DNA of 54,132 nt from Candidatus Zixiibacteriota bacterium (lineage in GTDB: Bacteria; Zixibacteria; MSB-5A5; GN15; FEB-12), in NCBI GenBank assembly GCA_040753875.1, contig JBFMDV010000035.1, forward strand, positions 1 through 54,132. Direction: 5' to 3'. Each line of letters begins with the position of its first letter. The first letter of the stretch is position 1. The position numbers and the translations under genes were made by a program. Positions 1-54,132 of the stretch are shown here, piece by piece. The notes under the pieces are model-generated. The model saw only the letters and a program-made list of their open reading frames with translations, did not search any database and was not told the DNA's origin.

Positions 1-120
1 ACTTCGTGTACTTTGTCATCGGCGTATCCTTTCGTGGGTCGTGCTTCTACACGACCGCTTCGGTTTTGAGTTCACCGAAAGGCTACGCTACTTTTTTGCC
101 TATTTCCACACCTTTTGAAA

Positions 121-573
121 TTAACTCCCAAGAAACTTATTACCGTTGCCAACCTCATAGGATGCATTAGAGATCTTGTGCCATATGATTGGATTGAGAT
201 TGTCAAAGCCAATGTGGCGGCATTGAACACAGATATCTGCATGAAGTGGAACGACTACATGGCGACCGTTTTGTCTTCGTGACAGACAGACATCGCCCAC
301 AACACAGACCAACCGACCCCCGGGTACAAGAACGCGAAATACACCATGCCAGACCTTTTCGATCTCAGAAAGAAATATCTCGTAATCGTCAATGTGTCCG
401 AGTTGGTCTGGGTGTTCGTTGTAACGCTTGAGGTTCCAATATGGGGGCGACGTAATGGCCAAATGGATAGATTCGTCAGGTATAGTTGACAAGTCTCTTG
501 CATCCCCGAGAATCAGTCGGTGGTAAGTCTCAGCAGTGGCTGGAGGTAACTTACTGGGGCTAACGGAAGTCAT
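121..573 (-). pseudogene. 3'-truncated DNA methyltransferase of a XhoI-like R-M system
   Basis: Would methylate adenine or N4-cytosine to protect the host from the neighbouring endonuclease. The 150-residue frame carries the catalytic motif IV TSPPYW at residues 41-46, preceded by ILGDAR. This is the beta-type order, in which the SAM-binding motif (DPFxGxGTT style) lies near the C terminus. Relatives are roughly twice as long. Here the frame stops right after NGNKFLG, where relatives continue with a PYEPN-like segment, so the SAM-binding half is absent and the product is probably inactive. The ATG at 573 lies inside the last 14 bases of the endonuclease gene, implying coupled translation. Base composition is more AT-rich than uvrA. 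A rearrangement or an assembly break near position 121 could also explain the loss. Confidence 0.75.
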
Positions 574-1309
574 AGCTGCTTGATCTTTCCTGTGTGCGCC
601 GCAACATGGGCAAAAAGTGATTGAGCAAACGACTCAAACCGCAGGTCGGATGCCGGTTCCGAATATCTGCCTCTTCGACCCCCGCAGCATCTGCCATTAA
701 AAAGGAAGCTACCGTATAGTGGCCTTCAAGAACTATGCGCCTGCAAAAGTGCTCGTACCTTTGTGCATACGAAGCGTCTTTGAACTCAGGGAAAACCGCG
801 AAATGGGGTTCTGTAACTCGAACAGGTGTCCTGGACTTGGGACAGTCCTCTAATAAGAAAAAATACCCGAGCCAAGGCCGAGTGGCTGATCTGAAGGTAC
901 CCTCGCGGAATGCAGTCCATAGGTCAAGCGCAGAGCCCATTGCCTCTTCTGTTCTGTTATTGAAATTATTTCCGAAAGAAGGTCCTACCTGCGACTTCAA
1001 CTCAACGGCCAGAACCAATTGGCCATTGTCAACGGCTAAGATGTCCCACTCCTTTGTCGGACGAAAATAACCTGGTAACTCGAGAGCCTTCTTCCGAAAA
1101 ACGCTCTCTTTACTAAGGCCAGCTTCCAAAATTAAGTCTTCTACGAATTCAGAGAAGCCATCCATCTGGGCTCCTCCCGTGACCGCCGATCGAAACCCTT
1201 GGTCCTTTTGGCCCGACGCACCTTGCTTTTCCGCTTGGGCAGTCCTTGTTTGCCAGTAATGCGAAACCGCACCTGACAAGCGTTTGTCAACATCCTTCAG
1301 AATGGCCAT
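560..1309 (-). CDS. Type II restriction endonuclease, XhoI/PaeR7I family
   Basis: Predicted type II endonuclease; the family cuts CTCGAG. The 249 residues match the family end to end in my recollection: HYWQTR (17-22), GGAQMDGF (45-52), LPGYFRPTKEWDI (78-90), VELKSQVGPSFGNNFNNR (102-119), RPWLGYF and EPHFAVFPEF. The PD-(D/E)XK site is visible as D89 with E103-L-K105, so the enzyme looks intact. It is the first gene of a two-gene unit whose second gene, the methyltransferase, is cut short. A CTCGAG site lies inside this gene at 1079-1084 and another at 1744-1749 in the crp-like gene, so the host must protect or avoid cleavage some other way, or the enzyme is silent. AT-rich composition suggests horizontal transfer. 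Confidence 0.9.
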   Translation of the reverse strand: MAILKDVDKRLSGAVSHYWQTRTAQAEKQGASGQKDQGFRSAVTGGAQMDGFSEFVEDLILEAGLSKESVFRKKALELPGYFRPTKEWDILAVDNGQLVLAVELKSQVGPSFGNNFNNRTEEAMGSALDLWTAFREGTFRSATRPWLGYFFLLEDCPKSRTPVRVTEPHFAVFPEFKDASYAQRYEHFCRRIVLEGHYTVASFLMADAAGVEEADIRNRHPTCGLSRLLNHFLPMLRRTQERSSSYDFR

Positions 1310-1458
1310 TAAACAATAATAGTCATTGCACTAGGCCGTGTCATTAACTGTTTGCCTATACTGAATCACATATCTAAGTTCTCGTTCTTCGCTGGTCGGA
1401 TTGTGATTATATTGCATTTCAAAAGACTAAGGCGTTGGTAGGCCGCTTGGAACACATC

Positions 1459-2208
1459 ATGCAGCACTTCCTCTCCCGTTCTCAACTTTTTTCCCAGCTC
1501 GATCCCAAGGCGCTGGCCGAGGTGGCGGATGCGGCTGCCGTGCGCGAGACGTCACGCCAGGAGATGATCTTCTTTGAGGGGGAAATCGCCCATGCCTTCT
1601 ACGTGGTTGGAAAGGGAAAGGTCAAGATCTTCAAGATGTCCCCCGATGGCAAAGAGCAAATTCTGATGATCGCCGGGCCAGGGGATTCGTTCGCCGAGGC
1701 GGCCTTGTTCGCGGGTGGGAAATACCCGGCCTCGGCGCAGGCGCTCGAGGATTCCACTCTGGCGGTAATCGCACGGGATAAGTTTGTGGCTCTCTTGGGG
1801 AGAAATCCGGACATTGCAGTCAATCTGATCGCCCGTCTCTCGGGGCTGCTTCGCAAGATGACCGCGCTGGTGGAGGAGTTGTCGCTCACCGATGTTACCA
1901 CCCGGCTGGCGCATTATTTGATCGGTCTCGTGAGTCAGACCCCACCGCAAGCGGTGGGGTACCCTTCGGGAGCCAGACTGCCGGAAGGGCGTCGCGCTGA
2001 GCGGAGTCGAAGCGTGCCCGATGCGGGAACAGTGACAATCACGCTCTCGGAGAAAAAGGCAGTGATGGCGAGCCAGTTAGGGACAATCCCGGAGACGTTG
2101 TCACGGTCGTTCGCCAGGCTTACGCGCGAAAAAGTGATCGCGATCGACGGCCCGAAAATTGAGATACTGGACTTGGTCAGGCTAAAGGAGCTGGCGGGGG
2201 GAGAGTGA
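1459..2208 (+). CDS. Crp/Fnr-family transcriptional regulator with an in-frame repeat insertion
   Basis: Cyclic-nucleotide-type sensor domain (residues about 5-115, with the FVVGKGKVKIF-like beta barrel), a long dimerisation helix (about 118-160) and a C-terminal winged helix (MASQLGTIPETLSRSFARL). No Fnr-type cysteine cluster is seen at the N terminus. Between helix and winged helix sit about 30 extra residues (161-190, TPPQAVGYPSG... to PDAG) rich in Gly, Pro and Arg. They are encoded by palindromic repeat DNA at 1940-2026. ATG at 1459 is preferred; a TTG at 1435 with an upstream AAGG is possible. The gene is transcribed toward the second R-M pair and ends 2 bases from it. Its ligand and targets cannot be told from sequence. 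Confidence 0.88.
   Translation: MQHFLSRSQLFSQLDPKALAEVADAAAVRETSRQEMIFFEGEIAHAFYVVGKGKVKIFKMSPDGKEQILMIAGPGDSFAEAALFAGGKYPASAQALEDSTLAVIARDKFVALLGRNPDIAVNLIARLSGLLRKMTALVEELSLTDVTTRLAHYLIGLVSQTPPQAVGYPSGARLPEGRRAERSRSVPDAGTVTITLSEKKAVMASQLGTIPETLSRSFARLTREKVIAIDGPKIEILDLVRLKELAGGE
1940..2014. repeat. Palindromic repeat inserted in the crp-like gene
   Basis: A perfect 9-bp hairpin (arms 1940-1948 and 1951-1959, CCCCACCGC against GCGGTGGGG) is followed by TACCC. After it comes an imperfect inverted pair (CCCTTCGG at 1962-1969, CCGGAAGGG at 1981-1989) and then CTGAGCGGAGTCGAAG, a motif I know as part of short intergenic repeats in diverse bacteria. The same CCCAC...GTGGGG(T/C)AC core recurs between genes at 35958-35980 and 48485-48508. 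The length keeps the reading frame open. It resembles, by logic only, the palindromic elements that insert in Rickettsia genes. Confidence 0.7.
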
Positions 2209-2210
2209 GA

Positions 2211-3020
2211 TTACACTGACTGTTCGCCGATTCGCTTGCGGTATGTCAACAGGTCCGCATCGGTCAGTTCTGTTTCTTCGACCAACCTATAATGGCGTTC
2301 GTTTGAAACGCGTACCCCGTCTGGAGTCTCCTCAAACATGAACAAGGCAATGACGTCGCTTTTCATGAACTGAGCTGCGATCGGTTTGCAGATGAGTGAA
2401 GGGAACTTGGCACGACACATCGCGAGGTCCTGCTCAATCTGGACTACTCCAATTTTGTCTTTGCCACCTTTTCCCTGCACTGGGAAGGCATAGTGAACGC
2501 CCTGCTTGTCAACACCGACATAGAACTCATCCGTTTCCACCTGCCCCATTCCCGGAATAGCCGTACGCAGATGACTTTGGAGTGAGTAACAGACAACACC
2601 AGTGAAGACGTCAATCAAACGATTGTACCGGACCTTCGCGAGAAGACCTTGTTCATCGTTTAGTGCATACCTGGCTATAATGCCGGGGGTAGCGTCTGGT
2701 ATTTTTGTCTCGGCGAGAAGTTCATTGGGTGCAATGTTAACAAGTTTGGTCAGAAAGAACTCATAGTGAGATCGACCGACTGATCGAATGGCCCAAGACA
2801 TGTCCTCCGGCGCCCTTTTCCTGATGCTGTCCGGCAAACCGGCCCGATACCGGAAAGTGTATAGAATATCACCAAGGTTCTTGGGCAATTCGATCTTTAG
2901 GCTCTTGGCGATCTGAGCGATTTCGTCTCTTGAAAAGCGAACAACCGACAAGTCCTTTTCGAAGTGGTTGAAGAACAACCGCTCAATGATCTTTGTGTAA
3001 CGATTCTTCTTTTCTGACAT
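2211..3020 (-). CDS. Predicted restriction endonuclease of second R-M pair
   Basis: 269-residue protein that I recognise only as a family found next to DNA methyltransferases. An N-terminal region with LYTFRYRAGLPDSIR (53-67) and AIRSVGRSHYEFFL (77-90) precedes a likely nuclease core: VETDEFYVGVDKQGVHYAFP (161-180) followed by VQGKGGKDKIGVVQIEQD (181-198). This fits an acidic residue (E162, D164 or D171) with a Q182-x-K184 element, as in PD-(D/E)XK enzymes. It starts 6 bases after the methyltransferase stop, so the two form one transcription unit. Its stop is 2 bases from the crp-like stop. Composition is AT-rich like the methyltransferase. The recognition site is unknown. Confidence 0.6.
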   Translation of the reverse strand: MSEKKNRYTKIIERLFFNHFEKDLSVVRFSRDEIAQIAKSLKIELPKNLGDILYTFRYRAGLPDSIRKRAPEDMSWAIRSVGRSHYEFFLTKLVNIAPNELLAETKIPDATPGIIARYALNDEQGLLAKVRYNRLIDVFTGVVCYSLQSHLRTAIPGMGQVETDEFYVGVDKQGVHYAFPVQGKGGKDKIGVVQIEQDLAMCRAKFPSLICKPIAAQFMKSDVIALFMFEETPDGVRVSNERHYRLVEETELTDADLLTYRKRIGEQSV

Positions 3021-3026
3021 TTGGTG

Positions 3027-4421
3027 CTATCCCGGCCACGTAAGTATAAGTATCTCTTCACGCAACTCTGATTTGGACGCCGTAGCAGCCCTCATCCTAA
3101 AGAGTTCAATTGCTTCGACCTTATAGCCCAATCCTGTAGCTATCTCAGCCAAGAACTCACCGGTCCTTATCATCACTTGAAGGTACGATGCCTGATCGCC
3201 GACAACATATGCCAGTTTTGCACCCGGGCGCAACACCGTTCTTAGGTCGGCCAGGTGCCTCTTCATGCCGCCAAAATAGAGCTTAGTAACCCTGGGATAA
3301 AGTCTCTCGAAGCCCGATGTCTTACCCAACGAAATCCTTCGCCGCTCAATCTCGGTAGTGATTTGCTCGATTCTCTCATTACCGTTGATCAGAAGGTCAT
3401 CATCGTCACCCTTATAAACTCCGCGCGTATTTGATCTGATCAGGTCCTTTTTCATCCCACGTAATTCATCGTTGCTTGATATCAACCCAAGAACAACAGA
3501 CTCCAAGCGGGTCGTACGGGTATAGTCCTTCTCGTTGGGATAGGGCGGTGACGTTATGACTGCGTCAATGGTAGTGGGCGGAATCACAGAAGAGAGATTA
3601 CGGGAATCACAACAAAGGACTTTTGTACGCGCGTGTCTACTGCCACTGAGACTAGCCAAATCTCTCGCCATCGTGCGGACCTCGGCCAACCACGTGGAGA
3701 CGACGGGTACATCCGCTTTCACCTTGCCAAGTCCGACCTCCGGCCCAAAACGCAGATTACCAATTCCGCAAACCAGCGCCTTGGCCAGGGCAATTCTATA
3801 ATGGTCCAGGAGATACGACTCTGAATGTCGCTCCATTGCCTCGCGGAGAATTAAGACTTTGTGCAATGGTACCGGGCTAATCGAGTTTTTGATAAGCAGC
3901 TTCATCTGCTCTTCGGGGAGGGTGCGCAATCTGCAGTGAGCAGGCGGTTTGGAATGAAGAACGCTGTCATCGATACCGGACGCGCGAATTGATCTCAGAG
4001 CTGCGCCGGCAACCCTCTCTGAATTCTCCTTCATTTCGTCAGCATTCACACGCCAATCGAGCTTTACCTTGGTCGCAAGACAGGCTATCGGGTTCACCTC
4101 AACCCCAATACTCATCACTCGATTCAGCCGGGCCTCAACGAGAGTAGTTCCGGTGCCACAAAAAGGATCCAAGACGGTGCTCTTGTGATCCAGATTGAAC
4201 CGTCTGAGATAATCGCGGACGAGATGTGGCGGGAAAGACAGGACGAATCTGTACCAGTTATGAACCCTGCCGTCCGAGCAATCCACTTTGTTTGTCTCGC
4301 GTCCAGTGCGGACTGGGGTTGCACCAAACATATGCTCCTGAACAAGTCTTGCCATAATTGGATATACTCCCGCCAATGCGATTCTGTCAATAACATTTGC
4401 CGGGGCTGAGCCCGGCTGCAC
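3027..4421 (-). CDS. DNA methyltransferase of second R-M pair
   Basis: SAM-dependent amino-methyltransferase for adenine N6 or cytosine N4. The SAM-binding motif I is DPFCGTGTT at residues 85-93. The catalytic motif IV TSPPYP lies about 200 residues later (near 289-293), so motif I comes first, unlike the truncated methyltransferase at the left edge. Between them lies a long variable stretch, and after motif IV come the LRPGAKLAYVVGD strand and an EEILILTW C terminus. A GTG at 4421 gives 464 residues. An ATG at 4355 with a GGGAG about 11 bases upstream is an alternative. The gene starts 6 bases after the uvrA stop and precedes the predicted endonuclease. It looks intact. Confidence 0.85.
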   Translation of the reverse strand: MQPGSAPANVIDRIALAGVYPIMARLVQEHMFGATPVRTGRETNKVDCSDGRVHNWYRFVLSFPPHLVRDYLRRFNLDHKSTVLDPFCGTGTTLVEARLNRVMSIGVEVNPIACLATKVKLDWRVNADEMKENSERVAGAALRSIRASGIDDSVLHSKPPAHCRLRTLPEEQMKLLIKNSISPVPLHKVLILREAMERHSESYLLDHYRIALAKALVCGIGNLRFGPEVGLGKVKADVPVVSTWLAEVRTMARDLASLSGSRHARTKVLCCDSRNLSSVIPPTTIDAVITSPPYPNEKDYTRTTRLESVVLGLISSNDELRGMKKDLIRSNTRGVYKGDDDDLLINGNERIEQITTEIERRRISLGKTSGFERLYPRVTKLYFGGMKRHLADLRTVLRPGAKLAYVVGDQASYLQVMIRTGEFLAEIATGLGYKVEAIELFRMRAATASKSELREEILILTWPG

Positions 4422-4427
4422 AAAGCG

Positions 4428-7286
4428 CTATCCTTGCAGCACCTTCCTCAAATGCTCGCCCGTGTACGACCCCTTGGTCTTCGCGACCTGCTCCGGCGTT
4501 CCCGTTGCGATAATGCGGCCGCCGTCATCTCCCCCTTCCGGACCGATATCAATAACCCAGTCAGCCGTCTTGATGACATCGAGATTGTGCTCGATCACCA
4601 GCACCGTGTTGCCGCGGCTGACCAGTTCGTTCAGCACGCCAAGAAGCATGCGGATATCTTCAAAATGGAGGCCGGTGGTCGGTTCATCGAGAATGTACAG
4701 TGTTTTGCCTGTGGCCAGCTTGGAAAGCTCCGCGGCCAGTTTGACACGCTGCGCTTCACCGCCCGAAAGCGTAGTAGCCTGTTGGCCGAGGTGGATGTAT
4801 CCAAGGCCAACATTGGCGAGGGTGAAGAGTTTCTTCTTAAGGCGCGGGATATGCTCGAAGAAACTGAGCGATTCGTCGACCGTCATATCGAGCACATCGG
4901 CTATCGATTTCCCCTTGTAGGTAACTTCAAGCGTCTCGCGATTGTACCGTTTTCCCTTGCAGACCTCGCACGGGATATAGACGTCCGGGAGGAAATGCAT
5001 CTCGATCTTGATGATACCGTCCCCCTCGCATGCTTCACAGCGCCCACCCCGGACATTAAACGAGAACCGACCCGGCTGATACCCGCGCGCTTTGGCCTCC
5101 GGCAGCGTGGCGAATAAATCCCGTATCAGCGTGAACAGGCCGGTGTAGGTGGCCGGATTAGACCGCGGCGTACGGCCGATTGGCGATTGATCGATATCAA
5201 TCACCTTGTCAATCAGTTCCAGTCCCTCGATCCGCTCATACGGCAGTGCCGGTTCGCGGCTGTTGTAGAAATGGCGCGCGCAGATACGATAAAGTGTCTC
5301 ATTGACCAAAGTCGATTTCCCGGAACCGGAGACGCCGGTCACGGCGATGAACACGCCCAGCGGAAACTCTACCTCGACGTTCTTCAGGTTATTGCCGGAG
5401 GCACCCAGCAACTGGATCTTGTCGCCGTTCCCGTCACGTCGTCGTTTTGGCGTGTCGATCTGTCGGGCTCCGGCCAAGTACTGACCGGTAATGGAGCGCC
5501 TGGTTTTTCGGATCTCCTCGGGCGTTCCGGAAGCGACTACTTCACCGCCGTGGATACCAGCGCCGGGGCCGAGATCTATAACATAGTCGGCGCTTTCAAT
5601 CGTCTCGCGGTCATGTTCTACCACAAGCACGGTGTTGCCGATATCGCGCAACTCGATCAGGGTGTTCAGCAGCTTCTGGTTGTCGCGTTGATGCAGGCCG
5701 ATAGAGGGTTCATCGAGAATGTACAGCACGCCGACCAATCGGGAGCCAATTTGAGTGGCCAGGCGGATTCTCTGGGCCTCGCCACCCGAAAGAGTGGCGG
5801 CCGCTCGGCTGAGCGTGAGATAGTCTAGGCCGACATCACAAAGGAATCCAAGCCGTTCCCGAATTTCCTTGAGAATCTGCCGTGCGATCAACTGCTGGCG
5901 TTTGGTAAGACTGACTTCGTCAAAGAACTTCCGCGCCCGCTTGATTGGCATGTCGCAGATGCTGTCGATTGTCTCGCGGTCGATTATCACCGCCAGCGCT
6001 TCGGGTCGGAGTCGCGCCCCTTTGCACGAGGGGCAGTTGGTGACCGTCATGTAGTTTTCGATCCACTGGCGGATATCATTGGAATCGGTCTGGCGGTACC
6101 GTCGCGCCAGATGCGGGATCACCCCTTCAAAGCGGGAGCGATACACGCCCGAGCCACGCCCTTTGCCGGAGAGATGCTCGTATTCAAACTGTACTTCCTC
6201 ACGGCCGGAACCGTACAGAATTATCTGGCGGGTTTTCTCCGGCAACTGATTGAACGGCGTCGAAAACTTGAACTTGTAGTGGCTGGCCAACCCCTTCAGC
6301 ATGTAGCGGTACCAATTGGACATGTCGGCACCGCCCCAGGGTTGGATGGCGCCGTCGTTGATGGAGAGATTCGGATTCGGAATCACCAGTTTGGGATCGA
6401 TCTCCATCTTCTGACCCAGACCGTCGCACACTTTGCACGCGCCAAACGGCGAGTTGAATGAAAAGAGGCGCGGTGTGGGTTCCTCGTAGCTGATGTTGCA
6501 GTTGAGACAGGCAAACTGCTGCGAATAGAGCAGGTCCTGGTTCTTGATGTTAATCAGCACGGTTCCCTGAGCCATCTTCACGGCAGTTTCCACGGAATCG
6601 GCTAGGCGGCGTTTGGAGCTCGCTTTCACCACCAGCCGGTCGATCACCGCCTCAATCGTGTGCTTCTTGTTCTTTTCGAGCTTGATATCGGAGTCCGACT
6701 CCACCACCTCGCCATTGATGCGGAGTCGCACGAATCCCTCGCGGCGGGCTTCTTCGATAATCTCCCGATGTTCCCCCTTCTTGCCGCGCACGAGCGGCGC
6801 AAGCACCATGAGGCGAGCCCCTTCTTCGAACGACAGCACCGAATCGACAATCTGCTCGACCGTCTGCTGGGTGATCGGCTGGCCGCATTTGACACAGTGC
6901 GGCACACCGGCACGGGCAAAGAGCAGCCGGAGGTAATCGTAAATTTCGGTGACCGTGCCGACAGTCGATCTCGGGTTTTTGGCAGTCGAGCGCTGTTCGA
7001 TTGAGATGGCCGGCGACAGCCCCTCGATAAAATCGACATCGGGCTTCTCCATCAACCCCAGGAACTGGCGGGCGTAGGCGGAGAGGGATTCCACGTAGCG
7101 GCGCTGACCCTCGGCATAAATGGTGTCGAACGCCAGGGAACTCTTGCCGGAGCCGGACAGGCCGGTGATGACCGTCAGGGTCTCGCGGGGGATTTTGACA
7201 TCGATATTCTTCAGGTTATGTTCGCGGGCCCCTTTGACCCACAGGAACTCTTTGTTTTCTCTATAGCGATCGTGGTTGTTGGCCAT
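4428..7286 (-). CDS. uvrA: Excinuclease ABC subunit A
   Basis: Damage-recognition ATPase of nucleotide excision repair, acting with UvrB and UvrC. The 952 residues hold two ABC modules: [14 protein letters not shown] near the N terminus and [15 protein letters not shown] in the C-terminal half, each with an LSGGEAQR signature ([26 protein letters not shown]). The expected zinc modules are present (CVKC, CLNC...CKVC, CPSC, CEAC...CEVC). Length is normal. I chose ATG 7286 ([11 protein letters not shown]) because CGGAG lies about 8 bases upstream; an upstream in-frame start at 7343 has no comparable site. No uvrB or uvrC lies nearby. It is followed within 6 bases by the second methyltransferase gene, which looks like an insertion behind it. 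Confidence 0.98.
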
Positions 7287-7383
7287 CTTTTTTTCTCCGT
7301 TCGGGCAACCGGGTAATATACGCCAATCCGGTGCCGGAGCCAAGGCGGATTCTGCGATGGGAAATCACATTGTCGCCCACTCC

Positions 7384-7440
7384 GTCGGGTCACACTTGTC
7401 CGTCTTCGGCGTCCAAGCAGGACCCGACGGAACGGCGCAG
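7384..7440. repeat. Palindromic repeat family A, copy 1
   Basis: Starts with GTCGGGTCACACTTGTC and ends with GGACCCGACGGAACGGCG, so its ends are inverted (GTCGGGTC against GACCCGAC) around a CTTCGG centre. It lies in the 388-base gap between uvrA and the methyltransferase gene at 7675. The rest of that gap (7287-7383 and 7531-7674) shows no convincing gene. Confidence 0.75.
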
Positions 7441-7471
7441 AGAACGTCTGAGTCACTTTTCTGCATGGGCT

Positions 7472-7530
7472 GTCGGGTCACACTTGTCTGCCTTCGGGGT
7501 CCAAGGGGGACCTGACAGAACAGACAGCGG
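7472..7530. repeat. Palindromic repeat family A, copy 2
   Basis: Direct copy of the element 88 bases upstream, with about 80 percent identity by eye: GTCGGGTCACACTTGTC again opens it, and GGACCTGACAGAACAG closes it. Further relatives are at 17166-17216 and 36174-36293. Confidence 0.75.
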
Positions 7531-7674
7531 AAAGTCGGGGCCGCCTGTAACAACCACTCATTATCGAAGCAGGATGTAACGGCTCTAACATACGTAGCAT
7601 AGAGCGCAATCACTTAGATCATGAATCGATGAACCTTGACAATATCGCTCCGCAAATACTTATTGACGGCCACG

Positions 7675-8277
7675 ATGCACGATATGCACCAGGAGTTTTT
7701 CGATCGTCTGGCCGCTGAGTGGGATCTTACCTTCACGGCCGAGGACCTGGAGCGCCTTCAGCATGTGGTGAACAACATGCCGGTCCATAGGGGTATGCAG
7801 ATCCTGGACCTGGGGTGCGGCACCGGTATCCTTTTCGATATGCTGCGGCGACTCGTTGGCACCAGGGGGAGTGTCACGGGGGTAGATTTTTCTATGGAAA
7901 TGGCGCAAAAGGCGCACAGGAACTTCCCGTTCGCCAACGTGCATGTAGTGGATGCCGATGCCTCCGAACTCCCGTTCGGGGCAAACTTGTTCGACATGGC
8001 GGTAGCGTTCGCGGCTTTTCCCCATTTCGTGCACCAGCAACGGGCGCTCGATGAACTGCACCGGGTGTTGAAGCCAGGCGCACGCTTCTATATTCTCCAT
8101 CTGCAATCGTCAAAGGAACTGGCGGCGATACATCATCGGGTAGGGGGCGCGGTGGCGAAGGACACACTGCCGTCCGCTGAGAACCTGCGCCAGATGTTTG
8201 CCTCGGGGCAGTTCTACGACATCCGTATCGAAGACCATCCCGGTCTGTTTCTGGCTTCGGCCACGAACGCCGAGTAG
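7675..8277 (+). CDS. Class I SAM-dependent methyltransferase
   Basis: 200-residue methyltransferase of the UbiE/Methyltransf_11 type. The SAM-binding motif ILDLGCGTGILFDML is clear. It is followed by VTGVDFSMEMAQKA (acidic residue for the ribose) and by the LHRVLKPGARFYILH strand typical of small-molecule methyltransferases. The substrate is not evident. ATG 7675 gives the natural N terminus (HDMHQEFFDRLAAEWD); a TTG further upstream at 7636 is less likely. The gene lies 15 bases before the ECF transporter S component gene, so the two are probably co-transcribed. Such pairs occur in cofactor uptake and modification, but which cofactor cannot be said here. Confidence 0.85.
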   Translation: MHDMHQEFFDRLAAEWDLTFTAEDLERLQHVVNNMPVHRGMQILDLGCGTGILFDMLRRLVGTRGSVTGVDFSMEMAQKAHRNFPFANVHVVDADASELPFGANLFDMAVAFAAFPHFVHQQRALDELHRVLKPGARFYILHLQSSKELAAIHHRVGGAVAKDTLPSAENLRQMFASGQFYDIRIEDHPGLFLASATNAE

Positions 8278-8292
8278 GGCACGGCAACTCTC

Positions 8293-8829
8293 GTGTCTGG
8301 TGCGGGCCGTCAATATCGCTTTATCGCCCACAGCGCCTTATATCTGGCGCTGGCCATCCTGTTACCGTTGGCATTTCACGCGCTCGGGATCGGCGGCAGG
8401 GTATTTCTGCCGATGCACCTGCCGGTACTTCTGGCCGGCTTTCTGGTTGGCCCCGGCAGCGGTGTTGTTGTGGGCCTGATTGCCCCCGGACTTTCCTTTT
8501 TGCTCACTGGAATGCCGCCAACCTATGCCGTGCCTCTTATGTCGCTCGAACTCCCCATGTACGGTCTGGTCGCCGGCATTACCTACCGCCGCCTGCATCT
8601 GAATATCTACATCGCACTCGTTCTGGCCATGATCGTGGGCCGCATCATGTTCGGATTAGGGTTGTTCGTGCTCGGGATGTTTATGGAACTTCCGTACAGC
8701 GCAGCGACCTTTTTTTCAACCGGTGGGGCGATTGTCACCGGCCTTCCGGGGATAGCCGTGCAACTGGTTCTGATACCAATTATCGTTGCGGGCTTAAATA
8801 GGCACCGGACTGTCGATTCGGTCCGGTGA
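8293..8829 (+). CDS. ECF transporter S component-like membrane protein
   Basis: 178-residue, very hydrophobic protein with five to six predicted membrane segments. Family features are PMHLPVLLAGFLVGPGSG in the first third, GLIAPGLSFLLTGMPP, and a later segment with GLPGIAVQLVLIP. This is the layout of substrate-binding S components of energy-coupling-factor vitamin transporters. The ATPases and T component are not in the window, so it probably shares a general ECF module encoded elsewhere (group II arrangement). GTG 8293 is the start. It is followed by a hairpin that spans its stop codon. Substrate unknown; the methyltransferase upstream is the only context clue. Confidence 0.75.
   Translation: MSGAGRQYRFIAHSALYLALAILLPLAFHALGIGGRVFLPMHLPVLLAGFLVGPGSGVVVGLIAPGLSFLLTGMPPTYAVPLMSLELPMYGLVAGITYRRLHLNIYIALVLAMIVGRIMFGLGLFVLGMFMELPYSAATFFSTGGAIVTGLPGIAVQLVLIPIIVAGLNRHRTVDSVR
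8803..8828. terminator. Hairpin spanning the ECF gene stop codon
   Basis: Perfect 8-bp stem, CACCGGAC against GTCCGGTG, with a 10-base loop. It sits between convergent genes (ECF gene on +, two-CW gene on -) and includes the TGA at 8827-8829. There is no U-tract, so it would be a bidirectional 3'-end stabiliser rather than a classic terminator. Confidence 0.5.
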
Positions 8830-8849
8830 CGGCCATTCGTATTGGCGGG

Positions 8850-9155
8850 TTACTTGGTTTGGCAGTGGTTATCGGGTGGAAGGAGGACGAAGCTTCGCTC
8901 TTCCTCTACTGTCACCTGTTTGAAGACCGGGCATTTGAGGCAATTGCCGAACTTGACCGCGAAACTTCCCTGTACCTTGCCGCCGCAGAGAGTTCCGGTG
9001 ACTGCCCAGCAGACGCGACCGGCGTTAGTGCCATGGTTGATACCGTCGTGAATCTTGCTGGTTGAGACCGGACAAATCCCCAGCTGGTCGGCATTTTCGC
9101 CGCCCGGCTCGCGGCCACAGTTCATCAACTGCCAACAGTTCTTGCTGAATTCCAT
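8850..9155 (-). CDS. Two-CW domain protein
   Basis: 101-residue cysteine-rich protein. It has two Cys-Trp pairs: C7-W8 in NCWQLMNCGREPGG and C49-W50 in GRVCWAVTGTLCGG. Other cysteines are C13, C28, C57, C72 and C75 (GNCLKCPVF). This matches the small two-CW family, common in anaerobes and found next to or fused with signalling or redox modules; the cysteines probably bind metal. No signal peptide or membrane segment is seen, so it is likely cytosolic. It is transcribed alone, tail to tail with the ECF gene. I chose this strand because the opposite frame lacks any recognisable pattern. Confidence 0.85.
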   Translation of the reverse strand: MEFSKNCWQLMNCGREPGGENADQLGICPVSTSKIHDGINHGTNAGRVCWAVTGTLCGGKVQGSFAVKFGNCLKCPVFKQVTVEEERSFVLLPPDNHCQTK

Positions 9156-9330
9156 GCAGGCTGCCCCTTTATATCAGTTCGACATCTCATCGGCTGTAGC
9201 TCCTCTATCGGCACAGAAGTCATCGACCATTAGCCTTGGGGGCAACAAGGAGGTGAATTGCACCAACCATCCAAACATCGTATGACGAGTGGTAGATTGA
9301 CAGGGTAGCTCCAATCGTTAGATTAGCGAT

Positions 9331-10236
9331 ATGACAGACAGCTCCGTTTATACGCAGACCACGCAGATGCTGGCTTTGTGCAAGTTCGGCGGCGTCGGGC
9401 CGCGGCTTTTCGATGCCCTGTTCGGCCACTATGGGAGTCTGCCGGCAATTCTGGACGCGGACCGGCAGTCGCTTCTGTCAATACCGGGCATGACGGAGGC
9501 GTTGGCGGACAAGATCAAGCGGGCGAACGGTTCACTCGAACAGGCAGACCAATACGCCGGATTTCTCAAGGAGCGAGACATTGCGATCACCACGCGTCTC
9601 GACGATGCTTACTCTCATCACTTGTTCGAGCTCAACGACCCGCCCACCCTCCTCTATGTTCGCGGTCGCATGCCGGACACTGACCGGAAAAGTGTCACGC
9701 TGATGGGAGCCGAAGATGCCACCAATACCGGGCTGGAGATCACTTCCAGTCTGGCCAAGGCATTTGCCGTGGCAGGTGTCCAAGTAGTGTCATCGTTGAC
9801 CGGCGGTGTCGACCTTTCGGCGCACCTGGGATGCAGGGCTGCCGCCGGCAATTCGTTCGCCGTACTGGCCACCGGATTCGACCATCTGGACCAATCCGCC
9901 CAGATGCCGCTGGCTGTCGATATCGCGCACGGCGGCGGCGTACTGAGCGAGTACTCGCCCGATTTCGTCACCAGTGAAACGGCGTTACAGGAGTCCAACC
10001 GGCTGCTGGTGGGACTTTCCCAGGCGGTGGTGGTGACAGAGTTGTACGGTGATTCTGCACGGGCGCTCGACCTGCTGGAATTCTGTCTGCAAATCGGTAA
10101 GCTGACTTTCATCCTCTCGGACAGTACCCGCGGCGTCGTGACCGACAATGCCGGATATGATCGCGCCGTCGAGTGTGGCGCGATCCCGCTGGACGGGATC
10201 GGTCGTGTCGATGATATCATCAAGTCGCTGGTCTGA
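9331..10236 (+). CDS. DprA/Smf-like DNA-processing protein, divergent
   Basis: 301 residues. An N-terminal helix-hairpin-helix region (about 18-65: GGVGPRLFDALF, LSIPGMTEALADKI) is followed by a Rossmann-like domain (about 105-290), the layout of DprA, which loads RecA on incoming single-stranded DNA. Several signature positions differ. The usual G(S/A)R is GAED (126-129). S-G-x-A-x-G-I-D is SSLTGGVDLSAH (154-165). The usual RNR before the glycine-rich loop is ESNRLLVGLS (221-230). It may therefore have lost single-strand binding, or belong to a DprA-related SLOG branch with another job. It starts a five-gene run of closely spaced genes, with yigZ 8 bases downstream. Confidence 0.75.
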   Translation: MTDSSVYTQTTQMLALCKFGGVGPRLFDALFGHYGSLPAILDADRQSLLSIPGMTEALADKIKRANGSLEQADQYAGFLKERDIAITTRLDDAYSHHLFELNDPPTLLYVRGRMPDTDRKSVTLMGAEDATNTGLEITSSLAKAFAVAGVQVVSSLTGGVDLSAHLGCRAAAGNSFAVLATGFDHLDQSAQMPLAVDIAHGGGVLSEYSPDFVTSETALQESNRLLVGLSQAVVVTELYGDSARALDLLEFCLQIGKLTFILSDSTRGVVTDNAGYDRAVECGAIPLDGIGRVDDIIKSLV

Positions 10237-10244
10237 GTCCGGCC

Positions 10245-10859
10245 ATGAATGACCGGTACCTGACAATCAGCGATGAGATGACGGTCGAGACAAAGGTCAA
10301 GGCGTCTCGGTTCATCGGCCAAAGCTTCCTGGCGAATTCGGTGGCTGAAGCCACGGAGAAACTGGGCACCGTGAGGAAGCGGGAGTTCGCCGCCGGCCAC
10401 CATTGCTTTGCCTATCGTATCGGAACTGAGGGGACAATTCCCTTCAAGTACTCGGATGATGGCGAACCAACCGGCACGGCCGGGAAGCCGATCTACGATG
10501 TTATCCTCGGCCACGAATTGACCAATGTCCTGTTGGTAGTAACCCGATATTTCGGCGGCACCAAGCTTGGTACCGGCGGGCTGACCCACGCCTATAGTGA
10601 TACGGCTCGTCAGACTATCGAGCGGTCGGGCGTGAAGGAGAACTTCATTACTAACCTTTTTCGCATCGACCTTGAGTTCTCGCTGTACGACCGGTGGCGC
10701 ACGCTGGCTGGTCGCCTTGGGGCTCGAGAGCGCGAGGCCCGATTCGATGAAGCGGTTCATCTGATTGCCGAAATCCGTCGGAGCAAAGCTGAGGAACTGA
10801 AACGAGCGGTCACCGAATTGACGGCCGGAAAGGCCAGGATTGAGCCGCTTGCCGAATAA
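10245..10859 (+). CDS. yigZ: YigZ/IMPACT family protein
   Basis: 204 residues of the UPF0029/IMPACT family. Recognisable blocks are KASRFIG (19-25), AGHHCFAYRIG, FKYSDDGEPTGTAGKPI and VTRYFGGTKLGTGGLTHAYSD, followed by the small ferredoxin-like C-terminal domain. The eukaryotic relative IMPACT inhibits GCN2; the bacterial role is thought to involve ribosomes or nucleic acid but is not settled. Length is normal. The 3' end overlaps the kinase gene by 20 bases. Confidence 0.93.
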   Translation: MNDRYLTISDEMTVETKVKASRFIGQSFLANSVAEATEKLGTVRKREFAAGHHCFAYRIGTEGTIPFKYSDDGEPTGTAGKPIYDVILGHELTNVLLVVTRYFGGTKLGTGGLTHAYSDTARQTIERSGVKENFITNLFRIDLEFSLYDRWRTLAGRLGAREREARFDEAVHLIAEIRRSKAEELKRAVTELTAGKARIEPLAE

Positions 10860-11763
10860 GAAGCTTGATTGTCTCGGTCTGGGGATCATGCCCCTTGATG
10901 TTCTGTTGTCTGTACCGCATTATCCGAACGCGGGCGGCAAGATCGATGCTACCGACATCATCGTGCAGGGAGGTGGGCCGGTGGCGAACGCGTTGGTGGG
11001 ATTGAGCCGACTGGGGATGAAGACAGCTATGATTGCTGCTGTCGGAAACGACTTTGCCGGTGCGCTCGGCCTTCAGGAACTGAAGAGAGAACGGGTCGAC
11101 ACGCGCTATATCGTCGTCAAAAAGGCCCCGTCGGCAGTGGCGACCGGGTTTGTGGAAAACGGGTCCGGGCGACGGACTATCGCGTTGCATCGCAAGATAG
11201 CAGTGTCACCACGCGATCTCAGGCTCTCCGCATATCCCGCTCCACGGATCATCCATCTCGATGGCCGCGATCTTGAATCGTGTGTAGCGCTGGCGCGCTG
11301 GGGTCGATGGCACGGAAGCATTATCTCATTTGATATTGGGTCCATGCGCAACGACATTTCGCCCATCCTGCCGCTGGTGGATCATCTGGTTGTAGCCGAC
11401 GCGTTTGCCCTCCCCTTCACTGGTGCTCGGCATGCGGAGTCGGCCATCAGGAAACTGTCAAAGCGATGCTACGGCACTATCGTCATCACGCAGGGGACAC
11501 ACGGCACGGTTGGCCGCGAGGATGGCGTTGTGGTTCATCAACGGGCGTTCAAAGTGAAAAATGTGGACACCACCGGCGCTGGGGACAGTTTTCACGCAGG
11601 CTACTTGTACGGCTTGTTGAAGGAATGGTCTCTTTCCCGAAGGCTCCTGATTGCCGCGGCAACGGCAGCGCTGAAATGCACCAGACCCGGAGCCCGTACC
11701 GGCGCGCCGACTCTTCGCGAGGTGCAGACCTTTCTGAGAAAGCGACCGTCGACCTATGCTTGA
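10840..11763 (+). CDS. PfkB-family carbohydrate kinase
   Basis: 307-residue ribokinase-type sugar or nucleoside kinase. The N-terminal substrate region has IIVQGGGPVANALVGLSRLG, and the C-terminal ATP and catalytic loop is DTTGAGDSFHAGYLYGLL, with the GAGD aspartate as general base. The exact substrate cannot be deduced. The likely start is TTG 10840, inside the end of yigZ; another TTG at 10849 is possible, and no ATG is available near the domain start. Its stop overlaps the start of the PAP2 gene by 8 bases, so the genes are translationally linked. Confidence 0.88.
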   Translation: MSRLPNKKLDCLGLGIMPLDVLLSVPHYPNAGGKIDATDIIVQGGGPVANALVGLSRLGMKTAMIAAVGNDFAGALGLQELKRERVDTRYIVVKKAPSAVATGFVENGSGRRTIALHRKIAVSPRDLRLSAYPAPRIIHLDGRDLESCVALARWGRWHGSIISFDIGSMRNDISPILPLVDHLVVADAFALPFTGARHAESAIRKLSKRCYGTIVITQGTHGTVGREDGVVVHQRAFKVKNVDTTGAGDSFHAGYLYGLLKEWSLSRRLLIAAATAALKCTRPGARTGAPTLREVQTFLRKRPSTYA

Positions 11764-12313
11764 GACGCTCGGAAACCTCGACACGACGCTATTTCATTTC
11801 ATCAATGGCACTCTGGCCAATCCGGTGACCGACCTGGTGATGCCGGTGGTCACCAACGATTGGTTTCTTCGCGTCCTTTACGCGGTCGCAATGGTTCTCA
11901 TTCTCTGGAAAGGGGACCGACGGCTGCGGTGGCTGGTGCTCTTTTCCGCGATCACCATAGCGTTCACCGACCAAATCAGCAGTGTCTGGCTCAAGCATCT
12001 GTTTGCCCGCCCCCGACCGTGCCACACGATCCTCGATATGCATCTGCTGGTGAATTGTGGTGCGGGATACTCCATGCCGTCGTCGCACGCCGCCAATGCG
12101 TTCGGTCAGGCGGCGCTGTTCGGGCTCAGCTATGGTCGCTGGCGGTGGCATCTCTTCGGATTTGCGGCAATCGTCGCCATAAGTCGGACATTCGTAGGGG
12201 TGCATTATCCGTTCGATATTCTTGTCGGCATGGTCGTCGGTAGCCTGGTGGGTGTCGCCGTCCTGTTTGCATACGAGCAGGCAATGCGGATGCTGCCACC
12301 GCGGGAGGTTTAG
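11756..12313 (+). CDS. PAP2-family membrane phosphatase
   Basis: 185-residue integral membrane lipid phosphatase, probably acting on undecaprenyl diphosphate or a related lipid phosphate. The three catalytic motifs are intact: KHLFARPRP (motif 1), PSSHAANAF (motif 2, with the catalytic histidine) and SRTFVGVHYPFDI (motif 3). Five to six membrane segments surround them, with the active site facing outward. It starts inside the last bases of the kinase gene and is followed 5 bases later by the macro-domain gene. Confidence 0.92.
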   Translation: MLETLGNLDTTLFHFINGTLANPVTDLVMPVVTNDWFLRVLYAVAMVLILWKGDRRLRWLVLFSAITIAFTDQISSVWLKHLFARPRPCHTILDMHLLVNCGAGYSMPSSHAANAFGQAALFGLSYGRWRWHLFGFAAIVAISRTFVGVHYPFDILVGMVVGSLVGVAVLFAYEQAMRMLPPREV

Positions 12314-12318
12314 CTGTC

Positions 12319-12825
12319 ATGGCGTACAGCATTGAAGTAGTCCAGCGTGATATTACGATGACCGACACCGAAACGATAGTCAATGCGGCGAACAATCAGT
12401 TCTGGATGGGCTCCGGCGTGGCGGGGGCGATCAAGCGCGCCGGGGGGGACATCATCGAGAAGGATGCAATGGCCAAGGGGCCGGTGATGCCTGGCGAGGC
12501 GGTCTATACGACTGCCGGCCGCCTGCCATTCAAGTATGTGATCCACGCCGCCGTCATGGGGCAGGCCCTTCGCACCTCTGACAAGCTGATCCGCCAGGCG
12601 ACCGTGGCCAGCTTGAATATCGCGGAAGAATTGAAATTGAAATCGATCGCATTTCCCGCATTCGGGACCGGCGTTGGGGGTTTTCCTATGAAGGCATGCG
12701 CATTCCTGATGACCAGCGTGGTACGTGGGTATCGGGGACGGGCCAAATCGCTCGAACGGGTGCAGTTCTGCCTGTTCGATGAGTACGGGCTCAAACTGTT
12801 CTCAGAAGCGATGGCGGAGGAGTGA
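12319..12825 (+). CDS. Macro-domain protein (ADP-ribose binding)
   Basis: 168-residue stand-alone macro domain. The ADP-ribose site is visible as TIVNAANNQFWMGSGVAGAI, with the second loop AFPAFGTGVGGFP. Family members remove ADP-ribose from proteins or hydrolyse O-acetyl-ADP-ribose or ADP-ribose phosphate. The MGSGVAGAIKRAGG loop fits the class near YmdB/MacroD-like enzymes. It is last in the yigZ-kinase-PAP2 run and ends facing the lipoprotein gene. No ADP-ribosyltransferase partner is seen beside it. Confidence 0.92.
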   Translation: MAYSIEVVQRDITMTDTETIVNAANNQFWMGSGVAGAIKRAGGDIIEKDAMAKGPVMPGEAVYTTAGRLPFKYVIHAAVMGQALRTSDKLIRQATVASLNIAEELKLKSIAFPAFGTGVGGFPMKACAFLMTSVVRGYRGRAKSLERVQFCLFDEYGLKLFSEAMAEE

Positions 12826-12843
12826 TCCTCGCGCCGAGACGTG

Positions 12844-13386
12844 CTACCTCGCTACTCTTACCTTGAATTTCCCATCAACTGTCAGCGGCTCGCCGCGAGA
12901 GTTTTTGAAACGCCCGTCGATAGTGCCGAACAGATGATGAGACGATATCGAATCGACCACCAGCGTACCATAATCAGGCAGGAACAACTTGGCCTCTACC
13001 GGCTGATCATAGCGCCCGATCAACTGCACGAACGCGTTCCCTGAAAGCGGAATTGTTGAGGGTTTCGGCTCGACCGGGAGCTGCAAATAGACGCGATACA
13101 GCAGATACTCATCGTAGCTGATTGCGCTGTACTGGGGAGTCTTGCCGCGCTCGCCACGCGCCCCGAGGATCAACACGATACAGTTTCCCGGTCCGGCTGC
13201 GGTTTTTTCGTCGGAGGTCGGATCGATCAGCGCGTTCGCAATATACTCCGTTCCCTCCACTTTTATTTTCCGCCGAGACTCTTCGGCGGTCAGGAATAGT
13301 TCAAGTCGGTACCGGCTGGCACAGCCCGCCGCCACAACAGCAATCATCGCGATAGATACGGAACGGACGAACTGAAAACGATACAT
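12844..13386 (-). CDS. Putative lipoprotein, function unknown
   Basis: 180 residues. An N-terminal signal segment ends in the lipobox VAAGC (cysteine about residue 22), so the mature protein is probably anchored to a membrane. The rest looks like beta-rich domains: LFLTAEESRRKIKVEGTEYIANALI and a C-terminal part with LVVDSISSHHLFGTIDGRFKN. I do not recognise the family. It faces the macro-domain gene tail to tail and is divergent from the CDGSH gene. Confidence 0.7.
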   Translation of the reverse strand: MYRFQFVRSVSIAMIAVVAAGCASRYRLELFLTAEESRRKIKVEGTEYIANALIDPTSDEKTAAGPGNCIVLILGARGERGKTPQYSAISYDEYLLYRVYLQLPVEPKPSTIPLSGNAFVQLIGRYDQPVEAKLFLPDYGTLVVDSISSHHLFGTIDGRFKNSRGEPLTVDGKFKVRVAR

Positions 13387-13505
13387 GGCACGAACCTCGC
13401 GTTGAGTATAGCTATCAACGTGCGGTAAGTCAAACCGGAGGAACCTTCTCCCCGGAGCGCCGGTTCAGAGCGGTAGCGCATCACTCGTCATGTGAAGAGG
13501 AAACC

Positions 13506-13700
13506 ATGGAATTAGGTAACATACGGATCAGAGTCAATCCCAACGGCTCGGCGCGCGTCGAGTGTGCCAGGGCAGAGATCACCCTGCCCGATGGCTCGGT
13601 GGTTATCAAAGAAGGGACATTCTCGCTGTGCCGGTGCGGTAATTCGAACAACAAGCCGTTTTGTGACGGCACACATAAGACGTGCGGGTTTCAGGGATAA
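13506..13700 (+). CDS. CDGSH iron-sulfur domain protein
   Basis: 64-residue single-domain protein. The 2Fe-2S site is complete: CRCGNSNNKPFCDGTH, giving three cysteines and the histidine ligand of the CDGSH (mitoNEET-like) fold. A GAAGAGG sequence lies about 6 bases before the ATG. Small bacterial CDGSH proteins are thought to carry redox-labile clusters in cytosolic electron transfer or iron homeostasis. The gene stands alone between a divergent lipoprotein gene and the convergent Memo-AMMECR1 gene. Confidence 0.93.
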   Translation: MELGNIRIRVNPNGSARVECARAEITLPDGSVVIKEGTFSLCRCGNSNNKPFCDGTHKTCGFQG

Positions 13701-13806
13701 ACAGATGACGGAGTGGCAGGTCTCACGCTCGGAAGCCTCGCGAAGGACTTGCCGCAACTTATATCATGTGAGGCATCCCATCATCCTACAGCATAACACC
13801 GCCACA

Positions 13807-13862
13807 CGCGAAGCGGTAGAGCAGGCGATGCCTGCGCGAAGCGGTAGAACAGGCGATGCCCG
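13807..13862. repeat. 28-bp tandem duplication
   Basis: Two adjacent copies of a 28-base unit (13807-13834 and 13835-13862) beginning CGCGAAGCGGTAGA and ending CAGGCGATGCC plus two bases. They differ at two positions. The second copy ends one base before the stop codon of the Memo-AMMECR1 gene. Confidence 0.85.
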
Positions 13863-15305
13863 TTAAAAGACGTCGGCGCTGAATCGATAGATCTCGGCCT
13901 GCCTGTCTTTGTAGCTGTGCTTCGGGAGACCCGCTTTCAGGCAAGTCTGTTCGAGCAAATGGGTCACATTCCAACCGTGCTCGGTCGCCACTTGCGGCAA
14001 CAGCAGACCGGAGTGCATATCCAGTTTAATCATCAGGCCATCCCGGCCTATCAGAATCTCGCGGAAATTCCGTACTCGCTCCAGCGGTGACAGCACGGAG
14101 ATCTCGTATTCGAGCCGTTTGAACTCGTCGGCAGTGAGCGGGTCAAACCGGGGATCATCGAATGCCGCCGCCACCGCCATCTCGGCTACCGTGCTGTACA
14201 GCGGTTGCTTGGTCCGAATCTGGCCGATACAGCCGCGAAGGTTACCATCGAGTGTCAGCGTGACAAACGCGCCTTTCCTGGCGCTCAATCTCTCGTTCGA
14301 GGGGGGTTGGTATTCCCGCTCCTCGAGTTTGGCGGCGATCGCATCGCGGGCGATCTGATGCAACAGATGTTTGTCATCCTCGCTGAAGCCTTCCGGCTGT
14401 ACTGCCTTTGCCGCCGGTGAACCCAGCACGGTTGTGTGTCGCTCGCGGTTCTCCTTTATGATAGCGGCCGACAGATATCCGACCACTTCGTCAAAATCAC
14501 CGGTGGTGGCGCCGGAGGTGGTGTAATCGAGGAACCGCACCTCGCGCCCGCCGAGCTTTTTAGCGGCCATCATGACCGAGGTAACCGGTCCGCCTCCGCA
14601 GGCTTCTCCTTTGCCGGATTCGAGCGTCTCCATCAGGAGGTCCGGGTCATATTTTTCGATTGCCGACTGGATGGCGAAATCGAGCCGTCGTGCCTGCTTC
14701 TCGGAATGGAAATGGGAGAGGTCGGTCGAAGCTACCAGCAGCGCGTTTGAACCCTTGAGAGCCGCGGCCAACGCTTCCCCCAGAGAGCGAATGGAATCTG
14801 TCTCCTGGTCCCCCATAACGATCGCCACCAGCTTGAACTTGCTGCCCAAGACGATCTGCAGAAACGGCAACTGTACTTCCAGCGCATGTTCGCCGCGCAC
14901 CGAGCCCGAGGCATGCCCCATGTTGGAGAAATAGACGGATGACGGATTGATACCGGCGATCTTCTTGGCCATGTCGTGGTCGGTCTCGACCACGCCGATC
15001 GGTGTCTCGTAACCGTGACCGCCATAGACGGACGAGCCTTTGAAGAAAACCGTGTGCGACGGTGAGATGACCACCACCGTATCAAACTCCTCCCCTTCGA
15101 GGATCTTGTACGCCTTGGCTGCTACTTTTCCGGAGTACGGATATCCCGCGTGCGGTGCGATCAGCCCAAGCGGCCGACCGCCGACCGGGGTTTTGTCCAC
15201 CTCGGCAAAAAATGAGGCAATGGTCTTGGTCAGTTCGACCGGGTTGGCGGGGTAGAACTTCCCGGCAACCGCGGGTTTGCGTATGTCAAGTTTCCTGTCA
15301 TCCAT
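13863..15305 (-). CDS. Memo-AMMECR1 fusion protein (AmmeMemoRadiSam B+A)
   Basis: 480 residues combining two families. The N-terminal half (about 5-275) is a Memo-like dioxygenase fold: KPAVAGKFYPA, GLIAPHAGYPYSGKVA, VVVISPSHTVFFKG, HALEVQLPFLQ, LVASTDLSHFHSEKQAR. Its histidines (PHAGY, PSH, EHALEVQ, SHF) correspond to the metal-site region. The C-terminal half (about 300-480) is AMMECR1-like: GAFVTLTLDGNLRGCIGQI with the LRGCIG signature, and RYEISVLSPLERV as KRLEYEISVLSPL. In the AmmeMemoRadiSam system these act with a radical-SAM enzyme, which is not seen here. ATG 15305 is preferred (CGGAG about 11 bases upstream) over 15329. Confidence 0.92.
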   Translation of the reverse strand: MDDRKLDIRKPAVAGKFYPANPVELTKTIASFFAEVDKTPVGGRPLGLIAPHAGYPYSGKVAAKAYKILEGEEFDTVVVISPSHTVFFKGSSVYGGHGYETPIGVVETDHDMAKKIAGINPSSVYFSNMGHASGSVRGEHALEVQLPFLQIVLGSKFKLVAIVMGDQETDSIRSLGEALAAALKGSNALLVASTDLSHFHSEKQARRLDFAIQSAIEKYDPDLLMETLESGKGEACGGGPVTSVMMAAKKLGGREVRFLDYTTSGATTGDFDEVVGYLSAAIIKENRERHTTVLGSPAAKAVQPEGFSEDDKHLLHQIARDAIAAKLEEREYQPPSNERLSARKGAFVTLTLDGNLRGCIGQIRTKQPLYSTVAEMAVAAAFDDPRFDPLTADEFKRLEYEISVLSPLERVRNFREILIGRDGLMIKLDMHSGLLLPQVATEHGWNVTHLLEQTCLKAGLPKHSYKDRQAEIYRFSADVF

Positions 15306-15416
15306 CGAAGATTTGGCTCCGTCCTTCATTCATCGGCCACAAACTATGAACGCCTTAGGTTGGGGTCAAGTGCCCCGATTACGTGGGGCCGCAGGACTAT
15401 AATTCAATCATCGTGA

Positions 15417-15450
15417 CAAGAAAGGCCGCCAAGCACAGTCACCTGGCGGC
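15417..15450 (-). terminator. Terminator of the nfeD-SPFH unit
   Basis: Read on the minus strand, a 7-bp stem GCCGCCA/TGGCGGC with a 12-base loop is followed by CCTTTCTT, about 40 bases after the SPFH stop. Confidence 0.6.
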
Positions 15451-15487
15451 ACTCTATTCCAAATTCTTAGCTTCTCTGAACTCAGCC

Positions 15488-16432
15488 TTATGTCGCCGCC
15501 TGTTTTGATGGCGGTGTCGGTGTCTTTATCCCTTCCACAAAGGCCGACAACGCGCTTAGTATGCCGCTCGCCTCGTATGGCAGGAAAATCTTGTTGGCGG
15601 TGCCATCAGCCAGCTTGGGAAGCATCTCCAGATACTTGAGCGTGATCAGCTTGTCATCCGGCTTGGATTCGTGAATCGCGGAGAAGACATTGGTGATAGC
15701 TCCGGCCTCACCCTCAGCGACGGCGATCTGACGATACTTCTCGGCATCCGCTTTAAGCTTCACCGCCTGCGCATACCCCTCGGCTTCAAGGATCTGCGAG
15801 AGCTTTTTGCCTTCTGACTTGGTGATCTCCGCCTGCCGGATCGCCTCGGCGTCCAGGATGGCGGCCCGCTTGTCTCGTTCGGCCTTCATCTGGCGGCTCA
15901 TGGCCTGGGTGATGTCGGTGGGCGGGTCGATCCGTTGCAGCTCGATCCGGTTAACCTTCACGCCCCACTTGTCGGTGGCGGTGTCCATCACATCGCGCAA
16001 CTGCGCGTTGATCTTGTCACGCGACGAAAGACAGGCGTCAAGGTCGATCTCGCCGATGACGTTACGAAGATTGGTCTGCGCCAGCTTGGTGGCCGCGATG
16101 ATATAATTCGAGATCTCGTAGCGCGATCGGGCCGGGTCGGTCACCTGGGCGTAAATAATCGCATCCACCTCAACATTGACGTTATCCTTAGTGATTACCA
16201 ACTGCGGCGGCACCTCGATAACCACCTCACGCATATCGACCTTGATGACCGTGTCGAAGAACGGCAATATCATGTTGAGGCCGGGACCGATCGTGCGCTG
16301 GAATTTACCGAGACGTTCCACCAGACCGCGCTCGTACGGGCGGATGATCCGGATCGAGAGCATGACGATGATGAACGCGAATACCACCGCCGCGATCAGG
16401 AATATGACTACGGGATTGACACTCTGTTCCAT
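15488..16432 (-). CDS. SPFH/Band 7 (stomatin-like) membrane protein
   Basis: 314 residues. One N-terminal membrane segment (about 7-28) is followed by the SPFH domain: RIIRPYERGLVERLGKFQRTIGPGLNMILPF, with DMREVVIEVPPQLVITKDNVNVEVDAIIYAQV. Then comes a long Ala/Glu/Lys-rich coiled coil (about 185-250, KAERDKRAAILDAEAIRQAE) and a C-terminal tail. This is the stomatin/QmcA type that forms ring oligomers in membranes. Its partner NfeD is encoded just upstream on the same strand, the usual pairing, in which both organise membrane microdomains or protease access. A repeat element lies between the two genes. Confidence 0.93.
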   Translation of the reverse strand: MEQSVNPVVIFLIAAVVFAFIIVMLSIRIIRPYERGLVERLGKFQRTIGPGLNMILPFFDTVIKVDMREVVIEVPPQLVITKDNVNVEVDAIIYAQVTDPARSRYEISNYIIAATKLAQTNLRNVIGEIDLDACLSSRDKINAQLRDVMDTATDKWGVKVNRIELQRIDPPTDITQAMSRQMKAERDKRAAILDAEAIRQAEITKSEGKKLSQILEAEGYAQAVKLKADAEKYRQIAVAEGEAGAITNVFSAIHESKPDDKLITLKYLEMLPKLADGTANKIFLPYEASGILSALSAFVEGIKTPTPPSKQAAT

Positions 16433-16475
16433 GGGCTACCCCTTTCTATTGTGCTCGTGCAGAAATCTCTATGCC

Positions 16476-16523
16476 GTCATTGCGAGGTGGATTCGCCGGA
16501 GGCGAACCCGACTAAGCAATCTC
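16476..16523. repeat. Repeat family B, copy 1 (CATTGCGAG...AAGCAATCTC)
   Basis: Begins GTCATTGCGAGG and ends ACTAAGCAATCTC, with an internal inverted pair (TTCGCC against GGCGAA). It lies between nfeD and the SPFH gene. Relatives are at 31434-31477 and 31506-31539; a looser one is at 53917-53963. Confidence 0.75.
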
Positions 16524-16539
16524 TCCCTCCGAGTTACCA

Positions 16540-16968
16540 TCACCCCATCCGCTCCACGTGCACTTTCGTGCCGGAGACGGAGACTATCTTCACCTTGGCA
16601 TTCACCTCAATCGGTTCGGAGGCTTGCGCCACCCAAACCTCCCCCTCATAACGAATCTTGCCGCCGTTGTCCGGGTCGATGGGGGATGTGACCAGCGCCG
16701 TCCTGCCGATCATGGCATCGACATTGGACTCCCGTGGCGATGGCTTGGTAATCCTCCGCGCCAGTCGTCGCGACAGCGGCAGTAGCACCACTGTTACAAT
16801 GACAAAGATGCCGATCTGCCAGTAATACTCTTCCGGTTTGTAGTAGGCGTACAGACCGGAGGCCAGCGCTCCGGCGGTGAAGCAGATGAAAAAGAAGCTG
16901 GGGGACAGCAGTTCGATGATCAGGAAGATCACCGCTCCCGCCATCCAGATCCAGAACATGGTCGTCAT
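16540..16968 (-). CDS. NfeD family membrane protein
   Basis: 142-residue short NfeD without the ClpP-like protease domain. Three to four N-terminal membrane segments (MFWIWMAGAVIFLIIELLS, FFICFTAGALASGLYAYY, WQIGIFVIVTVVLLPL) precede a C-terminal OB-fold domain (about 80-142: MIGRTALVTSPI, GEVWVAQASEPIEVNAKVKI). It partners the SPFH protein encoded downstream. The gene starts about 290 bases from the DUF6125 stop, and that gap holds a family A repeat and no gene. Confidence 0.92.
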   Translation of the reverse strand: MTTMFWIWMAGAVIFLIIELLSPSFFFICFTAGALASGLYAYYKPEEYYWQIGIFVIVTVVLLPLSRRLARRITKPSPRESNVDAMIGRTALVTSPIDPDNGGKIRYEGEVWVAQASEPIEVNAKVKIVSVSGTKVHVERMG

Positions 16969-17165
16969 GACAACTCCCTGTTTACACCATGAGCAGTGCT
17001 GTTCTCATACGCAGTCCGCATCCGGCAGGATCGGCCCGGTAGCGGTTGATACGGCGTATGGGTCGTGATGTTACGACAATCGGTATCGATGAAAGTCGAA
17101 AAGGGGCTGTAAAGTCAACCAAAAAGGGAATCGTAGAAAGGCTGTCACAAAAGTCGCCAAAATCA

Positions 17166-17216
17166 GTTGCGTCAGGTCACAACCCCGACTTCGTCGGGGT
17201 CAGGACCTAACGCAAC
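17166..17216. repeat. Palindromic repeat family A, copy 3
   Basis: Long imperfect palindrome: outer arms GTTGCGTCAGGT and ACCTAACGCAAC with one mismatch, inner arms ACCCCGAC/GTCGGGGT around TTC. The GTCAGGTCACA and GGACCT parts match the copies at 7384 and 36174. It lies in the gap between DUF6125 and nfeD. Confidence 0.75.
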
Positions 17217-17255
17217 TCCACTAACTTGTGGGGCAGCTTCTGGATGTCTGCCGTC

Positions 17256-17768
17256 TCAGATTGAGAACCGCCAGCCACAGTAGAACGCGTTTCCTGCTTC
17301 CGGGTCCGGCGGACAACAGATGATCTCGGTCCTGATCCGCCCGTCGATAGTCCGTGCAAATCCGGCGTACTCGACCAGCCCGACCGATTTGCATGGAAAC
17401 AGCGCCAGTCCCTTGCGGTGGCGCGCCGACTGCACCCGGCAGTCCACCATGTAGAACTCGAACGAACTGGGTGTTTCGTTGCGTATCTCCTGTGTATTCA
17501 ACACCGCATAGAGTCGATAGCCGAGCGCCTTCTTGAGGCCCTCCAGCCCTGAATTTGATGGTATGTTATGAAGCGCCATGATCCGTTTGGCTTCGATAAC
17601 GGTGAACTGCTCCCATGCCTCGGTGTCCAGCTCAATGGCTTTTTGCAGACCATATTGTTTCTCGACTGCCTGAAACCACAAGCCATCATGCGCCAGCCAG
17701 TTCTTGGCGAAATCCTCAAGCATCGCCTCGAGCGTCTCCCGCGACAATGCTCCAATCTTCTCTATCAT
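17256..17768 (-). CDS. DUF6125-family protein
   Basis: 170-residue cytosolic protein of unknown function. It has AKNWLAHDGLWFQAVEKQYGLQKAIELDTEAWEQFTVIEAKRI, the pattern of a family I know as DUF6125. The second half has SSFEFYMVDCRVQSARHRKGL followed by conserved cysteines (FPCKSVG, ICCPPD), which could bind metal. ATG 17768 is chosen because GGGAGAAG lies 4 bases upstream; an in-frame start at 17819 lacks such a site. It is divergent from the subtilase gene, with an AT-rich region between them. Confidence 0.75.
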   Translation of the reverse strand: MIEKIGALSRETLEAMLEDFAKNWLAHDGLWFQAVEKQYGLQKAIELDTEAWEQFTVIEAKRIMALHNIPSNSGLEGLKKALGYRLYAVLNTQEIRNETPSSFEFYMVDCRVQSARHRKGLALFPCKSVGLVEYAGFARTIDGRIRTEIICCPPDPEAGNAFYCGWRFSI

Positions 17769-17946
17769 ATACTTCTCCCTATGACCTTGGCCGAATACGC
17801 GTGGCATCAATGTATGCATGCGCCAGCATCTTTACAATATGCCGGGCAATGTGTATTCTTATAGTATATACCGATGAAAGGAACAGATCAGCAACCTAAC
17901 CGTTTGACAATTGACCCCGCCGGTGCGTCGTTCTAAGGAGAAGATA

Positions 17947-20937
17947 ATGAGACGATTCCTGTTTGCCGCCATCATACTGTCACTTCAGCTCGTGGTAACG
18001 GATAGCGCTCGTGCCGGTCAACTTGTTACTGAGTTATCGCAACTTGTTTCAAAGACCGATGCCGACAGCCTGGTTCGCGTCTGGATTCTGCTGCCCCGTG
18101 CAGAGTCAAAGACGGATCTTCAAGCGATCGCAAAAGCGGCCGGACCGGACCGAGCCACACAACATCGGGTGCTCTTTGAGAGCCTCAAGAGTGAAGGGCT
18201 TGCCCGCCAGCAAACCCTAGCCGGACATTTGGAGCAGCTACAGGGGATCGGCAAGGCGGATAAAATCAAGCGCCACTGGATAACCGACGTTGTCGAGGCA
18301 GAGGTAGCCGCCGGAGAATTGAACGCGTTGGCTGACCGCGATGATGTCGCGTCGATCATCCCTGAGCCGCAGGTATCGCTCATTCGACCGGTCGAAACCG
18401 GCTCCAGTGCGGCATTCTCGCCCGAAGGGAATTACATACCGAACCACATCACCCACATCCGTGCTGATGTAGCCTGGGGCATGGGGTACACCGGCGCCGG
18501 GCGGGTGATCTGTTCGTTTGACAACGGTGTTGACGGGAACCACATCGCACTTAGAAACACCTGGAAAGGGCTCGACGGTGACTCATCTGCCGCCTGGTTC
18601 GACCCGGTCGCCAAACAGAAAGCGCCGCATGCATTCGGTCTTTCAGCGTTGCTGCCTGGATCGCTTGTGCAGCATGGCACGCATACCATGGGGATTTTGG
18701 TCGGGCGAAGCGACAGTGTCTGGTGTGGTGTGGCACCGAATGCCAAGTGGATTTCTGCGGCGGTGATCGATGTTATCGGCGCATCGATCCTCGATGGTTT
18801 CGAATGGGCAGTTGACCCGGATGGAAATCCGAACACAGTGGAGGATGTCCCCGATGTTATCAGTCATAGCTGGGGGTTTTCGGATGCTGATCTGGCCTGT
18901 TTTGATGTTTTCTTCGATGCCATCGACAATATCGAGGCACTTGGCATAGTCAATATCTTTGCGGCGGGTAACGACGGCTTATCGGGGCCTGGCACTATTA
19001 ACAACCCCGGGAACGGTGCGAATGCCGTGAATGATTCGCTGTATGCTTTCGCCGTCGGCGCGCTCGACAGCTCGACTGCCTCGCCTGTGCGGTACTCTAT
19101 TTCGTCACAGGGGCCTTCGACGTGTCAGGGCGCCACAAAACCCAATGTCATGGCGCCGGGCCTCGGGGTCTATTCGACCTATCCGTCGGGCACCTACAAT
19201 TATTTGTCAGGTACATCGATGGCCACTCCGCAGGTAGCCGGACTGGTGGCGCTGCTTCGCCAGAAGAATCCCAACGCCACAGTCACTGAGATCAAGCAGG
19301 CGATTCTCAAGAGCACTCGTCGGCTAGATACCTGGCAGCCGCTTCCAAACAACCAATATGGCTGGGGCGAGATTGACTGCGCCGCAGCCCTTGATTCGCT
19401 TTCCTCCACGTCAGCCCAGACGAAGGTGCGGCTGTACGATTTCACTCACGCAGTCATCGCACCCGGCGACACGGTTGAAGGGACTGTAGTTCTCCAGAAT
19501 CTGGGCGTTCAAGCGTTGAACGTCTCTGCTGCAATCACGGGGTCAGATCCATCATTGACCGTGTTGAACGGAAGTGCGGCGTTTGGAACAATCCCTGCTG
19601 GTGACACGGTTCGCTCAGCAAATATCATCAGAGTCGTGGTATCGGATACAGTCACCACTGGATCGGTGCTATCACTGCCGCTCACAATCTCGGGCAGCAA
19701 CTTCGCGGACGTTGCAAGTCAATTGAGTTTTCTGGTGGGGTCGCGGGGTTTCAAGTCATTCGTCACTCATTCGACCGGGCGAATTCAGTTTACGGTCTCA
19801 AACTATGGCGTGTACGGAATGGGTGCGGGTTCGATTTTTCCCGCCGGTGGACAGGGGTTTCAGTTCGATGGTGCTGACAACGACCTGTGGGAAGGTGGAA
19901 TCCTTGCGGCGTACAACAATCCGACAAAGGGTTCCGCTGCGGTGCATGATATTCTGTTTGAACCGAAGATGGATTATGTCGTTGCCCCCGGCGGCAATCT
20001 GCAGTTCCAGCAGCCGGGTTCAAAAGCTCCCCAGCAGAGCTACGCCGCGTTTGTCGATGACAACGCGCCATCACCTCTCGGCCTGAATGTGGTTCAGGAG
20101 ACGTACAGCTTTGATGCCCCGGACAACACGTTCATCATTGTCAGATATATCCTGAGGAACGTCTCCGTGACGACCCTCACCGATCTCGCATTTGGGCTCT
20201 TTCTGGACTGGGATATTACGAATTTCGTGAGGAACTCCGGCAAATACGAAGCGGCCGACTCGATTCTGTGGATGGCTTACAACGGGGGGACAGTTAGTTC
20301 TCCTCTGTACTCCAGTTTGCGTGGACTGGCTCATCTCGACGGGCCGCTCTACACGGCGGTCACTCGGAGATCGACGATTGTTTACTCTCCCTGGCTTTTG
20401 CCGCCGACTGCCGATGGTTTCACCAGCGCCGAGCGACGGTCTGCTTTGTATGCTGGCCTTACAGACTCCGTTAAATACCGTGATTCCTTGCTCGACCTTT
20501 TTCAACTCATGTCGGCCGGGCCGCTCAATCTTGCGCCCGGCGGTGTTGACACAGTAGCGTTTGCAGTCATCGCTGGCGACTCTCTTGTTCACATTCGCGA
20601 TGCCGCCACGCGGGCGAGGGATAAATATCGGAATGTGATCACCGATGTGGAACCACCATCGGATGGCACAGTGCCGTCGTCATTCACGCTGTATCAAAAC
20701 TACCCGAACCCGTTCAATCCGAGTACGAAAATCTCTTTCGTGCTTCCTCGCGAAAGCGATTACACGCTGCGCATTTACAATTTGCTTGGACAGGTGGTCG
20801 ATCGGATCGATGGCCACGCCCGCGGCGGTCGGGTGGAGATAGTCTGGGATGCCAAGGATCGGGCGACGGGTCTGTATCTCTATCGTATAGAGGCGGGAAG
20901 CTACTCCGCCAGCCGGAAGATGCTGCTCTTGAAATGA
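17947..20937 (+). CDS. Secreted subtilisin-like protease (S8) with C-terminal sorting domain
   Basis: 996 residues. Signal peptide (1-24, MRRFLFAAIILSLQLVVTDSARA) and a propeptide-like region (to about 150) precede the catalytic domain, with D192 (SFDNGVDGNH), H243 (HGTHTMG), the oxyanion N342 (AAGND) and S424 (GTSMATP), all intact. A beta-rich middle part (about 490-900) follows. The last 85 residues form a sorting domain: TLYQNYPNPFNPSTKISF, YNLLGQVV, GLYLYRIEAG, SASRKMLLLK. In Bacteroidota and related phyla such domains direct type IX secretion; in Zixibacteria-like lineages they are common although the route is less certain. AAGGAGA sits 4 bases before the ATG. It ends 3 bases from the convergent gene. 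Confidence 0.95.
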   Translation: MRRFLFAAIILSLQLVVTDSARAGQLVTELSQLVSKTDADSLVRVWILLPRAESKTDLQAIAKAAGPDRATQHRVLFESLKSEGLARQQTLAGHLEQLQGIGKADKIKRHWITDVVEAEVAAGELNALADRDDVASIIPEPQVSLIRPVETGSSAAFSPEGNYIPNHITHIRADVAWGMGYTGAGRVICSFDNGVDGNHIALRNTWKGLDGDSSAAWFDPVAKQKAPHAFGLSALLPGSLVQHGTHTMGILVGRSDSVWCGVAPNAKWISAAVIDVIGASILDGFEWAVDPDGNPNTVEDVPDVISHSWGFSDADLACFDVFFDAIDNIEALGIVNIFAAGNDGLSGPGTINNPGNGANAVNDSLYAFAVGALDSSTASPVRYSISSQGPSTCQGATKPNVMAPGLGVYSTYPSGTYNYLSGTSMATPQVAGLVALLRQKNPNATVTEIKQAILKSTRRLDTWQPLPNNQYGWGEIDCAAALDSLSSTSAQTKVRLYDFTHAVIAPGDTVEGTVVLQNLGVQALNVSAAITGSDPSLTVLNGSAAFGTIPAGDTVRSANIIRVVVSDTVTTGSVLSLPLTISGSNFADVASQLSFLVGSRGFKSFVTHSTGRIQFTVSNYGVYGMGAGSIFPAGGQGFQFDGADNDLWEGGILAAYNNPTKGSAAVHDILFEPKMDYVVAPGGNLQFQQPGSKAPQQSYAAFVDDNAPSPLGLNVVQETYSFDAPDNTFIIVRYILRNVSVTTLTDLAFGLFLDWDITNFVRNSGKYEAADSILWMAYNGGTVSSPLYSSLRGLAHLDGPLYTAVTRRSTIVYSPWLLPPTADGFTSAERRSALYAGLTDSVKYRDSLLDLFQLMSAGPLNLAPGGVDTVAFAVIAGDSLVHIRDAATRARDKYRNVITDVEPPSDGTVPSSFTLYQNYPNPFNPSTKISFVLPRESDYTLRIYNLLGQVVDRIDGHARGGRVEIVWDAKDRATGLYLYRIEAGSYSASRKMLLLK

Positions 20938-20940
20938 ACG

Positions 20941-22041
20941 CTACGCAACAAACGGAATGACCTTCAGGCCGAATGACTGGCGCAGTCGTTCGGCCTCTTT
21001 CGTTGTGCGGCAGAACAGGATCAGGTCATCAGGAGCAATTTGTTTTAGCGTGAAGTCGCCACGATGCCGGTACTCTTTTTCCCGACGCCAGTCGGTCTTT
21101 CGGCCGCGTGTCTGTTGTAGCCATAGTTTGGTGTCCGCACCGCTCTTTCTTTCAACTCGCTCGACATACTGCACCGGCTCGATACCGGCTCTGAGAGCAA
21201 CGTCACGACGGATACCCACGCCATACGGCTCAAATGACATCTGGCGATACCGCGCACGCCATCGCATCAAAGGCAGCAGTTCTTCCGGTGGGGCGTTTGA
21301 GAACGAGACACAGGGCAGATTCGCAGGCATGTGACGTGTGGACCCGCGTATGAATCCGGTCACGACAATATGCTTGAGGGTCTCGATTGCGCTTCGTGGA
21401 TACTCTTCCGAGTTGGCAATGTCACGGTAATAATCGAATGGTCGTTCGTCGGGCCAGTGGGTGTGGCAGCAGCGAGTCCAGTGCGTGACATACCTGTCAG
21501 CAATGGAGCGTACGGTTGGATTCAGTTCGTCGGGGGAGATTCGGTACGCTATGGGATTCTCTCGAAACGAATAGGGAACCTCGAAATCCCGACAAACCTC
21601 TTTCCCCAGAGCAGCAGCTTTCTCCAGCAGCTTCGCCATGTCGCCATCTGGAGAGATTGAGATGGGCACAATCAGGTCGGCTGCATCCACAACTGCTTTG
21701 TCGCGGTTGTTCATGCGAAGCGCCTTAGCGCGTGGTGTGTTGACGTCGCATAGTACGTCAAGCACTGTCAGATCGGATTGGAGGTCGAACCGACTGATGA
21801 CAGAAGTGGACAGCGAATTGACGTCCGTGTTGTGCCCGTCGATGATCAGCCGCAGCGGTACTTGGTGGATCGATCCCAGTGTGGTCAGCAGTTCCCATGT
21901 CTGCATGTCCGCCGAGCTGACCAGCCGGTAGCTGTTCTCTTTAACCCATCGGACCGCCAGCGCCGATTGCCGCACCCACGGACTGTTCCCTGTCGGACAG
22001 AGCGGCTGGCGGGAAAGCAGGATGGCGACATTTCTCTCCAC
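20941..22041 (-). CDS. Conserved protein with SLOG-like N-terminal region
   Basis: 366 residues. I know similar hypothetical proteins but no assigned function. The N-terminal half looks like a Rossmann/SLOG nucleotide-sensor fold: VAILLSRQPLCPTGN, LVSSADMQTWELL, and VVDAADLIVPISISPDGDMAKLL, which mimics the LOG-type glycine-rich loop region. The C-terminal half has TRHMPANLPCVSFSN, LMRWRARYRQMSFEPYGVGI and GIEPVQYVE. That spacing (SF..., YG.GI, PV.Y) recalls AbiGi-type abortive-infection proteins, but only loosely. GTG 22041 is the start, with no strong ribosome-binding site. It lies 60 bases after uspA on the same strand. A sensor-plus-effector defence role is a guess. Confidence 0.6.
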   Translation of the reverse strand: MERNVAILLSRQPLCPTGNSPWVRQSALAVRWVKENSYRLVSSADMQTWELLTTLGSIHQVPLRLIIDGHNTDVNSLSTSVISRFDLQSDLTVLDVLCDVNTPRAKALRMNNRDKAVVDAADLIVPISISPDGDMAKLLEKAAALGKEVCRDFEVPYSFRENPIAYRISPDELNPTVRSIADRYVTHWTRCCHTHWPDERPFDYYRDIANSEEYPRSAIETLKHIVVTGFIRGSTRHMPANLPCVSFSNAPPEELLPLMRWRARYRQMSFEPYGVGIRRDVALRAGIEPVQYVERVERKSGADTKLWLQQTRGRKTDWRREKEYRHRGDFTLKQIAPDDLILFCRTTKEAERLRQSFGLKVIPFVA

Positions 22042-22101
22042 GTCGGCAATAGGTCGCCAATATCGCCGGATGTGTCAAGGGTAATTACCACGGCACCGTG
22101 G

Positions 22102-22539
22102 TCAGGCGCGGTCCCGTTTGCGAGCCGGGACCAGAAGGACGGGTATATCGGTCAGGTGCCGGACCTTGTTGGCCACGCTCCCCAGGACCAGATCGCCGAA
22201 GAATTTGTGACCATGAGTGGACATGGCGATCAGATCACAGCCGATTGAATTCGCCAGCTCAACGATCTTCTCGGCCGGTTCCCCTTGAAGCAGCACCGCC
22301 TCCACGTTGAATCCCTCGGAGGCAAGCTCCAGGCGAACCCGCTCAAGGCACTCCCGGTCATCGCACATTTCTTCGGAATCCTGCAGGTTGAGCTGCTCCT
22401 GGTTACGCGCCACGAAACCGTCGGCGACATGCGTGAGCGTCACCGCCGCGCCGGTCAGCTTGAGGAGCGGCCGGATATGCGTCAGGACGGCAACGTCGGT
22501 GGCCGAATTCTCGAGCGTGATGAGGATGCGTTTATACAT
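22102..22539 (-). CDS. Universal stress protein (UspA family)
   Basis: 145-residue single Usp domain: MYKRILITLENSATD at the start, LTHVADGF, GEPAEKIVELANSIGCDLIAMSTHGH, and the ATP-loop remnant FFGDLVLGSVANKVRHLTDIPVLLVP. The G-2x-G-9x-G(S/T) pattern is present as GDLVLGSVANKV, so nucleotide binding is plausible. The gene starts 8 bases after the mntH stop, so it is the third gene of the manganese transport unit and probably shares its control. Confidence 0.9.
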   Translation of the reverse strand: MYKRILITLENSATDVAVLTHIRPLLKLTGAAVTLTHVADGFVARNQEQLNLQDSEEMCDDRECLERVRLELASEGFNVEAVLLQGEPAEKIVELANSIGCDLIAMSTHGHKFFGDLVLGSVANKVRHLTDIPVLLVPARKRDRA

Positions 22540-22547
22540 GGCGGTCG

Positions 22548-23918
22548 TTACCCCGTGATCCATCCGTAAACTGTCTGTCCCAATAAATACGCATTGAGAC
22601 CGACAATAATCAAGGCCGTAATCCAGGCCAGCGTGCGGATCGGCAGGCCGTTGACAAACCGCCCCATCTTGCGCCTGTCCGAGGTAAACAGGACCAGCGG
22701 GATCACGGCAAACGCCAGTTGCAGTGACAGAATCACCTGGCTCAGAATCAGCAGTTCGCCAACGCCACGCTCGCCGTATATCCCGGCGACTATTGCTGCC
22801 GGCACGATTGCCACCAGACGGGTTATCAGGCGGCGAAGCCATGGCCGAAGGCGGATATTGAGAAACCCTTCCATCACGATCTGCCCGGCCATGGTGCCGG
22901 TGAGGGTGGAGTTCTGGCCGGAACACAAGAGCGCCACCGCGAACAGAGTGCTGGCCAGCGAGGCTCCCAGCACCGGGGTCAGCAGCTTGTAGGCATCGGA
23001 GATATCCGCCACGCTTTCGTGCTCGGTGCCGTGAAACGCCGCCGAGCTTACTATCAGGATTGCAGCATTGATGAAGAAAGCCGTCAAGAGGGCTGCCGTG
23101 GAATCAATTGCCGCGAATTTGATCGCCATCTTGCGGCCGGTGTCATTGCGTTCATATGCCCGGGTCTGCACTATACTTGAATGAAGATACAGATTGTGCG
23201 GCATGACCGTGGCGCCGAGTATCCCGATAGCGATATAGAGCATCATTGGGTTCTTCAGAATCTGGCTGGTCGGAATAAAACCGCTCACCATGCCGGCCAC
23301 CGACGGCTGCGAGACAATCAGTTCGTAGGCGAAACAGAGGCCAATCATCACAATCAGGCTGGTGACGACAATCTCGATCACGCGGAATCCTCGGTGCTGC
23401 AGGAGCAGCACAACCATGACATCGAATGCAGTTATCAATACCCCGACCACCAGCGGAATACCGAACAGAAGGTTAAGGGCGATGGCCGAGCCGATCACTT
23501 CGGCCAGGTCGCAGGCCGCGATTGCGATTTCGCACAATACCCACAACGCAAACGACACCGGGCGGCTGTAATGGTCGCGGCAGGCCTGCGCCAGATCCCG
23601 ACCTGCCACGATCCCCAATTTAAGTGAGAGGTATTGCAGAAGGATCGCCATGAAGTTGGAAATCAGAATGACGTACAGAAGTGCATAGCCGAACCGTGCT
23701 CCGCCGGCCAGATCTGTCGCCCAGTTTCCCGGGTCCATGTATCCGACCGAGATCAACAGCCCCGGCCCGGCAAAGGCCAGGAATTTGCGCCAGAATCCAG
23801 CCGTGCTCGGCACCAACACTGACGCGTGGACTTCCGGCAGCGACGGGGTAACAACATCGCGCCGCCAGGCAGCCGCTTGCTGAGTTACTTTTCTTCCAAA
23901 GAGTCCCATAGATAACAT
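22548..23918 (-). CDS. mntH: NRAMP-family Mn2+/divalent metal transporter
   Basis: 456-residue proton-coupled metal importer of the inner membrane with about eleven membrane segments. The metal-binding helix 1 motif DPGNW and helix 6 motif MPHNLYLHS are both intact, as is [21 protein letters not shown]. The first 40 residues form a cytosolic extension. ATG 23918 has GAGAG just upstream; 23909 is an alternative. It starts 13 bases after the mntR stop. The order mntR-mntH-uspA, together with the palindrome before mntR, supports a manganese-controlled unit. Confidence 0.95.
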
Positions 23919-23931
23919 TGCTCTCAGTTCG

Positions 23932-24429
23932 TTAGGAGCGCCATCCCTCCGTCCGATACTGCGAGAGTCGACGGAAACCGGCGTATGACCGGACCCCGGC
24001 TTTCCAAAACGCCGTCACCCGCGCTTGTTCCTCGCTCTCCATAGTCAGAAAGTGTTCCAAAAACTCATGCAGCCGTCGTGCCGCGACGGCCGAGACGCCA
24101 TGCTCCACCTGGCACACATCGCGTTCCGCCTGCGAACGGTTCAGCCCCAGTATGACGGTAAAGAACTGCAGCAGGTCATCATGGCGATGAACGATGTCGC
24201 CGGCGATCCGGCGGCCACTCGGCGACAGGGACACAGCTTGCCGCTGCACATGTCGCAGCAGTCCCAGTGCGGTGAGACGGTTGATCGTCCTCGTGACCGT
24301 AGGCAGGCGGGTCCCCAGCTCGGCGGCGATATCGCTCACCCGGACCTGCCCGTGTCCCTTCCGTTCCTCCAGACGGTAGACCGTCTCGATATAATCCTGT
24401 TGTGCGGCCGTTAACGTGGTCAAATGCAC
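23932..24429 (-). CDS. mntR: DtxR/MntR-family metal-dependent repressor
   Basis: 165 residues. The N-terminal winged helix ([46 protein letters not shown]) is followed by the dimerisation and metal-binding domain ([40 protein letters not shown]). The E/H/C-type ligands of the family are visible in this part (H in IVHRHDD, C and E-H in VCQVEHG). There is no C-terminal SH3 domain, as in MntR. It should bind Mn2+ and repress the unit, binding the palindrome at 24434-24451 that lies 5 bases before its start codon. Confidence 0.9.
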
Positions 24430-24433
24430 TCCA

Positions 24434-24451
24434 AATTACCTTAGGGTAATT
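24434..24451. promoter_or_regulatory. Palindromic operator for MntR
   Basis: Perfect inverted repeat with 7-base arms, AATTACC and GGTAATT, around TTAG, in all 18 bases. Its position 5 bases upstream of the mntR ATG would let the bound repressor block both transcription and ribosome access. The size and AT-rich arms fit DtxR-family boxes. That MntR is the binder is an inference from adjacency. Confidence 0.7.
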
Positions 24452-24628
24452 CGCCGCCGTGGTCGTGTCAATAGTTGTTTTTGAAGCTATCCAGGGGCCG
24501 GCAGACCCGCTGACCTCCGTGATCACTTTACCGGTTTTCGTCAGAATACTCGGCCCGGCAGCCTCAGACTTGACACCTGCCGCCTCCGGACCCATCATTG
24601 CGTCGCCGCGCGCGAGCCATGTGTACCG

Positions 24629-24634
24629 TATAAT
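24629..24634 (+). promoter_or_regulatory. -10 element before endonuclease V gene
   Basis: Perfect TATAAT about 28 bases before the GTG start; no good -35 hexamer is seen at the usual distance. Confidence 0.4.
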
Positions 24635-24661
24635 ACTTGAACCAGGCTGTTGAGGAGTGTT

Positions 24662-25375
24662 GTGAGGTACAGCAAGTTGCACGGATGGCCGGCCGACCGG
24701 TCGCAGGCATATGCCATGCAGGCCGAACTGATGTCGCGGGTCGTGTTGACCAACAACACCGAACCGCCGAGACGGGTGGCGGCCTGCGACACCGCCTACG
24801 GTATCAACGGTGAACTGCTGTATGCGGCGGCCGTAGTAATGAGTTTCCCCGATCTTGAAGAGATCGAGCGGAGCTACTTCGTCGCCAAAGTCGAATTCCC
24901 ATACATTCCCGGTCTGCGCTATTTCCGCGAGGGGCCTGCCGTCACCGGTGCGCTCCTGAAGCTCGAGAGTGATCCCGATGTCATCATGCTCAACGGTCAC
25001 GGCATTGCGCATCCCAAACGTTGCGGTCTGGCCTCGCATATCGGCATCGCATTCGATCTCCCGTCGATCGGATGCGCGAGGCAGTTACTCGTTGGCAAAC
25101 ATTATCCGGTGGGCCAGAAAAGCGGCAATCTCCAGTCTATTCGGCTGTATGGTCAGGATGTCGGTTATGCATACCGGAGCAAGGACAATGTCAAACCGAT
25201 ATTCATTTCGCCCGGTTACAAGTGCGATCTTGACTATGCCCGAGAACTGGTGGTGAAATGCCTCCGGGGATTTCGATTGCCGGAACCGCTCCGGCTGGCT
25301 CACCGGCTGGCCAACAGATCCCGCCAGCACGCCGAACGAGAACAGAGTGGACCAGAGCCGCCTGAGAGTATATAA
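24662..25375 (+). CDS. nfi: Endonuclease V-like protein with N111 at a catalytic position
   Basis: 237 residues, normal length for endonuclease V, which nicks DNA near deaminated adenine (inosine). The fold is clear: ACDTAYG with D43, VEFPYIPGLRYFREGPAV with E90 and the wedge YIPG, then NGHGIAHPKRCGLASHIG and IGCARQLLVG. The third metal ligand, an aspartate in the DGHG motif of characterised enzymes (D110 in the Thermotoga protein), is asparagine here (AAC at 24992-24994, N111). It may cleave poorly or only bind. GTG 24662 has GAGGAG 6 bases upstream; TTG 24650 is less likely. The M20 gene follows after 10 bases. Confidence 0.88.
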   Translation: MRYSKLHGWPADRSQAYAMQAELMSRVVLTNNTEPPRRVAACDTAYGINGELLYAAAVVMSFPDLEEIERSYFVAKVEFPYIPGLRYFREGPAVTGALLKLESDPDVIMLNGHGIAHPKRCGLASHIGIAFDLPSIGCARQLLVGKHYPVGQKSGNLQSIRLYGQDVGYAYRSKDNVKPIFISPGYKCDLDYARELVVKCLRGFRLPEPLRLAHRLANRSRQHAEREQSGPEPPESI

Positions 25376-25385
25376 TTGGGAAGAT

Positions 25386-26606
25386 ATGCGTAAGGCCGGC
25401 ACACCAGGATTGTCGATTCCGGATGACCCACTCATTCTCTCACGGGCGAAAGCGCTCTATCGCACGCAGGTCGGTTGGCGGCGCCATCTGCACAAGTATC
25501 CCGAACTGTCAAACCAGGAATTTCAGACCACGCAATTCGTCAAACAGCAGCTCGCCAAAGCGGGCCTGCGCGTTCTGCCTCTCAAACTCCCGACCGGCGT
25601 GCTGGCCGAGATTAGCGGCTCGCGGCCGGGCCCTACGGTGGCGATCCGGAGCGATCTCGATGCCCTGCCCATAGTCGAACAAAGCGGCCTTCCGTTTCAC
25701 TCAGTTCGTCCTGGTGTGATGCATGCCTGCGGCCACGACGTACATATGACTACTGTGCTGGGCGTGGCCACGATTCTCGCTTCGTTGAAAAAGCAGTTTC
25801 GCGGCAAAGTGCGTTTCATTTTCCAACCGGCCGAGGAAGTTCCGCCTGGCGGCGCCCGCCCCATGATTGCCAACGGCGCTCTCAAAGGGGTTGACATGAT
25901 CCTCGGCCTCCACGTGGACCCGCATCTGCCGACCGGCAGGATCGGATTATTGGATGGAGCCATGATGGCCTCGGTGTTTGATTTCGATCTGATTATCAAA
26001 GGTAAGGGGGGGCACGCGGCGCGGCCGCACTTGGCGGTCGATGCTATCTCCGTCGCGGCGGAACTGCTTGAGTCGATCCAGAAGGTTGTTTCCCGTGAAA
26101 CCGACCCGATGGACCCGGTGGTCGTGAGTTTTGGACAGATCAAGGGTGGGACAGCGCGCAACGTGGTGGCCGGGGAAGTACGTCTGGCGGGAACCGCGCG
26201 GGCGTTGTCGGAACGAGCCTACAAGAGAATCCCGTCGCTGCTGAAGCGGACAGTCGACGGTATCTGTCGTGCACGCGGGGCCGATTTCCAGCTGGTGCCG
26301 CTGGCGGCGTATCCGGTACTCCGCAACCACCCCGCGGTCAATCGTCTGCTTGCACGAACTTGCGACTCGCTGTTCGGTCCGGGAAGGATCGCCAAAGTTG
26401 AACCGGTATTGGGAGGCGAGGATTTCGCCTGCTACCTTGAGAAAGTCCCGGGCGCCATGCTCTGGCTGGGGGTGATGAACAAGCGCATAAAGGCAGATAA
26501 GCCGTGGCATTCGCCGCAGTTCATCGCCGATGAAGAGGCTATCCGCTACGGTACGGCAGTGTTGGCGGGCGCGTCGCTCCGTTTCCTCAGAGACGGTTTG
26601 TCGTGA
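25386..26606 (+). CDS. M20-family metallo-amidohydrolase
   Basis: 406-residue zinc-dependent peptidase/deacylase of the hippurate hydrolase or N-acyl amino acid amidohydrolase type. Metal ligands are visible: HACGHDVHMT, IFQPAEEVPPGGARPMI, the LGLHVDPHLPTG histidine, and GGEDFACYLEKVPGAM near the C terminus. The dimerisation lid IIKGKGGHAARPHLAVDAI lies in the middle. ATG 25386 with GGGAAG upstream is chosen over a GTG at 25347 that would overlap the endonuclease V gene. No signal peptide, so it is cytosolic. Its stop overlaps the propeller gene start by 4 bases (GTGA). Confidence 0.93.
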   Translation: MRKAGTPGLSIPDDPLILSRAKALYRTQVGWRRHLHKYPELSNQEFQTTQFVKQQLAKAGLRVLPLKLPTGVLAEISGSRPGPTVAIRSDLDALPIVEQSGLPFHSVRPGVMHACGHDVHMTTVLGVATILASLKKQFRGKVRFIFQPAEEVPPGGARPMIANGALKGVDMILGLHVDPHLPTGRIGLLDGAMMASVFDFDLIIKGKGGHAARPHLAVDAISVAAELLESIQKVVSRETDPMDPVVVSFGQIKGGTARNVVAGEVRLAGTARALSERAYKRIPSLLKRTVDGICRARGADFQLVPLAAYPVLRNHPAVNRLLARTCDSLFGPGRIAKVEPVLGGEDFACYLEKVPGAMLWLGVMNKRIKADKPWHSPQFIADEEAIRYGTAVLAGASLRFLRDGLS

Positions 26607-28078
26607 AACGCGCCGGCCATATCACCGCGCTGGCGGCCCTCACTTTGTTTATTACGGCGTTGCCCCTGCGTGCCTTCCGCCCGGAAGGCCAGGCTTTGAT
26701 CTACGCCAATTTCAGCTTCATCAACTACATCGCCACTTCGCAGAAACATGTCTATTTCGCCACTACCGGCGGGATAGTTGTCTATAACAAGATCGAACTT
26801 CGCTGGGAAACGCCGTTGACCGGTGCAGGTGGTATCGACAGTGACAACGCCGACCGAATCTGGGTGGACCGATTCGACCAGCATCTGTACGCCCAGACCC
26901 AGGGGGGGCTGTGGGAATATGACTTCGTATTCAAACGATGGTCCTCGCTGCCGGAGCTACCGTCGATCGACTCCGATGATAAGCACGTGGCTCCACCGCC
27001 GACTATGTTCGCACCGTTCGGTTACAACTATGTCGGTACCGGAAACCTGGTGGATCCGCACGGCCGGACATTTCGCATCACCGATATGGTCGACGATGGC
27101 GCCGGCAATCTCTGGATCGGTACCTGGGCGCTGGGGGCGGCGACCGCCGATGCCGCTGGTCTGGTGATCGCACTGCTGCCGTACGGCCTTTTGCAGAATC
27201 CGGCCTATGCGCTGCTCGATGAGGATTCGCTGCTCTGGGTGGCGGGCCCGATGCTGGGGAGTCCGCGTACCGGCGTGACCGGGTTCGACCGCGCCAATAA
27301 TCGCTTTCTCTGGGTCGAGTCCGGTGCCGGAGTTGATTTCCCGGCGGTCGACGTTAACTGCCTGGCGGGTGATAAGGCCAATCTGTACCTTGGCACTGTC
27401 GGCGGTCTTTTGGTGATGGACCGTGCGACCCTTCGCGTGTCGTCACGAGTGGACAAACGGCGCGGCCTGACCGACCAGAATATCCTCAGCATGGCTACGG
27501 TGGGAGATTCGATCTTCCTGGGGACATCCAACGGCCTCTTGCTGTTGTATCACGGTCTCGATTCGGTCGTCTATATCGGGCAGCGGGAATTCTACAACCG
27601 CATCATCTATGACCTGTTGCCGGTGGACAATGCCCTCTGGATCGGCTCCGGCGTGGGCGCATATCGATTCTTCCTCGACGACAACCGGCTCCAGAAATTC
27701 CAGGACCCGGATCAGGTACTGTTCAATCGGGTGTTCGATATCGATCGCGCCGGACGTGACCTCTGGCTGGCTTCTGATGGCGGCATGGTCCGTATCGATC
27801 TGGACAGCGGCGGCACCGAGCCGTTTCGAACGCTCAGTCGCAAACTCGACAGCCGGGCGTTGGCCGCGAGCGACCAGATGGTGGCTGCGGCATCGGACTT
27901 CGGTGTGACTGTCACGTTTTTCAATGACGGCAAACCGTACCAGCGGGAGTTCGGAGTGGAAGATGGGTTGCCGTCCCGATATGTTTATGCGCTCCTCCTC
28001 GATGGCGACTACCTGTGGATCGGGACTGATCGTGGGCTCTGCCATTTCTGGTGGAACAACCCGCGCCGAATCGACTGA
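26603..28078 (+). CDS. Secreted beta-propeller protein (two-component propeller repeats)
   Basis: 491 residues. An N-terminal signal segment (1-24, KRAGHITALAALTLFITALPLRAF) is followed by repeated propeller blades with the pattern D.., NLWIGTW, SLLWVAG, NLYLGTVGGLLV, SIFLGTSNGLLLL, ALWIGSGVGAYRF, DLWLASDGGMVRI, YLWIGTDRGLCHFW. This is the Reg_prop style seen in the sensor part of hybrid two-component systems, but no kinase or regulator is attached. It may act alone as a periplasmic or secreted binding protein. GTG start overlaps the M20 stop. Confidence 0.82.
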   Translation: MKRAGHITALAALTLFITALPLRAFRPEGQALIYANFSFINYIATSQKHVYFATTGGIVVYNKIELRWETPLTGAGGIDSDNADRIWVDRFDQHLYAQTQGGLWEYDFVFKRWSSLPELPSIDSDDKHVAPPPTMFAPFGYNYVGTGNLVDPHGRTFRITDMVDDGAGNLWIGTWALGAATADAAGLVIALLPYGLLQNPAYALLDEDSLLWVAGPMLGSPRTGVTGFDRANNRFLWVESGAGVDFPAVDVNCLAGDKANLYLGTVGGLLVMDRATLRVSSRVDKRRGLTDQNILSMATVGDSIFLGTSNGLLLLYHGLDSVVYIGQREFYNRIIYDLLPVDNALWIGSGVGAYRFFLDDNRLQKFQDPDQVLFNRVFDIDRAGRDLWLASDGGMVRIDLDSGGTEPFRTLSRKLDSRALAASDQMVAAASDFGVTVTFFNDGKPYQREFGVEDGLPSRYVYALLLDGDYLWIGTDRGLCHFWWNNPRRID

Positions 28079-28178
28079 TCGCCTGGCCCCGCTTACAATA
28101 TTCGGTTGATTCCTCACATATCATTCTGTACCATGATTCTAAGCACGTGTCCGGCATAGGCATGCGGCGGAACTGGCA

Positions 28179-29117
28179 ATGAAATGGCTGATCGACAATT
28201 TCTGGCTCAAACTCGTGGCGCTGGCTATGGGGCTTCTTATCTGGCTCCATGTCGCCACGGAAAAAATGTACAATTACGAGCTGCGGCTGCCGGTCACCAA
28301 GGTCGATCTCAAGGAGAATCACACCTTGGCTTCGCCGCCTCCCGATTCGGTGACTGTGACCGTCTCCGCCAAAGGAAAGCAACTGCTCCGTCTTAATTGG
28401 CGACAGCAGGGAGTACGTATCAGTGCCACCAAGTATGCCTCCGGTCATTACACCATCCCGCTTGGCACCGACAACACCTACCTGGTAAATCCCACCAAGA
28501 ATGTTCTCCTTGATGAAATCATCGCGCCCGCGACAGTCGATCTCGACATTGACGTGGAATCGAAGATCGATGTTCTGGTGACCCCGGACCTGGCCGCCAC
28601 TGCCGATGATGGGTTCGCGGTGAGCCGTCGGATCGATGCTATCCCGCCGCGCGTGAGTCTCTATGGCCCGAAATCGCAACTGCGCGGAATCGCCACCGTG
28701 TTCACGGAGCGGAAAGAGCTGAGCGGCCTTCGCAGCAGTGTGACGGTAAGAGTGCCGCTGGTCGCACCCAAGGGGATCGGCATGCGGCTGGTGCCGGATT
28801 CAACCACGCTCAATATCGATGTTGTCCCGGTCAAAACGCGCGTGTACGAGCGGCTGCCGATTGTGGTGTACAACGCTCCGCCCAATCAGCCGGTGACCAC
28901 CTATCCCAGTTTCATCCGCGTGGAGCTTACCGGTCCGCCGGAAGATATCGACCTGCTCAACCGTAACGCGCTCACGGTCTCGGCCGATTACCGCATGATG
29001 AACCGCACGTCAGTCGCGCCTCTGAAAATCGATTGCCCGGCCAATTTCCGCGTCAAGAAGTCATCGGCGGATTCTGTCAAGATTCTTATCGGCAACCATG
29101 CTGACTCTGGGAATTGA
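28179..29117 (+). CDS. YbbR-domain protein
   Basis: 312 residues. One N-terminal membrane anchor (NFWLKLVALAMGLLIWLHVAT, about 6-26) is followed by three YbbR-like beta domains facing outward: YNYELRLPVTKVDLKENHTLASPPPDSVTVTVSAKG, then VDVESKIDVLVTPDLAATADDGFAV, then YERLPIVVYNAPPNQPVTTYPSFIRVELTGP. In firmicutes the YbbR protein CdaR regulates the diadenylate cyclase CdaA, but no disA/cdaA gene is beside it here. Its last 20 bases overlap the tsaD start. Confidence 0.85.
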   Translation: MKWLIDNFWLKLVALAMGLLIWLHVATEKMYNYELRLPVTKVDLKENHTLASPPPDSVTVTVSAKGKQLLRLNWRQQGVRISATKYASGHYTIPLGTDNTYLVNPTKNVLLDEIIAPATVDLDIDVESKIDVLVTPDLAATADDGFAVSRRIDAIPPRVSLYGPKSQLRGIATVFTERKELSGLRSSVTVRVPLVAPKGIGMRLVPDSTTLNIDVVPVKTRVYERLPIVVYNAPPNQPVTTYPSFIRVELTGPPEDIDLLNRNALTVSADYRMMNRTSVAPLKIDCPANFRVKKSSADSVKILIGNHADSGN

Positions 29118-30096
29118 AACCTCGTGCGATGAGACCTCGGCGGCCGTAGTCGAGGATGGTCGCAGGACGCTCTCGAATATCATCCTTTCACAGGCGATTC
29201 ACACCAAATTCGGCGGGGTGGTGCCCGAAGTAGCCAGCCGCGAGCATATCAAGACGATTATTCCCATTTACGAGCAGGCGCTCTCTGAGGCCGGTGTTAC
29301 CCTTGATGACATAGCGCTCATTGCCGCCACGCAGGGGCCCGGTCTGGTGGGACCACTGCTCGTGGGACTCACGTTTGCCAAGGGGTTGGCGTTTGCACGC
29401 TCGCTGCCGTTCGTACCAGTGAACCACATGGAAGGGCATTTGGCAGCCAACATTCTGGAGCATCATGAACTGGACACGCACCATCTCACCCTGGTTGTCT
29501 CCGGCGGCCACACCATGCTGGTCGAGGTGAAATCGTTCGGCGAGTATGAAATTCTCGGTCGCACGCGGGATGATGCCGCCGGTGAGGCGTTCGACAAAGT
29601 GGCCAAGGTAATGGGGCTGGGGTATCCAGGCGGAGCGGAACTCGACAAGCTGGCGCAGTCGGGAGACCGCAACTACTATCGCTTTCCGCGCTCAGTGCTC
29701 AAAGACAACTACCAGTTTTCGTATTCGGGCCTCAAGACGGCGGTGGCTTTGTATATCCAGAAGCTCGACAAGGATGAATTCGAACTGCACAAGGCGGATA
29801 TTGCTGCGTCGTTCCAGGAAGCGGCGGTCGATGTGCTGGTGGACAAGACGGTGAAGGCGGCGCAGGACAAGAACATCCGGGATGTCACGATCTCCGGTGG
29901 CGTGGCGGCCAACAGCCGCTTGCGGTCGCTGATGAAAGAGCGGCTGGACCGAATCGGCCGCCGACTGTTCTTCCCGTCGCTCTCACTTTGCACTGACAAT
30001 GCCGCGATGATTGCCGCGGCGGGATATTTTCGCTTCAAGAAATTCGGCCCGGGGGAGCTGATCGCTGACGCCGTGCCGTATTTGAGGTTGGAGTAG
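29098..30096 (+). CDS. tsaD: tRNA threonylcarbamoyltransferase subunit TsaD
   Basis: 332-residue enzyme that installs threonylcarbamoyl on A37 of ANN-decoding tRNAs, working with TsaB, TsaE and TsaC. The ASKHA-fold motifs are complete: LGIETSCDETSAAVV, GPGLVGPLLVGL, the metal motif NHMEGH, VSGGHTMLV, DDAAGEAFDKVAKVMGLGYPGG, and the C-terminal ISGGVAANSRLR with CTDNAAMIAAAG. Full length. It overlaps the YbbR gene by 20 bases, and no tsaB or tsaE is in the window. Confidence 0.98.
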   Translation: MLTLGIETSCDETSAAVVEDGRRTLSNIILSQAIHTKFGGVVPEVASREHIKTIIPIYEQALSEAGVTLDDIALIAATQGPGLVGPLLVGLTFAKGLAFARSLPFVPVNHMEGHLAANILEHHELDTHHLTLVVSGGHTMLVEVKSFGEYEILGRTRDDAAGEAFDKVAKVMGLGYPGGAELDKLAQSGDRNYYRFPRSVLKDNYQFSYSGLKTAVALYIQKLDKDEFELHKADIAASFQEAAVDVLVDKTVKAAQDKNIRDVTISGGVAANSRLRSLMKERLDRIGRRLFFPSLSLCTDNAAMIAAAGYFRFKKFGPGELIADAVPYLRLE

Positions 30097-30250
30097 GGGG
30101 GCAGCAGACATCATGCTCCGAGTCGTGTAGAGACACACGTGACAGATTCCTCGTCGGTCCGCCAAGGGCGTGGCGACTATTTCCAAACCGGGGCGTCGTT
30201 GACATCACTTAGATGAGCCCCAAAATGCTTCACGAATACTCCTTTTACAT

Positions 30251-31072
30251 CTATACGTCGTTTGCCAGTTTGAAATTGCAGTACTTTACTGCACCCTGAA
30301 TATCTGGAAAGAGGGTCCCGGCGTTTATGTTCATGAGATCAAGGCAGTGCAAGCACTTAATGCGGTCATCTGACGGAATTAGATGTTTGATCATTACTAA
30401 GTCATTGCTTTTCCAATTCTCCTTTATGACTTGTTCGAGTGTGTGCCCCAAGTTCCACGTGAGTGAAACAGCACGTTGTGCCACTAACCTTGGATTGGCA
30501 TGGGCGAGCGGCTGCACTACTCGTAATACGCGCTGAAGATTTCTGATGTCGTCCATTACAATCGGTGATATAGCCTCCGACAAGTCACTGACCAACTTCT
30601 TGAATTTGTCAGTGTGGACAGACATATTCTTCACGGCTCCAACATGGAATAGCTGGTAGACGCATCGGGGTCTATCAAGCGGTTCCTGGTCTGCTTCCTC
30701 CAAAGCGAAATACAACGCCACGAAGGGTGACAAGGTCCAATCGAGTAAGACCGTATCCAGTCCAAAGTGCTGACCGAGTGCCCATAGACCATCTTCATCC
30801 TGGTGTGCAAACTCCTCTATTCCTCCCCTACCCCTTATTGCATACCGAAATGCCTCCAGGTGATCGCGCGCTGTTGAGTGAACATCAGAGATCCCTCGCT
30901 GTCGTGCAGTTCGGACTATCCTTGGAAGCAAATCCCAGTCCTGTCGTTGGCCCCTATACAGTTCTTCAGTCCCCTTGGCACTATTGATAACCCAGTCGAC
31001 GAATCCATGCCATGAATCATGTTTTAGCGTTCGAATGACTCTGTCCGCCTGCTTCTCATACGAATCATCCAT
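30251..31072 (-). CDS. FRG-domain protein
   Basis: 273 residues. The FRG signature is visible: GTEELYRGQRQDWDLLPRIVR (about 33-53) and GLWALGQHFGLDTVLLDWTLSPFVALYFAL (about 95-124). The domain is named for its conserved Phe/Arg/Gly and often occurs alone or beside mobile or defence genes; its activity has been suggested to be nuclease or ADP-ribosyl-type but is not settled. The gene is more AT-rich than tsaD on one side and enolase on the other, and stands as a lone insertion between them. No signal peptide or membrane segment. Confidence 0.85.
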   Translation of the reverse strand: MDDSYEKQADRVIRTLKHDSWHGFVDWVINSAKGTEELYRGQRQDWDLLPRIVRTARQRGISDVHSTARDHLEAFRYAIRGRGGIEEFAHQDEDGLWALGQHFGLDTVLLDWTLSPFVALYFALEEADQEPLDRPRCVYQLFHVGAVKNMSVHTDKFKKLVSDLSEAISPIVMDDIRNLQRVLRVVQPLAHANPRLVAQRAVSLTWNLGHTLEQVIKENWKSNDLVMIKHLIPSDDRIKCLHCLDLMNINAGTLFPDIQGAVKYCNFKLANDV

Positions 31073-31144
31073 ATTGCACTCTCACACAACCTACTCTACT
31101 TATCAGTGCTGACCAAAGTGCCCCAATGAGAATAATGGTCTGAC

Positions 31145-31354
31145 CTAATTCTTCACCGGCAGCACATGTACCGCCTTCACGATCAGCTCGACTTCATCCC
31201 CCACCTTCAACCCCAACTCCTCCACCGATTCGGTCGTCAGTACCGAGGCCATAGTGACCGGGCCGGTGACGTTGAATTTCACCAGCGACATGATATCGCC
31301 GTTTTTCACCGAGGTCACTTTCCCGGCGATTCTGTTGCGCGCGCCGTATTTCAT
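31145..31354 (-). CDS. Molbindin (TOBE/Mop domain) protein
   Basis: 69-residue single TOBE domain: MKYGARNRIAGKVTSVKNGDIMSLVKFNV, then TGPVTMASVLTTESVEELGLKVGDEVELIVKAVHVLPVK. Such stand-alone proteins bind molybdate or tungstate as oligomers and may store it. ATG 31354 is chosen because AAGGA lies upstream and matches the family start; an in-frame 31378 extends into repeat-like DNA. No modABC genes are near. Confidence 0.88.
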   Translation of the reverse strand: MKYGARNRIAGKVTSVKNGDIMSLVKFNVTGPVTMASVLTTESVEELGLKVGDEVELIVKAVHVLPVKN

Positions 31355-31433
31355 GACTTGAGTCCTTCTTCTTGTCATCCATGTCGGGTTTCTCGGTCGG
31401 AACGCCCTCGGAACTCGACCTACTTTTCGTTTC

Positions 31434-31477
31434 AGTCATTGCGAGACGCTGCGTTTCGCGGCGGCGAAGCAATCTCG
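31434..31477. repeat. Repeat family B, copy 2
   Basis: AGTCATTGCGAG at the left end and CGAAGCAATCTCG at the right, around a GC-rich palindromic core. It forms an inverted pair with the copy at 31506-31539, with 28 bases between them. The pair lies between enolase and the molbindin gene and could form one long hairpin in RNA. Confidence 0.8.
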
Positions 31478-31505
31478 TCTTCGTTGGTCCGTTGAGTCCA
31501 CCAGT

Positions 31506-31539
31506 CGAGATTGCTTCGGCGAAGCGCCTCGCAATGACT
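31506..31539. repeat. Repeat family B, copy 3 (inverted)
   Basis: CGAGATTGCTTCG opens and CTCGCAATGACT closes it: the reverse complement of the element ends at 31434-31477. It ends 6 bases after the enolase stop in the direction of transcription. Confidence 0.8.
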
Positions 31540-31545
31540 CGGGTA

Positions 31546-32853
<1,308 letters not shown>

Positions 32854-33021
32854 TCAATCCTGTATGATCTTTGCTGTCAAACATATTTGCAGGTGAAAAT
32901 CGCGGCAAGATTTATCTTCGCGCGCGACCGAAGAAGCGCACGATGTCCCGCTATGCTCAAGTATGAGCCTCATCTATCGCGGCCCTTGACACGCGGACCA
33001 AACAGGTCCTAATTTCAATGC

Positions 33022-33210
33022 ATGGACCAGTTTTTCCTCTGTGCCGCCTGCGGCGAAGAAAACGAGCTGTTTATCGACCCTACAAAAGGGGATAAGCAGG
33101 AATTCGTGCAGGACTGCCGGGTCTGCTGCCGGCCAAATGTTGTCAAAGCCCGTTTCAATTACTACTCTAACGAGTACGATCTTGAGGTATATCAGGAGGA
33201 TGTCGGGTAA
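33022..33210 (+). CDS. CPXCG-type cysteine-rich protein
   Basis: 62-residue zinc-ribbon-like protein: FFLCAACGEENELFIDPTKGDKQEFVQDCRVCCRPN, then RFNYYSNEYDLEVYQED. It matches the small CPXCG family except that the pairs are CAAC and CRVC, rather than CPxC. The four cysteines should still bind zinc. It overlaps the glycosyltransferase gene by one base (TAATG). Role unknown. Confidence 0.8.
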   Translation: MDQFFLCAACGEENELFIDPTKGDKQEFVQDCRVCCRPNVVKARFNYYSNEYDLEVYQEDVG

Positions 33211-34691
33211 TGCCGGTGCGTTCCGACTGGCTTGTCCGTCTATTGGGATTGCTGGCCGTTATGGTCGGCGCTGCGGCGTTGTTCGCGTTTGATTTTGTCA
33301 AACAGCAGTTGCTGTTTCTGAGCGCCGACGGAGTAGTCGAACCGCACAGCTTTCTCCAATTGCAGATTCTCCTCGTATCCGCCGGAATTGTTGGAGTATA
33401 TCTGTTCTTTCACCATCGACTGACGCCGCATCTTCAAGGTTCTGCATCTCGCTTGAGCACTGTGGGGACGTCGCAGTTCTTAATCTGGACTTTGGGCCTG
33501 GCAGCATTATTTCGCACGTTGGTTGTCATGTTCCTGCCGGTGGTTCTGTGGGCGGATAGTCTCGGCTATCATGATTACGCCGTAACCTGGGCGAGGGTGG
33601 GTAGCTATATGGAAAACGGCCTTCCCACCGCCGTATGGCCGCCGGCATGGCCGTGGCTGCTGTCGCGTCTATATCTCCTGTTTGGCGAACTGACTATTCT
33701 TGGAGCAATCGTCAACGCTTTACTGGGACTCGGTACCTGTCTGCTGAGCTATCTGACTGTGCGCCGTCTTTTCAATGAGCGCGCCGCTCGCGTCACGCTT
33801 GTTTTGATGGCCATATTCCCGAGCCAGGTTCTCTTTCTTGACCTGCTCGTTTCCGAGTATCTATTCACGTTTCTGCTGTGGCTCGGAATGTATGTCCTCA
33901 TCCGTGTTGATAACTCCAGACTGAACCGATTCTGGTTTCTTGTTGGTGGTGGAATTGTGCTTGGTCTTGCCATGCTGACCCGAAGCCTGATCCAGTTGTT
34001 GCCGCTGGTTTTTGTCCCATATTGGTGGATGCGCAATGAATCACTCCGGTCAATAGCCGGCCGAGTGGCGTTAGTCGTGGTCGGCATGGCTCTTGTAGTT
34101 ACGCCCTGGATAATTCGCAATTATCATCACGTGGGGGTCGCAGCGGTTTCTTCCAATGGCGGCATCAACTTCTATATAGGCAATAATCCGAGATCGGGAA
34201 TAGGCTGGCTTGAGGTGGACACTACCGTTTTCCTCTTAGGGAATCCCGCAAAAGAGGCCGGCAATAACGAACTCGGGTACCGGCTTGGCTGGCAGTATAT
34301 CGCCGGTCATCCGGCGGCTTTTGTGAAGCGCGGGATCCTGAAAGTCGCATATACGTTTGCGTCGGACATTGATGCTATAGTCAGCCACCTCATAGTTGCC
34401 GCGAAAGCGCAACGCACCGATTTTTATGTCGTGGCCGCCGTCGTCATGCAGTCGGTTTATCTAATCGCTCTGCTGTGGGCAGCGCTTGGAATCTGGCACT
34501 ATTATCGTCAGGGTTCATACCGGCTGCATCCGGGCGGCGTTCTGTTGGTGTTGGTTGTTTTGTACTGGATGGCTGTCCATTTCGTATTCTTCGGGTGCGG
34601 CCGCTTTCATTTCCCTCTTATCCCGATTATTGCCGCTTTCGCCTCGCTGTATCTCGCCACGGATCGGTCGGGTTCCCGAGAGGTCAATTGA
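33210..34691 (+). CDS. GT-C glycosyltransferase (ArnT/PMT family-like)
   Basis: 493-residue polytopic membrane protein with about a dozen membrane segments. The first periplasmic loop has the catalytic acidic residue context WADSLGYHDYAVTWARVGSY, followed by PTAVWPPAWPWLLSRLYLLFG, the usual GT39/GT83 layout. Such enzymes move sugars from polyprenyl-phosphate carriers to lipids or proteins outside the inner membrane. The following gene encodes a sugar-nucleotide epimerase, which supports a cell-surface sugar role. The acceptor cannot be told. Confidence 0.85.
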   Translation: MPVRSDWLVRLLGLLAVMVGAAALFAFDFVKQQLLFLSADGVVEPHSFLQLQILLVSAGIVGVYLFFHHRLTPHLQGSASRLSTVGTSQFLIWTLGLAALFRTLVVMFLPVVLWADSLGYHDYAVTWARVGSYMENGLPTAVWPPAWPWLLSRLYLLFGELTILGAIVNALLGLGTCLLSYLTVRRLFNERAARVTLVLMAIFPSQVLFLDLLVSEYLFTFLLWLGMYVLIRVDNSRLNRFWFLVGGGIVLGLAMLTRSLIQLLPLVFVPYWWMRNESLRSIAGRVALVVVGMALVVTPWIIRNYHHVGVAAVSSNGGINFYIGNNPRSGIGWLEVDTTVFLLGNPAKEAGNNELGYRLGWQYIAGHPAAFVKRGILKVAYTFASDIDAIVSHLIVAAKAQRTDFYVVAAVVMQSVYLIALLWAALGIWHYYRQGSYRLHPGGVLLVLVVLYWMAVHFVFFGCGRFHFPLIPIIAAFASLYLATDRSGSREVN

Positions 34692-34838
34692 ATGCGGAGT
34701 TCCGGCATCCGCTTCTGTCCTTTTCACCACGATAGGCATAACGAATGCTTGAAGTTTATCGTGGAGATAGTATATTAACTCATCGATGAAATCTGTCGAA
34801 ATTATTCCGTGAGACGTTGAGAACAGGACATTGTGATT

Positions 34839-35789
34839 ATGAAATATCTCATTACGGGCGGGGCAGGGTTTATCGGCTCCAATATCGCCAGGAAACTGCT
34901 CGAGGACGGCCACCGGGTTCGGGTGCTGGACAACTTCTCGTCCGGCAAAGAAGATAACCTGGCCGAGATCATCAACGATATCGAACTGGTCGAAGGTGAC
35001 ATCCGGGATTTCTGGACCGTTCTTCGGGCAGTAGCCGGCATCGACTATGTTCTTCACCAGGCGGCATTACCGTCGGTCCCTCGGTCGGTGGCCAATCCGC
35101 TGACCTCGAACGCCGTCAATATCGATGGCACCCTGAATGTACTCGAGGCTTCACGTAACGCCGGCGTCAAGAAGTTCGTGATGGCGTCGTCATCGTCGAT
35201 CTACGGTGAGTCCGAGGAACTGCCCAAACACGAAAAGATGGTCCCCAGTCCGTTGTCGCCGTATGCCATCACCAAACTCACGAACGAATATTACTTGAAA
35301 GTGTACTGGGAGCTGTATCGGTTCCCAACCGTCTCGCTGCGCTATTTCAACATCTTTGGCCCGCGTCAGGACCCCAAAAGCGAATACGCGCCGGTGATTC
35401 CCCGGTTCATCTCGTTCCTGTTGGACAAGAAATCGCCGACGGTGTTCGGCGACGGTGAGCAGTCGCGCGATTTTACCTTTATCGACAACTGCGTGCAGGC
35501 GAATATCCTCGCTGCTACGAACGAGCACTTGGTCGGGGATTCATTCAATGTTGCCTGCGGCGGGCAGTTCACACTGAACCAGCTGCTTGATCAGCTCAGA
35601 CAAATCATCGGAGTGACGACCAAAGCCAATTACGATCCGCCGAGAGCGGGAGATATCAAGCACTCATTTGCGTCGATCGATAAGCTGCGGCGGTTCGGCT
35701 ACAATCCGACCGTTAGTTTTGAAGAAGGGCTGAAGCGGACGGTTACGTTCTTTGCCGACAAAGCAGGCAAGAAAGTGCCTGTGAAGTGA
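34839..35789 (+). CDS. NAD-dependent sugar-nucleotide epimerase/dehydratase (extended SDR)
   Basis: 316-residue short-chain dehydrogenase, of the WbpP/GalE style that epimerises UDP-sugars such as UDP-GlcNAc at C4. NAD motif ITGGAGFIGSNIARKLL, then VLDNFSSGKEDNL, the active-site serines ASSSSIYGESEE with YAITKLTNEYYLKVY (Y-x3-K), and RYFNIFGPRQDP, EQSRDFTFIDNC. ATG 34839 is preferred over GTG 34833. The gap upstream (34692-34838) holds a short hairpin (CCACGAT/ATCGTGG) and no gene. Confidence 0.92.
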   Translation: MKYLITGGAGFIGSNIARKLLEDGHRVRVLDNFSSGKEDNLAEIINDIELVEGDIRDFWTVLRAVAGIDYVLHQAALPSVPRSVANPLTSNAVNIDGTLNVLEASRNAGVKKFVMASSSSIYGESEELPKHEKMVPSPLSPYAITKLTNEYYLKVYWELYRFPTVSLRYFNIFGPRQDPKSEYAPVIPRFISFLLDKKSPTVFGDGEQSRDFTFIDNCVQANILAATNEHLVGDSFNVACGGQFTLNQLLDQLRQIIGVTTKANYDPPRAGDIKHSFASIDKLRRFGYNPTVSFEEGLKRTVTFFADKAGKKVPVK

Positions 35790-35806
35790 GGCGACATCGG
35801 CCTGTG

Positions 35807-35876
35807 CCGTCAGGCGTCCCCGCCTGACGGCTTCGGATTCTACGAGGTGTCGAGCGGGGACGCCCGACACCTCGTA
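35807..35876. repeat. Two palindromes with complementary loops
   Basis: First hairpin 35807-35830 (CCGTCAGGCG with CGCCTGACGG, 4-base loop). Second hairpin 35841-35876 (TACGAGGTGTCG with CGACACCTCGTA). The centre of the first (35813-35823, GGCGTCCCCGC) is the exact complement of the second's loop (35854-35864, GCGGGGACGCC). Transcribed together they could form alternative structures. They open a 607-base gap (35790-36396) that I read as nested repeats with no gene. Confidence 0.75.
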
Positions 35877-35957
35877 CAACAGTGCCTGGGTGGCGCACGG
35901 CTTGCTGTGCGAGAGTATTGTCGTTGAACTGAAAGTCAAATTTCATGGTGCTGAAGT

Positions 35958-35980
35958 CCCACAGTAAGCTGTGGGGCACC
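35958..35980. repeat. Palindromic repeat, CCCAC...GTGGGGCAC type
   Basis: Arms CCCACAG (35958-35964) and CTGTGGG (35969-35975) around TAAG, followed by GCACC. Same pattern as the insertion in the crp-like gene and the copy at 48485. Confidence 0.65.
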
Positions 35981-35992
35981 CATTCTGTTCAC

Positions 35993-36050
35993 TCCCTCAT
36001 CCGCCCTTCGGCCACCTTCTCCCCAAAGGGGAGAAGGATTCAGGATATAG
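35993..36050. repeat. Repeat of CCCTCATCCG/GGGGAGAAGG type
   Basis: Begins CTCCCTCATCCG with a CCCTTCGG centre, then CACCTTCTCCCC, AAA and GGGGAGAAGG. I recognise this pattern from intergenic repeats in many unrelated bacteria. A related unit in opposite orientation is at 36302-36345. Confidence 0.7.
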
Positions 36051-36173
36051 CGATTCCTCTATTCGTTCCGGCAGTTCTTGCGCGACCGAGACGCTCTCTG
36101 CTCTCACTGTTATAGGTGACGCTTGGTTGTCGAGGGAGCGTGTGAACTGCCGGTCCTTGCCAACTTCTGGCAT

Positions 36174-36293
36174 GTCGGTCAGGTCACACGGGCCGGTGTG
36201 GCAATCTGGCGTGAGTCTTTGTTTGTTCAGGAACCGCAGTGTTCGATAGTGAGCACAATGATACATCGGCCCGCAAGACCTGACCGAACGGCG
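36174..36293. repeat. Palindromic repeat family A, copy 4 (expanded)
   Basis: Left end GTCGGTCAGGTCACACGGGCC; right end GGCCCGCAAGACCTGACCGA followed by ACGGCG. These are inverted ends matching the copies at 7384, 7472 and 17166, but the core is about 75 bases longer and contains no reading frame of note. It may be a composite or the parent form of the small copies. Confidence 0.7.
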
Positions 36294-36301
36294 AAAAATT
36301 C

Positions 36302-36345
36302 CTCTCCCTCTGGGAGAGGATGTCACGAAGTGACAGGTGAGGGGA
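36302..36345. repeat. Repeat, inverted partner of 35993-36050
   Basis: Palindrome CCTCTCCC/GGGAGAGG, then CACGAAGTG and GGTGAGGGG. Reverse complemented, it has the same order of blocks as 35993-36050. Confidence 0.65.
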
Positions 36346-36396
36346 TGCCGCTCTTCCGTTTCAAACTGTCTCGACCGAGACCAAATCTCACGATGC

Positions 36397-36603
36397 TCAA
36401 CTAAACCCGCTTCCGCAGTCGCCTGAGCCGCACGACGGCGCCGCCGTACCCGATCCGGAGCTTATCGAGGAAGCAAACATTGAGAGCAGCTTGCGTGCGT
36501 CGCTCGACTGACAGACAGGGCAGGAGACTGTCTCGTCCTCATGGCGAACCAGTTCCTCGAACTTCCGGCCGCATTCATTACACGCATATTCGTACATCGG
36601 CAT
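36397..36603 (-). CDS. FmdB-family zinc ribbon protein
   Basis: 68 residues: MPMYEYACNECGRKFEELVRHEDETVSCPVCQSSDARKLLS, with two CxxC pairs for zinc, and a Gly/Ser/Cys-rich tail (PSCGSGDCGSGF). This is the small FmdB regulatory-type zinc ribbon often seen with redox or one-carbon genes. It starts 11 bases after the TAG of the candidate selenoprotein gene, with AGGAGA overlapping that stop codon, so they are one unit. Confidence 0.92.
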   Translation of the reverse strand: MPMYEYACNECGRKFEELVRHEDETVSCPVCQSSDARKLLSMFASSISSGSGTAAPSCGSGDCGSGFS

Positions 36604-36614
36604 AGTTCATTCTC

Positions 36615-36803
36615 CTAATCGGACATCGACATGATCGCCCCGATCATGACCCCGGCGCTTGTAGTCAACCAGGGGCTGCACATGATCTGTCACGTCGACC
36701 CCATCGCCATATAGACCATCGAAAACCCAAACCCGGCGACACCGCCAGTGATGGCGAAGAGGGCGATCCGTCTCAGTTTGTTGTGCGTACTCTTCTTCTG
36801 CAT
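36615..36803 (-). CDS. Candidate selenoprotein, small DUF6132-like membrane protein (TGA at 36690-36692)
   Basis: Reading through one in-frame TGA gives 62 residues: a basic start (MQKKSTHNKLRR), a hydrophobic segment (IALFAITGGVAGFGFSMVYM), then MGST-U38-QIMCSPWLTTSAGVMIGAIMSMSD and TAG. DUF6132-like small proteins have a conserved cysteine in a G(T)CPITSSPW-like element at the very position of U38 (my recollection, not searched). ATG 36803 has GGACGGGA upstream; 36830 is an upstream in-frame alternative. Hairpins exist after the TGA: arms 36687-36681/36648-36642 with GCCCC/GGGGT inside and apical loop about 25 bases after TGA, and an 8-bp hairpin at 36648-36630. Downstream FmdB initiation overlaps the TAG. 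If TGA is a stop, the gene makes only 37 residues. Confidence 0.65.
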
Positions 36804-36872
36804 TCCCGTCCGTTCTATATCCTTAGCCATAACAGACTCATCCGAAGGATCGTTCCCACCGACAGGCGCGCT

Positions 36873-37262
36873 CTAAACCGCTGCCTTCATTACTTTGATA
36901 AGGGTCGCCTCAACCTCGGCCGCCAGAGACTCAAGCCCCGCCTTGGGCATCATCTGGCCGATCATGGTCGGGCGCCCCAGACTCACCACGGTTTTGGTCC
37001 CCTCCGTGTACACAGTGATTCGGCATGGCATGAACAGCGCGACATCCATCTCCTTTTTGAGCGCCTCGTGGGCGAACTTGGAGTTGCAGACCTCCACGAT
37101 TTTGAGCGGGTCCCGCTGGAACCCTTTCTCCGCCAGTGTCGCCTGGACATCGTGGATATGCAGAATCCGAAAATTATGTTCCGGCACCAACTTCTCGATG
37201 GCCGCCAACACGGAGTCCATCGTTTTATCAGTCTTCAGCGTGTAGGCAAATGTCTCATTCAT
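36873..37262 (-). CDS. DUF302-domain protein
   Basis: 129 residues: FAYTLKTDKTMDSVLAAIEKLVPEHNFRILHIHDVQATLAEKGF, then IVEVCNSKFAHEALKKEMDVALFMPCRITVYTEGTKTVVSLGRP. This is the DUF302 fold, small alpha/beta proteins common next to thiol and sulfur redox genes in anaerobes. The two cysteines (VEVCN, MPCRI) could be redox active. It lies between the OsmC gene (54 bases upstream) and the candidate selenoprotein gene (69 bases downstream) on one strand. Confidence 0.9.
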   Translation of the reverse strand: MNETFAYTLKTDKTMDSVLAAIEKLVPEHNFRILHIHDVQATLAEKGFQRDPLKIVEVCNSKFAHEALKKEMDVALFMPCRITVYTEGTKTVVSLGRPTMIGQMMPKAGLESLAAEVEATLIKVMKAAV

Positions 37263-37316
37263 ACGTATCGCTACCTTTCTTCCTATTAGACTCGAGCTCC
37301 AACGAAACGATTCGGA

Positions 37317-37736
37317 CTATTCCAGAATCACTTCAACTGCCGTAGTGACCTTCGTTTCGCACTTGACGGTCTGGCTTACCGAGCAGTACTTCTCCATCGA
37401 CAGTTCCACCGCCTGAGTGACTTTCTGCGAATCGAGGTTCTTCCCTCGCGCCCGGTACTTGATCTCAACCGTATGATACGGTTTGGGATATGTATCCGGC
37501 TGGTGACCGACCACTTCGATCTCAAGAGCGGTGAGTTCTTGGCGTTGTTTCTGCAGGATCCCCACCACATCGACTCCCGTGCATCCGGCTATGGCATACA
37601 ACAGCAGCTCGGTCGGCTTGTAGCCGGACTCCTGCCCGCCGGATTCCTTCGCTGTGTCCGTCACGATAGTGTGACCGAACACAGATTTCCCCTCAAACCG
37701 TTTGCCACCGGTCCAGCTCATCCTGGCTGTTACCAT
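37317..37736 (-). CDS. OsmC-family peroxidase-like protein
   Basis: 139 residues of the OsmC/YhfA type: FGHTIVTDTAKESGGQESGYKPTELLLYAIAGCTGVDVVGILQK, then VEIKYRARGKNLDSQKVTQAVELSMEKYCSVSQTVK. The two active-site cysteines of thiol-dependent hydroperoxide reductases are present (AGCTG and KYCSVS), with the usual arginine region less clear. First gene of the minus-strand redox unit OsmC-DUF302-selenoprotein candidate-FmdB. Confidence 0.93.
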   Translation of the reverse strand: MVTARMSWTGGKRFEGKSVFGHTIVTDTAKESGGQESGYKPTELLLYAIAGCTGVDVVGILQKQRQELTALEIEVVGHQPDTYPKPYHTVEIKYRARGKNLDSQKVTQAVELSMEKYCSVSQTVKCETKVTTAVEVILE

Positions 37737-37890
37737 CTATGCTCCGTTCCTGAAACGTCGTTGTGCCTTCCACACTTAGATACAAACTACTTCAAAAACG
37801 ATTCAAGGCAAGCGACGGTTGTTGACCATGTCTGATGGTTTCCCTAATTTGGAGCGATCAACTATCTGTACGACCTGCTGAGGAGACCGC

Positions 37891-38198
37891 ATGCCGACCG
37901 ACCAGCATTATATCGAGATCATCCAACCAAATCGGGCCTCGTTTGTTCAGGATGCCACGCCGGCCGAAGCTGATCTGGTTGAGGAGCATTTTGAATATCT
38001 GAAAGGACTCATGCCGCAGGAAAACTGATCATGGCGGGAAGGACCGATGACGCCGAGTTCGGTATGGTGATTCTAAGAGCAACTTCGCTGGAAGAAGCCC
38101 GAGCCATGGCATCGGCTGACCCGGCCGTCCGAGCAGGAGTCTTCCTGCTCAAAGAAGTGAAGTTCTTTCGCGTGGCACTCTGGAACGCAACTGCCTGA
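37891..38198 (+). pseudogene. YCII-domain gene split by a one-base frameshift
   Basis: The first frame (37891-38028, 45 residues, HYIEIIQPNRASFVQDATPAEADLVEEHFEYLKGL) ends at a TGA. The second frame (from 38031, 55 residues, MAGRTDDAEFGMVILRATSLEEARAMASADPAVRAG...) is the typical second half of a YciI-like protein. Adding one A to the A run in CAGGAAAACTG (38021-38024) would join them as PQEKLIMAGR, so one base is missing here. The start has a strong CTGAGGAGACCGC before ATG. It could be a real decay event, an assembly error in a homopolymer, or, less likely, programmed frameshifting. Confidence 0.85.
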
Positions 38199-38234
38199 AG
38201 CGGACTTCGCCATTTCGATGTAGCACCAAAATGA

Positions 38235-38268
38235 AACCGGTGTCGGTCACTGAAATCCGACACCGGTT
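38235..38268. terminator. Bidirectional hairpin
   Basis: Perfect 12-bp stem, AACCGGTGTCGG against CCGACACCGGTT, with a 10-base loop, between the YCII pseudogene and the convergent dockerin gene. Only a weak T-run follows (GTGTT), so it is a likely 3'-end element for both. Confidence 0.65.
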
Positions 38269-38296
38269 GTGTTATCGTATGGATGAGACCATCAGC

Positions 38297-40165
38297 CTAT
38301 TGGCATGGCGCCAACTGGATCGTCCCGCCTTGATTGAAAATAAGATAACTCACCAGGAGAGTGAGATCCTGGATATCGACTGTGCCGTTCGCTGAACCAT
38401 CAACGTTCGCCTCATCCAGGCAGACCCCTCCACTGCCCCCAGGACCGAACAAGTACGAAATCAGTGCCTGAAGGTCTCCAATGTCTACGACGTCGTTGGG
38501 GGAGCCGTCGATATTTCCTGTCTTTCCCACGCACCCTAAGCAGAGCGGCGCCTGCCAGGCGCCATACCGGGTCCAGGTCTTGCCTCCATAGGTGACATTC
38601 ATTTCCTGCCCGGCGCTGGGACGAGAGAAGTCGCCCCCCGCGGCATTCGTGAAACCGGGGTTCACGGTATTGAAACTACTGTGAGCGTCGTGCGCCGCGC
38701 GACCAGCCCACGCACCTGAAGTTCGGTTCCTCCACGCAGTCCAGCCCTGCTGCAGGGCATCGAAGACGAACGTGTTCTCGCAGTTCCAGTACAGGTTGCT
38801 GTCGATCACGAAATTAGTGTCGTTGTCGCTGAAGTAGTGAAACTGCGGGTCACCGGAGGCGTCGTTGTCATAGAAAATGTTGTATTTGCAGAAGTTTGGC
38901 AGGCTGTCAAAATCCCCCTGGTAGGCTCCGGTAACAACACCACCCGCCGACGGAAAACCGTAAATAGTATTGTTGCACACGAAATGATGTCCGGGATATC
39001 GATCCGTGTATCGTTCGAACCAGATTGCCTTCCGACAATTGATGAAGACATTACCGTAACAACTGTCGTACTGATTGTTGCCGAGGTTCTGGTAGCCGGC
39101 ATGCAGCGCGTTCGCAACCGTGCTGAATCTCAGAACATTCCCCTTGGAATGTCCGCCGGCCCCTCGATTCTTCCAGTCGACTGCCCCGCCGAGTGCATCG
39201 GCATAGCAGCTTTCGACCGTGAAGTGACTGTAGCCATACGTAGTAATAAGGTTGCAGCGTTCGGCACCATTGGGGAATGGCTCACTTATCAGGCCGCCAT
39301 AACAGGATCGAATACGGCAGTACTTGCCATCGAACGCATACGTGCAATCGAGACTCCCCCCACAATCCGAAATTGAGGAACCATCCTGTGTCCCCACGAT
39401 GCCGGCATTTGAGTACAGATTGGTGCCAATGCGCGTGATTCGACAATGATCGATAAAGACCGAATCCACTTTGGCATAGGCCAGATGCACCCCCGCATAG
39501 AAGCTCCAGCGTATGTCAAAACCGAAGAAGGTGACATAATTGGAATTACTTCGTCCGGTGAACTCGATCGTCGACCGTCGCGACGCATAGATAGTGTGGT
39601 TGGTTGGGTTCACTCCGTCGGTGCACCACACATAGATCCGATTGGTCAGCAGATCGTGGCAATAGCTTCCGGGCCCCACAATGCTCATGTCGGCAGGCGT
39701 CGTGCACGCCCGCAACATCGTCGTGTCCTGGCCGCCGATACTCGACTGTTGACCCGAAAACGCTTCCCACTCCGGCAAGTTTGCCGTCGTGTAGTAAATT
39801 CCCCCTGAGAAATTGGTCCAGGTGGTTCCACGAGGGAACACGGTGGCTGCCGACAGCGTGCATGCTTTGGCGGCCATCAGGCCTGGATCGCTGATCGCGT
39901 TACTCCGACCGTCCCCGCACACGTAGCAGGTACGATCCCGGCTGTTCAGATTAGCCGGTGGTGTAATGACCCCGTTGTAGGTGCCAGGTCCGAAAAAAAC
40001 TGTATCCCCACCCTGCAAACGGGAATTGACCCAACTGATCCCGTTGCCGGCATTGGCCCACGTTGACCCTGCGCGTGTGCCTGCGCCATTAGGGGTTACA
40101 TAATACGTGGCGCCGTAAGTACTGGCGCCAAGCAGACCCGCGACCATGAGAAGAATGCGCTTCAT
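38297..40165 (-). CDS. Secreted parallel beta-helix protein with C-terminal dockerin
   Basis: 622 residues. Signal peptide (1-18, KRILLMVAGLLGASTYGA), then TYYVTPNGAG, a beta-helix region of repeated short strands (about 30-540: FFGPGTYNGVI, TIEFTGRSNSNYVTFFGFDIR, VFIDHCRITRIGTN, YGNVFINCRKAIWF, with many Cys and Asn turns). A C-terminal dockerin-like pair follows: GNIDGSPNDVVDIGDLQALISYLF and ANVDGSANGTVDIQDLTLLVSYLI, with DxDGxxxxxVDIxDL calcium loops. Helices of this type often bind or cleave polysaccharides; no catalytic residues can be assigned. A dockerin implies a cohesin partner, not seen in the window. Confidence 0.9.
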   Translation of the reverse strand: MKRILLMVAGLLGASTYGATYYVTPNGAGTRAGSTWANAGNGISWVNSRLQGGDTVFFGPGTYNGVITPPANLNSRDRTCYVCGDGRSNAISDPGLMAAKACTLSAATVFPRGTTWTNFSGGIYYTTANLPEWEAFSGQQSSIGGQDTTMLRACTTPADMSIVGPGSYCHDLLTNRIYVWCTDGVNPTNHTIYASRRSTIEFTGRSNSNYVTFFGFDIRWSFYAGVHLAYAKVDSVFIDHCRITRIGTNLYSNAGIVGTQDGSSISDCGGSLDCTYAFDGKYCRIRSCYGGLISEPFPNGAERCNLITTYGYSHFTVESCYADALGGAVDWKNRGAGGHSKGNVLRFSTVANALHAGYQNLGNNQYDSCYGNVFINCRKAIWFERYTDRYPGHHFVCNNTIYGFPSAGGVVTGAYQGDFDSLPNFCKYNIFYDNDASGDPQFHYFSDNDTNFVIDSNLYWNCENTFVFDALQQGWTAWRNRTSGAWAGRAAHDAHSSFNTVNPGFTNAAGGDFSRPSAGQEMNVTYGGKTWTRYGAWQAPLCLGCVGKTGNIDGSPNDVVDIGDLQALISYLFGPGGSGGVCLDEANVDGSANGTVDIQDLTLLVSYLIFNQGGTIQLAPCQ

Positions 40166-40342
40166 CCCTTGCTCCTTTAGAGATAGGTGATTCTCTCACG
40201 GCAGTAATACTGCAGTAACTAAGTTAGACCAGTGAGGTAGGTCGCATCGAGTATAGGAATCCTTTTCCCATCATGCAACAGCAAAATGGTTCAGATTCCG
40301 TCAGAATTACGAGGCTCATTATTGGTACACCAGGGCCGTGGT

Positions 40343-40373
40343 TTGGACCAAATGAACCCAGCGCGTGTATAAT
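40343..40373 (+). promoter_or_regulatory. Promoter of candidate small RNA
   Basis: TATAAT at 40368-40373 with a TTGGAC 19 bases upstream (40343-40348). The spacing is longer than ideal, but the -10 is perfect and sits just before the RNA-like structures. Confidence 0.5.
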
Positions 40374-40378
40374 TCCTT

Positions 40379-40471
40379 AGAGAAGTCTCTTTGGTGATCG
40401 GTTGATCCTTCTCTATTTGGGTTCATCACAGCCCGTGGGATGTAAGTCAGTGTCCCACGGGCTGTCTTTTT
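40379..40471 (+). ncRNA. Candidate small RNA
   Basis: About 93 bases without a convincing reading frame. A 5' hairpin has arms AGAGAAG (40379-40385) and CTTCTCT (40408-40414); a single-stranded region GTTCATCACA follows; then a strong terminator hairpin. It lies in the 550-base gap between the dockerin gene and the TetR gene. I see no similarity to 6S, tmRNA, SRP or RNase P RNA. A regulatory RNA is plausible, but expression is unproven. Confidence 0.5.
40429..40471 (+). terminator. Rho-independent terminator of candidate small RNA
   Basis: Perfect 12-bp stem, CAGCCCGTGGGA (40429-40440) against TCCCACGGGCTG (40453-40464), followed by TCTTTTT. No protein gene on the plus strand precedes it, which is what suggests an RNA gene. 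Confidence 0.85.
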
Positions 40472-40715
40472 CAGATTCGAGGGGACAGACTTGCGGATGC
40501 CTTTATGAGGTACACGCAATGTCGGATCTCGACTAAATCCCTCACGACTGGAGCCCCACCCCAAAGCAGATCAGCTGGCACCGAAACCTAAGTCATGTCA
40601 TAACCTATTGATGTTCAATCTATTAAGTGGACTAACAGAGAAATTGTGTTTCGAAGTTGACAAATATGGAACTTAATGGCACGATTAGCCGTTTAGTTTA
40701 ACAGAACAGTTAGTT
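40472..40715. other. Region upstream of tetR-like gene
   Basis: AT-rich stretch, with TTGACA at 40657-40662 and a GTTTAACAGAACAGTTAG-like imperfect repeat just before the TetR start. Probably the operon promoter and TetR operator, but no clean palindrome or -10 can be fixed by eye. Confidence 0.35.
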
Positions 40716-41363
40716 ATGAACGACGAATCAAAGACAAACGTGCCTCCCGGTGAGTCGGCTGAAACCGGCACGATGGAGCGAATCCTCTTAGCCGCCCGGA
40801 CAGAGTTCGCACAGCACGGCTTGGCCGGCGCCAGAGTAGATCGCATTGCCGAATCAGCCCATGTGAATAAGGCGATGCTCTATTACCATTTTCATTCTAA
40901 AGATGATCTCTATCTCGGAGTAATCCGAGATTACTTCAGCCATGTCGCCGAGCGACTCCGCCAACAGACTGATCCCCAACCAGACGTCGAACAATTTCTC
41001 CTGGCGGTTGCGGAAAGCCACCGCCATCTGGTTACCACCATGCCTGATTTTCTGCCCATCTTCTTACGTGAGTTGGCTGAACCTCGCGAGGAAGTGCTCG
41101 AGTGTATTGTCCAGGCAATCGTTGGTTCACGTGTCCCCTCGATGGGTCGGGAGCGTTTTCGCTCGGAGATGGAGAGCGGCAAGATTCGTCCGCTGGACAT
41201 GCGACAGGCCATCATCTCGTTCATAGCCATGAGCCTCGGATACTATCTCATGTCGCCGGTAGCTGACCGGATTTGGAGCATAACTGATCGCGAGCGCTTT
41301 CTTGCCGAGCGGCCGCGCGCGATCGTTGACATATTCCTCAACGGAGTGAGACCACGTCGATGA
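40716..41363 (+). CDS. TetR/AcrR-family regulator of efflux operon
   Basis: 215 residues. The N-terminal DNA-binding domain is MERILLAARTEFAQHGLAGARVDRIAESAHVNKAMLYYHFHSKDDLYLGVIRDYF, the typical helix-turn-helix. The C-terminal ligand domain has no recognisable substrate signature. First gene of a seven-gene unit; its stop overlaps the TolC start by 4 bases (ATGA). The arrangement resembles ybiH-ybhGFSR, where the TetR protein (CecR) represses the efflux genes, so it probably senses a drug-like compound and represses its own operon. Confidence 0.93.
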   Translation: MNDESKTNVPPGESAETGTMERILLAARTEFAQHGLAGARVDRIAESAHVNKAMLYYHFHSKDDLYLGVIRDYFSHVAERLRQQTDPQPDVEQFLLAVAESHRHLVTTMPDFLPIFLRELAEPREEVLECIVQAIVGSRVPSMGRERFRSEMESGKIRPLDMRQAIISFIAMSLGYYLMSPVADRIWSITDRERFLAERPRAIVDIFLNGVRPRR

Positions 41364-42667
41364 GAACATATCTTCTGTTGTTTGGAGCCGTGATGTTGCT
41401 GGCGACTGCTACCGCCGGGCGGGACCTGAACTTGAGTCAGGCGCTGTCATTGGCCCGGGAGCATTCCTACAGCCTCAAGAATGCCGACGCTGTCCACAAA
41501 GCGGCGCTGTCGTCGCTTTCCGCCGCGAGAGCTGAACGGTTCCCCACGCTTTCCGCCAGCGCCATGGCCAATTATGTGGATTATGTCGCTCGGTTCGATA
41601 TCTCCCTGCCCCCTCCGTCGCCGAGCATATCGCGCGAGGTGGGCACACACGAAACATATCAGACCGATCTTCGTCTGAACCTCCCACTCTTCACCGGGGG
41701 CCGTATCAGCGGCAACATCTCCCTTGCAGTGGCGACCGCCGAACTAGACGAAGCGCTGGTAAGCGCCGGGGAGGACCAGCTGGCCTACATGACGCGGCTG
41801 GAGTATTTCACGCTCAATCGAGCCGATGCCGTGGTCGAGGTGGCTAAAGCGTCGTTCACGCGGGCCGAGACGATAGCGAAAGACGTCAACTCCCTGTACC
41901 AGGCGGGCGCGGCCGATTCGGTGGCGCTGCTTGAGGCCGACCTGGCTGTTACCCGCGCCACGTTCGCCCTCCAGCAGGCCGAGATCGCGCGCCGGTCATC
42001 GGAGTTACGACTGCTGACATATCTTGGCCTCGATGCCACCGAACAACTGAGCCTCACCGACTCTTTGCCGACCCCCCAGGACAGCGTTGGCGATGCGACA
42101 GTGAGTTCGAATAAACCTGAATTGATTGTCGCCGACGCTACGGTCAGGGCCGGGCAATCGCGGCTGCGCTTGTCGCGCACCGACTATTTCCCCACCATAA
42201 CCGCGTTCGGCGGTTATTCGTACGGCAAACCGAATCTGGACCGGTTCAACAATACCTGGAATGACTACTTCACCGTGGGGGCAACGCTGAGCTGGTCTTT
42301 CAACTTGGGTCGCAAGACTGCCGCGAATTCGCGGGCGGCCAACTTCGGTCTTGAAGCGGCCCGCATGAACCGCGAGCAGGTAGCGGAGAATCTTGACAAA
42401 GAGGCGAGCCTGGCGCGCGAGCAGGTGAAACTGGCCTATCGGCGCTACCAGAGCGCGCGCGAGGAGTTCCGCATCGCCTCGGACAACTATCGCCTGGCCA
42501 GCGCGCAGCATCGCGACGGCACCCTGTCTTCCAACCGCCTGGTGACCATTGAATCAGACCTGACCGCGGCAGAGTCGTCGCTAAGTACCGCAAAGATAGA
42601 CTACCAGATCGCACTGAGTGCATTCTACTACACCACCGGTTCGGAGAATCTGAGGAAAGGGAATTGA
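41360..42667 (+). CDS. TolC-family outer membrane efflux protein
   Basis: 435 residues. Signal peptide (1-20, RTYLLLFGAVMLLATATAGR), then two OEP repeats with long coiled-coil helices: LSQALSLAREHSYSLKNADAVHKAALSSLSAARAERFPTLSASA, and SKPELIVADATVRAGQSRLRLSRTDYFPTITAFGGYSYG. It forms the outer channel of a tripartite pump, implying an outer membrane. It follows the TetR gene with a 4-base overlap and is one base from the membrane-fusion gene. Confidence 0.94.
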   Translation: MRTYLLLFGAVMLLATATAGRDLNLSQALSLAREHSYSLKNADAVHKAALSSLSAARAERFPTLSASAMANYVDYVARFDISLPPPSPSISREVGTHETYQTDLRLNLPLFTGGRISGNISLAVATAELDEALVSAGEDQLAYMTRLEYFTLNRADAVVEVAKASFTRAETIAKDVNSLYQAGAADSVALLEADLAVTRATFALQQAEIARRSSELRLLTYLGLDATEQLSLTDSLPTPQDSVGDATVSSNKPELIVADATVRAGQSRLRLSRTDYFPTITAFGGYSYGKPNLDRFNNTWNDYFTVGATLSWSFNLGRKTAANSRAANFGLEAARMNREQVAENLDKEASLAREQVKLAYRRYQSAREEFRIASDNYRLASAQHRDGTLSSNRLVTIESDLTAAESSLSTAKIDYQIALSAFYYTTGSENLRKGN

Positions 42668-42668
42668 G

Positions 42669-43553
42669 ATGAGATACATGGTTTTGCTTCTGGCCGAACT
42701 GGCCTCGGTGTTGGCGCTCGGCTGCGGCGGCGACAAAAACACGCCGAGTGGCTCGGGGTTTATCGAGGCAACCGATGCGGTCGTGTCGGCGGAAGTGGCC
42801 GGACGGGTAACCGCGCTCCTGGTCGATGAAGGGGATGACGTTCATGCCGGAGACACCCTTGTCAGAATAGACTCCAGCCGCCTGGAACTTCAGCTTGCCT
42901 CCACGCAGGCCACACGCGAGGCGACGGTTGCGAATCTCCAGGCTGCCCGCCTTCAAGTGGACAAGTCCCGCGAGCAGGAGAAATATACCCGCAATGAGCG
43001 GGACCGCGTAAGCCGCCTGCTAGCCTCCGGGTCCTCCACACAAAAGCAGCTGGATCAATTGGAGTATGAGTTCACCCAGGCGACCATCGCACGAAAAGCG
43101 GCCGAAGCCAACGTCGTGGTCATCGAATCACAGATCGCCAAGTCTGATGCCGACATCGACCAGCTCAAGCGACAGCTTTTGGACTGCTATCCGACCGCTC
43201 CACTCTCTGGCACGGTGGTGGAGAAGTATATCGAGGACGGCGAACTACTCAACCCAGGCAAAGCGATCGTCAAGATCGCCAGACTGGACACGGTCTGGGT
43301 GAAAGTGTACCTGAACGCCACTGATTTCGCAAGCGTCAAGATCGGCGACAAAGCCACAGTCAGCACCGAATCCGGCGGTACGTCGTACGACGGCACCGTG
43401 ATCTGGACCTCCGCAGAAGCGGAGTTCACCCCCAAGAATGTGCAGACCGAGAAGTCCCGGTCCGACCTGGTGTACGCAGTCAAAGTGCGGATGGCCAATA
43501 CCGATGGCCGCCTCAAGATCGGCATGCCGGTTTTCGTGACTATGGTGCGCTGA
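42669..43553 (+). CDS. Membrane-fusion (HlyD/YbhG-like) lipoprotein
   Basis: 294 residues. The lipobox LALGC (about residue 18) suggests a lipid-anchored adaptor. Then a lipoyl half-motif (GFIEATDAVVSAEVAGRVTALLVDEGDDVHAGDTLVRIDSSRLELQLA), a long coiled coil (about 75-165), the second lipoyl half (LLDCYPTAPLSGTVVEKYIEDGELLNPGKAIVKIA), and a beta-barrel (VYLNATDFASVKIGDKATVST). It links the ABC-2 permeases to the TolC channel. Its stop overlaps the first ATPase start. Confidence 0.93.
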   Translation: MRYMVLLLAELASVLALGCGGDKNTPSGSGFIEATDAVVSAEVAGRVTALLVDEGDDVHAGDTLVRIDSSRLELQLASTQATREATVANLQAARLQVDKSREQEKYTRNERDRVSRLLASGSSTQKQLDQLEYEFTQATIARKAAEANVVVIESQIAKSDADIDQLKRQLLDCYPTAPLSGTVVEKYIEDGELLNPGKAIVKIARLDTVWVKVYLNATDFASVKIGDKATVSTESGGTSYDGTVIWTSAEAEFTPKNVQTEKSRSDLVYAVKVRMANTDGRLKIGMPVFVTMVR

Positions 43554-44467
43554 TGAGTTACCTCAGTGTCGACAAACTCTCGCGGTCGTACGGCAAGATA
43601 CAGGCGGTGCGGGAGTTCTCGCTCGAAGTGCAGCGGGGCCAGATCATGGCGCTGGTCGGTCCCGACGGCGCCGGCAAGACCACGCTCATTCGCGTGCTGT
43701 GCCACCTGCTCGATCCTGACAGCGGGACGGTCACACTCGAGGGGCGCGACCTGCTGGCTAATTTCGAGTCGTTCAAATCACACCTGGGGTATATGCCGCA
43801 GACATTCTCGCTGTATCTCGACTTGAGCGTGGAAGAGAACCTGAGTTTTTACGCCGGAATCTATGGTGTTGTCGGCGAGGCATATCGGAAGAAACGCGAT
43901 TACCTGTACACGTTTTCCAATCTGGCGCCGTTCGCCGACCGTCGCGCTGGCCAATTGTCCGGTGGCATGAAGCAGAAACTGGCGCTTTCATGTGCGCTGG
44001 TGCATGACCCGGAGATTCTGATACTTGACGAGCCCACGACTGGTGTCGATCCCTTGTCACGGAGGCAATTCTGGGAAATCCTCCTCGAGCTCAAGCGCCA
44101 GGGTGCGACCATTATCGTTTCGACTCCCTACATGGATGAAGTGGCGCGGGCCGATCGCGCCATCTTTATGTTCGACGGCCGCAAGCTGTCTGAGGGGACA
44201 CCCTCCGAACTGGCGGCGCAGTTCTCCGGACTCATCTATTTCCTCGATGCCATCCCGACCACCGGGCTCGTTGCCAAGCTCAACAGCATTGAGGGTCTGT
44301 CGGCGCGGCGTTTCGGCGCGGGGTTGCACCTGTACATCGGCAAGGAGGACAGGATCGAGCGGTTCGGAAATCCGTTAGCCCTTGCGGGCATCGATGTCGT
44401 TCAACTGAAGCCGATAACACCCGGTCTGGAGGACAGGTTCATCCAACTGATGGAGTCGCACGGATGA
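43553..44467 (+). CDS. ABC exporter ATPase 1
   Basis: 304 residues. Walker A GPDGAGKTT (36-44), signature LSGGMKQKLALSCALV, Walker [18 protein letters not shown]. The H-loop histidine is proline: IIVSTPYMDE with P192. YbhF-type fused ATPases show the same logic, one half carrying a weakened site; here the two halves are separate genes. The C-terminal extension (about 220-304) is typical of drug or polysaccharide export ATPases. It overlaps the next gene by 4 bases. Confidence 0.94.
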   Translation: MSYLSVDKLSRSYGKIQAVREFSLEVQRGQIMALVGPDGAGKTTLIRVLCHLLDPDSGTVTLEGRDLLANFESFKSHLGYMPQTFSLYLDLSVEENLSFYAGIYGVVGEAYRKKRDYLYTFSNLAPFADRRAGQLSGGMKQKLALSCALVHDPEILILDEPTTGVDPLSRRQFWEILLELKRQGATIIVSTPYMDEVARADRAIFMFDGRKLSEGTPSELAAQFSGLIYFLDAIPTTGLVAKLNSIEGLSARRFGAGLHLYIGKEDRIERFGNPLALAGIDVVQLKPITPGLEDRFIQLMESHG

Positions 44468-45207
44468 GCAGACCCATTGTCGAGATAGAGAATCTGACCC
44501 GACGATTCGGGTCCTTCACGGCGGTGGACAACATTTCGCTGACCGTAGAGGACGGCGAGATATTCGGTTTTCTCGGCGCCAACGGCGCCGGCAAGACCAC
44601 GGCCATCCGGATGCTATGCGGCCTGTTGCTGCCGACATCTGGCACCGGTCGCGTGGCCGGGTACGACATTCTGAAGGAGTCGGAGGACATCAAGAGGACT
44701 ATCGGCTACATGTCTCAGAAATTCTCGCTTTACCCGGACCTTACCGGCCGCGAGAATCTGAGTTTCTATGGAAGCGCCTACGATCTGGATAATGGGACGA
44801 TGAAACGGCGAATCGCCGAGCTGACCGAGACCCTCGAGCTGTCGGAGTTCATCAATCGTGTCACCAGGTCACTCCCGGTGGGGTGGCGACAGCGCCTGGC
44901 GCTCGCCGCGGCGATCCTGCACCGGCCGAAAGTGCTGTTCCTCGATGAGCCGACCGGCGGTGTGGACCCGGTGTTCCGCCGCAAATTCTGGGGTATCCTT
45001 TACGAGCTTGCCGAGCAGGGGGTCACGATCTTTGTCACCACCCATTATATGGACGAGGCGGAATACTGCGGGCGGGTGTCCATCATGCACGCAGGAAAGA
45101 TCATCGAGATCGGCAAACCGTTCGAGCTGGCCGCCCGCCACGGTGCGCACAACCTGGAGGATCTGTTCATAGACCTGATCAGCCCGAGAGGAGCGGTCCG
45201 TGCGTAA
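44464..45207 (+). CDS. ABC exporter ATPase 2
   Basis: 247 residues. Walker A GANGAGKTT, Walker B VLFLDEPTGGVDPVFRR, and an intact H-loop (TTHYMDEAEYC). The signature LSGGQ is replaced by SLPVGWRQRLALAAA. With ATPase 1 it would form a heterodimer in which each subunit lacks one conserved element, so probably only one composite ATP site works normally. It overlaps the first permease gene by 8 bases. Confidence 0.94.
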   Translation: MSRPIVEIENLTRRFGSFTAVDNISLTVEDGEIFGFLGANGAGKTTAIRMLCGLLLPTSGTGRVAGYDILKESEDIKRTIGYMSQKFSLYPDLTGRENLSFYGSAYDLDNGTMKRRIAELTETLELSEFINRVTRSLPVGWRQRLALAAAILHRPKVLFLDEPTGGVDPVFRRKFWGILYELAEQGVTIFVTTHYMDEAEYCGRVSIMHAGKIIEIGKPFELAARHGAHNLEDLFIDLISPRGAVRA

Positions 45208-46306
45208 GATCAAGTTCATCGCCCAAAAAGAGCTGTATCATATCCTCCGGGATTTCCGCTCACTCATCATCATTTTCGTCATGCCGGTGATGATGACGTT
45301 CCTGTACGGGTACGCGATCAACATGGATATCGAGCATATCCCGCTTACCATTGTCGATCGTGACCATACGCCCGAATCGCGCGCGCTTGTCGAGCGGTTT
45401 TATCGTTCGAACTATTTCTACAGGCCCTCGCACGAGATACATCTGGATGACCCGGAGGAGATGCTTCGGGCTACGCGCGCCGCCGGCATACTGGTTATCC
45501 GCCCCGGGTTTGCCCGGGCTCTCGAAACGCACGAGGAGTACACGATCGGGCTGATCATCGATGGCTCCGAGACCTCGCAGGCCGCAGCCGTCCAGGCGTA
45601 TGCGAACGCCCTGGTCAATCAGTATCTTCGCGACCGGCTCCCGCCGGGGAGTACCATGCCGGGAGTAACCATTTCGCAGCAGGTGCTCTACAACCCCGAT
45701 CTGCAGTCATCGCACTTCTTCGTGCCGGGGATAGTGGCGATCATCCTGCTCATGATCTCGGCGCTCTTGACCTCGATCACCATCGCCCGAGAGAAAGAGA
45801 TGGGAACGATGGAGCAGTTGCTGACCGCGCCGGTGAGTCCCACTCAGATACTGGTTGGAAAGCTGATCCCGTACATCATCATTGCGTTTCTCGACGGTCT
45901 GCTGGTGCTGGCGTTTGCCAAACTGCTGTTCGGTGTGCCGTTCGTAGGTTCGTTTGTCCTGTTGCTGGCGTTCGAGTTGATTTACGTAACGACGGCGCTG
46001 TCCATCGGCATCCTTATTTCGACGCTCGTTCCGACCCAGCAGCTGGCCATGCAGTTCGCGCTGCTGGCTACCATGCTGCCGACAATTATGTTGTCCGGAT
46101 TCATCTTTGCCGTGAAGAACTTCCCGATCCCGCTGCAGATACTGAGCCGGATAGTCCCGGCCACCTACTTCCTGAAGATGATTCGCGGGATCATGCTCAA
46201 GGGGTCAGGTTTCACTGTGCTCGCCCCTCAGGCCGGATTCCTGCTCTTGTTGATGGTGCTGTTTCTGGTGTTGGCCGTAAAGCGATTCAAAACGAGGATC
46301 GGTTGA
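45200..46306 (+). CDS. ABC-2 permease 1 (YbhS/YhiH-like)
   Basis: 368-residue inner membrane permease: N-terminal membrane helix (RSLIIIFVMPVMMTFLYGYAI), a large periplasmic domain (about 55-175), then five helices with EKEMGTMEQLLTAPVSPTQILVGKLIPY and LARSGF-like MLSGFIFAVKNFP. Typical ABC2_membrane_3 type, paired with ATPases 1 and 2. Confidence 0.93.
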   Translation: MRKIKFIAQKELYHILRDFRSLIIIFVMPVMMTFLYGYAINMDIEHIPLTIVDRDHTPESRALVERFYRSNYFYRPSHEIHLDDPEEMLRATRAAGILVIRPGFARALETHEEYTIGLIIDGSETSQAAAVQAYANALVNQYLRDRLPPGSTMPGVTISQQVLYNPDLQSSHFFVPGIVAIILLMISALLTSITIAREKEMGTMEQLLTAPVSPTQILVGKLIPYIIIAFLDGLLVLAFAKLLFGVPFVGSFVLLLAFELIYVTTALSIGILISTLVPTQQLAMQFALLATMLPTIMLSGFIFAVKNFPIPLQILSRIVPATYFLKMIRGIMLKGSGFTVLAPQAGFLLLLMVLFLVLAVKRFKTRIG

Positions 46307-46307
46307 T

Positions 46308-47420
46308 ATGTGGCGGCCGTTTCTTGGCGTAATGAAGAAGGAGTTCATCCAGGGACTCCGTGACCGTAATAATCTCCGCATGCTCTTTGTCATGCCGGTG
46401 GTCCAGCTCATAGTCATGGGCTATGCGGTCAATACCGATGTCAAACAGCTTTGGCTCGACGTTTACGACTCCAACCAGACAGCGTACTCCCGCCAGTTGG
46501 TAGAATCACTGCGCAGTGCCGGCTACTTCATTCCGTCCGATCGACAGATCGATGCCGACCGAGTGCCGCTGTGGCAACTGGAAGAACGGTTTCGCGAAGG
46601 AAAGGCGGAGATGGCGCTGGTGATCCCGCGCGATTTCTCCGAAAAACTGCAGACCGGTCAACCGGTGACCGTGGGTTGGATCTCCGACGGAACCGATGCC
46701 AACGCGGCCCGGATCGGCGCCGGGTATGCCGGTCAGATCGTCCGAACGTTTTCCGGTGATATCACCGGGCTGAAGCCGAATATCGAGGTGGGGGGGCGAT
46801 ATCTGTACAATCCCGAAGCGGAGTCCGTCAATTTCATGGTGCCCGGCATCGCGGCTACGCTGCTGACCATGCTGACCCTGATGATGACCGCGATGGCGAT
46901 CGTGCGGGAGCGGGAGATGGGGACACTGGAGCAGGTTCTGGTTACGCCGATGAGCACCATTACCCTCATGCTGGGGAAGATCACCGCGCTCGCGATCATT
47001 TCCATGGTGGTGATGGGAATGACACTGAATCTGGGGGTGCTGTGGTTCAAGGTGCCGTTTGTTGGCTCGGCCCTCCTTCTGGTAGCACTCTCGCTGCTTT
47101 ACCTGCTGACCACGCTCGGACTGGGGATGTTTGTATCTACCGTCACACAGACACAGCAACAGGCGATGTTCCTGGCCTGGTTCTTCTCCATATTCACAAT
47201 GTTGACCTCCGGGTACTTCACGCCCATCGCCAACATGCCGGACTGGATGCAGGGGGTGACATTGGTCAACCCGATGCGGTACTACATCGAAATCGTTCGC
47301 GGCATCATGATGAAAGGGGCTACCGCTGTTGACCTCATCTCCGATATCATTCCGCTGGCGATATTCGGTGTGGTGATATTCGGGTTTTCGGCGTTGCGTT
47401 TCCATAAACGAACAGCGTAA
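46308..47420 (+). CDS. ABC-2 permease 2 (YbhR-like)
   Basis: 370 residues, paralogue of the preceding permease: NNLRMLFVMPVVQLIVMGYAV, a periplasmic domain, EREMGTLEQVLVTPMSTITLMLGKI, and LTSGYFTPIANMPDWMQGVTLVNPMRYYIEIVRGIM. Together the two form the heterodimeric channel. The two permeases and two ATPases, plus the adaptor and TolC, make a complete tripartite exporter. It starts one base after the first permease's stop. Confidence 0.93.
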   Translation: MWRPFLGVMKKEFIQGLRDRNNLRMLFVMPVVQLIVMGYAVNTDVKQLWLDVYDSNQTAYSRQLVESLRSAGYFIPSDRQIDADRVPLWQLEERFREGKAEMALVIPRDFSEKLQTGQPVTVGWISDGTDANAARIGAGYAGQIVRTFSGDITGLKPNIEVGGRYLYNPEAESVNFMVPGIAATLLTMLTLMMTAMAIVREREMGTLEQVLVTPMSTITLMLGKITALAIISMVVMGMTLNLGVLWFKVPFVGSALLLVALSLLYLLTTLGLGMFVSTVTQTQQQAMFLAWFFSIFTMLTSGYFTPIANMPDWMQGVTLVNPMRYYIEIVRGIMMKGATAVDLISDIIPLAIFGVVIFGFSALRFHKRTA

Positions 47421-47431
47421 CATACTGTCAT

Positions 47432-48331
47432 ATGCGTACCCTGATTTCCGGCTCCGGTGGGCTGATCGGGATGGCCCTCATGGCTTCGCTCAAGCAGCGG
47501 GGCTATGAGATCGTCCGGTTGGTGCGGCGCGCCTCCGCCGAGGGGGACATTCTCTGGAGCCCCGAGCAGAATCTTCTCAGACTCAAACCGGAGGATCACT
47601 TTGATATCGTCGTGCATCTGGCGGGCGAAAACATCGGCGCCGGGCGATGGACAGCCGGCCGGAAGGAGCGAATTCTCCAAAGCCGTGTCAAAGGCACGCA
47701 ACTCCTGGCCGAATCTCTGACACGACTGGAGCGGACACCCGCCGTGTTCATCAGTGCGTCGGCGGTGGGCTATTATGGACATCGCGGCGATGACATCATG
47801 CGCGAAGAGAACGGACCCGGAAGCGGTTTCTTATCGGAAGTCTGTAAAGCATGGGAAACTGCCGCTGACCCTGTAAAGAAACATGGCATCCGAACAGTCT
47901 GCCTTCGATTTGGTATGGTACTGTCTCCCCATGGTGGTGCGCTCGCTCGCATGCTCCTGCCATTCAAACTGGGGCTGGGGGGGAAGTTCGGCGATGGGTG
48001 TCAGTACATGAGCTGGATCGCGATCGACGATCTGGTCGCGGTGATCCATCACGTTATTTATGACGCATCAGTATCCGGTCCGGTCAACGTTGTTTCACCA
48101 AATCCAGTCACGAATGCAGAGTTCACCAAGACGCTTGCGTCTGTGCTGCACCGACCAGCGATTTTCAATGTCCCTGCCCGGGCACTCCGCCTGATTCTCG
48201 GAGAAATGGCGAACGCGCTTCTGCTGGACAGCACCCGCGTCGAGCCGGCGAAACTGCTGGCGACCGGATTTGAGTTCAAGTACTCCGATCTGCGTCCGGC
48301 GCTGGAGTATTTGTTGCTCCAAACACCATAG
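47432..48331 (+). CDS. TIGR01777-type SDR epimerase (YfcH-like)
   Basis: 299 residues of the atypical SDR family: MRTLISGSGGLIGMALMASLKQRGYEIVRLVR, then DIVVHLAGENIGAGRWTAGRKERILQSRV, SASAVGYYGHRGDDIM, CLRFGMVLSPHGGALARMLLPFKLGLGGKFGDGCQYMSWIAIDDLV, and a C-terminal DUF1731-like part. Function unknown; NAD(P) binding is expected. It lies 11 bases after the efflux operon and may be co-transcribed. Confidence 0.93.
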   Translation: MRTLISGSGGLIGMALMASLKQRGYEIVRLVRRASAEGDILWSPEQNLLRLKPEDHFDIVVHLAGENIGAGRWTAGRKERILQSRVKGTQLLAESLTRLERTPAVFISASAVGYYGHRGDDIMREENGPGSGFLSEVCKAWETAADPVKKHGIRTVCLRFGMVLSPHGGALARMLLPFKLGLGGKFGDGCQYMSWIAIDDLVAVIHHVIYDASVSGPVNVVSPNPVTNAEFTKTLASVLHRPAIFNVPARALRLILGEMANALLLDSTRVEPAKLLATGFEFKYSDLRPALEYLLLQTP

Positions 48332-48351
48332 CGTCCGAAACGCCATCCCAT

Positions 48352-48388
48352 CGGTGTATCCCAGCCAACGGCTGGGGTCCCAGTTACA
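48352..48388. repeat. Nested palindrome after SDR gene
   Basis: Outer arms GGTGTA and TACACC enclose a tight inner hairpin, CCCAGCC/GGCTGGG (48359-48375). Confidence 0.55.
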
Positions 48389-48484
48389 CCGTTTCCCCGC
48401 ACGGTTAATTGCCGCAGTGACGGAAAGGGAAATAGCACTTGCAAGGTCGGCGAACGGTTCGAGGTTCTATAGACGAAACTGCGA

Positions 48485-48508
48485 ACCCACCTGAGGCAGG
48501 TGGGGTAC
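48485..48508. repeat. Palindromic repeat, CCCAC...GTGGGGTAC type
   Basis: Arms CCCACCT (48485-48491) and AGGTGGG (48497-48503), then GTACACC. Same pattern as in the crp-like gene and at 35958. Confidence 0.65.
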
Positions 48509-48551
48509 ACCGCGTGTTGCGCCTGTCGCCTCTTCTATCTATATTGTCCTC

Positions 48552-48992
48552 ATGAACGACGTCATACAAACGTTTGTCGCCTCGAAGAAAATTGCCGTCG
48601 TCGGCGCCTCCCCAAACAAGCGAAGTTTCGCCAACGCCGCTTATTGCGAGTTAAAGCAAAAGGGATATGAGGTAACTCCGGTTAACCCCAACCATTCTGA
48701 GGTAGATGGGGACCGGTGTGCGAGTCGTCTGAACGAGTTGCCACCGGGCGTCGAGTCAGCCCTATTCGTCCTGACGCCTACCCAGGCTGAGTCGGAGGTC
48801 ATTGACGCCGCCGCCACCGGCATCAAACGAATCTGGTTTCAGCAAGGGGGAAAATACGATGCAGCAATACGAAAAGCTCACGAGCTTGGTATCGAAACCG
48901 TCAGCGGAAAATGCATCCTGATGTACGCCGCCCCCGTGAAAGGCGTACATGCGTTTCATAGGTGGCTGTCCAAACTGTTCGGCAGATACTGA
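48552..48992 (+). CDS. CoA-binding domain protein (YccU-like)
   Basis: 146-residue Rossmann-fold protein: IAVVGASPNKRSFANAAYCELKQKGYEVTPVNPNHSEVDG, SALFVLTPTQAESEVIDAAATGIKRIWFQQGGKYDAA, and SGKCILMYAAPVKGVHAFHRW. This is the small CoA-binding family of unknown cellular role. It stands alone between the repeat-rich gap and a 349-base regulatory-looking gap. Confidence 0.93.
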   Translation: MNDVIQTFVASKKIAVVGASPNKRSFANAAYCELKQKGYEVTPVNPNHSEVDGDRCASRLNELPPGVESALFVLTPTQAESEVIDAAATGIKRIWFQQGGKYDAAIRKAHELGIETVSGKCILMYAAPVKGVHAFHRWLSKLFGRY

Positions 48993-49075
48993 ACTGCCCA
49001 GTTCCCAACTTGTGTACATTTCGATAACCCCCATTGTGGTCACGAATTTATGTCACATTCTAATGGCGATGTTTT

Positions 49076-49101
49076 CTCATGTGTCATCAATGACACATGA
49101 G
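49076..49101. promoter_or_regulatory. Perfect palindrome
   Basis: 12-base arms, CTCATGTGTCAT and ATGACACATGAG, around CA. It lies in the gap 48993-49341, about 110 bases upstream of the -10 box for the small membrane protein. Likely a protein-binding site; binder unknown. Confidence 0.55.
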
Positions 49102-49209
49102 TCATAGGGCCTTACATTCTTGACTCTTATTTCATAAATACAACGGCATGTTCAATTTCCCTGTTCAAGTATCACATTGCGTTACTGCGAATTATGGGAA
49201 TTTAATGTC

Positions 49210-49218
49210 TGGTATAAT
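49210..49218 (+). promoter_or_regulatory. Extended -10 promoter for small membrane protein
   Basis: TGGTATAAT, an extended -10 element with perfect TATAAT. The -35 is weak, which fits the extended type. The leader to the GTG at 49342 would be about 115 bases. Confidence 0.6.
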
Positions 49219-49341
49219 CGCGTCTTCCGATCAATGTGGTTAAGTAGTGACGTAAGAATGCTGATTGGTACCGATATTTAGTAGTAGGAGCCAATAAACA
49301 AAGTGGACACGGATTTTGGTCCATCGTAAGGAGGTGTGGCC

Positions 49342-49494
49342 GTGCAATTGGAACGCCTGATCCAAGACCTTCTGGACCCTATGGCCATCCCTTGGGTAAT
49401 CCTCGGTTTGATCTTAGGATATTTCCTTCGGGACTACAGAAGGATCAAAGAAGAAATAGACGAACTGAAACGAAAACGTAAGGACCGAAAGTAG
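49342..49494 (+). CDS. Small membrane protein
   Basis: 50 residues, starting at GTG with a near-perfect AAGGAGGT 8 bases upstream. A short amphipathic start (MQLERLIQDLLDPM) leads to one membrane segment (AIPWVILGLILGYFL), then a highly charged tail (RDYRRIKEEIDELKRKRKDRK) that should face the cytoplasm and may form a coiled coil. Family not recognised. The strong ribosome-binding site, extended -10 and palindrome upstream argue that it is real and regulated. 49495-49615 holds only a 7-bp hairpin (49577-49605). Confidence 0.7.
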   Translation: MQLERLIQDLLDPMAIPWVILGLILGYFLRDYRRIKEEIDELKRKRKDRK

Positions 49495-49615
49495 AGCGGT
49501 GGATTGGTCGTTCTGTATTTACGGTGAGGCCGACTCACGACACCAGCTATGTGCCGTATGCACACCGTGATTAGAGCACTTGACCCAAGTTAGGGCCTTC
49601 AAGTGTCCATAGTTC

Positions 49616-50704
49616 CTACCTCGGAATACTCTCCCCCGTCATCGCTTCGATCTCGTCAAGCAGCGACTTCTCGAGTTCGGATTCATCCATCCGCTTGACA
49701 ATTTCCCCCTTCTTGATGAGAATCCCCTTGCCGGCGCCGCCTGCAATCCCCACATCGGCCGCGGCAGCTTCACCAGGGCCGTTCACCGCACATCCCATCA
49801 CTGCGACTTTCAATGGCGCTTTGATATGACGAGTCTTGGCTGAGATCGACTCCGCCAGCGGTATCATATCAATCTGGCACCGCCCGCAGGTGGGACAGGC
49901 GATTACCTCCACCCCTTCGTTCTTGAGTGCACATGCCTGAAGAATCTGTCTCGCCACGCGCGGCTCATGGATCGGGTCCGCCGCTAATGACACGCGGATT
50001 GTGTCGCCGATACCAGTCATCAGAATCGCCCCAATCCCCACCGATGACTTGATCGTGCCTGTCTCCAAAATCCCTGATTCAGTAATGCCGACATGCAGCG
50101 GATAGTCACATTTTTGTGCGAGCATGTGATACGCCCAGAACGCCGTCTGCGTGTTAGTCGACTTGACCGAGATCACGATATCCGTGAAACTCATGTCTTC
50201 CAGGATCGCCGCCTCGCGCAGTGCCGCTTCCACGAACGCGCGCGGATCATCGTGGCCGTACTGCTCCAGGAGGTCTTTCGGCAAAGATCCGGAGTTGACG
50301 CCGATACGGATCGGTACACCGGCGTCCTTGGCCGCTTTGGTAACTTCGCGCACTTTCCACTCAGCCCCGATATTGCCCGGATTTATCCGAATCTTGTCGA
50401 AACCGGCTTCAATAGCATCCAGCGCCAGTTTGTACTGGAAATGAATGTCCGCCACGATAGGTTTTGTGACCTGCTTCCGTATTGCTTTAAGGCAGTCACC
50501 CGCCTGGTGATTGAGCACCGAGATGCGAACGATATCGCAGCCGGCATCGAACAATTGATTGATCTGTGCCACCGTCGCTGCCACATCGCGCGTGTCGGCG
50601 GTGGTCATGGATTGAATGGCGATCGGGAACCCGCCGCCAATCAGCACGTCGCCGATTTTCACCGCGCGGCTTTTCCGCCGCTGGACAGGGTAGTTTAGTT
50701 CCAT
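49616..50704 (-). CDS. ispG: 4-hydroxy-3-methylbut-2-enyl-diphosphate synthase
   Basis: 362-residue 4Fe-4S enzyme of the MEP (non-mevalonate) isoprenoid pathway. N-terminal TIM barrel: GGGFPIAIQSMTTADTRDV, IVADIHFQYKLALDAIEAGFDKIRINPGNIG, VRIGVNSGSL-like PIRIGVNSGSLPKDLL. C-terminal cluster domain: CPTCGRCQID with two cysteines and GCAVNGPGEAAAADVGIAGG with the third, plus the ligand glutamate region. Normal length. The divergent neighbour begins about 80 bases away. Confidence 0.97.
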   Translation of the reverse strand: MELNYPVQRRKSRAVKIGDVLIGGGFPIAIQSMTTADTRDVAATVAQINQLFDAGCDIVRISVLNHQAGDCLKAIRKQVTKPIVADIHFQYKLALDAIEAGFDKIRINPGNIGAEWKVREVTKAAKDAGVPIRIGVNSGSLPKDLLEQYGHDDPRAFVEAALREAAILEDMSFTDIVISVKSTNTQTAFWAYHMLAQKCDYPLHVGITESGILETGTIKSSVGIGAILMTGIGDTIRVSLAADPIHEPRVARQILQACALKNEGVEVIACPTCGRCQIDMIPLAESISAKTRHIKAPLKVAVMGCAVNGPGEAAAADVGIAGGAGKGILIKKGEIVKRMDESELEKSLLDEIEAMTGESIPR

Positions 50705-50783
50705 CGTTTAGGGATTGACTTCGTCGTTCCGGGCCATAAGTTAGAACTTCTACGGCAATCGGCAACGGAAAGTTGGCAGAATC

Positions 50784-51215
50784 TTGATCTGGCTGAAGCG
50801 TCTCGCACCGCTGGTGGTCATTGCGGCTATCTGGTTCGGCTATAAGCAGTTCCAAAGCGGCAAGCAGGCGCGGCTCGAAACCGCCATGCGCCAAAAAGCG
50901 ACCATTGTAGCCCATCTTTGGTACGCCTCGGCTCGGTATCGCGCCAACCCGGCCCGATATGAAACATTCCGCGACTCCCTGCTTGACGCCAATAATCTCT
51001 CTAAAGAGGACCTGTTCGCATTCACTCAGCAATTTCAGAACGATCCGGAGGCAAACGTTGTGATGATGAATCTGGTGAGCGCCGCGGTTGATTCACTCTA
51101 TCCGCACGAGGATACGCTGTGGCGTGCGTCGTCCAGGGAAGCCATCAAGAAACCGGCACTGGATACTCTGTTGAACGACTCGGCCAGACTTAAATCTGTT
51201 GACACCGCTCGTTGA
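50784..51215 (+). CDS. Hypothetical membrane-anchored protein
   Basis: 143 residues, TTG start. One N-terminal membrane segment (LKRLAPLVVIAAIWFGYKQF, about 4-23) is followed by a mostly helical soluble part: ARLETAMRQKATIVAHLWYASARYRANPARYETFRDSLLDANNLSKEDLFAFTQQF. I do not recognise the family. Its weak ribosome-binding site and TTG leave the start uncertain. It is divergent from ispG and convergent with yraN. Confidence 0.6.
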   Translation: MIWLKRLAPLVVIAAIWFGYKQFQSGKQARLETAMRQKATIVAHLWYASARYRANPARYETFRDSLLDANNLSKEDLFAFTQQFQNDPEANVVMMNLVSAAVDSLYPHEDTLWRASSREAIKKPALDTLLNDSARLKSVDTAR

Positions 51216-51227
51216 GAATCACTTTTC

Positions 51228-51608
51228 CTATTCTACCTCGAACGCGTTCGGGAAATGCTCCAGTTTGTCCCCCTCGAAGGTGATGACATCGAATCGAAGA
51301 TCACACCCCTCGATTTGCTTCTCGACAATATATTGGCTCGCGGCAGCAATCAACTTTTTCATCTTGGCCCTGGTCACCCATTCCGCCGGGTGCCCAAACC
51401 CACCACCGCGCGATGATTTTACCTCTATAAAGGTGACGATGTCACCCTGGCGGGCGATCAGGTCGATCTCCTTATGACCGGCTTGCCAGTTTCGTTCGAG
51501 AATCTCGTATCCTTGCTGAATATAAAAATCGGCGGCGCGGGATTCGTAGTTTCGTCCCCGGCCGACATTGCCATGCGGGCGAACAACCTTGCGCTTAGAA
51601 GAGGGCAT
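51228..51608 (-). CDS. yraN: YraN/UPF0102 family nuclease-like protein
   Basis: 126 residues: GNVGRGRNYESRAADFYIQQGYEILERNWQAGHKEIDLIARQGDIVTFIEVKSSRGGGFGHPAEWVTRAKMKKLIAAASQYI. The core E-x-D-(x)n-F-x-E-V-K pattern is the PD-(D/E)XK nuclease site (EIDLIARQGDIVTFIEVK). It partners rnhB, whose end overlaps its start by 14 bases, the standard rnhB-yraN order, probably in nucleic-acid repair. Confidence 0.95.
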   Translation of the reverse strand: MPSSKRKVVRPHGNVGRGRNYESRAADFYIQQGYEILERNWQAGHKEIDLIARQGDIVTFIEVKSSRGGGFGHPAEWVTRAKMKKLIAAASQYIVEKQIEGCDLRFDVITFEGDKLEHFPNAFEVE

Positions 51609-52272
51609 ACCCTTTCAGATACCGGGCAACCGGCTTGAAACTCTTTCGGTGGATATCGCACGGACCGTACTCGTCGAGTTCTTTCAAATGAAGTGGTGTC
51701 GGGTACCCCTTGTGAGTGGAAAAAGAAAACGAGGGATACAGCTCCTGATAATGATCCATAATCCGGTCGCGCGTAACCTTGGCAATTATCGAGGCGGCCG
51801 CAATGGCTTTGCACCGGCCATCACCACCCACAACGGCCAGTTGCGGCTGCGGCAGGTTCGGAATCGGGAACGTGCCATCCACCAGAATGAACTCGGGCGA
51901 TTGTTTCAACTCCGCCACTGCCTTGCGCATGGCCATGAGCGACGCGCGGAGAATATTCACTTTATCTATCGTCTCGTGATCCATAATGCCGATCGCACAA
52001 GGTAAATCACGACCGACAATCTCCTCGAACAACTCGTCCCGCTGCGAGGGCGTCAGCTTTTTGGAGTCATCCAGCCCCTCGATCTCACATCCCTTTGGAA
52101 GTATCACTGCCGCCGCTACCACAGGCCCTGCCAACGGGCCGCGCCCAACCTCATCTACACCGCAAATCGCACCACACCCTTTCTGATAGAGCGATTGCTC
52201 AATATCAGACAGGTCCGGAAACTTCCACTCGGGCTGTCGTATCAACTCCACGCGAACACCTCGATTCTTCAT
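51595..52272 (-). CDS. rnhB: Ribonuclease HII
   Basis: 225-residue enzyme that cleaves RNA in RNA-DNA hybrids and single ribonucleotides. Active-site acidic residues are visible: ICGVDEVGRGPLAGPVVAAAV (D and E), EFILVDGTFPIP (D), and the C-terminal SASIIAKVTRD as AAASIIAKVTRDRIM, with the final Asp. ATG 52272 is chosen over an upstream 52296 (MIRKAPGG) because it matches the family start better. It overlaps yraN downstream. Confidence 0.96.
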   Translation of the reverse strand: MKNRGVRVELIRQPEWKFPDLSDIEQSLYQKGCGAICGVDEVGRGPLAGPVVAAAVILPKGCEIEGLDDSKKLTPSQRDELFEEIVGRDLPCAIGIMDHETIDKVNILRASLMAMRKAVAELKQSPEFILVDGTFPIPNLPQPQLAVVGGDGRCKAIAAASIIAKVTRDRIMDHYQELYPSFSFSTHKGYPTPLHLKELDEYGPCDIHRKSFKPVARYLKGYALF

Positions 52273-52378
52273 ACCGCCCGGCGCTTTCCGAATCAACTAC
52301 AATCTGCCCAATCAGAGTATCGACCAACAAAAGGGCTTTTGTTAGGGGAGACAGTGGGCTATTCTCCGGTTCGACATT

Positions 52379-52984
52379 ATGCGTAAGCACGAGAAACGCA
52401 AGAAGGGGCAAGCCTTGCCCCGCCAGTTCGAATTCACGGTTATCACCGGCACCTTGAAGGGACGAACGATCGTGTCGCCGGATCTCGGCGTCACCCGCCC
52501 GCCCCTTAGTCGCCTTCGCAAGGCGATATTCGATTTCCTCATGCCGTATCTCGAAGACGCCCACTATCTCGACCTGTACAGCGGCACCGGTTCGTATCTG
52601 TTCGAGGCGGTTTCGCGCGGTGTTGGCTCAGCGACTGGTATTGAAATCGAGCAGGCGCTGGTGCAGTCCATCAACGATCAGGCAAGCAGATTCGGGGTTG
52701 ATGCTCGTCTCGTCTGTTTGTGCGAGGATGTATTTGTCGCCATCCCGCGGCTAACGGCTCAAGGGAAACAGTATGACATCATCATGATAGCCCCCCCGCA
52801 GTACCAAGGGTTGATTGACAAGACCTTAAACGCGTTGAGACAATCGCCTCTTCTGTCCCCAAATGGCATCATTCTCTGCCAACACGACAAAAGCGAGACC
52901 GACAAAATCGATTTCTCTGCCTGGTCGATTCTCCAACAGCGCGCCTATGGGAACACGGTGTTTACGGTGCTTGCGGCCCGATAG
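52379..52984 (+). CDS. RsmD-like methyltransferase with altered motif IV
   Basis: 201 residues. It has the RsmD layout: ITGTLKGRTIVSP (23-35), TRPPLSRLRKAIFDFL (39-54), SAM motif I LDLYSGTG (64-71), acidic E89. The catalytic motif, DPPY or NPPY in the family, reads IAPPQY (137-142), losing the acidic or amide residue and adding one residue before tyrosine. RsmD methylates G966 of 16S rRNA; this protein may have another substrate or be inactive. The N-terminal 15 residues are unusually basic. It ends 80 bases before the phosphorylase start. Confidence 0.8.
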   Translation: MRKHEKRKKGQALPRQFEFTVITGTLKGRTIVSPDLGVTRPPLSRLRKAIFDFLMPYLEDAHYLDLYSGTGSYLFEAVSRGVGSATGIEIEQALVQSINDQASRFGVDARLVCLCEDVFVAIPRLTAQGKQYDIIMIAPPQYQGLIDKTLNALRQSPLLSPNGIILCQHDKSETDKIDFSAWSILQQRAYGNTVFTVLAAR

Positions 52985-53065
52985 CACCTATTGTGCCCCC
53001 CCGTCGTTTTTCATTATATTCCGGCATCAAATGGGAATGTAATTCTGCACATATCGGAGATACCT

Positions 53066-53896
53066 ATGGACACAGTCGAGCAATTCCACGCCAAACTCAA
53101 CGAAGCTGTCACCTATATCCGCACCCAAACCCAGATGAAGCCGAAAATCGGGATCATCCTCGGTACCGGGCTGGGGTCGCTGGTCGATGGTATCCAGATG
53201 ACCGGCACCGTATCGTACGACAAAATCCCGCATTTCCCGGTCTCAACTGTCGAGTCGCACGCCGGACGGCTCCTGTTCGGCAAACTGCGCGGCAAGGACG
53301 TTGTCTGCATGCAGGGGCGATTTCACTATTATGAGGGGTACAGCTTTCAGCAGATCGCTTTCCCTGTCCGCGTGATGAAAGCGCTCGGGACGGAAACGCT
53401 GATAGTCTCCAACGCCGCCGGCGGCCTGAACCCGAATTTCAAGCCGGGGGATATCATGCTCATCAAGGATCATATCAATTTCTTCCCCGGTAATCCGCTG
53501 ATCGGCCCCAACGACAACAACTGGGGGGACCGGTTCCCGGACATGTACGAGACCTATACGTTCGCGCTTCAGGCGCTGGCCAGGGAAGTTGCGCTCGAAC
53601 AGAAACTCCGGCTACAGGAGGGAGTCTATCTTGGTCTTACCGGCCCTTGCCTTGAGACCGCGGCGGAGTATCGCTTTTTCCGGACAATCGGCGCCGATGC
53701 GGTGGGGATGTCGACAGTCCCGGAGGTGCTCACCGCGCATCACCAGCGCAACCGTGTACTTGGCTTCTCCATTATCACCGATATGGGCCTTGCCGACAAC
53801 ATGCACCCCTGTTCGCTCGACGATGTCATCGGCACCGCCGGCCGCACGGAACCGAAACTCCGGGACTTGATTGCAGGGTGCGTAGAGATGATGTAG
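53066..53896 (+). CDS. punA: Purine nucleoside phosphorylase (trimeric type)
   Basis: 276 residues, full length for the PNP/MTAP family cleaving inosine and guanosine with phosphate. Motifs: IGIILGTGLGSLVDGI, HAGRLLFGKLRGKDVVCMQGRFHYYEGYSFQQIAFPVRVMKALG, SNAAGGLNPNFKPGDIMLIKDHINFFPGNPLIG, GLTGPCLETAAEYRF, AVGMSTVPEVL. ATG 53066 with TCGGAGA upstream is chosen over an upstream in-frame 52991. It is cytosolic and stands in a salvage role without neighbours of that pathway. Confidence 0.96.
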   Translation: MDTVEQFHAKLNEAVTYIRTQTQMKPKIGIILGTGLGSLVDGIQMTGTVSYDKIPHFPVSTVESHAGRLLFGKLRGKDVVCMQGRFHYYEGYSFQQIAFPVRVMKALGTETLIVSNAAGGLNPNFKPGDIMLIKDHINFFPGNPLIGPNDNNWGDRFPDMYETYTFALQALAREVALEQKLRLQEGVYLGLTGPCLETAAEYRFFRTIGADAVGMSTVPEVLTAHHQRNRVLGFSIITDMGLADNMHPCSLDDVIGTAGRTEPKLRDLIAGCVEMM

Positions 53897-53916
53897 GCCG
53901 TAACTCCATTAGGTGA

Positions 53917-53963
53917 GTCATTGTGAGGAGACCTCGCCATAGGCGAGGTCGACGTGACAATCT
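53917..53963. repeat. Palindromic repeat, variant of family B
   Basis: GTCATTGTGAGGAG at the left and GACGTGACAATCTGC at the right enclose a tight hairpin, GACCTCGCC/GGCGAGGTC. It follows the phosphorylase gene. Confidence 0.6.
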
Positions 53964-54030
53964 GCCGCTTGCGGTGAAATGAAAACTCGCGAGTAGTCCT
54001 GAATCGCTAGTGTAGTGTTTCATAATTGTA

Positions 54031-54059
54031 TTGACATTTGATTTGAACTTTGATATTTT
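54031..54059 (+). promoter_or_regulatory. Promoter for the last gene
   Basis: TTGACA (54031-54036), 17-base spacer, TATTTT (54054-54059). Transcription would begin near 54066, only about two bases from the ATG at 54068, suggesting a leaderless message. Confidence 0.65.
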
Positions 54060-54067
54060 GGCCGGCG

Positions 54068-54132
54068 ATGAATATCGCCGAGCCAATCGCGCTGTCTTCT
54101 GAGGAGCAACGGGTGATCGATGCCTGGGTGCG
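54068..54132 (+). CDS. Partial gene at window end
   Basis: 21 codons visible before the edge: MNIAEPIALSSEEQRVIDAWV and on. No ribosome-binding site is evident, matching the leaderless promoter. Too short to assign a family. Confidence 0.5.
   Translation, partial: MNIAEPIALSSEEQRVIDAWV

What the first reader, a model, noticed from the sequence alone, without database searches (positions are those of the whole stretch)
36615..36830. Candidate selenoprotein: small DUF6132-like membrane protein with in-frame TGA
A minus-strand frame is interrupted only by TGA at 36690-36692. Both sides read as one small protein: hydrophobic segment, then ST-U-QIMCSPW. In DUF6132-like proteins I recall a conserved cysteine at that spot (TC-PITSSPW). 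Stem-loops follow within 25-52 bases of the TGA. The FmdB ribosome-binding site overlaps the final TAG, as expected if translation continues to that codon. The gene sits among thiol-redox genes. The apical loop lacks the canonical GU of E. coli SECIS, so the element is uncertain. A Sec form of this family seems little described.
Basis: partly seen in the sequence, partly recalled or inferred. Interest (0 to 1): 0.85.

Follow-up and report, generated by a model that had tools for sequence, protein, structure and literature searches.

The report
New membrane selenoprotein family, DUF6132-like
A tiny two-helix bacterial membrane protein is almost certainly made with selenocysteine, the rare 21st amino acid, inserted at an in-frame UGA; the same UGA occurs in 55 species of one phylum, and no catalogue we could search lists this family as a selenoprotein.

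Summary
The minus-strand frame is open from ATG 36830 (or 36803) to TAG 36615 except for TGA 36690-36692. Homologues with the TGA in the same column occur in 55 of 132 genomes of the phylum. Eleven more distant homologues have Cys (TGT/TGC) there. The genome holds selA, selB, tRNA-Sec and a SelD that itself carries an in-frame TGA. A hairpin at +9 to +50 after the UGA is far more stable than synonymous-codon shuffles allow (z about -12, 0 of 200), and only there. FmdB follows the gene at all 55 Sec loci; OsmC precedes it at 52 and DUF302 at 46. DUF6132 kinship is supported by profiles (Pfam matches 5 of 28 relatives, best E 3e-4; hhalign 1e-14), but this protein itself does not match the Pfam model. 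A 2026 catalogue of 119 prokaryotic selenoprotein families and NCBIfam release 20 contain no such family. Best reading: a new selenoprotein family, the Sec form of a DUF6132-like membrane hairpin, with Sec at the outer end of helix 1 and usually a partner Cys at +4. Sec insertion is near certain by sequence; the biochemical role (membrane thiol/selenol redox with OsmC and DUF302) is inferred.

The parts
36615..36830 (-). Coding sequence of the predicted selenoprotein, from ATG (MAKD...) to TAG; a shorter start at ATG 36801-36803 (MQKKSTHNK...) fits the length of relatives better
   Evidence: start codon not settled
36690..36692 (-). In-frame TGA, read as selenocysteine
   Evidence: same column is TGA in 55 genomes and TGT/TGC in 11
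36642..36687 (-). SECIS-like hairpin (nt 6-51 counted from the U of UGA; apical loop about 23-24 nt after UGA)
36678..36680 (-). Codon of partner cysteine at +4 from Sec (U-x3-C)
   Evidence: present in 44 of 55 Sec members
36397..36603 (-). FmdB-type zinc-ribbon protein, directly downstream, ribosome-binding site overlapping the TAG
   Evidence: Pfam PF09723 E 1.7e-14; downstream at 55 of 55 Sec loci
36873..37262 (-). DUF302 protein, directly upstream
   Evidence: PF03625 E 1.4e-18; upstream at 46 of 55 Sec loci
37317..37736 (-). OsmC-family (YhfA-type) thiol protein, first gene of the cluster
   Evidence: PF02566 E 1.2e-17, PRK10738 E 8e-25 but below its cut-off; at 52 of 55 Sec loci

Best explanation
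The gene encodes a selenoprotein of about 62-71 residues. Translation passes UGA 36690-36692 by the normal bacterial route (SelB, tRNA-Sec, a SECIS-like hairpin just 3' of the codon) and ends at TAG 36615. The product is a membrane hairpin: positively charged N-terminus inside, a glycine-rich helix, a GSTU-xxM-C-(N/S)P turn, then a second helix. Sec sits in the turn, probably on the outer face, and usually can pair with Cys at +4. It is the Sec version of a DUF6132-like family whose Cys versions occur in other orders of the same phylum. Shown by computation: UGA/Cys conservation, machinery, RNA structure under selection, synteny. Inferred: topology, a Sec-Cys selenenylsulfide, and a role as membrane-anchored thiol/selenol redox or sulfur/peroxide-handling partner of the OsmC and DUF302 proteins (this functional part about 0.5; the stated confidence is for Sec insertion in a functional membrane protein).
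For:: 55 of 132 genomes of the phylum have the homologue with TGA in one column; 11 more distant homologues have TGT or TGC there; tRNA-Sec (UCA, 64 bits), SelA (502 bits), SelB (310 bits) and a SelD with one in-frame TGA (378 bits) in this genome; tRNA-Sec in 47 of the 55 Sec-form genomes, and the other 8 have SelB matches, 7 above cut-off; folding energy at +9..+50 exceeds synonymous-codon shuffles by z -9 to -12, other windows of the gene +0.2 to -3.9, FmdB start +1 to -3; codon-position pattern of a coding region on both sides of the UGA; conserved OsmC-DUF302-gene-FmdB order. TGA is an ordinary stop for other window genes, and 13 of 55 family members end in TGA; the Sec/Cys label needs at least two changes on the tree.
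Against: No protein-level evidence. The hairpin's register and loop vary so much that column covariation is weak and RNAalifold finds no consensus. The loops seldom show the G[GU]U of the SelD hairpins in the same genomes. Eleven of 55 members lack Cys +4, and 4 of these lack any nearby second Cys, so a Sec-Cys pair cannot be the whole mechanism. The AlphaFold model is of moderate confidence (pLDDT 69). Function is not tested.
Confidence: 0.95

Rival explanations
1. The UGA is a real stop. The functional product is a one-helix peptide, and the downstream part is untranslated or translated separately from an internal start codon just after the UGA.
For: 42 of 55 members have an ATG/GTG/TTG within six codons after the UGA.
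Against: 13 members have no start codon there; Cys homologues join both halves in one frame; protein conservation and coding pattern run through the UGA.
Confidence: 0.02
2. UGA is read as another amino acid (general code change to Trp, or near-cognate read-through).
For: The frame is open after UGA.
Against: Other genes in the window and 13 family members end in TGA; homologues have Cys, never Trp or Arg, at the column; Sec machinery and a SECIS-like hairpin are present.
Confidence: 0.02
3. It is a decayed gene (pseudogene) or an assembly error.
For: A small hypothetical protein with a stop.
Against: The same TGA recurs in 55 separately assembled genomes from 33 genera, with no other stop in the core and conserved neighbours.
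Confidence: 0.01

Closest known systems
DUF6132 (Pfam PF19628)
   Same: About 60 residues, two hydrophobic glycine-rich helices, conserved GTCPIT(S/A)NP turn; hhalign aligns the turn with the Cys on the Sec column, and FmdB is also downstream at the DUF6132-type loci of this phylum.
   Different: DUF6132 of this phylum has Cys at the column and, in most, a second Cys at -5 (none in L075); this family has Sec and usually Cys at +4. The window protein gives no PF19628 match; 5 of 28 relatives do, best E 3.4e-4.
FmdB-family selenoprotein (UxxU) and OsmC-like selenoprotein (UxxT) in the 2026 catalogue PMC13188914
   Same: Same protein families as the neighbours of this gene.
   Different: Here FmdB and OsmC use Cys, and the Sec is in the small membrane protein between them.
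YeeE/YedE thiosulfate transporter selenoprotein (GUxSG), PMC13188914
   Same: A membrane selenoprotein with Sec next to glycine.
   Different: From general knowledge a large multi-pass transporter; no sequence relation turned up here, none was specifically tested.

Membership tests
Bacterial selenoprotein | In-frame UGA kept at one homologous column, replaced by Cys in relatives | tested here: met
   55 TGA, 11 TGT/TGC
Bacterial selenoprotein | SelA, SelB, SelD and tRNA-Sec in the genome | tested here: met
Bacterial selenoprotein | Stem-loop just downstream of the UGA, under selection | tested here: met
   z -9 to -12 at +9..+50; FmdB start control +1 to -3
Bacterial selenoprotein | Published bSECIS limits (apical G, spacing 16-37, MFE <= -7.5) | tested here: inconclusive
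   42 of 48 pass, window included, but shuffles pass at 40 of 48
Bacterial selenoprotein | Selenium shown in the protein | not testable with these tools
   needs 75Se labelling or mass spectrometry
DUF6132 (PF19628) | Match to the Pfam model above its cut-off | tested here: not met
   window protein: no match; best relative E 3.4e-4
DUF6132 (PF19628) | Profile-level homology with the conserved Cys aligned to the Sec | tested here: met
   hhalign probability 98%, E 9.7e-15 with four DUF6132-type rows; the alignment column holds Cys/Sec in all 57 rows

The most novel reading that the evidence does not exclude
A previously uncatalogued selenoprotein family: a roughly 60-residue membrane hairpin with an extracytoplasmic Sec, shared by two families of one bacterial order, forming with OsmC, DUF302 and FmdB a conserved redox or sulfur-handling module, with hairpins that depart from the usual G[GU]-loop SECIS.
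Probability: 0.85. Interest if true: 0.7.

Novelty: new variant of a known kind. Interest (0 to 1): 0.66.

Why it matters
New selenoprotein families are found seldom, and ordinary gene callers miss them because they end genes at the UGA. This one is kept across 33 genera, so selenium matters for whatever the OsmC-DUF302-FmdB cluster does, which makes the function of DUF6132-like proteins, unknown so far, testable. A tiny membrane hairpin with Sec in its turn is an unusual setting for Sec.

Tried and rejected
Scans of genome contigs with the single protein and with an alignment found nothing, so no named relatives were obtained and the phylum is not named by a tool. PDB sequences: no meaningful match. 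Plasmid records: none. Column covariation and RNAalifold: no fixed register. bSECIS pass rate: not discriminating. Dependence of the Sec form on Sec machinery across the phylum: uninformative, since 106 of 132 genomes have tRNA-Sec, Cys-form genomes included. The idea of a separately started downstream peptide was rejected. My first automatic pick of SelD UGA codons included wrong frames, so its shuffle z-scores are not used; only the 13 clear SelD cases were used.

Full report
Observation. Searches confirm a minus-strand frame, 36615-36842, broken only by TGA 36690-36692 and ended by TAG 36615-36617. The read-through product is a small membrane protein with the turn GST-U-QIMCSPW. FmdB starts at 36603 and its ribosome-binding site overlaps the TAG.

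Conservation. A search of 60 relatives and of the 132 genomes held for the phylum found the homologue in 66 genomes. In 55 of them (42 of the window's family, 12 of family f4 of the same order, 1 of family f15; 33 genera) the gene has a TGA at the same column. The other 11 (families f6, f9, f10, f15, f16) have no TGA; their codon at the column is TGT or TGC (for L076 the script picked a wrong site, but the translation shows SGACPLTSNP). In the 57-row alignment the Sec/Cys column is invariant. In f15 one genome has Sec and one has Cys, though the Sec one (G111) is listed as 9% contaminated. The tree needs at least two changes between Sec and Cys, on few columns.

Machinery. The same genome has tRNA-Sec with anticodon UCA, SelA and SelB side by side and a SelD with its own in-frame TGA. 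Of the 55 Sec-form genomes 47 have tRNA-Sec. The other 8 all have a SelB match, 7 over the cut-off; the eighth, G002, has a SelD with TGA.

RNA structure. I shuffled codons among sequences that share the same amino acid at each column, which keeps every protein and every column's codons. Observed mean folding energy of nt 16-45 is -11.5 against -7.9 expected (z -11.7, 0 of 200). A sliding window shows the signal only at +9..+50 (z -11.7 and -9.4), against -3.9 to +0.2 elsewhere in the gene. The first 63 nt of the downstream FmdB gene give z +1.0 to -2.8. Third codon positions are less variable downstream of the UGA (0.54) than upstream (0.67), as an overlapping RNA element would cause. Hairpin register and loop sequence vary. 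The apical loop begins mostly 20-30 nt after the UGA. SelD hairpins in these genomes have G[GU]-type loops at about 20 nt; this family's loops are more varied.

Coding and code. TGA is an ordinary stop: 5 of 9 checked window genes and 13 of 55 family members end in it. A separately started downstream peptide is unlikely because 13 members have no start codon near.

Kinship. The window protein has no significant Pfam or NCBIfam match. Five of 28 relatives hit DUF6132, best E 3.4e-4. Profile comparison with four DUF6132-type rows gives E 9.7e-15 with Cys under Sec, and with the Cys homologues of f15/f16 E 8.7e-13. DUF6132-type loci of this phylum also have FmdB nearby.

Context and mechanism. 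The order OsmC-DUF302-this gene-FmdB is kept: FmdB at 55 of 55, OsmC at 52, DUF302 at 46 of the Sec loci, some of which end at a contig edge. N-terminal charge averages +3.2 and the turn +0.15, which by the positive-inside rule puts the turn outside. AlphaFold gives helices 6-34 and 44-61 (and a short one, 39-42) around the GSTU turn, pLDDT 69. Cys +4 is present in 44 of 55; 7 of the 11 others have a Cys at -5 to -7, 4 have none. I infer a membrane selenol/thiol redox protein, at roughly even odds on the details.

Novelty. The May 2026 catalogue of 119 prokaryotic selenoprotein families (PMC13188914) lists no DUF6132-like family, NCBIfam release 20 has no model that recognises it, and full-text searches found no description. 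Subscription papers and preprints were not searched. The phylum is not named by any tool; Zixibacteria is my guess from gene style only.

Noticed in passing
L110-L118 (nine relatives): A second SelD lies in a 559-753 aa frame without in-frame TGA, which suggests a SelD without Sec fused to another domain; all nine genomes also hold the ordinary SelD with TGA.
   Followed up: no
L031, L034, L038, L079, L083, L094, L095: Members without Cys +4 have a Cys 5-7 residues before the Sec instead, as if the partner Cys had moved.
   Followed up: partly
families f2 and f3 of the same order: No copy of the gene was found at E <= 0.001, although six of these genomes have tRNA-Sec, which suggests loss of the gene.
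   Followed up: no
window 38297-40165 (-): Secreted-looking protein ending in two dockerin-like repeats (VDIGDLQALISYLF, VDIQDLTLLVSYLI).
   Followed up: no
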